The notes below the pieces were generated by a model. It was not told the DNA's origin, searched no databases, and worked only from the letters and a program-made list of their open reading frames with translations. DNA of 38,766 bases, from the NCBI GenBank assembly GCA_016188145.1, contig JACPIJ010000015.1:1-38766 (forward strand). Direction: 5' to 3'. This DNA is from Candidatus Woesearchaeota archaeon. Its GTDB lineage: Archaea; Nanobdellota; Nanobdellia; Woesearchaeales; UBA10216. Below, piece after piece: positions 1 to 38,766 of this stretch. The position numbers and the translations under genes were made by a program. Position 1 is the stretch's first letter, and each line of letters begins with the position of its first letter.

Positions 1-222
1 GACAAGCTTCTTGAAACAATGCTGGCCCATGGTTTGTCTGGGCTTGACATCATTAAACAGCTACAAAAAGAGATACTTGAGGCAGAGATTGAGCCCCAGA
101 AAAAGCTGGCCCTGATTGAAAAATGCGGGGAGATTGAGTTCAGGATGAGTGAGGGAGCAGACGAGTTCGTGCAGCTTGAAGCCCTTCTCAGCCAGATAGC
201 ATTGGCCGGATTGACAGCATAA
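1..222 (+). CDS. rfcS: Replication factor C small subunit, C-terminal fragment (5' end outside window)
   Basis: Frame is open from base 1 (DKLLETMLAHGLSGLDIIKQL...). The C-terminus ...GEIEFRMSEGADEFVQLEALLSQIAL matches the conserved archaeal/eukaryotic RFC small subunit tail (GE.(D/E)FR..EGA.E.(I/V)QLEALL). Confidence 0.85.
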   Translation, partial: DKLLETMLAHGLSGLDIIKQLQKEILEAEIEPQKKLALIEKCGEIEFRMSEGADEFVQLEALLSQIALAGLTA

Positions 223-304
223 AACCCGCTGCCAATCTCCCAAATAGCAAATATTAAATACCTTTCGCCCCAAGAATAATGCGTTATACTGGTTATTCTG
301 AAAA

Positions 305-3205
305 ATGGTGTTGAGAAAAGAGGCGAACAGGAAGAACAGCCCCGGGAAAGCCGGCAGGGGCACAGAGGCTGCCCTGAGCTACCACGTTTTTTCGGTTGAA
401 AACTACAATCCTCCACAGCGTAACATGCATAACATGGAGCATGGCATTGCAGCCAAGCAGCTGCAGCCAACAGGCAACCTGCTCGAATATGCCGAAAGCA
501 GGATAAACTACCTCTCAGCGCAGCTCACAGAGAGAACAAACGAGCTGGAAAGGCTCAGGGAATACACCACACAGCTGGAAGAGGGCGAAAAAGGGCTTAT
601 TCAGGAGCTAACCCAGCAGCTTTCAATCAAGGACAACGAAATAAGCAGGATTGCGGCGCTGTGCGCCAAAAAGGAATCAGAAAACAGGAAACTCTCAGCA
701 TCGTTTGAGGCAAACATCAACTCGCAGAAGGAATATGCTGAAAGGATTAAATCAATTCTGGTTAAGAAAGAAGGCGAAACTGCCAATCTGATTGAAGGGC
801 TGCAGAAGGAGCTGGAAAAGAGGGATGCGGAGATTGCATCATTGAGAAGCTCTCTTCTTGAGAGGAAGCGAAGCGCCGACTCAAGCCTTCCAAGCCTGCC
901 CGAAGAAAACCTTCCGGCCATGCAGGCAGCAACATTGCAACGTGAGTTGGAAAGCAGGAACCGCGAACTCAAAAGATTTGAAAAGCTGCTTATTGATGAA
1001 CAGAAGCTGAACGCGGCAGTGCAAAACAGGCTTAAGCAGCAAATCCTTGAGATGATGGGCCAGGCAGAGCAGCTGAAGTCATTCATTGTTGAAAAGGAGA
1101 AAACCATACAAAGCCTTGAGTCAACTTTTGAGGGCAGGCTTGCTGCCAAGGACTCGGAGCTCAGCCACGTTAAAGGCCTTTTACACACACCCCTGACTGC
1201 GAAAGAGCAGCTCGAATCATCAGCTCAAAAATCAAGAAAAGGCGAACATCAGCATCATCTTGAGCACACAGGAAGGCTTGTTGAACACCTCAAGAAAGAG
1301 CTGGAAAGCAAGGAAACAGAAATAATATCGCTCAGGGAGCAAATTCTGAAAAAATCCAAGGCAGGCAGCTTAATTGCTTCAGGGGCAGGAGCAGATTTCG
1401 GTTACCCGGGCTTTAATTCAACCCAAGCTGAGCTGCTCTTAAGGAATTCTGAAGAGAAAGGCCGCGAGCTTAAAAGGCTCGAAAAAGCCCTTTTTGACGA
1501 GCAGAAGCTGAACAAGTCAGTACAGACCAGGCTGAAGGAACAAACGGCGGAGATGGCAAGCCAGATTGAGGGCCTAAAATCGTTCATTATTGAGAAGGAA
1601 AAGCTTGCCCAAAGCCTCGAATCAGCATTTGAAAAGAGGATAGCTGCAAAAGAGGAGGAACTGCGCCACATGAAGGGCGTAATCCATGCAAAGCCTGAAA
1701 CAAAGCTGCACAAGCAGGCAGATGAACTGAAATCAGAGCTGCATATCAAGGAAGAAACAGCCAAGCTGATGGCAGAAGAGGTCGCGAAGGTAAAAGAGCA
1801 GTCAGCGCTTCTCAGGAAAAGGCTTGAGGAACGGCAGAGGATATTCTTCGAGAGCGAGAAGGCGTATGAAGAGCTAATTGCCAAACTGAGAGAGCAGCAC
1901 GAAGCAAGGCTGAAAGCCATAGTCCAGGAATCATCGCAAAAAGAAGCAGCCCTGAAAGTGGCCGTTGAGGAAGAAAGAGTGAAAATGCGGCAGGAAACTG
2001 TGCTTATGAAGGAGAAGGAGAAGCAGATTGATGAGACCATTCACGCATTTGCCACAACATCGCAGCAGCTGATAAAGCTGCAGGGCTCTGGCCAGCTTGG
2101 AGAGATGACAGCCGGAGTTGAGATTGAAACAATCAATGAAAGAGCAAAACAGCTGGGCGAGCAGGCAAAATACCTCGAGAGCAAGGAAGCAGAACTGAAG
2201 GCACTGTTGACAGCAACAGAGGCAAGGATAACCGAGCTGAAATCAAAGGAAGTTGACGTAGAAAGAAAGGAACAGCTTCTTCTGAGGGAGCAGGAAGCCA
2301 TAGGCAAGGAGCTTGACGTGCTGGCCAGTGCTGGAGTGGAGATTGGCAGGTCAAAGAAATACATCCAGCAAAAGCTTGAACAAATTGGCGGCTTCGAGCA
2401 GCCCTCAGCACAATCACAGCAGGCATGGCAGCCCCAACAACCAATGCAGGCGCCAACAGAGATAGCCGGGGAACAGCAGGAACAGCCGTTTTTGTCACAG
2501 GCAAAGCAACAAAACCTTTTTGCCGAAAAAGGTTTATCAAAAACCGGGCAACAGCCTTCAATGCAGGAAATGGGACTTGGGTCCAGAGCGGGGGTTGAAG
2601 AGGCACAGGAGGAAGAAGGCATTGATGCCCCAAGATTCACGGGAATAACCTCAGAAGCCCCTGGAGCGGCAGCTGGTGAAGTGAAAGATGCTATCGAGGA
2701 AAGGGAAGACTTTGCACCTACTGCTGCGGCGTCAATAAAGAAAGCGCCAGCAGCCGCAGCTTCTGCTTCAAGGAAAGTCAAAGCGACTATAACGCCAAAA
2801 ATTAAAACAGCAGCCGTTGCCAAAGCCCAAAAGCTCCCGAAGAAGCAGAACATGCTAGCAACGGGGAAACTTAAACCGGCCGTTAAAAAAGCCTTGAAAC
2901 AGAAAAAGCGGCCTTTGCACCAACAACCCAAACAAAAGCTTAAACCTCTTCAGTTTCTAAAAAAAGCAGCCGTTGCAGCAAAAGAAGTGCCAAAAGGGCT
3001 AGCGTTGCCAGAAGAGCTTCGCGGCAAAGAAGGCCAAGAGCTGTTTACAGAACTCGGCGGCTACTCTGAGCTTGAGGAAATCAGGTCAATAGTCGAAGTT
3101 GGCTTGCAGCACGGCGACTCAATCGAGCAGATAAGGCAGTCACTCACAGTCTCAGGCTACTCCAAAAAGAACATTGAGAAGGCGCTGGGCAGCATCAAGA
3201 AATGA
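305..3205 (+). CDS. Long coiled-coil protein with Ala/Lys/Pro-rich region and small C-terminal helical domain
   Basis: 966-aa ORF with heptad-like E/K/L-rich sequence, internal repeat, low-complexity AAAASASRKVKATITPKIK region and a distinct C-terminus (LEEIRSIVEVGLQHGDSIEQIRQSLTVSGYSKKNIEKAL). TATA-like AAATATTAAATA at about 247-258. Start could also be a downstream ATG. Confidence 0.8.
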   Translation: MVLRKEANRKNSPGKAGRGTEAALSYHVFSVENYNPPQRNMHNMEHGIAAKQLQPTGNLLEYAESRINYLSAQLTERTNELERLREYTTQLEEGEKGLIQELTQQLSIKDNEISRIAALCAKKESENRKLSASFEANINSQKEYAERIKSILVKKEGETANLIEGLQKELEKRDAEIASLRSSLLERKRSADSSLPSLPEENLPAMQAATLQRELESRNRELKRFEKLLIDEQKLNAAVQNRLKQQILEMMGQAEQLKSFIVEKEKTIQSLESTFEGRLAAKDSELSHVKGLLHTPLTAKEQLESSAQKSRKGEHQHHLEHTGRLVEHLKKELESKETEIISLREQILKKSKAGSLIASGAGADFGYPGFNSTQAELLLRNSEEKGRELKRLEKALFDEQKLNKSVQTRLKEQTAEMASQIEGLKSFIIEKEKLAQSLESAFEKRIAAKEEELRHMKGVIHAKPETKLHKQADELKSELHIKEETAKLMAEEVAKVKEQSALLRKRLEERQRIFFESEKAYEELIAKLREQHEARLKAIVQESSQKEAALKVAVEEERVKMRQETVLMKEKEKQIDETIHAFATTSQQLIKLQGSGQLGEMTAGVEIETINERAKQLGEQAKYLESKEAELKALLTATEARITELKSKEVDVERKEQLLLREQEAIGKELDVLASAGVEIGRSKKYIQQKLEQIGGFEQPSAQSQQAWQPQQPMQAPTEIAGEQQEQPFLSQAKQQNLFAEKGLSKTGQQPSMQEMGLGSRAGVEEAQEEEGIDAPRFTGITSEAPGAAAGEVKDAIEEREDFAPTAAASIKKAPAAAASASRKVKATITPKIKTAAVAKAQKLPKKQNMLATGKLKPAVKKALKQKKRPLHQQPKQKLKPLQFLKKAAVAAKEVPKGLALPEELRGKEGQELFTELGGYSELEEIRSIVEVGLQHGDSIEQIRQSLTVSGYSKKNIEKALGSIKK
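788..1186 (+). repeat. Internal coding duplication, unit 1 (about 133 aa)
   Basis: LIEGLQKELEKRDAEIASLRSSLL...RNRELKRFEKLLIDEQKLNAAVQNRLKQQ...LKSFIVEKEKTIQSLESTFEGRLAAKDSELSHVKGLLH aligns with unit 2. Confidence 0.85.
1277..1687 (+). repeat. Internal coding duplication, unit 2 (about 137 aa)
   Basis: LVEHLKKELESKETEIISLREQIL...KGRELKRLEKALFDEQKLNKSVQTRLKEQ...LKSFIIEKEKLAQSLESAFEKRIAAKEEELRHMKGVIH aligns with unit 1. Confidence 0.85.
2512..2543 (+). repeat. Hairpin with ATCAAAAA tail, copy A (inside coiled-coil CDS)
   Basis: AAACCTTTTT-GCCG-AAAAAGGTTT then ATCAAAAA. Confidence 0.75.
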
Positions 3206-3238
3206 GTAGCGTCACAAAACTTCTTTCAAATTAAGCAA

Positions 3239-4279
3239 TTAAGAAAGCAGGTGCTTTACTGCAAGCTTGGTGCTCTTTGAGATCAAGTAATTGTAAGTCA
3301 GCTTAAGGTCTACTTTCTTAACGGCATCCTGGTTTGGCGTATTCTGTATGCAGGAAAACGTGCCCTCACCGTTGCTAAGCCTTAAGTCGCCAATGATAAG
3401 GCCGTTTTCAGACTTAGAAGCTGTTGAATCTACAGAAATGCCACTGCAGCTTATTCCAGCTATACCCGTATTTACTTGGACAAGCACATGGTTCTCTTTT
3501 GCAAACGCGCCCCTCTCGCAATCCGGTGTTGCTGCCGCCTTAAACACGCTGCCAGCCCCCATGTTTTTCACATTAAATGTGAGCAAAACCTTATTCTTCC
3601 CGCCAACACTTTCCTTCGCGGCAGTCACGTGCACAGGCGCACCAGAGTTAAAGACCTGTTTCTGGCCAGCTATGTCACACACGCCGGAAACGCGCTTAGT
3701 TGCGTCTGACCTTATGCAGAGGTCACTAACAGCTTTCGTCTGGTAAGAATAGCAGACATCGGCCTGTATTGGGAACTCAGCAGAGCCTGCGAGCTCCCTT
3801 TGGTAAGCCAGTCCTTCAAACCTCATATCCACTGTAGAGCCAGGTATCTTATTCCCGTCAGGGTCTTTCTTAACTCCACTAATGGGGCCTTTCGGATTGG
3901 CCTTTACAAGCGTCACAACCTTACCATCGGGGCTTTTACTATCACTAGTGAGGAAATCGCTGCTAAGAATGCCTCCAATTGTGACAGCTACTTTAGTGTT
4001 GTCATCTGTAGATTTGAGCGCGCTGTCGCCAAGGTCCACCTCTCCAACATTCTCCAGCAGCAGGACGATGTCAAAGGTGTTTATGAGTTTATTGGCATTA
4101 TCTTTCTGCGCATCAGTAACCTCAGGAGGGGGCGAGTTCTCTGCGAACTTTGCAGTCAGGCCCTCTGTGCCGCCTATGAAGGGCGTAGTGGAAGAAACCT
4201 GGCCTTTCTGCCCTCCCTGGCAGCCTGCAATCACAACCGCAATTAAGGCTAAAAGCAGAACAAAAACACCCTTTTTCAT
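3239..4279 (-). CDS. Secreted lipoprotein (paralog of 6003-7106)
   Basis: Start trimmed to MKKGVFVLLLALIAVVIAGCQGG (signal peptide plus lipobox-like AGC). The longer ORF start (4417) would overlap the divergent gene at 4361. Contains TPFIGGTEGLTAKFAENSPP, shared with the 6003-7106 product. Confidence 0.75.
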   Translation of the reverse strand: MKKGVFVLLLALIAVVIAGCQGGQKGQVSSTTPFIGGTEGLTAKFAENSPPPEVTDAQKDNANKLINTFDIVLLLENVGEVDLGDSALKSTDDNTKVAVTIGGILSSDFLTSDSKSPDGKVVTLVKANPKGPISGVKKDPDGNKIPGSTVDMRFEGLAYQRELAGSAEFPIQADVCYSYQTKAVSDLCIRSDATKRVSGVCDIAGQKQVFNSGAPVHVTAAKESVGGKNKVLLTFNVKNMGAGSVFKAAATPDCERGAFAKENHVLVQVNTGIAGISCSGISVDSTASKSENGLIIGDLRLSNGEGTFSCIQNTPNQDAVKKVDLKLTYNYLISKSTKLAVKHLLS

Positions 4280-4360
4280 TTTGGAACGAATCTGAAAAAT
4301 GTCGTATTTAAATGTTTCTATCAAAAGGTTTAAAAGCCGCCAATTGTAAGTTGACATAAA

Positions 4361-5998
4361 ATGAGAAAAAGGGCGTGGCAGCTTTTCATAGTGGTTGTTC
4401 TGCTGCTGTTCTTGCAACTGTTTGATTATTCATTAAACAAGCAGCAGCTTCCAAGCGCTATTCCGATTACAGGCGCTATTACTTCAGATTCTCAAACAGC
4501 GACATGTGCAGAAACATCCCCATGCAAGTCACCTACGAGCTGGAAGTGCCAGTCAAACAGCAGATGCTATGATTACAGCGACTGCCTGTTCCAGTGCCCC
4601 TATACACCAAGTTCTGAAAAGAAAGAGGAGAAGCAGCCAGAGCAAACATGCACCTGCGGTGACTGGCAGACAATTGGCGGATGCGGCGAGCAGGGCTGTC
4701 CCTCAAGCGAAGTGCCCCAGTCAAAGAGCTGCACAGGAGGTTCAGCCTGTAAAACGGAAAACAGGTGTGTGGGGTCAACCCAATGCAAAGCAGACCAGCT
4801 TCCAAGCCAGAGATGTGTTGACTATTCCTGCATTAAAGATTCCCAAGGACTTCAATACTGCAGCTACAAATGCACTATTGATGGCAAACGCTACGAGTCT
4901 TCTGAATGTGAACAAAAATGTGTTGAGGCGGCAGTGCAATTACCGCAAGGCGTAAACCTCGTTCCAGAGCTTCTAATTAACCCAAGTGAGAGGCTGAAAA
5001 GCGGCGATAGCATCGAAGTGACGTTTTACATTAAGAATACCGGAGCAAAAGCCGCAACGCAGTACGACATGAAGGACAAAGGGACAACCCTAAGCAACAT
5101 CGTTTACTTCTATAAAGGCAAAGAATACGGCCCAGATGCGATAAGCCCAATCTACGCTCCCATTAACATCTTATTTCTCCCAGACAGCACAATAAAGCCC
5201 CGGGAAGCCGGGAAGGTGCAGCTGGCAAAGCAGACTGTAAAAATCCCGGAAGACTTCTCAGGAGACATGGTCGTTGCGGCTGTTGTTGATGCCCAATTCT
5301 CTTACCCTGAAACGAACGAAAACGACAACCGGCCAACAAGGACACTAAGCGTGAGGGCTCTAACAAAGCCCAACCTTGTAATTTCAGGCTTTGAAACAAG
5401 CATAAGAAGCTTTGACGTGCTGCCGGTAGCAATAGGACCTGTATTCGTAACGGTTGAGAACAAGGGGGAAACTCCTGCAACATCAGCGCAGCTTATTGAG
5501 AACAGGGTTTCAATATTCAAGGGCGATGCCGAGATTTGCAGGGCAACAGCAAGGGAGCAGATGGTTGAAGGCATAGAGCCTGGAAAACCGCGAAAGTTCG
5601 CCTTGTACCCGAGGTTTATAACCGCCGACATGGCTGGGAACCAGTGCAGTGTTGATGATGAGGCAACGAACTACAGGGCTGTTGTAGAGATAGATGCCCC
5701 GCAGCTTGGGCCGCAAGGAAACATTCTGGCAGGCGGGCTGATTGCCGAGTCAAACGAGGAAGACAACAAGCAGACATTCACAGTCAAGGCGAGGGAGAAA
5801 TGCTCCCCTCTTGGAAAGGTGGAAGCAGGCCAGTACTGCGACATTTCAAGCGGCACGTGGCAGAACCAGAAAGACTCTGGCAGGCAGTGCAGCCACAACT
5901 TCGAGTGCAAGACAGACCTGTGCCTTGGCAAGGAAAGCAACAGCAAGAAGTGCATAAGCGAAGAGAAGAAAACGAAGATTCTTGAGATTGTAGGCTAA
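4361..5998 (+). CDS. Secreted/anchored Cys-rich protein with CARDB-like domains
   Basis: 545 aa. N-terminal hydrophobic helix; two Cys-rich segments (about aa 48-190 and the C-terminus); Ig-like segments with SGDSIEVTFYIKNTGAKA and VFVTVENKGETPATSAQL. TATA-like GTTTAAAAG about 30 nt upstream of the ATG (leaderless-like). Confidence 0.75.
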   Translation: MRKRAWQLFIVVVLLLFLQLFDYSLNKQQLPSAIPITGAITSDSQTATCAETSPCKSPTSWKCQSNSRCYDYSDCLFQCPYTPSSEKKEEKQPEQTCTCGDWQTIGGCGEQGCPSSEVPQSKSCTGGSACKTENRCVGSTQCKADQLPSQRCVDYSCIKDSQGLQYCSYKCTIDGKRYESSECEQKCVEAAVQLPQGVNLVPELLINPSERLKSGDSIEVTFYIKNTGAKAATQYDMKDKGTTLSNIVYFYKGKEYGPDAISPIYAPINILFLPDSTIKPREAGKVQLAKQTVKIPEDFSGDMVVAAVVDAQFSYPETNENDNRPTRTLSVRALTKPNLVISGFETSIRSFDVLPVAIGPVFVTVENKGETPATSAQLIENRVSIFKGDAEICRATAREQMVEGIEPGKPRKFALYPRFITADMAGNQCSVDDEATNYRAVVEIDAPQLGPQGNILAGGLIAESNEEDNKQTFTVKAREKCSPLGKVEAGQYCDISSGTWQNQKDSGRQCSHNFECKTDLCLGKESNSKKCISEEKKTKILEIVG

Positions 5999-6002
5999 AG
6001 AC

Positions 6003-7106
6003 TCATTTTTGGCAGTAAGTCCAGTGGCCATCGATGCATTTCTGTGTCCCTCCCCCGCCGCCAGTGATTGAGCAGCTTCTTACAGCACCCTCCTCGCATT
6101 GTATGCCTTTCTCAACCCTTATTGGAACAGGGTTGCTTGTTGAAGTGTAGCCGTAGCTGAGCTCGACCTTTAAAGGCGTTGCGAAGGTGCCGGAGCCGTC
6201 CTCGAACTTCTGCTTCGCACCATCCGGGTAAGCACACAGCACAAAGTCGTTGGCAATGTTGCCGGAAAGAACCTTGCTCCTTTCAGAACAAAGCAGCTCC
6301 TCATTATTCAACTCCACCTTATCAATAGCTACGACATTTATCTTGTTGCGTATGTCTTCTTGCGGGTCTTGGTTTGTGCAGAACAAGTTAAGGCTGCCCT
6401 TGTCTATTATTAAGCCATTCCCAACATTGCCGATGTAGATTTTGAACTTTGGCTTGACGTACCCACCAGACTTCTCTGTCAGGGTTTCTATCTTCTTTAC
6501 AGCAACAGGAGCCCCTTGGCTTTTAAGCACGATTGGCACATTTGCATCGCACGGTTTCCTCTGCTTCTGGAAGCTATAGCCTGAGGCGTCAATGCAGACA
6601 TTGGAAGTAAGCTTTGTCTTGTGCTTGTAGCACGCCGTTGCCAATAGCCCTGAGTCAAGGCTTTCAATTTTTTGAACAAATTCCCTCGCCTTTAAGGTCA
6701 AGGTAACCCCTTCAAGAGCGCCTGAGGTACTCTGGGAGGACTCCTTGCCGGGCAGCGCTGTTATTATTACGGGTTTGGAGAAGGCGATTTTATCGGAGCC
6801 CTTCGCGCCTTCTAACGTAAACGCCCCTTTCGTGTCCCTTACCAATACAATGGCGGCAGGCACGTCGGCAGCGCCTTTGTTGGCAATCAAAAGCACAACA
6901 TCTAGAGAGCTTCCTGCAGTCACTATGCTCGGAACGCTTTCAGGCGCAAACCCAACAACAAGCCCTTCTGTTCCAGTGTAAAACTCAGGAAGGTCTGAGC
7001 CCTTGTCCCTTTTGCCTCCAAGCTGGGCGCAGCCGCTAATCAGAATTCCAGCAACTACTGCTATTAACAGGAATTGCATCCTGAAGCGTATTAGTTTTTC
7101 GAGCAT
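6003..7106 (-). CDS. Secreted lipoprotein (paralog of 3239-4279)
   Basis: MQFLLIAVVAGILISGCAQLGG lipobox-like signal; PEFYTGTEGLVVGFAPESVPS motif; shared Cys pattern ACYKHKT...VCID...CD. Alternative start at 7079. Confidence 0.75.
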   Translation of the reverse strand: MLEKLIRFRMQFLLIAVVAGILISGCAQLGGKRDKGSDLPEFYTGTEGLVVGFAPESVPSIVTAGSSLDVVLLIANKGAADVPAAIVLVRDTKGAFTLEGAKGSDKIAFSKPVIITALPGKESSQSTSGALEGVTLTLKAREFVQKIESLDSGLLATACYKHKTKLTSNVCIDASGYSFQKQRKPCDANVPIVLKSQGAPVAVKKIETLTEKSGGYVKPKFKIYIGNVGNGLIIDKGSLNLFCTNQDPQEDIRNKINVVAIDKVELNNEELLCSERSKVLSGNIANDFVLCAYPDGAKQKFEDGSGTFATPLKVELSYGYTSTSNPVPIRVEKGIQCEEGAVRSCSITGGGGGTQKCIDGHWTYCQK

Positions 7107-7123
7107 TGCCGCCTCCTTTTTAC

Positions 7124-9037
7124 CTAAGCTGCTGTTTTTGGGCTTGTTGTTTCTGTTCCTGAATTGATAACTTCGAAGGTCACCGCACTAGACGGTGAAG
7201 TTGAAAATATGAATGAGCCCCTCGCATCAAACCTTGCCCCCGCCGTGTCTCCCCCGCCCAAGAAGCTGTTGTCAAATACCAGCCCGCATTCAAAAGTGAT
7301 TTTGTCGCCGATAAATCTTAAGTCGCCCTTACCATCCTTTGTCCTGATCTTCCAAGAAGCAACCTCATACACGTTATCATACCCCTGCTTTTTAGTGAAA
7401 GAACACGGCTCCCCCTCCAACCTCACCCCTTGCGGCGCTATTACTTCCAGCCATTCTATGCCGGCCAACTCCCCAGGCCATGCACCGCTGTTAGAAACAA
7501 CAACCACAATCTTTCTTGCATACTCATTACTCACTGGCGCCTTTGTAAGGGCTGGAGGGTCCCACTTTATCGCTGCCGGGCCGTTATTGTATTCTGCCTT
7601 GGCAGGGGGAATGTTGCTCAGTTCGCGCTTGACAGCAGGGTCATCCTGTTTTGCAAGAAGAGCCCTGCGCTTGTCATCCCGCATAATGGTCGTTTCGAAA
7701 TAAGCGGTTTCCTCAACTCGGTATTCGACCTTAAACTTAACGCTATGCTTGGCAATCCCAGGAAAGATGCACACGCCAGTTTGGTCATCCCCATAATAAA
7801 GTTCAAACGGCTTCCCGCTGGATGGCTCCCTGCCCGGCGGGTCAATCTTCCCGGTTTTTGTTTCTGTTCCGGATTCTGACGTGTCCTCGCACTTTATCCC
7901 TGTCACGCCAATATACCTCTGCTTCAGGTCTAAAGGCAAGGGATTCGGCACTGTCAGAGTTACGCTAGCCGCAGGCACGTCTTTATAAGCCAAATCAAAC
8001 TTTTGCTGCATATTCGGATTATTAACAAGCTGCAGCCCCATCTTTGGCTCTTCTTTGGCTTTTCCAAAGCCGAATGCTATCTCTGCTTTTTCGTAAACGG
8101 ACGCAACAGGCGCTTTAAGGAACTCTCCTGAGACAATGCCCCTGATGCTTGCCCCGACATTTGTCTGGAACCTTGCCCAAACGGTTTGAGCAACTTCCTT
8201 TTCCTCAGGCGTTAATGAGGAAACTTTTGTGCTATAAGCCTCTGCTATTTGCGGAGCTGAAACAATAAGATAAAAGGCAATCATCACTGCCAGCAGCTTT
8301 CTGGCAACCCTGGTGCTTGGCGGGGCTTCGCTTGAAAAGGCGAATATACCAAACCATAGCCATATTGGGAAAAGTATCCTGTTTGTGACAAAGGCAAGAG
8401 CAAGCGAGAGATAGTTGACATTCTGGGTTAATTCAAGCAGCCTATCCCTGAATACAGGCAAAGCATAAACATCAACAAAGGCAAATAGAGGAAGGTACTT
8501 AAAAAATCCGGGAGTGTTAGCCCTCCAGTAAATGAAAAAGGCAAGTGCGAGGCTTGTAATGCTAAAAGAATTGAGCGCAAACGTCCTTTCCGCCTGCATG
8601 AAACTGTAAAGCGACATAAAAAGGACTATGCCTGATGCCGCGACAGGTATTGAAAGGAAACGTCCTGTTACGCCGAAGATGAGAAAAGCCGCTGCCGCAA
8701 ACCATAAGTGAAGGCTTGCTGTTGCCGCAGCGTTAAATCCGGAAGCCCAGTCCATAAGGTAAAGGAAAGCGGCCCCCCACACGAACCAGCCGTAAACGTT
8801 CGTGCCAGCCTCAGGGAAAAAATTTACAAAAAACCCCAGTATCCCCTTCGCCGGTTGTGCGACAAAATTGGCGCCGACATAGCCGCCACCAGCGGCAACG
8901 CCTTGCATCATTGGCGCGGCAGCTTTCGCTGCTATGCCGTAAGCAGGAGAGAACTTGCTGCCCACCTTTGCAAGGCCCTGAGCCGCCCTTGCAAGCCACG
9001 AGCTTGGAGGCGCCGCTGCCGCCGCTGCTTCAACCAC
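7124..9037 (-). CDS. Polytopic membrane protein with large C-terminal extracytoplasmic domain
   Basis: 637 aa with several hydrophobic segments in the first half followed by a soluble beta-rich domain. GTG start preceded by a GAGGTG Shine-Dalgarno-like sequence. Confidence 0.7.
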   Translation of the reverse strand: MVEAAAAAAPPSSWLARAAQGLAKVGSKFSPAYGIAAKAAAPMMQGVAAGGGYVGANFVAQPAKGILGFFVNFFPEAGTNVYGWFVWGAAFLYLMDWASGFNAAATASLHLWFAAAAFLIFGVTGRFLSIPVAASGIVLFMSLYSFMQAERTFALNSFSITSLALAFFIYWRANTPGFFKYLPLFAFVDVYALPVFRDRLLELTQNVNYLSLALAFVTNRILFPIWLWFGIFAFSSEAPPSTRVARKLLAVMIAFYLIVSAPQIAEAYSTKVSSLTPEEKEVAQTVWARFQTNVGASIRGIVSGEFLKAPVASVYEKAEIAFGFGKAKEEPKMGLQLVNNPNMQQKFDLAYKDVPAASVTLTVPNPLPLDLKQRYIGVTGIKCEDTSESGTETKTGKIDPPGREPSSGKPFELYYGDDQTGVCIFPGIAKHSVKFKVEYRVEETAYFETTIMRDDKRRALLAKQDDPAVKRELSNIPPAKAEYNNGPAAIKWDPPALTKAPVSNEYARKIVVVVSNSGAWPGELAGIEWLEVIAPQGVRLEGEPCSFTKKQGYDNVYEVASWKIRTKDGKGDLRFIGDKITFECGLVFDNSFLGGGDTAGARFDARGSFIFSTSPSSAVTFEVINSGTETTSPKTAA

Positions 9038-9119
9038 TACTCACACCTCATTTTGTTAATCACTCAGTTACTCTTGGCTGACAGAGTTTTAAACCTTTTC
9101 CTTTTTTAGAAATATGGTG

Positions 9120-9151
9120 TTTTTGATAAACCTTTTTCGCTAAAAAGGTTT
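9120..9151 (-). repeat. Hairpin with ATCAAAAA tail, copy B (overlaps stop codon of 9150-10364)
   Basis: On the minus strand AAACCTTTTT-AGCG-AAAAAGGTTT then ATCAAAAA; differs from copy A only in the tetraloop. Confidence 0.75.
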
Positions 9152-10364
9152 AGCTGCACTCCTCTGCCTTCTTGCAGTCAAGAAGAACCTTAAGCTCTAT
9201 GATGTTGAGCGTGGTTTCAGGCACTACCCTGATGAAGTTGGAGCCCTCAACGAGGAATGAGTCGATGTTCTTTGAGTAGTTTGCAGCCCTTGTGTCAAGC
9301 CTTGTTTTCTGGCTGTTTATTTCCAAAGTTGCGGTTTTCCTTTCCTTATCGTCAACAAACCTTATGCTCAACGATGAGTTTATAGTATTGTTTTCAATCC
9401 TCCTGAAAACTGTGCTGTTGGCTGTAAAGAAGTAAACAGGGAATATGGGTTCTTTCAGCTTTGTCCTCAGGAGCAGCCTGTCGAGGAGGTATGTCCCTTT
9501 CTCTGCAACAAACCTTAGCTCGTTCTTCCCGGCATTAAGGTCATTCGGGTCAATCTGCCACTTCTCAGCGCTGCCGCAGTCAGGCACCTTGGAAGCAAGC
9601 AGGTTGCTATTAAGGTATATGGCCAGCTTACCTACGTCTTTTACGTTACAGTCGACAAAGTAGCTCAATGATGCTTCTGACAGCAGGTTGGCTTCTTCCT
9701 CGCCAACTATGAAAGTCTGCAGCGCTTCCTTGTTCTCAAGCTTCTCAACAGTGGCTGTTACCCCCACATCCCTCAAATCATAAAAGTTCTTTGTGAATGG
9801 CTTCCACCATGGCACCGGCTCTGTGGAGAACTCAAACAGGTTTTCCTCCTCCAGCTCAAGGCTTAGCGGCTCTGTAAAGCTGTCAACCTCGCCAGTGAAC
9901 AGCTCGTTGTCGTTAAGCCTTATCATGAGGTTGCCCTTGTGGTCATTGACTGTAAAGCTTAGCTTTGCGTTCTCAATCTTGTCCCTAATGGTGAGAATCA
10001 TGGTTTTCTTCTTGCTGACACCCCTTGACTCCTCGACATATACAGAATCAACAGCTTTCAGGACGGTGTCCTCCTTCTTCGTAAAGAGGTTGAAAGAAGG
10101 TATGCTGTGGTCAAACTCCCTTTCCTTAAGCCTGGTCAGCGTGCCGGGCTTCTCGCTGAGCAAGATGGAGCCTGGCAATGCGCCGGGGGGTGTGGCAGTA
10201 ACTGTAGTTGTTTCCTTTTCAAGAAGCTTCCTCTGCTCACCTTTCGGGAGAAAGAGGATATACATAAGGATAAAGCCTGCAATTACAAAAATAAGAATTG
10301 CGGCATTAGCCCCCGAAGGGGGCCCTGACGCAGGCGTCTGGCCCTTTTTCCCGAAACTTCCCAT
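9150..10364 (-). CDS. Single-TM membrane-anchored extracytoplasmic protein
   Basis: 404 aa: short N-terminus, one TM helix (AAILIFVIAGFILMYILFLP), then a long beta-rich domain. Divergent from pelA with TATA-like sequence between them. Confidence 0.7.
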   Translation of the reverse strand: MGSFGKKGQTPASGPPSGANAAILIFVIAGFILMYILFLPKGEQRKLLEKETTTVTATPPGALPGSILLSEKPGTLTRLKEREFDHSIPSFNLFTKKEDTVLKAVDSVYVEESRGVSKKKTMILTIRDKIENAKLSFTVNDHKGNLMIRLNDNELFTGEVDSFTEPLSLELEEENLFEFSTEPVPWWKPFTKNFYDLRDVGVTATVEKLENKEALQTFIVGEEEANLLSEASLSYFVDCNVKDVGKLAIYLNSNLLASKVPDCGSAEKWQIDPNDLNAGKNELRFVAEKGTYLLDRLLLRTKLKEPIFPVYFFTANSTVFRRIENNTINSSLSIRFVDDKERKTATLEINSQKTRLDTRAANYSKNIDSFLVEGSNFIRVVPETTLNIIELKVLLDCKKAEECS

Positions 10365-10431
10365 GCACTCTTATCCAGTAGTTAGATATATAAATGTTTT
10401 TCCTTTGCATAAGCATGAGTGATAATGCCAA

Positions 10432-11466
10432 ATGAAGATACTTAAGAAGGAACTGAAATATGGGAAGATTGTTGTGCAGGCCCAGAGCCTTGATGACCTG
10501 TGGCTTCTGCACCAAACCGTGATGAAGGGCGATGTGGTGGTTGGCAGAACAACGCGCAAGGTCAGGCTTGGCTCTGCAGAGCAGGCGGTAAAGAAGCAGT
10601 ACGTTCTTTCCTTAGCTGTTGAGGCTGCTGAGTTCAAGGAACAGGCACTCAGGGTGAGCGGAAAAACAATCGAGCCAAAAGAGGACGTGCCAAAAGGGGC
10701 GTATCACACAATAGCAATTGAAACTGGAGACGTCTTGACGGTTATCAAGGAAAGGTGGCCGAAATACCAGCTTGACAGGCTAAGTCAGGCAACGCAGCAG
10801 CCTCTTAAGCTTCTGATTGTCGTGTTTGACAGGGAAAGCTGCCTTATGGCCAGGCTGAAAGGCGGGGGGTACGAGATAATTACAGAGCTTAAAGGGAAGG
10901 TGCGGAAAAAAGACTACGGCACAGCAACAGCCACTAACTTCTACAGGGAAATAACTGCAGTTATCAAGGACTATGACGAGCGAAGCAAGCCGGACAAAAT
11001 AGTGCTTGCGAGCCCAGCTTTTTGGAAAGAAGAATTGTTGAATGAGCTAAGGACTGATTCAAAGGCCGACTTGCTGAAGCAGAAATTCGTTTTGGCGACG
11101 TGCAGCAGCGTGAGCGAGAATGCCGTTGACGAGGTGTTGAAAAGGCCCGAAATGGAGACAGTCCTGGCGACAGCCACTGCAGCGAACGAAATGAAGCTTG
11201 TTGACGAAGTAATGGTTGAGATTGCCAAGGACGGCAAGGTCGCTTATGGCGCAAAGGAGGTAGGACAGGCAATTGATGCAGCAGCAGTGGAAAAGCTTCT
11301 GATTACAGATGTCCGAGTTTACAATAACAACGATAGCGAATTACTGATGAAAACTGTTGAAGACAAGGGTGGCAAGGCGTTCATAATCAATTCAGAGAAT
11401 GCTGCAGGCCAGAAACTGGATGCGCTTGGGGGAATGGCGGCAATTTTGAGGTATAAGATTTATTAA
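10432..11466 (+). CDS. pelA: mRNA surveillance protein pelota
   Basis: MKILKKELKYGKIVVQAQSLDDLWLLHQTVMKGDVVVGRTTRKV, ...GAYHTIAIETG..., ...DRESCLMARLKGGGYEII... and ...GGMAAILRY are characteristic of archaeal pelota/Dom34. Confidence 0.92.
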   Translation: MKILKKELKYGKIVVQAQSLDDLWLLHQTVMKGDVVVGRTTRKVRLGSAEQAVKKQYVLSLAVEAAEFKEQALRVSGKTIEPKEDVPKGAYHTIAIETGDVLTVIKERWPKYQLDRLSQATQQPLKLLIVVFDRESCLMARLKGGGYEIITELKGKVRKKDYGTATATNFYREITAVIKDYDERSKPDKIVLASPAFWKEELLNELRTDSKADLLKQKFVLATCSSVSENAVDEVLKRPEMETVLATATAANEMKLVDEVMVEIAKDGKVAYGAKEVGQAIDAAAVEKLLITDVRVYNNNDSELLMKTVEDKGGKAFIINSENAAGQKLDALGGMAAILRYKIY

Positions 11467-11480
11467 CACCCTTTTTCCAT

Positions 11481-13727
11481 TTACTTTCTTTTCTTCCTGC
11501 CCTTTGTTTCACTGGCAGCGGCTGCAGCTGCTGTCATCTCTGCTTTCTGCAGCCTCGACAAGAACTCACCCCTGTCTATGAGTGCTTTCATCGCAACCAC
11601 AGCCTTCCTTATATCGTTGAAGTCAGGTATGTGCATGTTGTCTAGGTAGTGCATGCCTTTCCTGCTGAACCTCCCACCCATGAAGCAGCTTATGATTGGC
11701 TTGCCAGGAAATTGCTTGTGCGCATCAACGACTGCCTTGGCATCCAGGACAGGGTTCGTCATTGCCTGCAGCGTTTGTATAACGACAAGGCCGTGTATGT
11801 ACGGCTCTTTCAGCAAGGCGTTTATTGCAAGCTCGTACCTCTCCGGAAGGGCATCGCCCACAATGTCAAGAGGGTTCCTTCTTGAATAGGCAGGATGCAT
11901 TATCCCGCTTTTTCCAAATGCTTTCAGGACATCCTTTTGCAGCTGCGGGAGATTAACACCAAGCTCCTCGCAATAGTCCGAGCATATAACGCCGCAGCCG
12001 CCACCATTGGTAATGACCCCTATGCCGTTGCCTTTGCATACCGGCTGTTCAGCCAAAACCTTCGCAATGTCAAAAAGCTCCTCAACAGTGTCGACGAGCA
12101 CAGCGCCTGACTGCTTGGCAGCAGCCTCGAATATTTTGGCATCGCCAGCCAATGATGCCGTATGGGTAGCAGCCGCAGCCACCCCTGAACTTGTCCTGCC
12201 GCCTTTCAGTATGACAACAGGCTTCTTCGCCACAATCGCTTTAAGCTTTTCAAAGAATTTCCTGCCATTATTGATGCCTTCCAAATAAATTGTGACAGCC
12301 TTCGTTTCCTCATCGGCTGCAAGAAAATCAAAGAAGTCATAGCAGTCAAGCATCGCCTTGTTCCCGTAGCTTATTACTACGCTAAAGCCATACCTCGCCT
12401 GGATTGACCAGTCAATGACGCTGTCAGCCAATGCCCCTGACTGGCTTACAAAAGCAATGCTGCCCTTCGGGGGCATGCTCGGCGCAAAGCTCGCGTTGAG
12501 GCTGTTTTGAGGCCTGATTATGCCGAGGCAGTTCGGACCTAACAGCGGGATTTTCGCATTTTCCAGCTTCTTAGCAATTTTTAACTGCAGCTTCTTCCCT
12601 TCCTCGTTGAACTCCCCGAAGCCGGCGCTTATTATAATGGCTGCCTTGACCTTCTTTTTGATGCATTCGTCAACTGACTTGAGCACAAGCTGATGTGGGA
12701 GCGCTATTATTGCGAGGTCAACAGGCTCAGGCAACGCAGTTATGGAAGGATGGCATTTTACGCCCAAAATCTCTGTCGCAAAAGGATTAACAGGAAAAAT
12801 CTTCCCCAAGAAGGGCCTGCAGTACTCGCACCGGTGAACGCAGCCCAGTGTCAGGTTGCGCATTATTGACTGGCCTACAGACTCCCTATCGCGGGATGCG
12901 CCAATAAGCGCAATCGATTCCGGATTAAAGAATTGAGAAACCGCCTGTGGCTTCCAGTCATCGGGTTTCCAAATATTTGTGGCGTGGGCTTTTATTTTAC
13001 TCTTCTTAACATTTTTTTTTAATTTCTTTGTTGTTGCAGCAAAAGTGACCATCCTTACGTCAACAGCAACAACCATTTTTGCAGATTCGCCAACAAACAC
13101 AGGGTTTATGTCAAGCTCAGATAGTTCGGGATTGCCAGCAATCAAATCAGAAACCGTTACAACCAAATTCACAAGTTTCCGCATCAGTAAGCTGCTTTCC
13201 TTTAGCTTGCTTATGCGGCCGTAAACCCTTGTCTCCTTTATCATTTCCTCAGCTTCGGCATTGCTGATTGGGCAAAGGCGCAGCGCGACATCGCCAAGCT
13301 CCTCGGCGGCAACGCCACCAGAGCCGAACAGCACCATGCTGCCAAAAGAGGAATCACATTTTGCACCAACAAAGCACTCAATGCCAGAGTCCTCTTTTTG
13401 GATTGCAACAACAAGTTTTTTCTCCAGAAGCTCTCTTTTGACGAGGCTGCTGTGGGCCGCCTCAAGGGCCCTGTAGGCTTTTGCGAAGGATTCGGGGCTG
13501 TCAGCCTTCAGCACAAGGCCTGCCTTTGCCTTGTGAACAGCGCCTGCACCTGTAGCGGTTGAAACATCCTTGAGAAAAACAGGGAAGCCAGCCTTTGAAG
13601 CCGCAACCAGCGCTTCATTCTCGCTGCCAACGATTTCTGTTTCGCAAAAATCAACGCCCGTGCCCCTTAAGATTTCAAGGGCTTTGGAAAAGGCAATCGG
13701 CGCTGCCGCTCTTCTTGCCGGTTTCAT
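11481..13727 (-). CDS. acd: ADP-forming acetyl/acyl-CoA synthetase, fused subunits (ATP-grasp then CoA-binding/ligase domains)
   Basis: N-terminal ATP-grasp-like half (GFPVFLKDVSTATGAGAVHKAKAGLVL), then FFNPESIALIGASRDRESVGQSIMRNL, GPNCLGIIRPQNSLNASFAP, VSQSGALADSVIDW, ATHTASLAGD and TNGGGCGVICSD typical of the ACD alpha part. Confidence 0.9.
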   Translation of the reverse strand: MKPARRAAAPIAFSKALEILRGTGVDFCETEIVGSENEALVAASKAGFPVFLKDVSTATGAGAVHKAKAGLVLKADSPESFAKAYRALEAAHSSLVKRELLEKKLVVAIQKEDSGIECFVGAKCDSSFGSMVLFGSGGVAAEELGDVALRLCPISNAEAEEMIKETRVYGRISKLKESSLLMRKLVNLVVTVSDLIAGNPELSELDINPVFVGESAKMVVAVDVRMVTFAATTKKLKKNVKKSKIKAHATNIWKPDDWKPQAVSQFFNPESIALIGASRDRESVGQSIMRNLTLGCVHRCEYCRPFLGKIFPVNPFATEILGVKCHPSITALPEPVDLAIIALPHQLVLKSVDECIKKKVKAAIIISAGFGEFNEEGKKLQLKIAKKLENAKIPLLGPNCLGIIRPQNSLNASFAPSMPPKGSIAFVSQSGALADSVIDWSIQARYGFSVVISYGNKAMLDCYDFFDFLAADEETKAVTIYLEGINNGRKFFEKLKAIVAKKPVVILKGGRTSSGVAAAATHTASLAGDAKIFEAAAKQSGAVLVDTVEELFDIAKVLAEQPVCKGNGIGVITNGGGCGVICSDYCEELGVNLPQLQKDVLKAFGKSGIMHPAYSRRNPLDIVGDALPERYELAINALLKEPYIHGLVVIQTLQAMTNPVLDAKAVVDAHKQFPGKPIISCFMGGRFSRKGMHYLDNMHIPDFNDIRKAVVAMKALIDRGEFLSRLQKAEMTAAAAAASETKGRKKRK

Positions 13728-13851
13728 CCCCTTAAAACCACCCCCTGAATTATTTAAAACTTGTTTAAAACTACCCCATCCGAGAGGCGGGCGAGGGCAA
13801 AGCTTAAATATTAGTTATTGATGAATACGCTTTGGTGGGTGTGTGGCTTCA

Positions 13852-13870
13852 TTTACTGCGCCGCAGTAAA
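13852..13870. promoter_or_regulatory. 19-bp near-perfect dyad (candidate operator) upstream of the TrmB-family gene
   Basis: TTTACTGCG-C-CGCAGTAAA, two 9-bp arms around one base, just upstream of the TATA-like ACATATTAATA and an SD-like GGAGG before the ATG at 13935. Confidence 0.5.
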
Positions 13871-13934
13871 AAAGCGTAACATATTAATAGTAGTGTTGTC
13901 AATTCACCCCTAGTTAATTGTTGGAGGCGTTCAA

Positions 13935-14756
13935 ATGATTGTCAAAGAAGAGTTCCTCAGTAAGCTACGCACTTATTTCTCGCTTAATCTTTACGAAGTC
14001 AAAATCTGGACAGCACTCCTCTCGAGGGGGGTTGCTACCGCCGGTGAGTTGTCAGACATAGCCAACGTGCCCAGGAGCAGGAGTTATGATGTTCTTGAGA
14101 GCCTTGAGAAGAAAGGCTTTGTAATCATGAAGTTTGGCAAGCCGATAAAGTACCTTGCAGTTCAGCCCACAGAGGTCGTTGAAAGGGTTAAAAAGCACAT
14201 GAAGGAGGAATCGGAAAAGAAGATAAAAAGGCTTGACGAGGTAAGGAACACCGAGATAGTTGATGAGCTAAAGATGCTGCACCAGCAGGGGATAGAGCTT
14301 GTCGAGCCGGCAGACCTTTCGGGCAGCCTTAAGGGAAGGCACAACCTTTACAACCACCTCGACCTGATGATTAAAAACGCCGAGAAAACAGTGACGCTGA
14401 TGACGACCTCCCAGGGCTTCCTGAGGAAGATTGAGGGGCTGAAGCCAACAATGGAAAAGGTCAAGAAAAGAGGGGTGAAGATAAGGATAGCCGCCCCGAT
14501 TACAAAAGAGAACAAGCATGCCCTCGAGCTTATATCAGATGTTGCTGATGTCAGGAACACTGACGCAAAGGGAAGGTTCTGCATAGTCGATGGCAAGGAA
14601 ATGATGTTCATGGTCATGGACGACAAGGAAGTCCACCCAACATATGACGTAGGCATATGGGTGAACACGCCATTCTTCGCATCAGCCCTTGAAAACCTCT
14701 TTGAGGCAGCGTGGAAAAGCATGAAGCCGGCTATCGAGGTTGCGAGAAGGGTGTGA
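13935..14756 (+). CDS. TrmB-family transcriptional regulator
   Basis: N-terminal winged helix (LNLYEVKIWTALLSRGVATAGELSDIANVPRSRSYDVLESLEKKGFVIMKFGKPIKYLAVQPTEVVER) plus a C-terminal PLD-like TrmB domain. Confidence 0.88.
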   Translation: MIVKEEFLSKLRTYFSLNLYEVKIWTALLSRGVATAGELSDIANVPRSRSYDVLESLEKKGFVIMKFGKPIKYLAVQPTEVVERVKKHMKEESEKKIKRLDEVRNTEIVDELKMLHQQGIELVEPADLSGSLKGRHNLYNHLDLMIKNAEKTVTLMTTSQGFLRKIEGLKPTMEKVKKRGVKIRIAAPITKENKHALELISDVADVRNTDAKGRFCIVDGKEMMFMVMDDKEVHPTYDVGIWVNTPFFASALENLFEAAWKSMKPAIEVARRV

Positions 14757-14785
14757 CCTTCTTAGAAAGAAGGTCAATCAAGAAA
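14755..14785 (+). repeat. Hairpin with AATCAA-type tail, copy C1 (overlaps TrmB stop codon)
   Basis: GACCTTCTT-AGA-AAGAAGGTC followed by AATCAAGAAA; the first two bases belong to the TGA stop. Confidence 0.75.
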
Positions 14786-14803
14786 CGATGTTCTTCATCA
14801 TCT

Positions 14804-14836
14804 GACCTCTATTAGCGAAAAAGGTCAATCAAAAAA
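14804..14836 (+). repeat. Hairpin with AATCAAAAAA tail, degenerate copy C2
   Basis: GACCTCTATTAGCGAAAAAGGTCAATCAAAAAA; shares TTAGCGAAAAAGGT and ATCAAAAA with the copy at 9120-9151. Confidence 0.65.
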
Positions 14837-15083
14837 TATGGAAAGTATAGGCAAAAGCTTTTAACTGCCGCAGGTTTCCTCTTTAAATATGAAAGCTGGC
14901 ACTGCCAATTTTGGATTTGCTTTTTCTTTTAACTAGGCATATATGACCTGCATGGCAACATTGTCTCAGTGGAAGCCGTGATTGTAGACCATTACGAAGG
15001 CGGAAATTCTGCTTTGGCAAAGCAAGGCAGCATGGTGGTAAACTGGGATCCAAGGCAGGAACGCATTCAGGCAAACCAGCTTC

Positions 15084-15206
15084 AAACAACAGAATTCCAC
15101 TCATCTATGATGAGTGGGGTTCTGTGTGCTCAAAAACCATATGATTCGTGGAATTCTGAGCGTCAAAAACTACATGCCACCGGTCTCTGACCGGTGGTTT
15201 TTGACA
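15084..15206. repeat. Two-hairpin repeat element, copy 1 (123 nt)
   Basis: AAACAACAGAATTCCACTCATC-TAT-GATGAGTGGGGTTCTGTGTGCTCAAAAAC ... CATGCCACCGGTC-TCT-GACCGGTGGTTTTTGACA; nearly identical to 36076-36165 apart from a 33-nt internal length difference. Confidence 0.9.
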
Positions 15207-15391
15207 AGCCATATGAATTAAGTCTGGAGGACAGAACTGTGGTGGGATTGACAAAGAATGAGCACAAAATGCTTGTGGTGTCAGCCCAACAACCAAACGG
15301 CAGCTGGCAGCGCACCACGCCGCCACTATACTGGTAAATCCTGAAAGAAGCCGCAAAACCTTTAAATAAGCACAGCGTGGATGGGTGGATT

Positions 15392-17023
15392 ATGACAACA
15401 GAGAAAACAGCAGAGATAGCAGCATCGCTGCACCGCTTGGAAAGGGCAGTGCTGCCCCATATCAGCAAGCTCAGTTCTGTGGAAGACGTAGTGGTGGCAG
15501 CAAGGATGCAGGAGGTAGAAGTTCTGCGTGCATTACAATGGCTCCAGAATAAGGGGCTTGCCAAGTTAACTGAGAAGATTGAGGAGATAATCCGGCTTGG
15601 CGAAAACGGCAAGAACTACGCGAAATCACTGTTGCCGGAAGCAAGATTCCTGAATTCTATTGCAAACAAACCACAAGCACTGGCTGAAATAAAAAAAGCG
15701 GCAAACCTCAGCGATGAGGAGATGGGCGCAAGCATTGGCGCACTAATGAGGATTAAAGCCATAGAACCTGTTGCGGCTGCGGCTGAAAAGACATTTAAAA
15801 TAACTGAAAGCGGAAGGCAGATTGCAAAATCAGGGCTTAGAGCACAACGATTCCTTTCCGGTCAAAATTTCCCGGTTGGCATCAATAACCTGTCAGGCGA
15901 GGAAAAGAACATTGTTACCGAGCTGAAAAAAAGGAAAGACGTAATAAAAGAAGATGTTGTAAAGAAAAGAACAGCATTCCTGACCGAGCTCGGAAAAGAA
16001 GTCCTGAAAAAAGCAGCCTCAGCAGCCGAGACGGTTGACAGGCTCACCCCGGAAATGCTGATTACTGGCAGGTGGAAGGAAGCAGCGTTCAGGAGCTATG
16101 ACCTTACTGCCCCTGTGCCAAGGGTATTCTTCGGGAAACTGCAGCCATACAGGGAGTTCCTTGAAGAGGTAAGGGAAAAGTTCGTTTCAATGGGCTTTGA
16201 GGAAATGACTGGCCCAATAGTTGAAAGCGAGTTCTGGAACATGGATGCCCTGTTCATGCCCCAGTTCCACTCGGCAAGGGATATTCACGACGTTTACTAC
16301 GTTAAAGAGCCGAAATACGCAACAGACTTGCCGCGGCAGTTGGTAAAAAAAGTAAAGGCCGCCCATGAAAACGGCTTTGGCACAGGAAGCAAGGGGTGGA
16401 GGTATGAGTTCAGCGAGGAGAAAACAGCTAGGCTCATAATGAGAAGCCAGACAACGGCCTGCAGCTCAAGGAAACTGGCTTCTACAGACCTGAAAATACC
16501 GGGGAAGTACTTTGCAATAGGCAGGTGCTTCAGGTACGATGTGATAGATACCAAGCACCTTGCGGACTTCAACCAGGTTGAAGGTATAGTTGTTGAGGAA
16601 AACCTAAGCCTGAGACACCTCATTGGCCTGCTCAAGCTCTTCGCAAAGGAATTCTGCAATACAGACAAAGTCAAAGTCGTGCCATCATACTTTCCATTCA
16701 CAGAGCCTTCAGCATCCCTTTATGCAAAGCATCCGGAGCTTGGATGGATGGAGCTGGGCGGGGCCGGGATTTTCAGGCCTGAAATGGTCAAGCCACTCGT
16801 AGGAAGCCATATGCAAATCGGACGAAGTCCGATTCAGCATCGGCAGCAGCCGATGCGTATCGACCCGAGGTCGATAGCACATTCCGCTTCCAGCGGAATT
16901 GTTCCCGTAATAGCGTGGGGGATTGGCATAGATAGAGTGGCAATGTTCAAGCTCGGGCTAAACGATATCCGGGAGCTGTTTAGCCATGACCTCAACTTTT
17001 TGAGGAACGCAAAGGTAGTCTAA
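15392..17023 (+). CDS. pheS: Phenylalanyl-tRNA synthetase alpha subunit with internal hairpin-encoded insertion
   Basis: N-terminal winged-helix region and class II core (GFEEMTGPIVESEFWNMDALFMPQFHSARD, ELGGAGIFRPEMVKPL, PVIAWGIGIDRVAMFKLGLNDIRELFSHDLNFLR). TATA-like CCTTTAAATAAG at about 15359 favours the start at 15392 over the ORF-track start 15377. Confidence 0.92.
   Translation: MTTEKTAEIAASLHRLERAVLPHISKLSSVEDVVVAARMQEVEVLRALQWLQNKGLAKLTEKIEEIIRLGENGKNYAKSLLPEARFLNSIANKPQALAEIKKAANLSDEEMGASIGALMRIKAIEPVAAAAEKTFKITESGRQIAKSGLRAQRFLSGQNFPVGINNLSGEEKNIVTELKKRKDVIKEDVVKKRTAFLTELGKEVLKKAASAAETVDRLTPEMLITGRWKEAAFRSYDLTAPVPRVFFGKLQPYREFLEEVREKFVSMGFEEMTGPIVESEFWNMDALFMPQFHSARDIHDVYYVKEPKYATDLPRQLVKKVKAAHENGFGTGSKGWRYEFSEEKTARLIMRSQTTACSSRKLASTDLKIPGKYFAIGRCFRYDVIDTKHLADFNQVEGIVVEENLSLRHLIGLLKLFAKEFCNTDKVKVVPSYFPFTEPSASLYAKHPELGWMELGGAGIFRPEMVKPLVGSHMQIGRSPIQHRQQPMRIDPRSIAHSASSGIVPVIAWGIGIDRVAMFKLGLNDIRELFSHDLNFLRNAKVV
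16816..16899 (+). repeat. Array of four perfect short hairpins inside the pheS reading frame
   Basis: AATCGGAC-GAA-GTCCGATT; GCATCGGC-AGCA-GCCGATGC; TATCGACC-CGA-GGTCGATA; ATTCCGCT-TCC-AGCGGAAT, all 8-bp stems, consecutive and translated in frame. Confidence 0.92.
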
Positions 17024-17024
17024 A

Positions 17025-18659
17025 ATGCCAACAATCACGTTTTCATTCAAGGACTTCCAGCAGCTGCTGGGAAAGAAGCTGACAGTGCCAGAATTTGAGG
17101 ACCTGCTTGTCCTTTACGCAAAAGCAGAAGTTGAAAAGTATGACAAGGCATCCGATGAAGTCACATTAAAGCTCGACGACACTAACCTTCCCTATCTTTG
17201 GTGCCCTGAGGGGCTGGCCAGGTTCTTCAGGGGAATGCTGGGTATTTCTAAGGGAATGCAAAAGTTCAAGGCAAAAAGCAGCGGCTATAAGGTAACTGTT
17301 GAGGATTCTGTAAAAGCTGTAAGGCCATTCATCACCGCCTTCGTCGCAAAAGGGAGGAAGATTGACGATTACCTGCTAAAGCAGCTTATCCAAATACAGG
17401 AAAAGTTCTGCGAAAGCTACGGCAGAAGAAGGCAAAAAACATCAATAGGCCTGTACGCATACGGCAAGATAAGCTTCCCTGTGCATTACAGGGCGGTAGA
17501 GCCAAGCTCTGCAAAATTTGTCCCGCTTGGCTTTGACCACCCAATGGATTTGAACCAGGTACTCAAGATGCATCCCAAAGGCCAGCAGTATGCTTGGATA
17601 CTAAAAGGCGCTTCGAAATACCCCCTCCTGCAAGATAACAAGGGAGAAATCCTCAGCTTCCCGCCAATAATAAACTCAAGCACAACCGGAAGGCTCAAAA
17701 CTGGCGACAGCGAGCTGCTCTTCGAGGCAACAGGCACAGACGAGGAATCGGTCAGCCTTGCGGCAAGCATCTTCGCCCACAACCTTGCGGAAAGAGGCTT
17801 CGAAATATTTTCGGCAACCATTTCGTACAAAGCGAAATCGGAAACCACCCCCTCGGGAAAGACATTGAAAATAAGCATAACGCCCGAATTCATTGAGAAA
17901 GTAACCGGCCTCAAGCTAAGCGCAGCCGAAGCCAGGCAACTGCTTGCCAAGGCAGGCTACGAATGTGCAGGCAACCAGGCCATTGTGCCGGATTACCGGG
18001 CCGACATAATGCATTCTGTTGATGTTGCTGAGGATGTTGCGATAGCGTTTGGCTACGATAACATAAAGGACGAGCCGCTAAAAAGCTACACGATAGGAAT
18101 GCCCCTTGCTGCGGTGCAAAAGGTAAACAATCTCAGGAAAGCTGTAGTTGCAATGGGCTTTCAGGAGATATTCAGCCACATACTCACCGATAAGAGCTCA
18201 CTGATTGGAAGTGCCGAGATTATTGAACTGGAAAATTACATGTCAGAGACGTATTCAGCCGTGAGAAACTCATTGCTGCCGCAACTGCTTGACGTGCTTT
18301 CAAGGAACAAGCACACAGACTACCCGCAGAAGGTGTTTGAAGAAGGGACTGTTTCAGCACGCAATGGCAGCAAAATAATGGAATGGCACTCACTCGCACT
18401 GGTTTCTGCCCATTCAAAGGCAGACTTTACCGAGCAAAAGCAGCACCTCTCGGCAATTCTCGGCTCATTAGGAGCCCAGTTCGCAATCAAGCCGACAGAG
18501 CACGCTGCTTTCATAAAAGGAAGGGCAGGCAGCATTATAGTTGATAATGAGACTATCGGCGTTATTGGGGAAATCAGCCCGGCAGTCCTAAGCAAGTTTG
18601 GAATCGAGATGCCTGCAACGGCACTTGAGCTGAACCTGAACTTACTGTTCCAGCAATAA
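17025..18659 (+). CDS. pheT: Phenylalanyl-tRNA synthetase beta subunit
   Basis: Directly follows pheS. B5-like domain (GKTLKISITPEFIEKVTGLKLSAAEARQLLAKAGYEC...VPDYRADIMHSVDVAEDVAIAFGYDNI) and an archaeal/eukaryotic-type C-terminus. Confidence 0.93.
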   Translation: MPTITFSFKDFQQLLGKKLTVPEFEDLLVLYAKAEVEKYDKASDEVTLKLDDTNLPYLWCPEGLARFFRGMLGISKGMQKFKAKSSGYKVTVEDSVKAVRPFITAFVAKGRKIDDYLLKQLIQIQEKFCESYGRRRQKTSIGLYAYGKISFPVHYRAVEPSSAKFVPLGFDHPMDLNQVLKMHPKGQQYAWILKGASKYPLLQDNKGEILSFPPIINSSTTGRLKTGDSELLFEATGTDEESVSLAASIFAHNLAERGFEIFSATISYKAKSETTPSGKTLKISITPEFIEKVTGLKLSAAEARQLLAKAGYECAGNQAIVPDYRADIMHSVDVAEDVAIAFGYDNIKDEPLKSYTIGMPLAAVQKVNNLRKAVVAMGFQEIFSHILTDKSSLIGSAEIIELENYMSETYSAVRNSLLPQLLDVLSRNKHTDYPQKVFEEGTVSARNGSKIMEWHSLALVSAHSKADFTEQKQHLSAILGSLGAQFAIKPTEHAAFIKGRAGSIIVDNETIGVIGEISPAVLSKFGIEMPATALELNLNLLFQQ

Positions 18660-18660
18660 A

Positions 18661-19431
18661 TCAATAGATTTTAAGCCACTTTCTAAGCAGCATTGAGGCT
18701 ATAATTGAAAATATGATGTAAGTCGCAAGCCAGCCGGGCTTCCACCCAAGCAATGCGACTTCTCCAAATGGCTGCAGCGGCTTCAGGCCTATGACAACCC
18801 TTTCAACCCTGCTATCCTTCTTTATGCCCTTTGACTTTGCAAGGATTGGGCTTTCGTACCCGAACTTGTCCGTCACAATAACGTTCTGCGCGTAAAGCTC
18901 ATCCCCGAAGCTGTAGCTCAGCCTGTAGGCGCCTTCATTTTCCCCTTTCAATCTCCATATGGCCTTTCCATCTTTTATCTCCTGAACAGGTTCCGTAAGT
19001 ATGTTCAGGCCTTCTGTACCTTCTGTTGCTGCAATTGTAATGTTTCCTTCTGTTCCTGGAACAAAATAAGCCGTTGCCGTGAACTCCTCCCCAGGCATCA
19101 GCGGGCTGTATGCCAAATGTGCCTGCATCCATCCGAAAAGCAGAAACAAGGGTATTATTGTTACAATCATGGACTTCCATGAGGAATTCATCTGCTGCAT
19201 GGACTTCTTCATCATCTCCTTCTGAAGCTGCGCAGCCCTTCCAGGCTCTTTTGTTGAGCGAATCTCAGCCTGCATGCTTTTAACTTCGTCCTTTATTCCC
19301 TTCATCAGCTTCTGGTTTGTCGTGTACTTGTAAATCACTGTCGTAACTACTGATACGGCTATCGAAATTACAAGTATGGCTGCAAGAGGGGGCAGGTTCA
19401 GGATAATATTCAAAAAATCAAGCAAACCCAT
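18661..19431 (-). CDS. DUF106/EMC3-like (YidC/Oxa1 superfamily) membrane protein
   Basis: TM helix, then QKLMKGIKDEVKSMQAEIRSTKEPGRAAQLQKEMMKKSMQQMNSSWKSMIVTIIPLFLLFGWMQ, a DUF106 signature; located downstream of secY as in many archaea. Confidence 0.82.
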   Translation of the reverse strand: MGLLDFLNIILNLPPLAAILVISIAVSVVTTVIYKYTTNQKLMKGIKDEVKSMQAEIRSTKEPGRAAQLQKEMMKKSMQQMNSSWKSMIVTIIPLFLLFGWMQAHLAYSPLMPGEEFTATAYFVPGTEGNITIAATEGTEGLNILTEPVQEIKDGKAIWRLKGENEGAYRLSYSFGDELYAQNVIVTDKFGYESPILAKSKGIKKDSRVERVVIGLKPLQPFGEVALLGWKPGWLATYIIFSIIASMLLRKWLKIY

Positions 19432-19458
19432 TTTTTAGTCACCCATTTTACAATTCAG

Positions 19459-20838
19459 CTACTGTATGAATTTCCTCAGCATCGGATTCATGTCCACAGC
19501 GTGCTGCTGGGCAATCTCCTCATAAAGCTTGTAGACAATCATGACTGTCAGGAGCAGGCCGGTTCCTGAGGTGAGCGCCCCCATCACGTCCGCGAAGGCG
19601 GCGAGAAAGCCAACAGTTATCGCCCCCATCACTGTCAGGGCAGGTATGTATCTGTCAAGGAGGCTCTCGACAACCCTCTCATCCCTCCTGAAACCCGGAA
19701 TCTGCAAGCCAGAGGACATTATCTGCTTTGCCTGGCTTCTTGCGTCCATTCCTGCTGTCTTTACCCAGAACAGTGAGAAAAGTATGGACCCTGCTATCAT
19801 CACAAGCGTGAAAAACAGGGCTCGAGGAATAATCTCTGCAACAACAATGTTCCCTGTTGCCAGGTTATTGACAATGTTAACCGGGCTTATCAGCGAAACA
19901 AAGCCCGTAGACCCGCCGCCAGGGTCGTATGTTCCCAGGAAGGTAAAACCCTTGCTTTGCATAAGCCTGGCCCAGAGCTGTATGTTTGCCATCAGCGCAG
20001 CAGTAAGTATGACTGGGATGTTGCTTGTATATATGAATGCCAGTGGCCAGCGTATGCCATGGCCCCTTATCCTGCCAAACGAAAGTGGAAGCTCGACCTT
20101 CATTGACTGGGCATAAACTGCTATTATGAAAACCAGAAGCGTTGTGCCTATGACAAGCAGGTTTGCCAAAACCTCGCCAAAATCGCCCTGGACGAAAAAA
20201 TAAAACATCGCCAGCAGCGCGCCAACCGGGGCTTCCCCAGAAGCAAATGCCAGGCCCCCTGACGAGCTTAACGGGCTGAGCAGCCTTATAATAATCTCCT
20301 TTGAGACGCCAGCGGCTATGAACAGGCTCACGCCTGAGCCAAAGCCCCACTTGCTTACAACTTCATCCATGAGAAGTATAAGAAGCCCGCCTATGATGAG
20401 CTGAAGCACAAGGGAAAGGCTGCTGCCGTCAGGACCCGGGGCCAAGCCGCCTGTGTAGACGTACACCGCAGCTTCAAAAACAACGAATGCCATTGCCAAG
20501 GCTTTCTGGACGCCCTGGAAAAGCCTCTTGCCATCGGGGGTTGTGAGGTCAAACTTGAAAACGCCAGAGCCGTTAAGAAGCTGCAGCAAAATAGAAGCAG
20601 TAACTATCGGGCCAATGCCCAGCGATATGATTGAGCCGAATTCCGCCCCAAGTATGATTGACAGGAACTGGAACTGGGCCAAGGAATTTTCCCCAAGACC
20701 AAGAAGCGGTATCAGGCCCAACGCGAAAAAAAGCAGGAGGACTATACCTGTCCACTTTAGCTTTTCCTTGAATGGCAGCCTGCGCTCGGCAGGGCCTGCC
20801 ACTTCAGGCAGATTGAGCAGAATGTCCTTGAAACCCAT
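19459..20838 (-). CDS. secY: Preprotein translocase subunit SecY
   Basis: 459-aa multi-TM protein; SIISLGIGPIVTASILLQLL, GRIRGHGIRWPLAFIYTSNIPVILTAALMAN, IPGFRRDERVVESLLDRYIPALTVMGA. Confidence 0.95.
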   Translation of the reverse strand: MGFKDILLNLPEVAGPAERRLPFKEKLKWTGIVLLLFFALGLIPLLGLGENSLAQFQFLSIILGAEFGSIISLGIGPIVTASILLQLLNGSGVFKFDLTTPDGKRLFQGVQKALAMAFVVFEAAVYVYTGGLAPGPDGSSLSLVLQLIIGGLLILLMDEVVSKWGFGSGVSLFIAAGVSKEIIIRLLSPLSSSGGLAFASGEAPVGALLAMFYFFVQGDFGEVLANLLVIGTTLLVFIIAVYAQSMKVELPLSFGRIRGHGIRWPLAFIYTSNIPVILTAALMANIQLWARLMQSKGFTFLGTYDPGGGSTGFVSLISPVNIVNNLATGNIVVAEIIPRALFFTLVMIAGSILFSLFWVKTAGMDARSQAKQIMSSGLQIPGFRRDERVVESLLDRYIPALTVMGAITVGFLAAFADVMGALTSGTGLLLTVMIVYKLYEEIAQQHAVDMNPMLRKFIQ

Positions 20839-21303
20839 TTATTTTCCCTCACGCTTCCCTTGCTCATTTACGATGACCTGCCCGCCGGCAGCCTTCACAG
20901 CTTCGGCAGCGCTGGCAGAGGCATAATTTGCGGTTATCACAAGCTTCTTCGTAACCTTTCCTTTCCCAAGGAGCTTGCCAAAACCCAGTTCACCTATGTC
21001 AATGATATAAGCGCCATTATCCTGCGTGGCAACTTTCCGGGCAGCAAGCCTTTCAGCATTCTCGTCAATGAAACCCACGTTAACAGATACAGGGCCCCTT
21101 TTGCTTCCTTTGCGGACAAAGCCGTGCTTGCCGAAATACTCTTCTGCCCAGATTGACGGCTTTATAGCGTCAGACCTTTTCCCGGTTCCGGCCATGCCCT
21201 TCCCGCCGCGGTTGCCTGATCCCCTATGCTTCTTCTTGCTCCCCCAACCGTGCGTATGGCTGCCGCGCTGCTTCGTGTCCTTCTTTCGCTTGTTTACCGT
21301 CAT
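20839..21303 (-). CDS. rpl15: 50S ribosomal protein L15
   Basis: HTHGWGSKKKHRGSGNRGGKGMAGTGKRSD and archaeal position between L30 and SecY. Confidence 0.93.
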   Translation of the reverse strand: MTVNKRKKDTKQRGSHTHGWGSKKKHRGSGNRGGKGMAGTGKRSDAIKPSIWAEEYFGKHGFVRKGSKRGPVSVNVGFIDENAERLAARKVATQDNGAYIIDIGELGFGKLLGKGKVTKKLVITANYASASAAEAVKAAGGQVIVNEQGKREGK

Positions 21304-21328
21304 GGCTTTTCACCAAAAGCATATCCCT

Positions 21329-21790
21329 TTAAATCATCCTCTTTATCAAATCGTTAATCTTTTCTCCCCTGCTTCCAAGCGCACCGGATTTTGAAAAGGC
21401 TGCCTTAATGCCCCTCCTTCCCAGGCCGCCCTTCGGAGGGCCGAGCCTGAAATACCGCTTGTATATTTTGCCATTAAAGCCGGCAGTTTTCCCGTTAGCA
21501 TTGGCACCACTGCTTGCTGCACTTTCACCGCGCTTTTCCACCAGCAGCCTCAATGTTTCAGCGTCAATCTGCCCCCACGTAACATAGTCCTTTGCCTTCC
21601 TGAGCATTCCCAAAATAACAGGGCTTTCACCAACTATCACGCAATTATTTATGCGCTGCAGGTTGAGGTGGGTGAGCGTGTCCTCAACATCCGCCCTTAT
21701 GCCTGTCCTTCCCCTGAGCCGTATTACAGCAAACTGCTTCCCACTTTTCATATTTGCATCACTTGCCTTCACTCGCTCTTGTTGCTTCAC
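21329..21790 (-). CDS. rpl30: 50S ribosomal protein L30
   Basis: FAVIRLRGRTGIRADVEDTLTHLNLQRINNCVIV...MLRKAKDYVTWGQID. Confidence 0.92.
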   Translation of the reverse strand: MKQQERVKASDANMKSGKQFAVIRLRGRTGIRADVEDTLTHLNLQRINNCVIVGESPVILGMLRKAKDYVTWGQIDAETLRLLVEKRGESAASSGANANGKTAGFNGKIYKRYFRLGPPKGGLGRRGIKAAFSKSGALGSRGEKINDLIKRMI

Positions 21791-22563
21791 TTTTCTGTCA
21801 CTCCCTCTTTGATGCCCAGGCTTTCAGCGTTCCCTGCCTGCACCTTTCGCTCTCCGAGCTTTTTCAGGGCTTCAAAACAGGCTGATGCAAGATTAATCGT
21901 AGTTCTCGTCTGCCCAAATGTCTTGCTCCACACGTCCTTTATTCCGGCAAGGGTTAAAACCTTCCTGCACTCCCCAGCCACTCTCAGCCCAGCGCCTTTT
22001 GGAGCCGACATAAGCTCTATAATGACCGAACCGCACTTGCCCTTGGCATTAAATGGTATGGTGTGAGGGGTTTTGCAGCCGCATTGCCAGCTTCCGCAGC
22101 CCCGCCTTATCTTTATGATGTTAAGCTTTGCATTCCTGAGCGCTTTTTCCCTTGATAAGACTGTTTCCTTGGACTTTCCGTAGCCAATCCCAACATAGCC
22201 GTTCTTGTTGCCAACAACGGCCATTGTCCCAAAGCTTGGCTTGTTGCCCTCTGCTGTTTTCTTCTGCGTCTGCTTGAAGGCCCTTCTTTGCCCCCCGCCG
22301 AACTTGCCCTTTGACTGGCCAATCAGCAGCAAATCGCTGCCTAGGTCTGGGAGCAGTGCATCAACAATCTCAGCTTCCAGTATTCTCTGGCCGGAATCAA
22401 GTATCTGGTCGATAGAGATTATCTCACCACCCTTGACTTTCCTGCCCAGCTCAGTCTTTGGGGCCCACGAGTCAAGGGCGGTTTTCTTCAGCTCCTGTTT
22501 TGCAGCAAGCTTTCGCTCTTCCAAAACCCCCGCTGCCTTAACAGCTTTATCAGGCTCTGCCAT
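21787..22563 (-). CDS. rps5: 30S ribosomal protein S5
   Basis: FGTMAVVGNKNGYVGIGYGKSKETVLSREKALRNAKLNIIKIRRGCGSWQCGC. Start set at MAEPDKAV (the ORF-track start 22590 overlaps rpl18 more). Confidence 0.92.
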   Translation of the reverse strand: MAEPDKAVKAAGVLEERKLAAKQELKKTALDSWAPKTELGRKVKGGEIISIDQILDSGQRILEAEIVDALLPDLGSDLLLIGQSKGKFGGGQRRAFKQTQKKTAEGNKPSFGTMAVVGNKNGYVGIGYGKSKETVLSREKALRNAKLNIIKIRRGCGSWQCGCKTPHTIPFNAKGKCGSVIIELMSAPKGAGLRVAGECRKVLTLAGIKDVWSKTFGQTRTTINLASACFEALKKLGERKVQAGNAESLGIKEGVTEK

Positions 22564-23155
22564 CTTTTTCACTCCTATCAACTTTTTCACCTATCCCATC
22601 CACCCATTGCCCGCCTGCTATCCGGGCCTTAAGCTTCTCGAAGTCGTCTGCAATCCTTACTGCAGCAGGACCGGCTTTTGAAAACTGGCCATGCTTCGCA
22701 TTCTTCGCGTAACTGGCTATGAGAGAGCCTGAAATCGCATCAGCTTTCGGCACAATCTCATTAGCCACCGACAGTTCCAATCCGGCATCCTTCGCGCCTT
22801 TTATTGCAGCAAAGATCTTCCCGCCTTTGGTTATGCTTTGCACGCCAGTGTCAGGCACAGCCTGCCTTATTTTTGCGGCAAGCGCCATTTTGCCGATGAG
22901 CAGGCCTGCAAGGTAAGCTGCAGGGATATTTTTGTAGCTGTGCTTCCAGCCAAGCCTCTCCAGCATATCGGACGTTATCGTCAGCCTCACCTTGTCGCCT
23001 GCCGCGTCAAAATCAACCACCTGGAGGATAACCATCGTCAGAGTTTTCCTCACAACAAGCCTTGGCAGGCCTGACTTGAGAAGGGCAAGCCTTTTCCTGT
23101 AGTTCGTCCTTCCGGAAAGCTTCCTTGCAAACGGCACAGCAATCACGCTTTTCAT
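22550..23155 (-). CDS. rpl18: 50S ribosomal protein L18
   Basis: RRxx-type N-terminus KLSGRTNYRKRLALLKSGLPRLVVRKT; position between L19e and S5. Confidence 0.92.
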   Translation of the reverse strand: MKSVIAVPFARKLSGRTNYRKRLALLKSGLPRLVVRKTLTMVILQVVDFDAAGDKVRLTITSDMLERLGWKHSYKNIPAAYLAGLLIGKMALAAKIRQAVPDTGVQSITKGGKIFAAIKGAKDAGLELSVANEIVPKADAISGSLIASYAKNAKHGQFSKAGPAAVRIADDFEKLKARIAGGQWVDGIGEKVDRSEKDGRA

Positions 23156-23679
23156 GCGTTACCACCAACGGGATTTTCCGGTTTATTTTTCTGCTGTTGC
23201 TGCATCTGCGGCTGCGATGCCGGCTTTGCCTTCAAAATCCCCTTTTCCGCAAGGTAAAGCTCCATGTGCCGCCTGCTCCTGAAAAACCCGCCCTTGATTT
23301 TCCTATACAGCTCTGAAAATTCCCCGCCGCTAATCCTGTCCTCTGCCCTGAAGCGCTTCAGATAGCTTCTCAGCAGCCTCACCTTATTAACCCAAACGGT
23401 CTTTCTCACTGTTCTGGCGCCGGCGGCGCCTTTCCTGCTGCCGTAGCCCTTCCTCCTATTCTTCCTTTTCTGCTTCTGCGCGAACCTGGTTCTCGCACCG
23501 GATATGCCCCTAACCGGAAGCTTTCTTATAGCGCCCTGGTCTATAAGCGCCCTCAAGTCAGATTTTGTGATAGCCTCCTTTATCTCGGCTAGCCGCCCTG
23601 TATCAAAAACTACCCTGCCCTTTGAGCACCCAAGGATTCCAGCTGCCAGCCGTTTCTGAACACCAAGCATCATTTTCAA
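23152..23679 (-). CDS. rpl19e: 50S ribosomal protein L19e
   Basis: QKRLAAGILGCSKGRVVFD...DLRALIDQGAI...KGYGSRKGAAGAR. Confidence 0.92.
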   Translation of the reverse strand: MKMMLGVQKRLAAGILGCSKGRVVFDTGRLAEIKEAITKSDLRALIDQGAIRKLPVRGISGARTRFAQKQKRKNRRKGYGSRKGAAGARTVRKTVWVNKVRLLRSYLKRFRAEDRISGGEFSELYRKIKGGFFRSRRHMELYLAEKGILKAKPASQPQMQQQQKNKPENPVGGNA

Positions 23680-23707
23680 TCACACCAGTCATTCATAAAT
23701 CACAAGT

Positions 23708-24334
23708 TCACTTTGCCTTAGTCAGTATCTTGTCCTTCTCTGCCTTCTCGGCTTTTTTCTTATCTTCATCACTCAGCTTTGCCTCAATGTCCTCATATTT
23801 ACTCTTCACTTTGGCTTCTTCAGTTGCTGAAGCTGCCGGCGCAGGTGATGTAGCGGGCTGCTTCTTTGTTTCGCCTTTTACTTTTCTTTTCTGCATAAGC
23901 TCGCTTCTTCTTTTCTTTCTTAAGCTGATTAATTCTGCCGTTTTTTTGGCAAATTCGCCAGCGTTAACATTCAGCAGCGCGAGCTTTCTTCCAGATGCGG
24001 CCTTGATAATCTCTGCCTTCTTTCTCATCCCGACCGAGGCTGAAACAATGACGCAAGCGCCCTCTTTCACGCCTGCGATGTCGCCAAGGTTTCTGGCAAC
24101 AACAGGGAAAAAACCCTCGGCTGTCGCGCCCCTCACTTCCCTAGGGGAGCCATAGCCTGGCTCAATGTATTTCGGGTTGCCTTTCCTTCTCTCCCGCATC
24201 TTTGACTGCAGCCCCTTGGGCCTCTTCCACCTACCGGCAAACCTTTTCTTCGGGTCATTGGAGTTCTGAATCTTGAAATTAGGCTTTCTGGCCTTCATGG
24301 CCTTTCTCAACCCAAGCATCTTTTCGTTTATCAT
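23708..24334 (-). CDS. rpl32e: 50S ribosomal protein L32e with long charged C-terminal tail
   Basis: KPNFKIQNSNDPKKRFAGRWKRPKGLQSKMRERRKGNPKYIEPGYGSPREVRG is L32e; C-terminal Lys/Ala/Glu-rich extension. Confidence 0.88.
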   Translation of the reverse strand: MINEKMLGLRKAMKARKPNFKIQNSNDPKKRFAGRWKRPKGLQSKMRERRKGNPKYIEPGYGSPREVRGATAEGFFPVVARNLGDIAGVKEGACVIVSASVGMRKKAEIIKAASGRKLALLNVNAGEFAKKTAELISLRKKRRSELMQKRKVKGETKKQPATSPAPAASATEEAKVKSKYEDIEAKLSDEDKKKAEKAEKDKILTKAK

Positions 24335-24360
24335 TTTTTGATTGACCTTCTAGAAGGTCA
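24334..24360 (-). repeat. Hairpin with AATCAAAAAA tail, copy D, filling the rpl6-rpl32e gap
   Basis: On the minus strand TGACCTTCTAGAAGGTCAATCAAAAAATG: a perfect GACCTTCTAGAAGGTC palindrome starting in the rpl6 TGA stop, with the A-tail running into the rpl32e ATG. Confidence 0.75.
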
Positions 24361-24930
24361 CTTAATCTCCTTCCCATCCTTGACAGTGATGTAAACGCCA
24401 TCGCCAAAGACCCTTGTGTCGAAGCCGGCCCTTTTCGTGATTTGCTCAATTGCCGCTGCTGTCTGGCCCGCAGCATCCTTGTCTGCCGAGTTAACAACGA
24501 CCTCGCTGCCCTCAACCTTCACGCTCACACCATCTGGCAGCACAAGCTTTCTCGGGGTTTTTTCGCCTAGGAAATTCTTTACCAGCAGCTGGCTTCCTGA
24601 CACAACCACTGTTACCGGAAAATGAGTGAAGCAAACCTTGAGCCTGTAAACATGGCCTTCTGTAGCGCCCTTAACCATGTTGGCGATATGCGCCCTCAGG
24701 CTGCCTATTATCTTCTTCTCCTTCTTGCTGCTGTTTGCCGACAAAACAGATACCTTATCGCCCTCAACAACAACCGCAACATTCTGTCCTTTAATGTTCC
24801 TGGACACTTCTCCTTTTTGGCCCTTTAGGGTGAGGACTGAACCAGTGAGCGAGGCTGTTACGCCTTCCGGAAGGGTTATTTCTTCCTTCATGCCCTTTTC
24901 ATCGCCTGCGTGCTTCATGTCCTTTGCCAT
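24358..24930 (-). CDS. rpl6: 50S ribosomal protein L6
   Basis: LPEGVTASLTGSVLTLKGQKGEVSRNI...FLGEKTPRKLVLPDGVSVKVEGSEVVV...FGDGVYI. Confidence 0.93.
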   Translation of the reverse strand: MAKDMKHAGDEKGMKEEITLPEGVTASLTGSVLTLKGQKGEVSRNIKGQNVAVVVEGDKVSVLSANSSKKEKKIIGSLRAHIANMVKGATEGHVYRLKVCFTHFPVTVVVSGSQLLVKNFLGEKTPRKLVLPDGVSVKVEGSEVVVNSADKDAAGQTAAAIEQITKRAGFDTRVFGDGVYITVKDGKEIK

Positions 24931-24982
24931 TTTATCGCCGTTTTAGTCTGTGCTAATGTTTGTGCTTTGTGCTTTCTGCTAG

Positions 24983-25372
24983 CTAATAGCAGTAAGCGAG
25001 CAGCCTGCCTCCAATGCCCTTCGCCTTCGCATCTGTGTGGGTCATAATCCCGTTTGGGGTGCTCATTATCAGTATTCCGAAGTCCTTGGCGGGAAGGAAC
25101 CGTTTTTCAAACCTCTCATAGCCTTCAACCTTTACCGAAAACCTCGGTTTGGTAGCCCCGCACTTGTTAATCGCGCCAATGAGGTTTATTTCCACAACAT
25201 CGCCCTTGCCATCCTCTATTACCTTGAAACTGCCAATGTACAGCTTTGAATTCAATATCTCCAAAACCCTTGTTATGAGCCTGGATGAGGGCTTCACCAT
25301 GCACTGCTTCATTACTCTCTGCTCGGCATTGTTTATGACTGATAAAACATTGGACAACGGATCGTTCAGCAT
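24983..25372 (-). CDS. rps8: 30S ribosomal protein S8
   Basis: MLNDPLSNVLSVINNAEQ...VLEILNSKLYIGSF...FGILIMSTPNGIMTHTDAKAKGIGGRLLAYCY. Confidence 0.94.
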   Translation of the reverse strand: MLNDPLSNVLSVINNAEQRVMKQCMVKPSSRLITRVLEILNSKLYIGSFKVIEDGKGDVVEINLIGAINKCGATKPRFSVKVEGYERFEKRFLPAKDFGILIMSTPNGIMTHTDAKAKGIGGRLLAYCY

Positions 25373-25390
25373 TTTTTACCACTCTCCCTT

Positions 25391-25621
25391 CTAGCTGTAT
25401 TTCTTGAAACCGATGTTTGTCGCGATTTCCCTGAAGCACTTCCTGCACAGGTTAAGCCCGTATTTCTCTATAAAGCCGCGAGTGTTGCCGCAGCGCAGGC
25501 ACTGCTTTATGCCCTTCCCGAACTTCCTATCCTTGGGCTTATTGAACTTGAGGTACCTCTGCAAAATCACAGGCTTCGCTTTCAATTGTGCAAACATTTT
25601 CTTGTAGCTGCTTACAGTCAT
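25391..25621 (-). CDS. rps14: 30S ribosomal protein S14 (zinc-binding)
   Basis: [36 protein letters not shown]; position between L5 and S8. Confidence 0.9.
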
Positions 25622-25623
25622 CC

Positions 25624-26181
25624 CTACACCACCGCAACGCCAAACTTCTCCTTCACAAAGCTGATGGCTTCTTTCTTAGCCACCCTGTGCCTTGGAGGTA
25701 TCTTTCTTTTCATGAGCTTCCTCCTCTTTATCCTGAAGCCAGGGCGTTCAAGTGTTACGCATGTTTCAAGGCCCATGACGCCTATTGCAGGGTCGTAATT
25801 GACGCCTGGTATGTCTATATACTCCGGAATTCCAAAGGCAACATTGCCTTCCGCATCAAACTGGCTCTCGGCAAGCTTGTTGTCCTTTGCCTTGAGGAGC
25901 CTTTTCAAAAGCTCCACAGCTGCAGCCTTTCTCAATGTGAGCTTGCATCCTATTGGAAGGCCTGGTCTCAGCCCCCACGAGGGGATGCGCTTGTTCGTGA
26001 AGGTCTTTACGGGAGCGATGCCTGTAATGGCCTTAAGCAGCTTTAGCCCCTTCTCGAGCTTCTCTGTGCTTTTGCCAGCGCCAACATTGAGCGTTACCTT
26101 TGTAACCCTAAGCTGCCGCATAGCGTTCTCCTTGTTCCCCTGTTTTGCCACAATAGCCTGTTCCATCGCCATTTTCCCCAA
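25624..26181 (-). CDS. rpl5: 50S ribosomal protein L5
   Basis: [60 protein letters not shown]. Confidence 0.94.
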
Positions 26182-26221
26182 ACACTTTCACTCATACTTA
26201 CGCTTCTTCGCTTCGCACCTG

Positions 26222-26908
26222 TCAGGCTGCCGTATTTATCAGCGGCTTCGCCTTTCCAGTTACGAACACGAACCTCTTGGCCACGTCAGCAACCTCGTCG
26301 CCAATCCTAACCGTTACCATGTTTCCTGATACGTGCTCAACCACGCCCGAGCGCCCGACGTTGCTACCGCCTACAATGTAGGCATGGCAGCCATCTTCAA
26401 GCCTGACATGCTGTGCCACATCGTTTTTCGGAAGCCCAAGCACAAGCGTATCACCAACCGAATGTGATGCTGCACCAATGCAGCTTCTTCCATCGTGAAG
26501 CGAGAGCTGCAGCCTGCCCTTTTTGACAGCCCTCTTGCCCACCACTTTGCACAGCTTGACAGGCGATTCGCTCTCACTCATCGGCACAAGCCTCAGGATG
26601 CCATTCCTGTCGAGCAGCACCCTGTAAGACCTGCCAAGGTCGCTTATGCCCACCACATCCATCAGGCCAATCATGAATTTTTCATCCTTCCACCTTTTCC
26701 CGTTCACAAGGATGCTCTTTGTGTTCAGCACGAGCTTCCCTTCCTTCCTCGTCTTGACAAGGCCAAGGACGTCCTTTAACGCCGTTATGAGCGGCATGCC
26801 CATTTCCAGGCTGAACGACCCTCTCGGCCTTGCTATGAACTTGCCTTCCTTCCTGCCAACCGGCCAGGAAGCGGGTGCAGAGATTCTTTTCAAGTGATTC
26901 TTTGCCAT
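26222..26908 (-). CDS. rps4e: 30S ribosomal protein S4e
   Basis: HLKRISAPASWPVGRKEGKFIARPRGSFSLEMGMPLITALKDVL. Confidence 0.94.
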   Translation of the reverse strand: MAKNHLKRISAPASWPVGRKEGKFIARPRGSFSLEMGMPLITALKDVLGLVKTRKEGKLVLNTKSILVNGKRWKDEKFMIGLMDVVGISDLGRSYRVLLDRNGILRLVPMSESESPVKLCKVVGKRAVKKGRLQLSLHDGRSCIGAASHSVGDTLVLGLPKNDVAQHVRLEDGCHAYIVGGSNVGRSGVVEHVSGNMVTVRIGDEVADVAKRFVFVTGKAKPLINTAA

Positions 26909-26912
26909 GCAA

Positions 26913-27320
26913 TCATCCCTTCCTCTGTTCTTGCCTTCGTTCCTGTTTTCTTGTTATGCTTGCTATCCTTCGCTTGTCCTCAATGTTCAATTCCGTGAGC
27001 AAAAGATTTGATGGCTTAAGCGGTGAAAACGATTTGGTGCCGTCCTTCCTGATGCGTTCAGCACCGTCTACTGACACATTGCCCTTCTTCAGGCTTACAG
27101 CGTTAACCTTTCCAGACAACCCCTTGAATTCCCCTCTGGCAACCCTTACGCTGTCACCTTCCCTCAGCGAAACTGTCTTTGTGCCGTATTTTCCGGCGAG
27201 GTCCTTTGCAAGAGGTGCCGCAAGCAAAGCCCTCTTGATGTGCAGGGGAGAGTTCATTCTGAACTTTCTCTGCTTTGATACCTTCCTGCTCGATTTCCAC
27301 GACATTGAAAAAAGCTTCAT
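26913..27320 (-). CDS. rpl24: 50S ribosomal protein L24
   Basis: SKQRKFRMNSPLHIKR...LREGDSVRVARGEFKGLSGKVNAVSLKKGNVSVDG (KOW). Confidence 0.93.
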   Translation of the reverse strand: MKLFSMSWKSSRKVSKQRKFRMNSPLHIKRALLAAPLAKDLAGKYGTKTVSLREGDSVRVARGEFKGLSGKVNAVSLKKGNVSVDGAERIRKDGTKSFSPLKPSNLLLTELNIEDKRRIASITRKQERRQEQRKG

Positions 27321-27329
27321 AGTGTTCCC

Positions 27330-27731
27330 TCAAACTATTACTGTTGCAAGCTTTGCCACCATGGGCCACCGCTCGGCAATCTCCTTCGGTATGGCGCCCT
27401 TAACCAATGTGCCTTTTGGGCTGCCCTTGTCATCCTTGAGCACAACAGCTGCGTTGTCCTCAAACCTTATCCGCTCTCCAGACGGCCTCCTGAACTCCTT
27501 GCGCTGCCTCACGATAACGGCAAAAACAACCTGCTTTCTCATCTCGGGAGTGCCTTTCCTCACGGAGGCCATCACGAGGCTGCCCACCCCGCAGGATGGC
27601 TTCCTCTCCGCAACCGTCTTTAACCCCATTACAGTCATTATCCTGAGCAGCTTTGCTCCTGAATTATCGCACGTTTCCACATAGCTGCCGTGGTTCAACG
27701 CCCTGGTTATCCTGGACTTTACCGCTTGCAT
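27330..27731 (-). CDS. rpl14: 50S ribosomal protein L14
   Basis: TCDNSGAKLLRIMTVMG...GVGSLVMASVRKGTPEMRKQVVFAVIVRQRKEFRRPSGERIRFEDNAAVVL. Confidence 0.95.
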   Translation of the reverse strand: MQAVKSRITRALNHGSYVETCDNSGAKLLRIMTVMGLKTVAERKPSCGVGSLVMASVRKGTPEMRKQVVFAVIVRQRKEFRRPSGERIRFEDNAAVVLKDDKGSPKGTLVKGAIPKEIAERWPMVAKLATVIV

Positions 27732-27753
27732 GTTGAATTCACCATAACTTCCA

Positions 27754-28209
27754 TTACAGCTTCTTCGTTATTACGAAATGCTTTGTCTTGCTCAACGGCC
27801 TGCATTCAAAAACCTCAACCTTGTCTCCTTCCTTTGCAGAGATGCATTCCGGATTATGGACTTTTATGCTGGAAAGCCTTCTTTCATAACGCTCATATTT
27901 CCTCATGAACCGGGTCCTTTCTATCACAATGTTGGCGGTTCCCCTCATCCTTGCAGACGTAATAACGCCAGTGAAATGCCTTCCGTGAAGCCTCAACCTT
28001 CCATGAATGGGGCAATTGCCATCCGTACATGCGGCATCCTGCTTTTGAGTGCCGCTCACGCCCTCAATGTCGCCTGCTGGCGACGAGCCAGCATCGGTAT
28101 CGACCGATGCATATCGACCAATGGCCGATATTCGCCTCTCCGGCGAAGTATCAACCCTGCTATCTGCCTTTGCCGCATTTGAGTTTTCTTCCTTTGTTCT
28201 CTTTGCCAA
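27754..28209 (-). CDS. rps17: 30S ribosomal protein S17 with hairpin-encoded N-terminal insertion
   Basis: Core S17 CTDGNCPIHGRLRLHGRHFTGVITSARMRGTANIVIERTRFMRKYERYERRLSSIKVHNPEC...; about 50 unusual residues precede it. Confidence 0.9.
   Translation of the reverse strand: MAKRTKEENSNAAKADSRVDTSPERRISAIGRYASVDTDAGSSPAGDIEGVSGTQKQDAACTDGNCPIHGRLRLHGRHFTGVITSARMRGTANIVIERTRFMRKYERYERRLSSIKVHNPECISAKEGDKVEVFECRPLSKTKHFVITKKL
28069..28147. repeat. Array of four short hairpins inside rps17
   Basis: GTCGCC-TGCT-GGCGAC; GCATCGGT-ATCG-ACCGATGC; ATATCGACC-AAT-GGCCGATAT (one mismatch); TTCGCC-TCTCC-GGCGAA. The last three align on the + strand with the last three hairpins of 16816-16899. Confidence 0.9.
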
Positions 28210-28231
28210 ACCAGTTCACCTATAAATTCAC

Positions 28232-28540
28232 CTATCGGATTTCTATCGTGCCAGGGGCAAAGCCCATCCTTATCAGCGAGTCCTTTGCTTTTTGCCTGTG
28301 GTCGCCCTGAAGCTCAATCATTCCTTTCTTGACAGTTCCTCCGCATGCGAGGTCTGATTTGAGTTTCTTGGCAACGTCCTTAAGGTCTATCGATTTTTCC
28401 TCCAAGCCCTCCACTATCGTGCTGAACTTGTCGAATTTTTTCTTGACAAGGTAAACCCGTATGCGCTGGCTTTCCTTCGCTATTGTTTCGCAAACACATA
28501 TGGGTTTGGGCAATCCGCACTTCGGGCACGTTTCGCTCAT
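28232..28540 (-). CDS. Translation initiation factor SUI1/aIF1 (YciH-type)
   Basis: CPKCGLPKPICVCE zinc-ribbon-like N-terminus, KFSTIVEGLEEKSIDLKDVAKKLKSDLACGGTVKKGMIELQGDHR. Confidence 0.92.
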   Translation of the reverse strand: MSETCPKCGLPKPICVCETIAKESQRIRVYLVKKKFDKFSTIVEGLEEKSIDLKDVAKKLKSDLACGGTVKKGMIELQGDHRQKAKDSLIRMGFAPGTIEIR

Positions 28541-28743
28541 ACCTCTGTTTTCACCTTCCTCTCATTTAATATCGTGAGCGCCCTCGCTATCGACCGCTTG
28601 ATGCTGCGGCTCAAGCCCGGGCTTTTCGGCACAGTGCCTACAGCAACCTGTGTGTTGAACTTCATCAGCTCTTTCCTGAGGTCAGCGACCTTTGACCTTA
28701 ATGCCTCGTCGCTCAGGGCCCTTAGATCATTCACTGGCTTCAT
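28537..28743 (-). CDS. rpl29: 50S ribosomal protein L29
   Basis: LRALSDEALRSKVADLRKELMKFNTQVAVGTVPKSPGLSRSIKRSIARALTILNER; start chosen at MKPVNDL. Confidence 0.9.
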   Translation of the reverse strand: MKPVNDLRALSDEALRSKVADLRKELMKFNTQVAVGTVPKSPGLSRSIKRSIARALTILNERKVKTEV

Positions 28744-29731
28744 CTTTCCCTTCAACCTCTACTTTCTCGCCCGGCTTTTCCTTGCTTCCTTCCTTACTCC
28801 CGGCAGTCTCATGCTTCTCGCCTTTCTTATCGCCGTTTTCCCCATCAAGGGATTTCCCTGATTTTGATTTAGAAGCTGCAACACCCGATTTCCCTTTTCT
28901 TGGAGATTTTGCTTTTACTTCCTTCCCCTTGCCAGCCTTGCCAGCTTCGCCAGCTTCCGCTTCCTTTGCACCCCCTTTTGCACCTTCAACTGCTACCTCA
29001 ACATGCCCAGCTTCCTGTTTCTCGCCCTTAGCACCCTTACTGGCGCCTTCTGCCCCTGTTGCTGCCGCAGCCTCGCCGGATTCTGCAGCAGCATTTCCAG
29101 ATTCTGCACTTGCAACAGGCTGCTCCTGCTTTGCCTCTTCGATAAGCCTTATCTCATCAGGCATGACAATGCCCGGTGGCATTATCTTCACCTGTATCCC
29201 TATGACCCCAGGCTTCAGCTGGGCGCTAAATATCGACTTGTTAACAAAAGAGACAGCAGCATCGCCGCATTTCCTCAGATAACCTCCGGCAACCCTCCAT
29301 CTCTTTGCCCTTGCGCCAGGGAGCTTTCCGGAAAGCCTTAGCTCAACCCCGACAGCCCCGGCAGCCAGGACATCCTCCAGTGCCTTGTGCATTATCCCCT
29401 TAAAGCGGTTGGAGCCAAACCTTTCAAGTTCCGAAGCAATCCTCTCAGCCACAATCCTCGCATCGAAAAGCGGGTTGCTAACTTCGGAAATCTCAACCTG
29501 CGGGTTTTCAAGGCCGAACTTTTTCTTCAGGACCTCAGTAAGCTTTGATATCGTCTGGCCCTTCCTGCCGACAATAAGGCCTGGCCTTGAGGTAAAGATT
29601 ACGACCTTCTCGCCCAGAGGAGTACGCTGGAGCTTCGTATGGCTGTGACCTGCATTTTTAAGCGTCTCCGACACAAATTCCTGTATCTGGAATTCCTTCT
29701 TCTTCTGCTCCACAAACTCGCGCTCAATCAT
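28727..29731 (-). CDS. rps3: 30S ribosomal protein S3 with long low-complexity C-terminal tail
   Basis: KH domain VIFTSRPGLIVGRKGQTISKLTEVLKKKFGLENPQVEISEV; final approx. 125 aa Ala/Gly/Lys/Glu-rich. Confidence 0.92.
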   Translation of the reverse strand: MIEREFVEQKKKEFQIQEFVSETLKNAGHSHTKLQRTPLGEKVVIFTSRPGLIVGRKGQTISKLTEVLKKKFGLENPQVEISEVSNPLFDARIVAERIASELERFGSNRFKGIMHKALEDVLAAGAVGVELRLSGKLPGARAKRWRVAGGYLRKCGDAAVSFVNKSIFSAQLKPGVIGIQVKIMPPGIVMPDEIRLIEEAKQEQPVASAESGNAAAESGEAAAATGAEGASKGAKGEKQEAGHVEVAVEGAKGGAKEAEAGEAGKAGKGKEVKAKSPRKGKSGVAASKSKSGKSLDGENGDKKGEKHETAGSKEGSKEKPGEKVEVEGKDEASE

Positions 29732-30291
29732 TTTGCCCCACTCGTTTTCTGTGCACCAGCTGCCTTTGCTTCACTATTCGCCGCAGCAGGTTTTTTCGCT
29801 TTCCCCTTAGTCAGTTCAGTTTTCTTCGTGGCCTGCGTGGCCTGTGCCGCTTTCTTTTCCGCCTCTGTCACAATAACCTCGATATGGGTGCGCTTCATCC
29901 TTCTCCTGCGCTGCCTCCCGAAATGCCAGGCCTGTGCCCCTTTCTTGGCAAGGATGCTGTTAACCACGAGATTTGCCGAGTCAAGCCCCTTGTTTTTGGC
30001 GTTGGCCTGTGCCTGCCTTAGCAGCTTGATAACCTCAAAGCAGGCTTTTTTCGGGTACCTTCCCGGGCCCATGCCCGGCTTGTGGCCTGTGCCGCCCTTT
30101 GCATACCTCCTGAAAGGGATTGCAACACTCTCATCCAGCACTCTTTCAAGGAGGCTTATGGCCTTTGGCAGCTCCTTCCCCCTGATAAAGCTGCACAGCT
30201 CCACAGACTTCTTCATGGAGATTGGAAGGGCAATGCCAAGCGCCCTCGCCATTCTCTTTTCGTCATAAGCCGTAGCGTATTTCATTTTCAA
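29728..30291 (-). CDS. rpl22: 50S ribosomal protein L22
   Basis: GHKPGMGPGRYPKKACFEVIKLLRQAQANAKNKGLDSANLVVNSILAKKGAQAWHFGRQRRRRMKRTHIEVIV; Lys/Ala-rich tail. Confidence 0.92.
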   Translation of the reverse strand: MKMKYATAYDEKRMARALGIALPISMKKSVELCSFIRGKELPKAISLLERVLDESVAIPFRRYAKGGTGHKPGMGPGRYPKKACFEVIKLLRQAQANAKNKGLDSANLVVNSILAKKGAQAWHFGRQRRRRMKRTHIEVIVTEAEKKAAQATQATKKTELTKGKAKKPAAANSEAKAAGAQKTSGAK

Positions 30292-30297
30292 ACCAAC

Positions 30298-30687
30298 TTA
30301 CTTTACCGACAGCGCAGCGCTTGCCCTTGTTGCCCCTATGCCTGGCGCGCTGTGCACAACCTTCTTCCTAGTCTGGACAAACTCGCCAAGATAGTGGCCA
30401 AGCATCTCGGCCATCACCATAACCTGAACCCATTCCTTTCCATTGTGAATTTTTACAGACTTGCCGACAAGCTCTGGAATGATTATCATATCCCTGCAGT
30501 GCGTCTTGACATTTGTCTTTGTCCTTGCGTCTTCAAGGAGTTTCTTGTTCTGCTCGTTAAGCCCCCTAAGCAGCGTCCTTCGCTGCCTTGACGGCAGGAG
30601 CACTGCAAACTCCTTGAGGCTCATGCCCTTCAACTCGGCAATGCTCTTGCCCCGGTAAATGAATTCCTTCCTAACCATTCCACGCAC
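30298..30687 (-). CDS. rps19: 30S ribosomal protein S19
   Basis: LPSRQRRTLLRGLNEQNKKLLED...THCRDMIIIPELVGKSVKIHNGKEWVQVMVMAEMLGHYLGEFVQTRKKV. Confidence 0.94.
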   Translation of the reverse strand: MRGMVRKEFIYRGKSIAELKGMSLKEFAVLLPSRQRRTLLRGLNEQNKKLLEDARTKTNVKTHCRDMIIIPELVGKSVKIHNGKEWVQVMVMAEMLGHYLGEFVQTRKKVVHSAPGIGATRASAALSVK

Positions 30688-30717
30688 CTTCTGTTATTGA
30701 ATTGATGATCAATTACT

Positions 30718-31446
30718 TTACAGCTTCGTCCTTCCCGTCCTCTTCGGTCTCAAATGGCCGACCTTCGCCCCCGAAGAGGCAAACCTCTTGGCAATAGTCG
30801 GCTTGTTCTTCTTCGAGCTTCTCGAACCACCGTGAGGGTGGGCAACGGCGTTCATAGCCTGGCCTTTCACCTGAGGCCAGAACTTGTTGCGCGCCATTTT
30901 CTTGAACATGTTGTTGCCAGCCTTCAGCAAGGGCTTTTCCGTCCTTCCCGCTCCAGCAACAACGCCAATAGTCACCCTGCACCAAGGGTTAAACGCCTTT
31001 GTTTTCTTTGAAGGCAGCAGCACAACCACTTCCTTGTCTGACTTTGCTATAACCTTGGCTGAAAGCCCTGTGCTTCTTACGAACTTCCCGCCATCGCCTG
31101 GAGAGCTTTCTATGTTATAAACCAGGGTTCCCTCGGGCACCTGCAGCAATGGCAGAGTGTTCCCGCTTGCGATGCCTGCCGCAAACCCTGCTTCAAGCAT
31201 GTCACCAACCCTTATTCCTTCCGGCGCGATGACGAGCGCTTCCTGGCTGTCATCATACCTGACCCTTGCTATCGGGGCGTAATGGCCTGAGCTGTGCTCA
31301 ACTGAAACAACAGTCCCTGCCACCTTCGCGCCTTTCTCAGCTTCTGTAAAATTCCTGTGCTTTACCTCGCCGATGTACCTGAAACTGGGAGCCCGGAACC
31401 TTATCGTTCCCTTACCGCGCCTCTGCTGAATCAGGTTCTTTCCCAT
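30718..31446 (-). CDS. rpl2: 50S ribosomal protein L2
   Basis: MGKNLIQQRRGKGTIRFRAPSFRYIGEVKHR...MNAVAHPHGGSRSSKKNKPTIAKRFASSGAKVGHLRPKRTGR. Confidence 0.95.
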   Translation of the reverse strand: MGKNLIQQRRGKGTIRFRAPSFRYIGEVKHRNFTEAEKGAKVAGTVVSVEHSSGHYAPIARVRYDDSQEALVIAPEGIRVGDMLEAGFAAGIASGNTLPLLQVPEGTLVYNIESSPGDGGKFVRSTGLSAKVIAKSDKEVVVLLPSKKTKAFNPWCRVTIGVVAGAGRTEKPLLKAGNNMFKKMARNKFWPQVKGQAMNAVAHPHGGSRSSKKNKPTIAKRFASSGAKVGHLRPKRTGRTKL

Positions 31447-31448
31447 AT

Positions 31449-31478
31449 GACCCTTTTGCGAAAAGGTTCAATCCAAAA
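31449..31478 (+). repeat. Hairpin with CAATCCAAAA tail, copy E (rpl23-rpl2 gap, antisense to operon)
   Basis: GACCCTTTTGCGAAAAGGTTCAATCCAAAA; stem with one mismatch, resembles copies C1/C2/D. Confidence 0.5.
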
Positions 31479-31493
31479 CCTTCACACCCTCCA

Positions 31494-31751
31494 TTACATC
31501 ATTCCCAACTGGGTTGCAATATCAATGGCCGGGCTTTCTGCGCCAAGCTTGACATAAGCCTTCTTCTTCCCGGCAATTATGAACGTGTTAACGCCAATAA
31601 CCTTGACCTTGAACAGCGCTTCAACAGCGCGCTTCACGTCAGCCTTTGTTGCCTTTTTCTCAACAACAAAAAGCAGCTTGTTCTCAGCTTCCATAGTCCT
31701 GAGGCTTTTTTCCGTGCTTACCGGGTATTTGATCACGCCTTGAGCATCCAT
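31494..31751 (-). CDS. rpl23: 50S ribosomal protein L23
   Basis: IKYPVSTEKSLRTMEAENKLLFVVEKKATKADVKRAVEALFKVKVIGVNTFI. Confidence 0.94.
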   Translation of the reverse strand: MDAQGVIKYPVSTEKSLRTMEAENKLLFVVEKKATKADVKRAVEALFKVKVIGVNTFIIAGKKKAYVKLGAESPAIDIATQLGMM

Positions 31752-31767
31752 TTCAGTTCACTTTCCA

Positions 31768-32577
31768 TCAGCTGAATAATTTCTCCTTTCCCAACCTTTC
31801 AATTGCAGCTGCCGTAAACAACGTCAGCCTTCCAGGGAATGTGCCGGGTGCAAGCAGGTCTGCATTCAGCCTGTTCACTACAGCCACATCAATGCCCATT
31901 ATGTTCCTTGCAGCCCTTACGAGGCTGCAGTTTTCCGATGAAACGACAAGCAAAGGCCCTGCCTTTACCCTGTACCTCCTGCCTCTCGCCTTGCCCTTCC
32001 CTGCCCTCACAGTCCTATTTGCAACCCTATTAAGCTCAGTGCCAAGGCCCAACTTGCCCAGTGCATTAACGACAGCCCTTGTTTTGCCAAGCTGCTCCAA
32101 ACCTGATGATGCAACAAACGGGTAATTCTTCGGGATGGCGTGCCCTCTCCGGCTGACGACAGAAGCCACCATTGTTGCCGCCAGCGCAGACCTTATGGCT
32201 TTCCTGTTCTCCTTCCTGTTAATCTTCTTTAAGAAAATCTTTTCCGCCTTTGGAGGATGTGCCTGCCTCCCGCCAACGGTTCCCGGAGCCAAAGCGCCCT
32301 GCCAGTTGAACTGTGTGCCGCTCCTGCTCATGGTTTTCCTTGGCACTCTTGAAATTCCGTGGCCGTAAGCTCCCTTGTAATTATGCCTGCGCCTGGAAAT
32401 TTTTGCCGAATAGCGCTTGCCTGCCTCGGGGTCTGCCCCGTAAGGCTGCCTCCTGCTGCTCTGGACAGCCAAAACAGCCCGGGCTATCAGGTCGGGGTGA
32501 AGCTCCTCTGAAAACTGCTGGGGCAGCTCGACCTCCCCGACATTTCCCTTTTCCGCATCAATGACCGGCACTTTCAT
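31768..32577 (-). CDS. rpl4: 50S ribosomal protein L4
   Basis: SSRRQPYGADPEAGKRYSAKISRRRHNYKGAYGHGISRVPRKTMSRSGTQFNWQGALAPGTVGGRQAHPPK; start chosen at MKVPVIDAEK, just after the rpl3 stop. Confidence 0.94.
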   Translation of the reverse strand: MKVPVIDAEKGNVGEVELPQQFSEELHPDLIARAVLAVQSSRRQPYGADPEAGKRYSAKISRRRHNYKGAYGHGISRVPRKTMSRSGTQFNWQGALAPGTVGGRQAHPPKAEKIFLKKINRKENRKAIRSALAATMVASVVSRRGHAIPKNYPFVASSGLEQLGKTRAVVNALGKLGLGTELNRVANRTVRAGKGKARGRRYRVKAGPLLVVSSENCSLVRAARNIMGIDVAVVNRLNADLLAPGTFPGRLTLFTAAAIERLGKEKLFS

Positions 32578-32578
32578 T

Positions 32579-33577
32579 TTACCTTCTTTGTTTCGATACA
32601 AGGCTGGCATACTCTATAGTCGGAGCCTGCGCAGGCAGCCTGCTGCTGGGCTTCCTTGATGGCACAAGCCTGAGCAGCCTTTTCTCCTGCCCCTGCACCG
32701 AGCCCTTTACAACAATAAAGTGCGACTTCAGCCTGCCGTAATGGATAATGCCGCCTGACATCTTAAACTCGTCAGGATTCTCCGAAAGCCTGACAATCCA
32801 CTTGTTCCTCTCGAGCCTTGAGTGAAAGCCCATCTGGCCGGCATGTGCCACAGTCCACATCCTCGGGGCAGACCAGCTGCCAAGAGAACCGGGGCCTCTC
32901 TTCGTCTTCTCAGCCTTATGCTGCCTCAGCGCAAGACCGAAGCGCTTGACAGGGCCCTGGAAGCCCTTGCCAACCGTAACCCCAAAAACGTCAACCTGCT
33001 GCCCCTCTTTCAGGACGTCCTTCACAGCAACCTCTTTCCCAAGCAGCTGCTGCGCATTCGCAAACCTCTCGGCAACATCCTTGCCGCCTACAGAAACCTC
33101 AAAAAGCTCAGGCTTTTTCTTGCCAATGGCCGTGAGCCACGGCTGCGTGTAAACATTTGCCCTCACGTCAACAATCTGTGCCAAATCAATGCCGGAAGCA
33201 TCAGCTGCTGCCGATGCCGCTTCCTTCTTGCCCAGAAGAACTATTTTTCTGCCCAGGTTCTTGTCAACCTCGCCAAAGATTTCCTTGAAAAGATTTAAAC
33301 CATTTGAAGAATTTGTGTAAATGCGTATTGACGCAACCTTGAGCGGGGGGCACTCGATAACGGTTACAGGAACAGCAACAACCTCGCCTTTCGTCATGGC
33401 GTTTGGCCTGTTGTCAACAACCATCAGGTGGGTCATGCCTGCCTTGTAGCCGGCAAAGCCCGAAAGCCTGCCTTCCGAAGGAGTGACATGATTCCTGATT
33501 CTAGGATAAGCGCGCGCAGCCCTCTTTCGAGGCCAAAACTGCAGGCTTCCCTTCCTCGGACGATTTGCCTTTGGCAT
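32579..33577 (-). CDS. rpl3: 50S ribosomal protein L3
   Basis: RPRKGSLQFWPRKRAARAYPRIRNH...GFAGYKAGMTHLMVVDNRPNA...GKGFQGPVKRFGL...GPGSLGSWSAPRMWTVAHAGQMGFHSRLERNKWI. Confidence 0.95.
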   Translation of the reverse strand: MPKANRPRKGSLQFWPRKRAARAYPRIRNHVTPSEGRLSGFAGYKAGMTHLMVVDNRPNAMTKGEVVAVPVTVIECPPLKVASIRIYTNSSNGLNLFKEIFGEVDKNLGRKIVLLGKKEAASAAADASGIDLAQIVDVRANVYTQPWLTAIGKKKPELFEVSVGGKDVAERFANAQQLLGKEVAVKDVLKEGQQVDVFGVTVGKGFQGPVKRFGLALRQHKAEKTKRGPGSLGSWSAPRMWTVAHAGQMGFHSRLERNKWIVRLSENPDEFKMSGGIIHYGRLKSHFIVVKGSVQGQEKRLLRLVPSRKPSSRLPAQAPTIEYASLVSKQRR

Positions 33578-33780
33578 TTCAAATTCACTTACTCAGCATA
33601 ATAATCTCATCGCTGCCAGAAAAAGAACGCGCAGTACAGAAATCCGAGCAAATTCACTCTTGCATTCCATCTCTGCAACAGAGAAAACCCTCTGTGCGAA
33701 AACTGAACAGCTCAGGATAGGCCGTACTGAAAAGGTTCCTTTTCAGGCTGTAGTCGAGAATCAGCAGGTTATTTATAAAG
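33578..33780 (-). promoter_or_regulatory. Promoter and long structured leader of the ribosomal operon
   Basis: Minus strand CTTTATAAATAAC (33768-33780) is TATA-like and about 190 nt upstream of the rpl3 ATG. In between are the hairpin CTGAAAAGG-AA-CCTTTTCAG (33727-33746) and competing CAGAG/CTCTG/CAGAG segments. Confidence 0.5.
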
Positions 33781-33802
33781 ATTGCTGTTTTGGGTTTTTC
33801 AC

Positions 33803-34357
33803 TTACGATAGCCTTCCGAGGCGATTTTTCCTTCTGTTCCTCCCTATCTTTCTGCTGTTATTAGATGAAGAAGATACGGTAAAGGCTCTAGAAGCAAATG
33901 ACGCAAGCAGCGGCATCATAAAAGAGACGCCGTAACTTAGGCTTACAAGCAGGGGATTATACCTGTAACCTATTCCAATTGCAGAAGAAAGGTTATTGGC
34001 TGCCGCGCTTATGATGAAGAGATTGACCATTGCAGCCGCAGGCACAAGGAGCCATGCGAAGAAGTGGTGCCTCGGCTCAAGGTTATCTATCAGGCTGACA
34101 AGCCTGTAAGTGACATAACCGAAGAAAAGCCCCATTGCCGCAACAAAGAAAAGGGCCTTCTGGCCGCCAATTGCGAACTGAACAACGGCAGCCGAAATTG
34201 TTGCCAGCATATTAAGAACAACCAGAGCCAGCAGGGTGAGCCAGTAAAGCGCAAGCCCCGAGTTCCGGTGCATGGAATGACCCTTCAGCCCGGCAGAAGC
34301 CAGCACAACTGGCTTTTTCATAATCTTCCGGGCCGAGCCAGCAGCTTTCGCACTCAC
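33803..34357 (-). CDS. Hypothetical membrane protein (about 4 TM segments)
   Basis: 184 aa with hydrophobic segments LALYWLTLLALVVLNMLATISAAVV, ALFFVAAMGLFFGYVTYRL, FFAWLLVPAAAMVNLFIISAA and LLVSLSYGVSFMMPLLASF. Confidence 0.6.
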   Translation of the reverse strand: MSAKAAGSARKIMKKPVVLASAGLKGHSMHRNSGLALYWLTLLALVVLNMLATISAAVVQFAIGGQKALFFVAAMGLFFGYVTYRLVSLIDNLEPRHHFFAWLLVPAAAMVNLFIISAAANNLSSAIGIGYRYNPLLVSLSYGVSFMMPLLASFASRAFTVSSSSNNSRKIGRNRRKNRLGRLS

Positions 34358-34435
34358 CCTTTTTCTAATCCTCTTCCTAAGCCTGCTTTTTTTTACAATA
34401 ATAACGCACCCCTTTTTGCTATGTTACTGTGATAT

Positions 34436-34900
34436 CTAGCTTTCCTCTTCTTCCCCGCCCCCTATAAGCTTCTCAGCGTCCTCAACAAACTGCTTGACCT
34501 TGAAAAAAAGCTCCTTTGCCTTGTCTATGTCCATCGTAAAGATGCCTTCATCTGTCATCGCTGTCATCGTAACATGCCTTCTGTACTCGCTGCTCTTCTT
34601 GTACTCTGCCCTGCTCGCTTTTCTCAGGAGCGTGTACAAAGAGACCATCTCGGCAACCACATCGCCGTAAGCCTTCTTCAGCGCATTGCTTTTCAGCCCA
34701 ATATTTGCAGGCTTTTCAGAAATCAGCTTCTTGTCAATTGCGTGGTCAAGAAGCTTATCGATAACAAAGTCAATGCAGCTTATCAGCCTGTCAATTACGC
34801 TTTTTATAACGTCCACTGTCCTTGTGTACTTGAGGCTGACATAGATAAGGTGGTCAGCACGCTTTAATTCTTCCCTGGCCTCTTCCAAAAACACCTTCAT
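34436..34900 (-). CDS. Hypothetical helical protein, tandem paralog B
   Basis: AREELKRADHLIYVSLKYTRTVDVIKSVIDRLISCIDFVIDKLLDHAI resembles GRQQLMTADHLVSITFPLVKDNKLLLTAIESLFAAAKSLMASLLHYES of the upstream gene. Start at 34900 reduces the overlap. Confidence 0.65.
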   Translation of the reverse strand: MKVFLEEAREELKRADHLIYVSLKYTRTVDVIKSVIDRLISCIDFVIDKLLDHAIDKKLISEKPANIGLKSNALKKAYGDVVAEMVSLYTLLRKASRAEYKKSSEYRRHVTMTAMTDEGIFTMDIDKAKELFFKVKQFVEDAEKLIGGGEEEES

Positions 34901-35369
34901 ACCTTGATACGACCTCCTCCTCAACGTCACTCAACATCCTTTTGACAACGGCAACATACGACTTTATCTGCATTAACGTTATTTTCCTGAAGCGGTAAGT
35001 GTCAGAACAAATGACGAGGCAGTCCTTTCTCGAAAATTCCATAGTGCTTGCCCCGTGGTCATCATGCAGCAACTTAAGCTCACCCATAACGGCACCGTAA
35101 TCACTGCTTAAGCCATACCTTGGCATACACCTTGACTTGAACCAGTAAATCATTGAGTCATAATCTTCCTTAAACCTCGGCAGCCTTTTGAACGCGCTCT
35201 CATAATGAAGCAGCGAAGCCATCAGGCTTTTAGCCGCAGCGAAAAGGCTTTCAATGGCCGTAAGCAAAAGCTTGTTGTCTTTCACGAGAGGGAATGTTAT
35301 TGAAACCAGGTGGTCTGCCGTCATCAGCTGCTGCCTCCCGGCTGACAACTCCTCATGGAACCTCTCCAT
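34854..35369 (-). CDS. Hypothetical helical protein, tandem paralog A
   Basis: 171-aa ORF preceded by a TATA-like TTTATATAATTAG (about 35388-35400); similar to the downstream gene. Confidence 0.65.
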   Translation of the reverse strand: MERFHEELSAGRQQLMTADHLVSITFPLVKDNKLLLTAIESLFAAAKSLMASLLHYESAFKRLPRFKEDYDSMIYWFKSRCMPRYGLSSDYGAVMGELKLLHDDHGASTMEFSRKDCLVICSDTYRFRKITLMQIKSYVAVVKRMLSDVEEEVVSRYEGVFGRGQGRIKAC

Positions 35370-35430
35370 TACATACGGTATAGCTGGCTAATTATATAAA
35401 CGTTATTAACAATAGCCGCTGTTACCAAGC

Positions 35431-35790
35431 TCACCCCCTTTTTTCGCCAAACAGCAAAATTGCGGCTGCCAAGTCGCCATTAACCTTGGCAAGGGCAGCC
35501 TTTGCCTCAGCCTCAGATGCGCCGGTTTGGTCAACAACGGTTTTTACGTCGTCATCGCTGAATAATTGCTGCTGTGACTGCAATGTTTTTCTTTCGGACT
35601 GCTCTCCGGCAACCTGGAAGGTTTCCTGCCCCATCATGCTGACTTTCGTAACCGAAGGATTGGCTATCACTATCTCGCTGTCGCTGCCTTTCAGCTTTAT
35701 CACAACCTCTTTCGCATCAATCGGCTGCTGCTGCACTCCCAGCTTGCGCATCGCAGCTTCCATGGCTCTTTTGTCCATTCCGGGAAACAT
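35431..35790 (-). CDS. nac: Nascent polypeptide-associated complex protein (NAC + UBA)
   Basis: MFPGMDKRAMEAAMRKLG...EVVIKLKGSDSEIVIANPSVTKVSMMGQETFQVAGE and C-terminal UBA DVKTVVDQTGASEAEAKAALAKVNGDLAAAILLF. Confidence 0.92.
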   Translation of the reverse strand: MFPGMDKRAMEAAMRKLGVQQQPIDAKEVVIKLKGSDSEIVIANPSVTKVSMMGQETFQVAGEQSERKTLQSQQQLFSDDDVKTVVDQTGASEAEAKAALAKVNGDLAAAILLFGEKRG

Positions 35791-35861
35791 AGAAAGAAAA
35801 AGGCAGCTGATTCTGTTATTAAATGTTGCTTTTTTTATGCCGGGCTAGCATCTGTGCCGGC

Positions 35862-36014
35862 TCAGAAAATCCTGATAAGAAGCTCCAAAGCTATTACTGC
35901 AATGGCAAATGCAACTACGTGAATTGGCTTAATCTGGATCTTGCTCTTGTACTCGTTGTAGTACCTTACCAATCCGCCCTGCGAAGAGGGCATGCTGATT
36001 CTTTCGTCTGCCAT
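35862..36014 (-). CDS. Preprotein translocase Sec61beta (not in supplied ORF track; 50 aa)
   Basis: Manual translation: MADERISMPSSQGGLVRYYNEYKSKIQIKPIHVVAFAIAVIALELLIRIF*, the archaeal Sec61beta pattern (P.S.GLVRYY.E...I.I.P..V......I..). TATA-like TTTTTATATTAC upstream. Confidence 0.9.
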   Translation of the reverse strand: MADERISMPSSQGGLVRYYNEYKSKIQIKPIHVVAFAIAVIALELLIRIF

Positions 36015-36075
36015 GGTTTATGACAAGATGTAGTAATATAAAAATTTTACCACCGCAAGATGATAGAGGATTTTT

Positions 36076-36165
36076 AAACAACAGAATTTCACTCATCTAT
36101 GATGAGTGGGGTTCTGTGTGCTCAAAAACCACATGCCACCGGTCTCTGACCGGTGGTTTTTGACA
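36076..36165. repeat. Two-hairpin repeat element, copy 2 (90 nt)
   Basis: AAACAACAGAATTTCACTCATC-TAT-GATGAGTGGGGTTCTGTGTGCTCAAAAACCACATGCCACCGGTC-TCT-GACCGGTGGTTTTTGACA; near-identical to 15084-15206. Confidence 0.9.
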
Positions 36166-36181
36166 CGAAACTGTCTTTGGC

Positions 36182-36814
36182 TTATAGGCTTGTGCCTCGC
36201 GCCCTTTCATAGTATATCGCTGCCATCTGCCTAAGCACCATTTGCGCTTTTTCTATAGCGTAATCAGGAGGTGGCATTATTCCTCTTTTAACACTGTTTA
36301 CAAAGTTCATGGCAGCATCGATGTGAGCCCTCATTATGGTGCTGACCTCTGTCGCGCCGACAATTGTTACGTAACAACCAGTTCCATCTTCATACGGTTC
36401 AGCATGATGTGGTTGGGCGCAGGATGCCATTTCCGTAAGAGCGGCCATTACTACAGAAGCTAAACCATTCAGTTTCTCACTTCCCAGCTTTAAAATTGTA
36501 GCTTTTGTGTGGCGAACTGGAAGCCTTTCCTCAGGAACAAAAACATCAAGTTCTTGAGCTGCTGTTTCATAAACTTCAGCCAGTTGAAGATTAACCTGTT
36601 TCTTATAATCTCTCAGTTTCCCAACAAAATTCGCTCGGTCTGGGTAGACATTCATCATAGCCATTATGGTGTCAATAACTTCCTTAGGGTTTGGGTAAGA
36701 ATTCAGCCTAGCTTTCAGCTCTTCAATAAGTTTCTCACTGTCTTTGCCAGCCCCCGCCATACCTCTAAGCTTTTCAATTAACTCCTCAATGTTCGGGTCA
36801 GGGTCAGCATTCAT
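36182..36814 (-). CDS. Hypothetical helical protein
   Basis: ORF with start trimmed to MNADPDPNIEELIEKL: TATA-like TTTATATATCAC (about 36835-36846) lies about 25 nt upstream of that ATG. Confidence 0.6.
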   Translation of the reverse strand: MNADPDPNIEELIEKLRGMAGAGKDSEKLIEELKARLNSYPNPKEVIDTIMAMMNVYPDRANFVGKLRDYKKQVNLQLAEVYETAAQELDVFVPEERLPVRHTKATILKLGSEKLNGLASVVMAALTEMASCAQPHHAEPYEDGTGCYVTIVGATEVSTIMRAHIDAAMNFVNSVKRGIMPPPDYAIEKAQMVLRQMAAIYYERARGTSL

Positions 36815-36886
36815 AATGTTCCCACTAAGAGGTAGTGATATATAAAGATTTCTATTGTGGGGCATATAATGGAGTATTTACTGAAC

Positions 36887-37513
36887 TTAAGCCTGTAGGG
36901 TCTTCATCCTCTTCAGCCTTGAGAAGTTCTCCCTTTCCATCTCCTCAAGCCTGAACCTGATGTATGCGGCAGTTTTTTCAAGGCTCGGGATGGTAAGGAG
37001 TTCCAAGGCATTCACCTTTCTTTTTGTCTTTTCAATCTCCTTCAGCAGCTTTTTAAGCGTAAGTTCAATCTCCGCTGCCGCCACTACTTTTTCAACTACA
37101 ATTTCGTAAGCCATTGCCGCTTCGTCTATCTTTGACGTGGCTGAAAGAATGCCGTAGCCCCTCTCGAACACGCTTTTTTTGAACTCCGGAAAGCTGATTT
37201 TCGGAACCTTCACTCCCATGATGTTTTTCATTGCGACTTCAACGATGGGCAGGCTTTTGAGCGCCATAGAGATGGACCTTATGGCGAGGTCTCCATCAAT
37301 CGCTCTGGCAATGTTTACTTTTTGAAGCGCAACAGCATAAGCAGCGACTAAATCCTTCCTTATGTCTTTCGCCAATTTGAGCACGTTGAAGAACTCAAGA
37401 ATTAAGCCATCACGTTTCTTCTTCAGAAGATTATGGCCTGTCTTTGCCAGCTTTATCTTCCTTTTGAGAAGCAAAAGCTCAGACCTTGTTGCCTTGACGT
37501 TAATGCTTGCCAT
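36887..37513 (-). CDS. atpD: A/V-type ATP synthase subunit D
   Basis: [36 protein letters not shown]...; ...[40 protein letters not shown]. Confidence 0.93.
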
Positions 37514-38766
37514 AGTGCTTCTTCCTGAACTCAGGGCTTATCCTAGTCAGCTCGTTCTCGGGAAGCTCGGAAAGCAGGCACCAGCCGATATCAAGCGTTT
37601 TTTCTATGTCGCGGTCCTCGTTGCGGCTCTGCTTAACAAACCTCGCCTCAAAATCAGCGGCAAATTTCAAAACCTTCCTCTCCCTTTCGGAAAGCGACTC
37701 CTCTCCAACAATAGCAACCAGGCCGCGAAGGTCTTTTCCCTCTGCATAAAGCGCATACATCTGGTCTGAAACCTGCTTGTGGTCTTCCCGGGTCTTGCCA
37801 GGGCCTATGCCGAGGTTCATCAGCCTGCTTAGAGACGGGAGAACGTCAATCGGCGGGTATACGTTACGGCTGTGAAGCTCCCTGCTAAGAACAATCTGCC
37901 CTTCGGTAATGTAGCCTGTAAGATCCGGAATGGGATGCGTTATGTCATCGCCAACCATAGTCAATATTGGCAACTGGGTTATGCTGCCCTTTTTGCCTTT
38001 GATAATTCCAGCACGCTCATAGAGCATAGCGAGGTCAGTGTTATGCAGCAACATATTCCCGCATGCATCAACAAAGTTCTGATTACCCTCAACAGATAGG
38101 TCATAAACATACTCTTCTGTTGGGTCAACAAGTTCAACTTTTTTCACTTTACACCCCATTACATCATTCACAATACTGTGTTTTTGTTTTAGCTTTGTTG
38201 ACAGATAAACCTTCCATGCATCTCTACCCTTCCATTTATACAAGGTGGGTATCCTATCTGGGAACAAAATCCTAGACAATACCATTAAATCGTCCCGCAG
38301 ACCCGGGCTTACAGTTACCATATCATACTGCTTAACTTTATATCTCGGATCTTGTGACTTCCCATCACCTGCGTAGTATGCTTTAAAGAACGCGAGCTTT
38401 GCATTTGTAGATGCTGTAAAAAGCACGTTAGGAACTCTTTTTGATGCCGACTTATGCCCACAGCCAAGTATGCTAACTAAAGAGTCATAGTACTTCCTTC
38501 CCCCGATGGAGGTACGTATTGTACCAGACCTCTTATCAGACACAAATACGGAAGGAGTGGCATTAAACTCCTCAGCATAGCTTTGCACAATCTCACTGAT
38601 TACTTCTTTTGAATTGTTATCTATTCTTACGTAATGGCAGAAACAGTTCTTCTCCTTATCTTCATACCTTAAGGCGTGTCCTTCTGAAACATAGTAGCCT
38701 GCCAATTTGGCAAGAGAATCGCTCATCACATTTTTTTCAGTGACTTCTGGTATCCTATTAACGTGA
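37500..38766 (-). CDS. atpB: A/V-type ATP synthase subunit B, intein-containing (5' part outside window)
   Basis: C-extein [79 protein letters not shown] is subunit B. Frame stays open to the window edge ([30 protein letters not shown]). Confidence 0.9.
38040..38766 (-). mobile_element. Intein with LAGLIDADG-type homing endonuclease (3' portion) in atpB
   Basis: [13 protein letters not shown] and [13 protein letters not shown] blocks; C-terminal splicing block [25 protein letters not shown] followed by Thr of the YTDLA motif. Confidence 0.92.

Follow-up and report, generated by a model that had tools for sequence, protein, structure and literature searches.

Our results suggest, with a probability that we put at roughly 65%, that the gene for the phenylalanine--tRNA ligase alpha subunit (PheS) of a groundwater Woesearchaeota archaeon received, in this lineage, an in-frame insertion of two tiny non-autonomous mobile DNA elements, one nested in the other. 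Specifically, the array of hairpins in pheS is an element A (two hairpins, net length 48 nt) that is split by an element B (two hairpins, 42 nt). The gene lies in the window, the whole 38,766-nt stretch of DNA that was analyzed here, and provides the only PheS match found in its genome (labeled G000; 1.18 Mb in 81 contigs, incomplete). The features on which the argument rests are as follows.

15377..17023, forward strand: open reading frame of PheS with the insertion (NCBIfam NF003210, E=4e-162; PDB matches to PheRS alpha).
16811..16900, forward strand: in-frame insertion (90 nt, 30 aa; MQIGRSPIQHRQQPMRIDPRSIAHSASSGI), the composite of B within A, or A[B], delimited by alignment with PheS of the genus and the order, its ends being accurate to within a few nt.
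16812..16834, forward strand: left half of element A, with the TGC foot, the unpaired A, and hairpin 1 (16816-16834), assigned by the A grammar.
16835..16876, forward strand: element B, 42 nt, with hairpins at 16837-16856 and 16858-16876, between A hairpin 1 and the GCAC foot, assigned from stand-alone and otherwise nested B copies.
16877..16904, forward strand: right half of element A, with the GCAC foot, hairpin 4 (16881-16899), the unpaired T, and the end GTTC (usually GTGC).
28066..28160, forward strand: second B copy of the window (28089-28130), matched with an E-value of 8.5e-13 and nested between the hairpins of a two-hairpin repeat, called repeat E.

The hairpins themselves are as an earlier, sequence-only reading had described them: four lie back to back at 16816-16899, each with 8/8 complementary stem positions and a loop of 3-4 nt. 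That reading had taken the row for one four-hairpin element; the row stands, but it is really two two-hairpin elements, nested. Folded as single-stranded DNA, the array reaches -32.5 kcal/mol, a z of -7.9 relative to its dinucleotide shuffles (-12.4 +/- 2.5). Across the window, 14 perfect hairpins with a stem of at least 8 were seen where 3.0 were expected, and no second adjacent hairpin cluster was found there besides the pheS array. In 400 kb of the sister genome G007, by comparison, 34 adjacent perfect-hairpin clusters were counted, versus 0-1 in Markov-simulated sequence, and 220 kb from other genera of the family held 2.

The reading frame of pheS remains open across all four hairpins. 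In the PheS proteins of the genus and of more distant relatives, the aligned region reads KPL(V/T/I)G(K/R)(H/Q)-VPVIAWG, without the extra residues, and the best-aligning PheS of known structure has about five residues at this position. The segment is missing from all close relatives and from the more distant ones compared; its length, put at about 28 residues by the earlier reading, is 30 residues (90 nt) by alignment to these relatives. At the DNA level, the pheS genes of G007 and the window differ by the same 90 nt. An AlphaFold model of PheS built on 15 sequences, which is poor overall (pLDDT 66, pTM 0.40), assigns residues 470-500 a pLDDT of <50, flanked by more confident predicted strands. 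Most likely, PheS is translated with a 30-residue loop, predicted to be disordered, before motif 3. Such a segment, in frame and at a loop position, is also what would be seen if it were an ordinary protein loop, lineage-specific or ancestral, whose hairpins arose by chance. We give this explanation practically no credence, as none of the PheS proteins compared has the segment, adjacent hairpin clusters are unexpected by chance, and the idea is refuted by further copies of this DNA, which lie between genes as well as in unrelated genes and are read there in different frames.

These dispersed copies are widespread within the genus. Covariance models detected element A in 8/8 genus genomes, which are metagenome bins of 67-92% completeness, and, counted among the listed matches, it occupies at least 25 distinct places in G000 and at least 37 in G007, so that the further genomic copies expected of a mobile element are indeed many. 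These copy numbers rest on searches and targeted stretches rather than on whole-genome parsing. Further, in covariance models R1 and R2, hairpin 2 was shifted by one and two columns, so that bit scores and counts from these two models are approximate, whereas model R3 has the right pairs, and the key statistics below come from direct sequence parsing and R3. Covariance-model searches of the family's 10 other genera yielded no element A; in the order outside the genus, 2/345 genomes matched (G286 and G066). The elements in these two genomes, which represent two other families of the order (loci L225 and L226, respectively), share the grammar of A with different stem sequences and yield few matches; that of G066 adjoins tRNA genes. 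Class-wide matches in G357 and G498 were weak and had no double hairpin, with one resembling a tRNA gene, and were rejected as false. In viral contigs, two A-pattern matches without hairpins were attributed to chance, and no B pattern was found.

On its own, element A reads TGC-A-AATCGGAC..GTCCGATT-GCAC-ATTCCGCT..AGCGGAAT-T-GTGC, and element B has the layout CAGCATCGGC..GCCGATGC-G-TATCGACC..GGTCGATA. B is found within other double hairpins too, and A is found within B. The A[B] composite occurs at six different loci, namely, pheS, three loci of G007 (contigs C12, C8, and C1), and two of G005 (C41 and C39); their B part is almost identical, and their A hairpins vary by compensated changes. A copy elsewhere in G007 shares 98% identity over 91 nt with the pheS composite, although the pheS genes of G007 and the window species are 85% identical; this speaks for recent movement or exchange of the composite and against old descent. 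The repeat E that surrounds the second B copy of the window (CAATGTCG..CGAC, TTCGCC..GGCGAAGTATCAACC) recurs with a nested B at locus L065.

Other hairpin repeats were also observed. A longer two-hairpin repeat has two copies in the window, at 15090-15207 and 36085-36165 (CCACTCATC..GATGAGTGG and CCACCGGTC..GACCGGTGG), the former with additional internal sequence. A hairpin type of the form ACCTTTTT..AAAAAGGT, followed by ATCAAAAA, occurs at 2512, 9127, 14754, and 31449, the last copy being missing in G007; elsewhere in the genus, hairpins of this type often host further insertions. At L064, L067, L056, and L066, a related class, CCC-A-(hairpin)-GGGCCC-(hairpin)-T-GGG, hosts both A and B in arrays nested three to four deep.

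Empty sites could be recognized at two housekeeping genes. For SufS, the sequence ..CTGCA/GCAGCTG.. (the slash marks the site) is uninterrupted in G000 and G005, and the same site carries 48 nt more in G004 and G007. The element is identical between the latter two (51/51 positions), versus 80% and 81% identity in the 400-nt flanks, and it is missing from G005, even though this species is the closest to G007 by SufS protein, which implies exchange, repeated insertion, or precise loss. For DP2, the G007 gene carries an A[B] composite, and that of G005, whose protein is 94-95% identical, does not. With copies dispersed in this way and absent from orthologous PheS, the original proposal of a palindromic mobile element inserted in frame is upheld.

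Genes are common locations for these elements, which are found in intergenic regions as well. For 53 of the 89 elements that were examined, an open frame runs through the element and for at least 25 codons beyond it on each side, shorter frames of this kind being possibly spurious. Many of the long frames have Pfam matches, and these encode DP2, STT3, a Ski2-type helicase with a DSHCT domain, Elp3, Hel308 (in which the insertion sites differ between G000 and G007), and aIF5B; further Pfam-supported host frames encode an amidase, a radical SAM protein, SufS, Trm1, an alcohol dehydrogenase, a glycosyltransferase, OGG, a methyltransferase, a metallophosphatase, TFE-alpha, and UPF0047. About one-third of the hairpin clusters are genic, versus 77% coding sequence by gene calling on 400 kb of G007; hence, they are depleted in genes, yet common there. 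All six frames are free of stops in approximately half of the A copies; the same is true of 2% of 51-mers drawn at random from the genome and of 15% of simulated sequences matched in composition. The peptides that the elements encode fall in several frames and on both strands. Net length is divisible by three in the Pfam-supported coding copies and also in 7/9 intergenic copies.

The pairing within element A bears on the level at which it acts. In an alignment of 34 copies, standard pairs make up 98.8-99.3% of the paired cells, seven pairs change on both sides, and a single G-U appears in about 409 paired cells. RNA structure is expected to tolerate G-U, and such strict Watson-Crick pairing therefore argues that the element is kept as DNA. 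The idea that the segment is an RNA-level element that is removed or bypassed, for example, a small intron removed from pheS mRNA, could draw on the strong predicted structure, but it fares poorly against this covariation nearly free of G-U, the lack of any Rfam match, the open frame, the net lengths in multiples of three, and the occurrence of elements between genes and on both gene strands, and we consider it very improbable.

Beyond the stems, element A has an invariant unpaired A before hairpin 1, an invariant unpaired T after hairpin 2, and conserved feet, CA/TG and GCNC. In 50/54 simple copies, the element is bracketed by a 2-nt direct repeat, TG or CG and occasionally AG or CA, and in 49/54 this dinucleotide is complementary to the middle foot GCNC; none of 10000 permutations was as good in flank repeat and foot complementarity. 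In the composites, the flanking dinucleotide is repeated in 5/6 cases and varies (TG, TA, CG, CA), with the middle foot constantly GCAC; the pheS copy, preceded by TG and followed by TT, has an imperfect repeat. Because the composite flank varies while the foot stays the same, a true 2-nt target duplication is favored, and it appears to fit the composites better than an IS200/IS605-type end without duplication. In the simple copies, the match of foot and flank may be explained by guide pairing or by later palindrome correction. Further, excising the 48 nt restores another perfect hairpin in 20/54 A copies, versus 33/4000 random junctions (approximately 45-fold), which indicates that existing hairpins are preferred targets.

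A target duplication would likewise be left by a classical double-strand MITE whose hairpins are secondary and whose movement depends on an undetected DDE transposase acting in trans. The repeated dinucleotide of simple copies and composites beside a constant internal foot, as well as the element ends CA..TG, agree with this scenario. It is nevertheless unlikely in our view, given that the terminal inverted repeat spans only 2-4 bp, that the dinucleotide is TG, CG, CA, TA, or AG instead of a fixed TA, and that neither the two perfect covarying hairpins inside nor the enrichment for insertion into hairpins is expected of a double-strand MITE; no partner transposase was identified. At the other extreme, spread might need no enzyme at all, if template switching copied hairpin fragments into replication gaps or hairpins and quasi-palindrome correction perfected the stems and feet. 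The free exchange of stem interiors with pairing kept perfect, the near absence of G-U, the insertion into existing hairpins, and searches for Y1 and TnpB that yielded no candidate enzyme are all in keeping with this, but the constant net length and grammar, the invariant unpaired A and T, the clean dinucleotide repeats, and the precise empty sites speak for a defined cut-and-join reaction, and we hold an enzyme-free origin to be quite improbable.

Returning to mobile hairpin DNA, the grammar, flank repeats, and hairpin targets together favor recognition of a folded DNA and a defined cut-and-join reaction. The mechanism that we infer beyond this would start from an element recognized as folded two-hairpin DNA, with its bulged A and T and perfect stems, that becomes exposed when the DNA is replicated. 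It would be cut and joined at NG/CA/TA dinucleotides by a protein provided in trans, hairpin loops being the favored targets, and the target dinucleotide would then flank the element as a 2-nt direct repeat. As the net lengths are 48 and 42 nt and stops are few in every frame, copies could persist in genes as extra surface peptides. More tentatively, these may be mobile DNAs of a previously undescribed archaeal kind, modular and two-hairpin in build, whose units enter each other's loops as well as genes, whose central foot pairs with the target dinucleotide, and whose insertions into genes remain readable almost anywhere.

The leading candidate class for the mobilizing enzyme is a Y1/HUH single-strand transposase or one of REP type (TnpA-REP), an assignment that is possible but doubtful; no mobilizing gene tied to the elements was found among the eight genus genomes. 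As the resident mobilizer, a Y1 transposase (PF01797) was rejected, since it occurs in 2/8 incomplete genomes, although 8/8 carry elements, and its flanks lack the A grammar. TnpB (PF07282) was set aside as well, being present in 2/8 genomes, without TnpA, and with flanking hairpins that lack the A grammar. Separately, the window's own genome contains a divergent Y1 transposase reading frame (L119, on contig C18) near a lipoprotein-type cyclophilin, and TnpB genes without a detected TnpA were seen in G001 and G007 (L293, L294, and L295), with two perfect hairpins downstream of that at L293.

Several known systems offer partial parallels. Rickettsia palindromic elements are short palindromic repeats that lie in frame in many unrelated genes, whose products are presumably kept (PMC10969869). 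The likeness to them that had been proposed extends to behavior, with a palindromic repeat in frame in PheS, DP2, SufS, Hel308, and others, but not to family: each of those elements codes for a conserved peptide in roughly 150 bp, whereas the elements here measure 48, 42, or 90 nt, have two small hairpins each, are read in several frames on both strands, are nested, and are archaeal. The double-hairpin elements of fungal mitochondria are short, are treated as selfish, and have spread through a compact genome, with nested loop insertions in Allomyces. In Volvox organelles, short hairpin elements have been treated as selfish and have spread through a compact genome (PMC2670323). The mitochondrial elements resemble ours in form, with two adjacent hairpins inserted into other copies; both they and the Volvox repeats are organellar, and the latter are essentially confined to noncoding regions, in contrast to the archaeal elements described here, which are genic too.

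Among bacterial repeats, REP/BIME and REPIN sequences are pairs of small inverse palindromes, some with mismatches or bulges; a Y1 enzyme that works on folded single-stranded DNA is presumed to mobilize them in trans (PMC8266576). The halves of element A are similarly inverse, with its unpaired A 5' of hairpin 1 and its unpaired T 3' of hairpin 2, but the GTAG/CGTC tag beside the palindrome is absent, the feet being CA/TG and GCNC. Moreover, REPs are mainly intergenic and bacterial, and a Y1 gene is missing here from 6/8 genomes, all incomplete. The ends of IS200/IS605 transposons have subterminal hairpins with unpaired bases, and a short guide at the hairpin foot pairs with the target (PMC5934647). 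The complementarity of middle foot and target in simple copies is comparable, although composites deviate. Unlike those transposons, however, the elements here carry no gene, and where IS608 inserts 3' of a tetranucleotide that is kept in its left flank, its right end being the element's own, the right dinucleotide here appears to follow the target, agreeing with the left flank in 5/6 composites. Thus, no family compared here is matched in full, and the best reading is that of a new variant among palindromic mobile elements, archaeal and modular.

In the literature searched, which lay mostly outside subscription papers, we came across no description of elements of this kind from Woesearchaeota. 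As far as these searches show, they would be the first palindromic mobile elements of archaea seen to invade housekeeping proteins in frame, including the core of PheS, a replicative polymerase, an initiation factor, and SufS. Their nesting records the order of insertion. Further, they open three questions to testing: how little a mobile DNA can consist of, whether its target and its ends are both specified by DNA hairpins alone, and in what way essential enzymes accommodate 16-30 additional residues.

Follow-up and report, generated by a model that had tools for sequence, protein, structure and literature searches.

Palindromic inserts that lie in frame in many different genes have so far been known chiefly from Rickettsia and from organelles. 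The Rickettsia palindromic elements (RPEs) are dispersed palindromes found in frame in unrelated protein-coding genes, and no dedicated transposase is known for them (PMC10969869, PMC3733652). The double-hairpin elements of Allomyces and other mitochondria consist of two adjacent short hairpins and are thought to be mobile; such hairpin repeats of mtDNA sometimes lie within genes (PMC5910586, PMC2800124). A further point of comparison is IS608, a member of the IS200/IS605 group, in which a short guide carried by the transposon reads the target and cleavage sites by base pairing and in which transposition passes through a circular intermediate (PMC5934647). On elements of these kinds in DPANN archaea we found nothing relevant in the open literature, subscription papers being outside the search.

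Here we describe two hairpin arrays, in pheS and rps17, from a 38,766-nt stretch of DNA (the window), which is one contig of the 1.18-Mb genome G000 of a Candidatus Woesearchaeota archaeon. We think it likely that both are copies of a family of tiny, non-autonomous mobile insertions of Woesearchaeota, referred to here as double-hairpin inserts. Their lifestyle resembles that of RPEs and their anatomy is closest to that of the mitochondrial double-hairpin elements, while length, end tags, flanking repeat and a rule that ties the centre of the element to its flanks are different. As with RPEs, insertion is in frame into unrelated protein-coding genes (nine of nine measured inserts). Whereas RPEs are bacterial, measure ∼150 bp and carry a CGTC tag at one end, the archaeal inserts are 48 or 90 nt long, end in CA..TG and are built of two hairpins, with a centre that is complementary to the 2-nt repeat at their flanks. 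With the mitochondrial elements they share a putative mobile unit of two adjacent hairpins; the Allomyces elements, however, were reported without flanking duplications (PMC2800124), whereas the archaeal units have the 2-nt repeat and follow the flank-centre rule. Like miniature elements of the MITE type, they are short and non-autonomous and have direct repeats at their ends, but there are no long terminal inverted repeats around a spacer, only the CA..TG ends and a body made of two successive hairpins. No published description of such a self-matching design of centre and flank was found. In our own judgement, units of 48 nt rank with the smallest mobile units to have been proposed.

Hairpin arrays in pheS and rps17

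The pheS array (16816-16899) comprises four perfect hairpins, A to D, and is the sole cluster of perfect stems of at least 7 bp in the window; when folded as RNA, it has a z score of −6.75. PheS alignments break at about residues 478/509 in all seven congeneric genomes, which lack 30 residues there, and at the nucleotide level the empty site was found in five congeneric genomes, G005 reading GGAAAACATGTCCCTGTA where G000 reads GGAAGCCAT-(90 nt)-GTTCCCGTA. The right-hand copy of the flank (16902-16903) is TT, one base off TG. We observed that the pheS insert is a basic unit, described below, plus an extra 42-nt two-hairpin module, CA-B-G-C, placed between hairpin A and the linker (Table 1). The flank rule of the unit does not extend to the B-C module, for which no repeat marking its ends was found. 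The peptide encoded by the insert matches six other places in G005 and G007, which are further hairpin arrays; all four hairpins are present in five of the six, and these arrays occur in both orientations, mostly outside recognizable genes. In a structure model of PheS that is only moderate in quality (mean pLDDT of 72.9), the insert (residues 478-505) is predicted as a low-confidence stretch between two elements of the predicted core, a helix (468-475) and a strand (511-517), a position consistent with a tolerated surface loop. That the coding inserts are translated as a surface loop is our inference and has not been shown.

Table 1. Features of the pheS and rps17 arrays, in window coordinates
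Feature	Positions	Strand	Basis
Host gene pheS, phenylalanyl-tRNA synthetase alpha	15377..17023	+	Pfam PF01409
pheS 90-nt (30-codon) insert, absent from PheS of 7/7 congeneric genomes	16811..16900	+	ortholog comparison
pheS insert, equivalent reading as 88-nt element plus 2-nt repeat	16814-16901	+	
pheS left flanking dinucleotide, xy = TG	16812..16813	+	rule from empty sites
pheS hairpin A, AATCGGAC-GAA-GTCCGATT (hairpin 1 of basic unit)	16816..16834	+	fold, stem scan
pheS 42-nt B-C module, between hairpin A and central linker	16835..16876	+	stem scan; 48+42=90
pheS central linker GCAC (x'y' = CA, reverse complement of flank TG)	16877..16880	+	
pheS hairpin D, ATTCCGCT-TCC-AGCGGAAT (hairpin 2 of basic unit)	16881..16899	+	fold, stem scan
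Host gene rps17, ribosomal protein S17	27754..28209	-	Pfam PF00366
rps17 ~90-nt segment absent from closest ortholog (G004)	28062..28151	not given (coding strand -)	length difference between anchored positions
rps17 hairpin E, GTCGCC-TGCT-GGCGAC	28069..28084	+	sequence, fold
rps17 GAGC, probable central linker (G-x'y'-C, x'y' = AG)	28085..28088	+	inferred from architecture rule
rps17 42-nt B-C module, CA-(GCATCGGT..ACCGATGC)-A-(TATCGACC..GGCCGATA)	28089..28130	+	sequence, covariance-model match
rps17 hairpin B, GCATCGGT-ATCG-ACCGATGC	28091-28110	+	sequence
rps17 hairpin C, TATCGACC-AAT-GGCCGATA	28112-28130	+	sequence
rps17 hairpin F, TTCGCC-TCTCC-GGCGAA	28131..28147	+	sequence, fold

On rereading the sequence, we found the coordinates (28069-28147) and letters that the first-pass annotation of this DNA had given for the rps17 array to be correct. 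Its RNA fold has a z score of about −4.1 on either strand relative to dinucleotide shuffles, and only hairpin B passes the perfect-stem cut of at least 7 bp. The first-pass annotation had also proposed that pheS and rps17 have four hairpins in common, in the same order. We trained a covariance model on the pheS array together with five copies from relatives and kept rps17 out of the training; the model recovered rps17 in the same orientation as pheS (33.3 bits, E value of 1.6e-5), and since it had been built without rps17, the resemblance between the two arrays exceeds chance. The homology is clear for the B-C pair only, that is, for the 42-nt module CA-B-G-C; here the compensatory C:G to T:A change described for the B stem is indeed present, and the C stem of rps17 has one uncompensated A.C mismatch. 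The proposed correspondence therefore stands for B and C but not for the outer hairpins, as E and F show no sequence homology to A and D of pheS.

Compared with that of G004, which has the most similar ribosomal body, the S17 of G000 has exactly 90 nt (30 codons) more, and the array falls inside these extra 90 nt; the flanks are too diverged to do more than infer the exact ends of the segment. For the probable linker GAGC, there is a matching flank, CTCA, at 28063-28066 (xy = CT), and the right-hand flank is eroded. To this extent rps17 departs from the full flank-centre rule, and no base-by-base alignment of its empty site is possible. We infer that it is an older, eroded composite like pheS, carrying the same 42-nt B-C module. 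In G007, the N-terminal extension of S17 likewise contains a B-type hairpin pair, but a different one, which is lacking in the close relative G005.

The 48-nt unit and the flank-centre rule

The copies in G000 can be reduced to a basic unit, xy-CA-hp1-G-x'y'-C-hp2-TG-xy, in which two adjacent hairpins are joined by a 4-nt linker. The body of the unit (CA-hairpin1-G-x'y'-C-hairpin2-TG) measures 46 nt between the two copies of xy, and the target gains 48 nt (16 codons). The flanking dinucleotide xy is usually CA, TG, TA or CG, and x'y' is its reverse complement; alignments A3 and A4 show CA..TG ends, with xyCA and TGxy as the hairpin feet. Insert length has its mode at 48 nt (45-51), with pheS at 90 nt. 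This double-hairpin unit, the composition of pheS as unit plus 42-nt module, and the rule that connects centre and flanks had all been missed in the first-pass annotation. Copies L147 (G000:C14), L145 and L146 form a subtype with a GGGCCC centre and CCC..GGG feet, distinct from the 48-nt unit.

An alignment of 28 copies is 98.2% paired and contains 38 compensatory (doubly changed) cells versus 9 expected from shuffles, a number that none of 500 shuffles reached; in the same alignment, the linker pairs with the left flank just as well as with the right one. We then considered a set of 83 units, which are the 85 detected minus two spurious ones and include three (L120-L122) from outside the genus. 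In 77 of them the centre is the reverse complement of both flanks, as compared to a mean of 22.4 and a maximum of 38 in 10,000 shuffles. Of the 45 units with non-palindromic centres, 41 fit the rule, and in none is the flank identical to the centre itself. Outside the genus, a scan made without requiring the rule gave 42 units, of which 41 obey it (36/36 plus 5/6) with mostly unrelated hairpins, several of these units being near-identical copies within G109 and G010. As a signature, the flank-centre rule is exact and independent of sequence, and since units elsewhere in the phylum keep it with unrelated hairpins, the family is defined by its architecture. One hairpin pair in G165 occurs in two forms (L314 and L315), one with centre TG and CA flanks and the other with centre TA and TA flanks, showing that a lineage is not bound to one centre.

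Matching arms and centres could also arise from template switching during replication (quasipalindrome correction), which would make and homogenize the hairpins; any insertion mechanism would then suffice, and the centre would not be a guide. With one arm or the flanking dinucleotide as template, the polymerase would rewrite the imperfect partner, with the result that arms and centre always match. This process, whose homogenizing effect on inverted repeats is documented (PMC7202029, PMC8604942), accounts both for perfect arms with double changes and for related hairpin pairs with different centres that each match their own flank. By itself, however, it leaves unexplained both the clean 48-nt insertions, whose empty sites can be recovered, and the presence of one sequence at unrelated loci, and we regard it as an unlikely explanation that still has to be reckoned with. 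It is the chief competitor of a guide role for the centre, since the flank would here be copied into the centre only once insertion had taken place. It could be acting on top of transposition.

Filled sites, empty sites and reading frame

Comparison of filled and empty sites reveals a 2-nt direct repeat, xy. In a radical SAM gene, the filled site GAG-TG-(46 nt)-TG-CCAC corresponds to GAGTGCCAT in G004, and in the gene of a YfcE-like phosphoesterase, AAA-TG-(46 nt)-TG-CCC corresponds to AAATGCCC in G005. The site in RLI/ABCE1 (GCA-TA-(46 nt)-TA-AGC) is filled in G000, G005 and G007 and empty in G004, while that in SufS (CAG-CA-(46 nt)-CA-GCTG) is filled in G007 and G004 and empty in G000 and G005. 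GatA (CAA-CA-(46 nt)-CA-ACTG) has a clean empty site in orthologs, and for Hel308 (AGG-CA-(46 nt)-CA-GTT), the empty site is that of the second Hel308 of G000, a paralog. Slightly different lengths were found in Trm1 (43 nt plus CA, 45 nt in all) and in a gene for a polytopic membrane protein in G000:C14 (L147), which has a 51-nt relative with the GGGCCC centre. No exact empty site is available for the phosphoesterase of G000:C68, an FAD protein, a Bud32-like kinase, a further Hel308 and a methyltransferase, where the loop is too variable or there is no ortholog. The copies are patchily distributed (that in RLI is missing from G004, and that in SufS is confined to G004 and G007), which points to transfer among species, to precise loss or to repeated insertion. 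As a separate observation, the two Hel308-like helicase genes, one with and one without the insert, belong to a single bin (G000:C41 and G000:C74).

Copies are located between genes, within the hairpins of other copies, and in frame in conserved genes. Units nested in the loops of B hairpins serve as internal controls, since taking out 48 nt yields a perfect 20-nt B hairpin again, GCATCGGCAGCAGCCGATGC in L097 and L163 and GCATCGGCTGTTGCCGATGC in L086. An outer palindrome, GATAAGGGC..GCCCTTATC, surrounds units L081, L089, L113, L156 and others; it is apparently a further hairpin repeat, used here as the target.

The nine coding inserts that could be measured against orthologs, pheS included, are 45, 48, 51 or 90 nt long, and all keep the frame and are free of stop codons; five further coding lengths, which bring the list to 14, were read from unit anatomy and were not used. 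Among unrelated proteins, several frames and both strands of the element are used, and its consensus is stop-free in all six frames, in agreement with the earlier suggestion that either reading orientation remains open. A copy in G165 is in frame within a HicB-like protein, between GLPG-C and HTQA (named by eye; there is no Pfam match). Because non-coding copies are also mostly 48 nt long, compatibility with the frame may be a by-product of length.

Strong mRNA hairpins and the tolerance of inserts in conserved essential genes would also be expected if the inserts were never translated, being either spliced from the RNA by archaeal splicing or bypassed by the ribosome like the byp elements of yeast mitochondria. 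Neither process would require inserts that are in frame or stop-free, yet nine of nine are both; moreover, a bulge-helix-bulge motif was not seen at the ends, only single-base bulges, although this rests on inspection without a dedicated search. We consider removal or bypass very improbable. Conserved structure with covariation could likewise point to functional structured RNAs or protein-binding sites kept for regulation. This is hardly credible given that presence at the same site varies among close relatives, that hairpin sequences are swapped wholesale between genera, that copies sit within unrelated genes on either strand, and that Rfam contains no matching family. Regulatory RNA and chance were both rejected, on the basis of presence/absence and shuffles. 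If the coding copies are mobile insertions, as we favor, then they shape core proteins of uncultured archaea (PheS, S17, RLI, GatA, SufS and Hel308), and for annotation this means that what looks like a loop or an extension in a DPANN protein may be an insert.

Distribution, possible mechanism and candidate enzymes

Model R2 matches all eight genomes of the Woesearchaeota genus, with 48 matches in G000, 73 in G007 and 55 in G001 (both strands counted). Outside the genus there are single matches in four genomes, three of which (L120-L122) follow the rule with different hairpins. The architecture-based model R3, which has only the left of the two pairings built in, finds units in 23 of 196 genomes of the order and 29 of 333 of the phylum, two being outside the order, in the same class. 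A scan of 85,462 GTDB genomes for the exact pattern returned only Woesearchaeota MAGs and one contig filed as Diapherotrites, and IMG/VR has no exact match to the unit pattern. These results support the view of the first-pass annotation that a structure-based element is dispersed here: dozens of copies are spread over 8/8 congeneric genomes, with clean presence/absence at orthologous sites and preservation of the frame. It would have been refuted if a genome scan had found only two instances without polymorphism among relatives, or if the hairpins dissolved in close relatives while the peptides were conserved; neither was the case. The high copy number in G109 was examined as possible recent jumping of units, a reading that was rejected since a 264-bp MITE-like repeat containing two units has been amplified. 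This carrier (L279-L297) has terminal inverted repeats, GGGCTCTGTAGAAAGT, and more than 10 nearly identical copies.

The mobility of the units rests on comparative evidence, as transposition has never been observed and the mobilizing enzyme has not been identified. As a serious possibility, put forward tentatively on the basis of unit anatomy, the element may move as a 48-nt single-stranded DNA circle whose centre guides target choice, in the manner of IS200/IS605. The ends of the unit would join in this circle and create GxyC, which would pair with the central Gx'y'C. Because the joined-end GxyC is the exact complement of the centre, the circle would fold into a single DNA dumbbell, and circular DNA folding predicts a dumbbell with centre-junction pairing for 78 of the 83 units. 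The centre would act as a guide by pairing with the target dinucleotide, as in IS200/IS605, which would explain why flank and centre match; the right-hand xy may then belong to the element, with the left-hand xy representing the target. An enzyme, whose identity is not established, would act in trans. The likeness to IS608 lies in the single-strand end hairpins; a guide that pairs with the target would be in keeping with a centre complementary to both flanks (77/83), but cleavage has not been observed. Unlike IS200/IS605 elements, the inserts have no transposase gene, and 48-nt units cannot encode TnpA (Y1 HUH); they also have one putative 2-nt guide common to both ends, as well as a direct dinucleotide repeat. 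They differ from REP/RAYT systems in the absence of a GTAG tag, in their hairpin feet and in the lack of an association with Y1_Tnp.

Another reading is that the units are ordinary non-autonomous IS200/IS605 derivatives, REP- or PATE-like, moved by a resident Y1 tyrosine transposase. The hairpins, the short target, the absence of long terminal repeats and a pairing like that of the IS608 guide (PMC5934647) would all be in keeping with this, and G000 and G002 have a Y1_Tnp gene. Nevertheless, Y1_Tnp (PF01797) is not enriched, being present in 9 of 23 element-bearing genomes versus 74 of 196 genomes overall (Fisher p = 1), it was undetected in G007, the genome richest in copies, and a TnpA-sized parent element with these ends was not seen, so that we find this reading rather improbable. 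Resolvase (PF00239) is found in 1 of 23 element-bearing genomes versus 40 of 196 and likewise shows no positive association with copies. The linked transposase or recombinase that the first-pass annotation had proposed to look for was not found, and neither Y1_Tnp as linked mobilizer nor a serine recombinase of the IS607 type is supported by an association with copies. Since the genomes are incomplete, the absence of enzyme families is weak evidence.

It is possible, if somewhat doubtful, that the inserts represent a distinct class of transposable element, namely a gene-less 48-nt dumbbell whose single central dinucleotide is a rewritable guide, complementary in every case to the site of insertion, served by an undescribed single-strand DNA enzyme and spread through an archaeal order, in frame in essential genes. 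The rule makes the spread of gene-less palindromes testable, in terms of which enzyme cuts the folded unit and whether the target is read by the centre or copied into it.

The window contains other repeats as well. A second, unrelated intergenic hairpin-pair repeat, CCACTCATC-TAT-GATGAGTGG ... CCACCGGTC-TCT-GACCGGTGG, occurs at 15090-15200 and 36080-36160 with ∼88 nearly identical bases, the copy at 15090-15200 having ∼34 extra central nucleotides. The palindrome TGACCTTCTT..AAGAAGGTCA recurs at 14754-14776 and 24343-24360, and in L003 (perhaps also in L039), a large hairpin array apparently lies within the loop of a similar palindrome. At the end of the contig (37500-38729, minus strand), the gene for an ATP synthase alpha/beta-type subunit (V/A type) contains an intein (Pfam Intein_splicing, LAGLIDADG_3).
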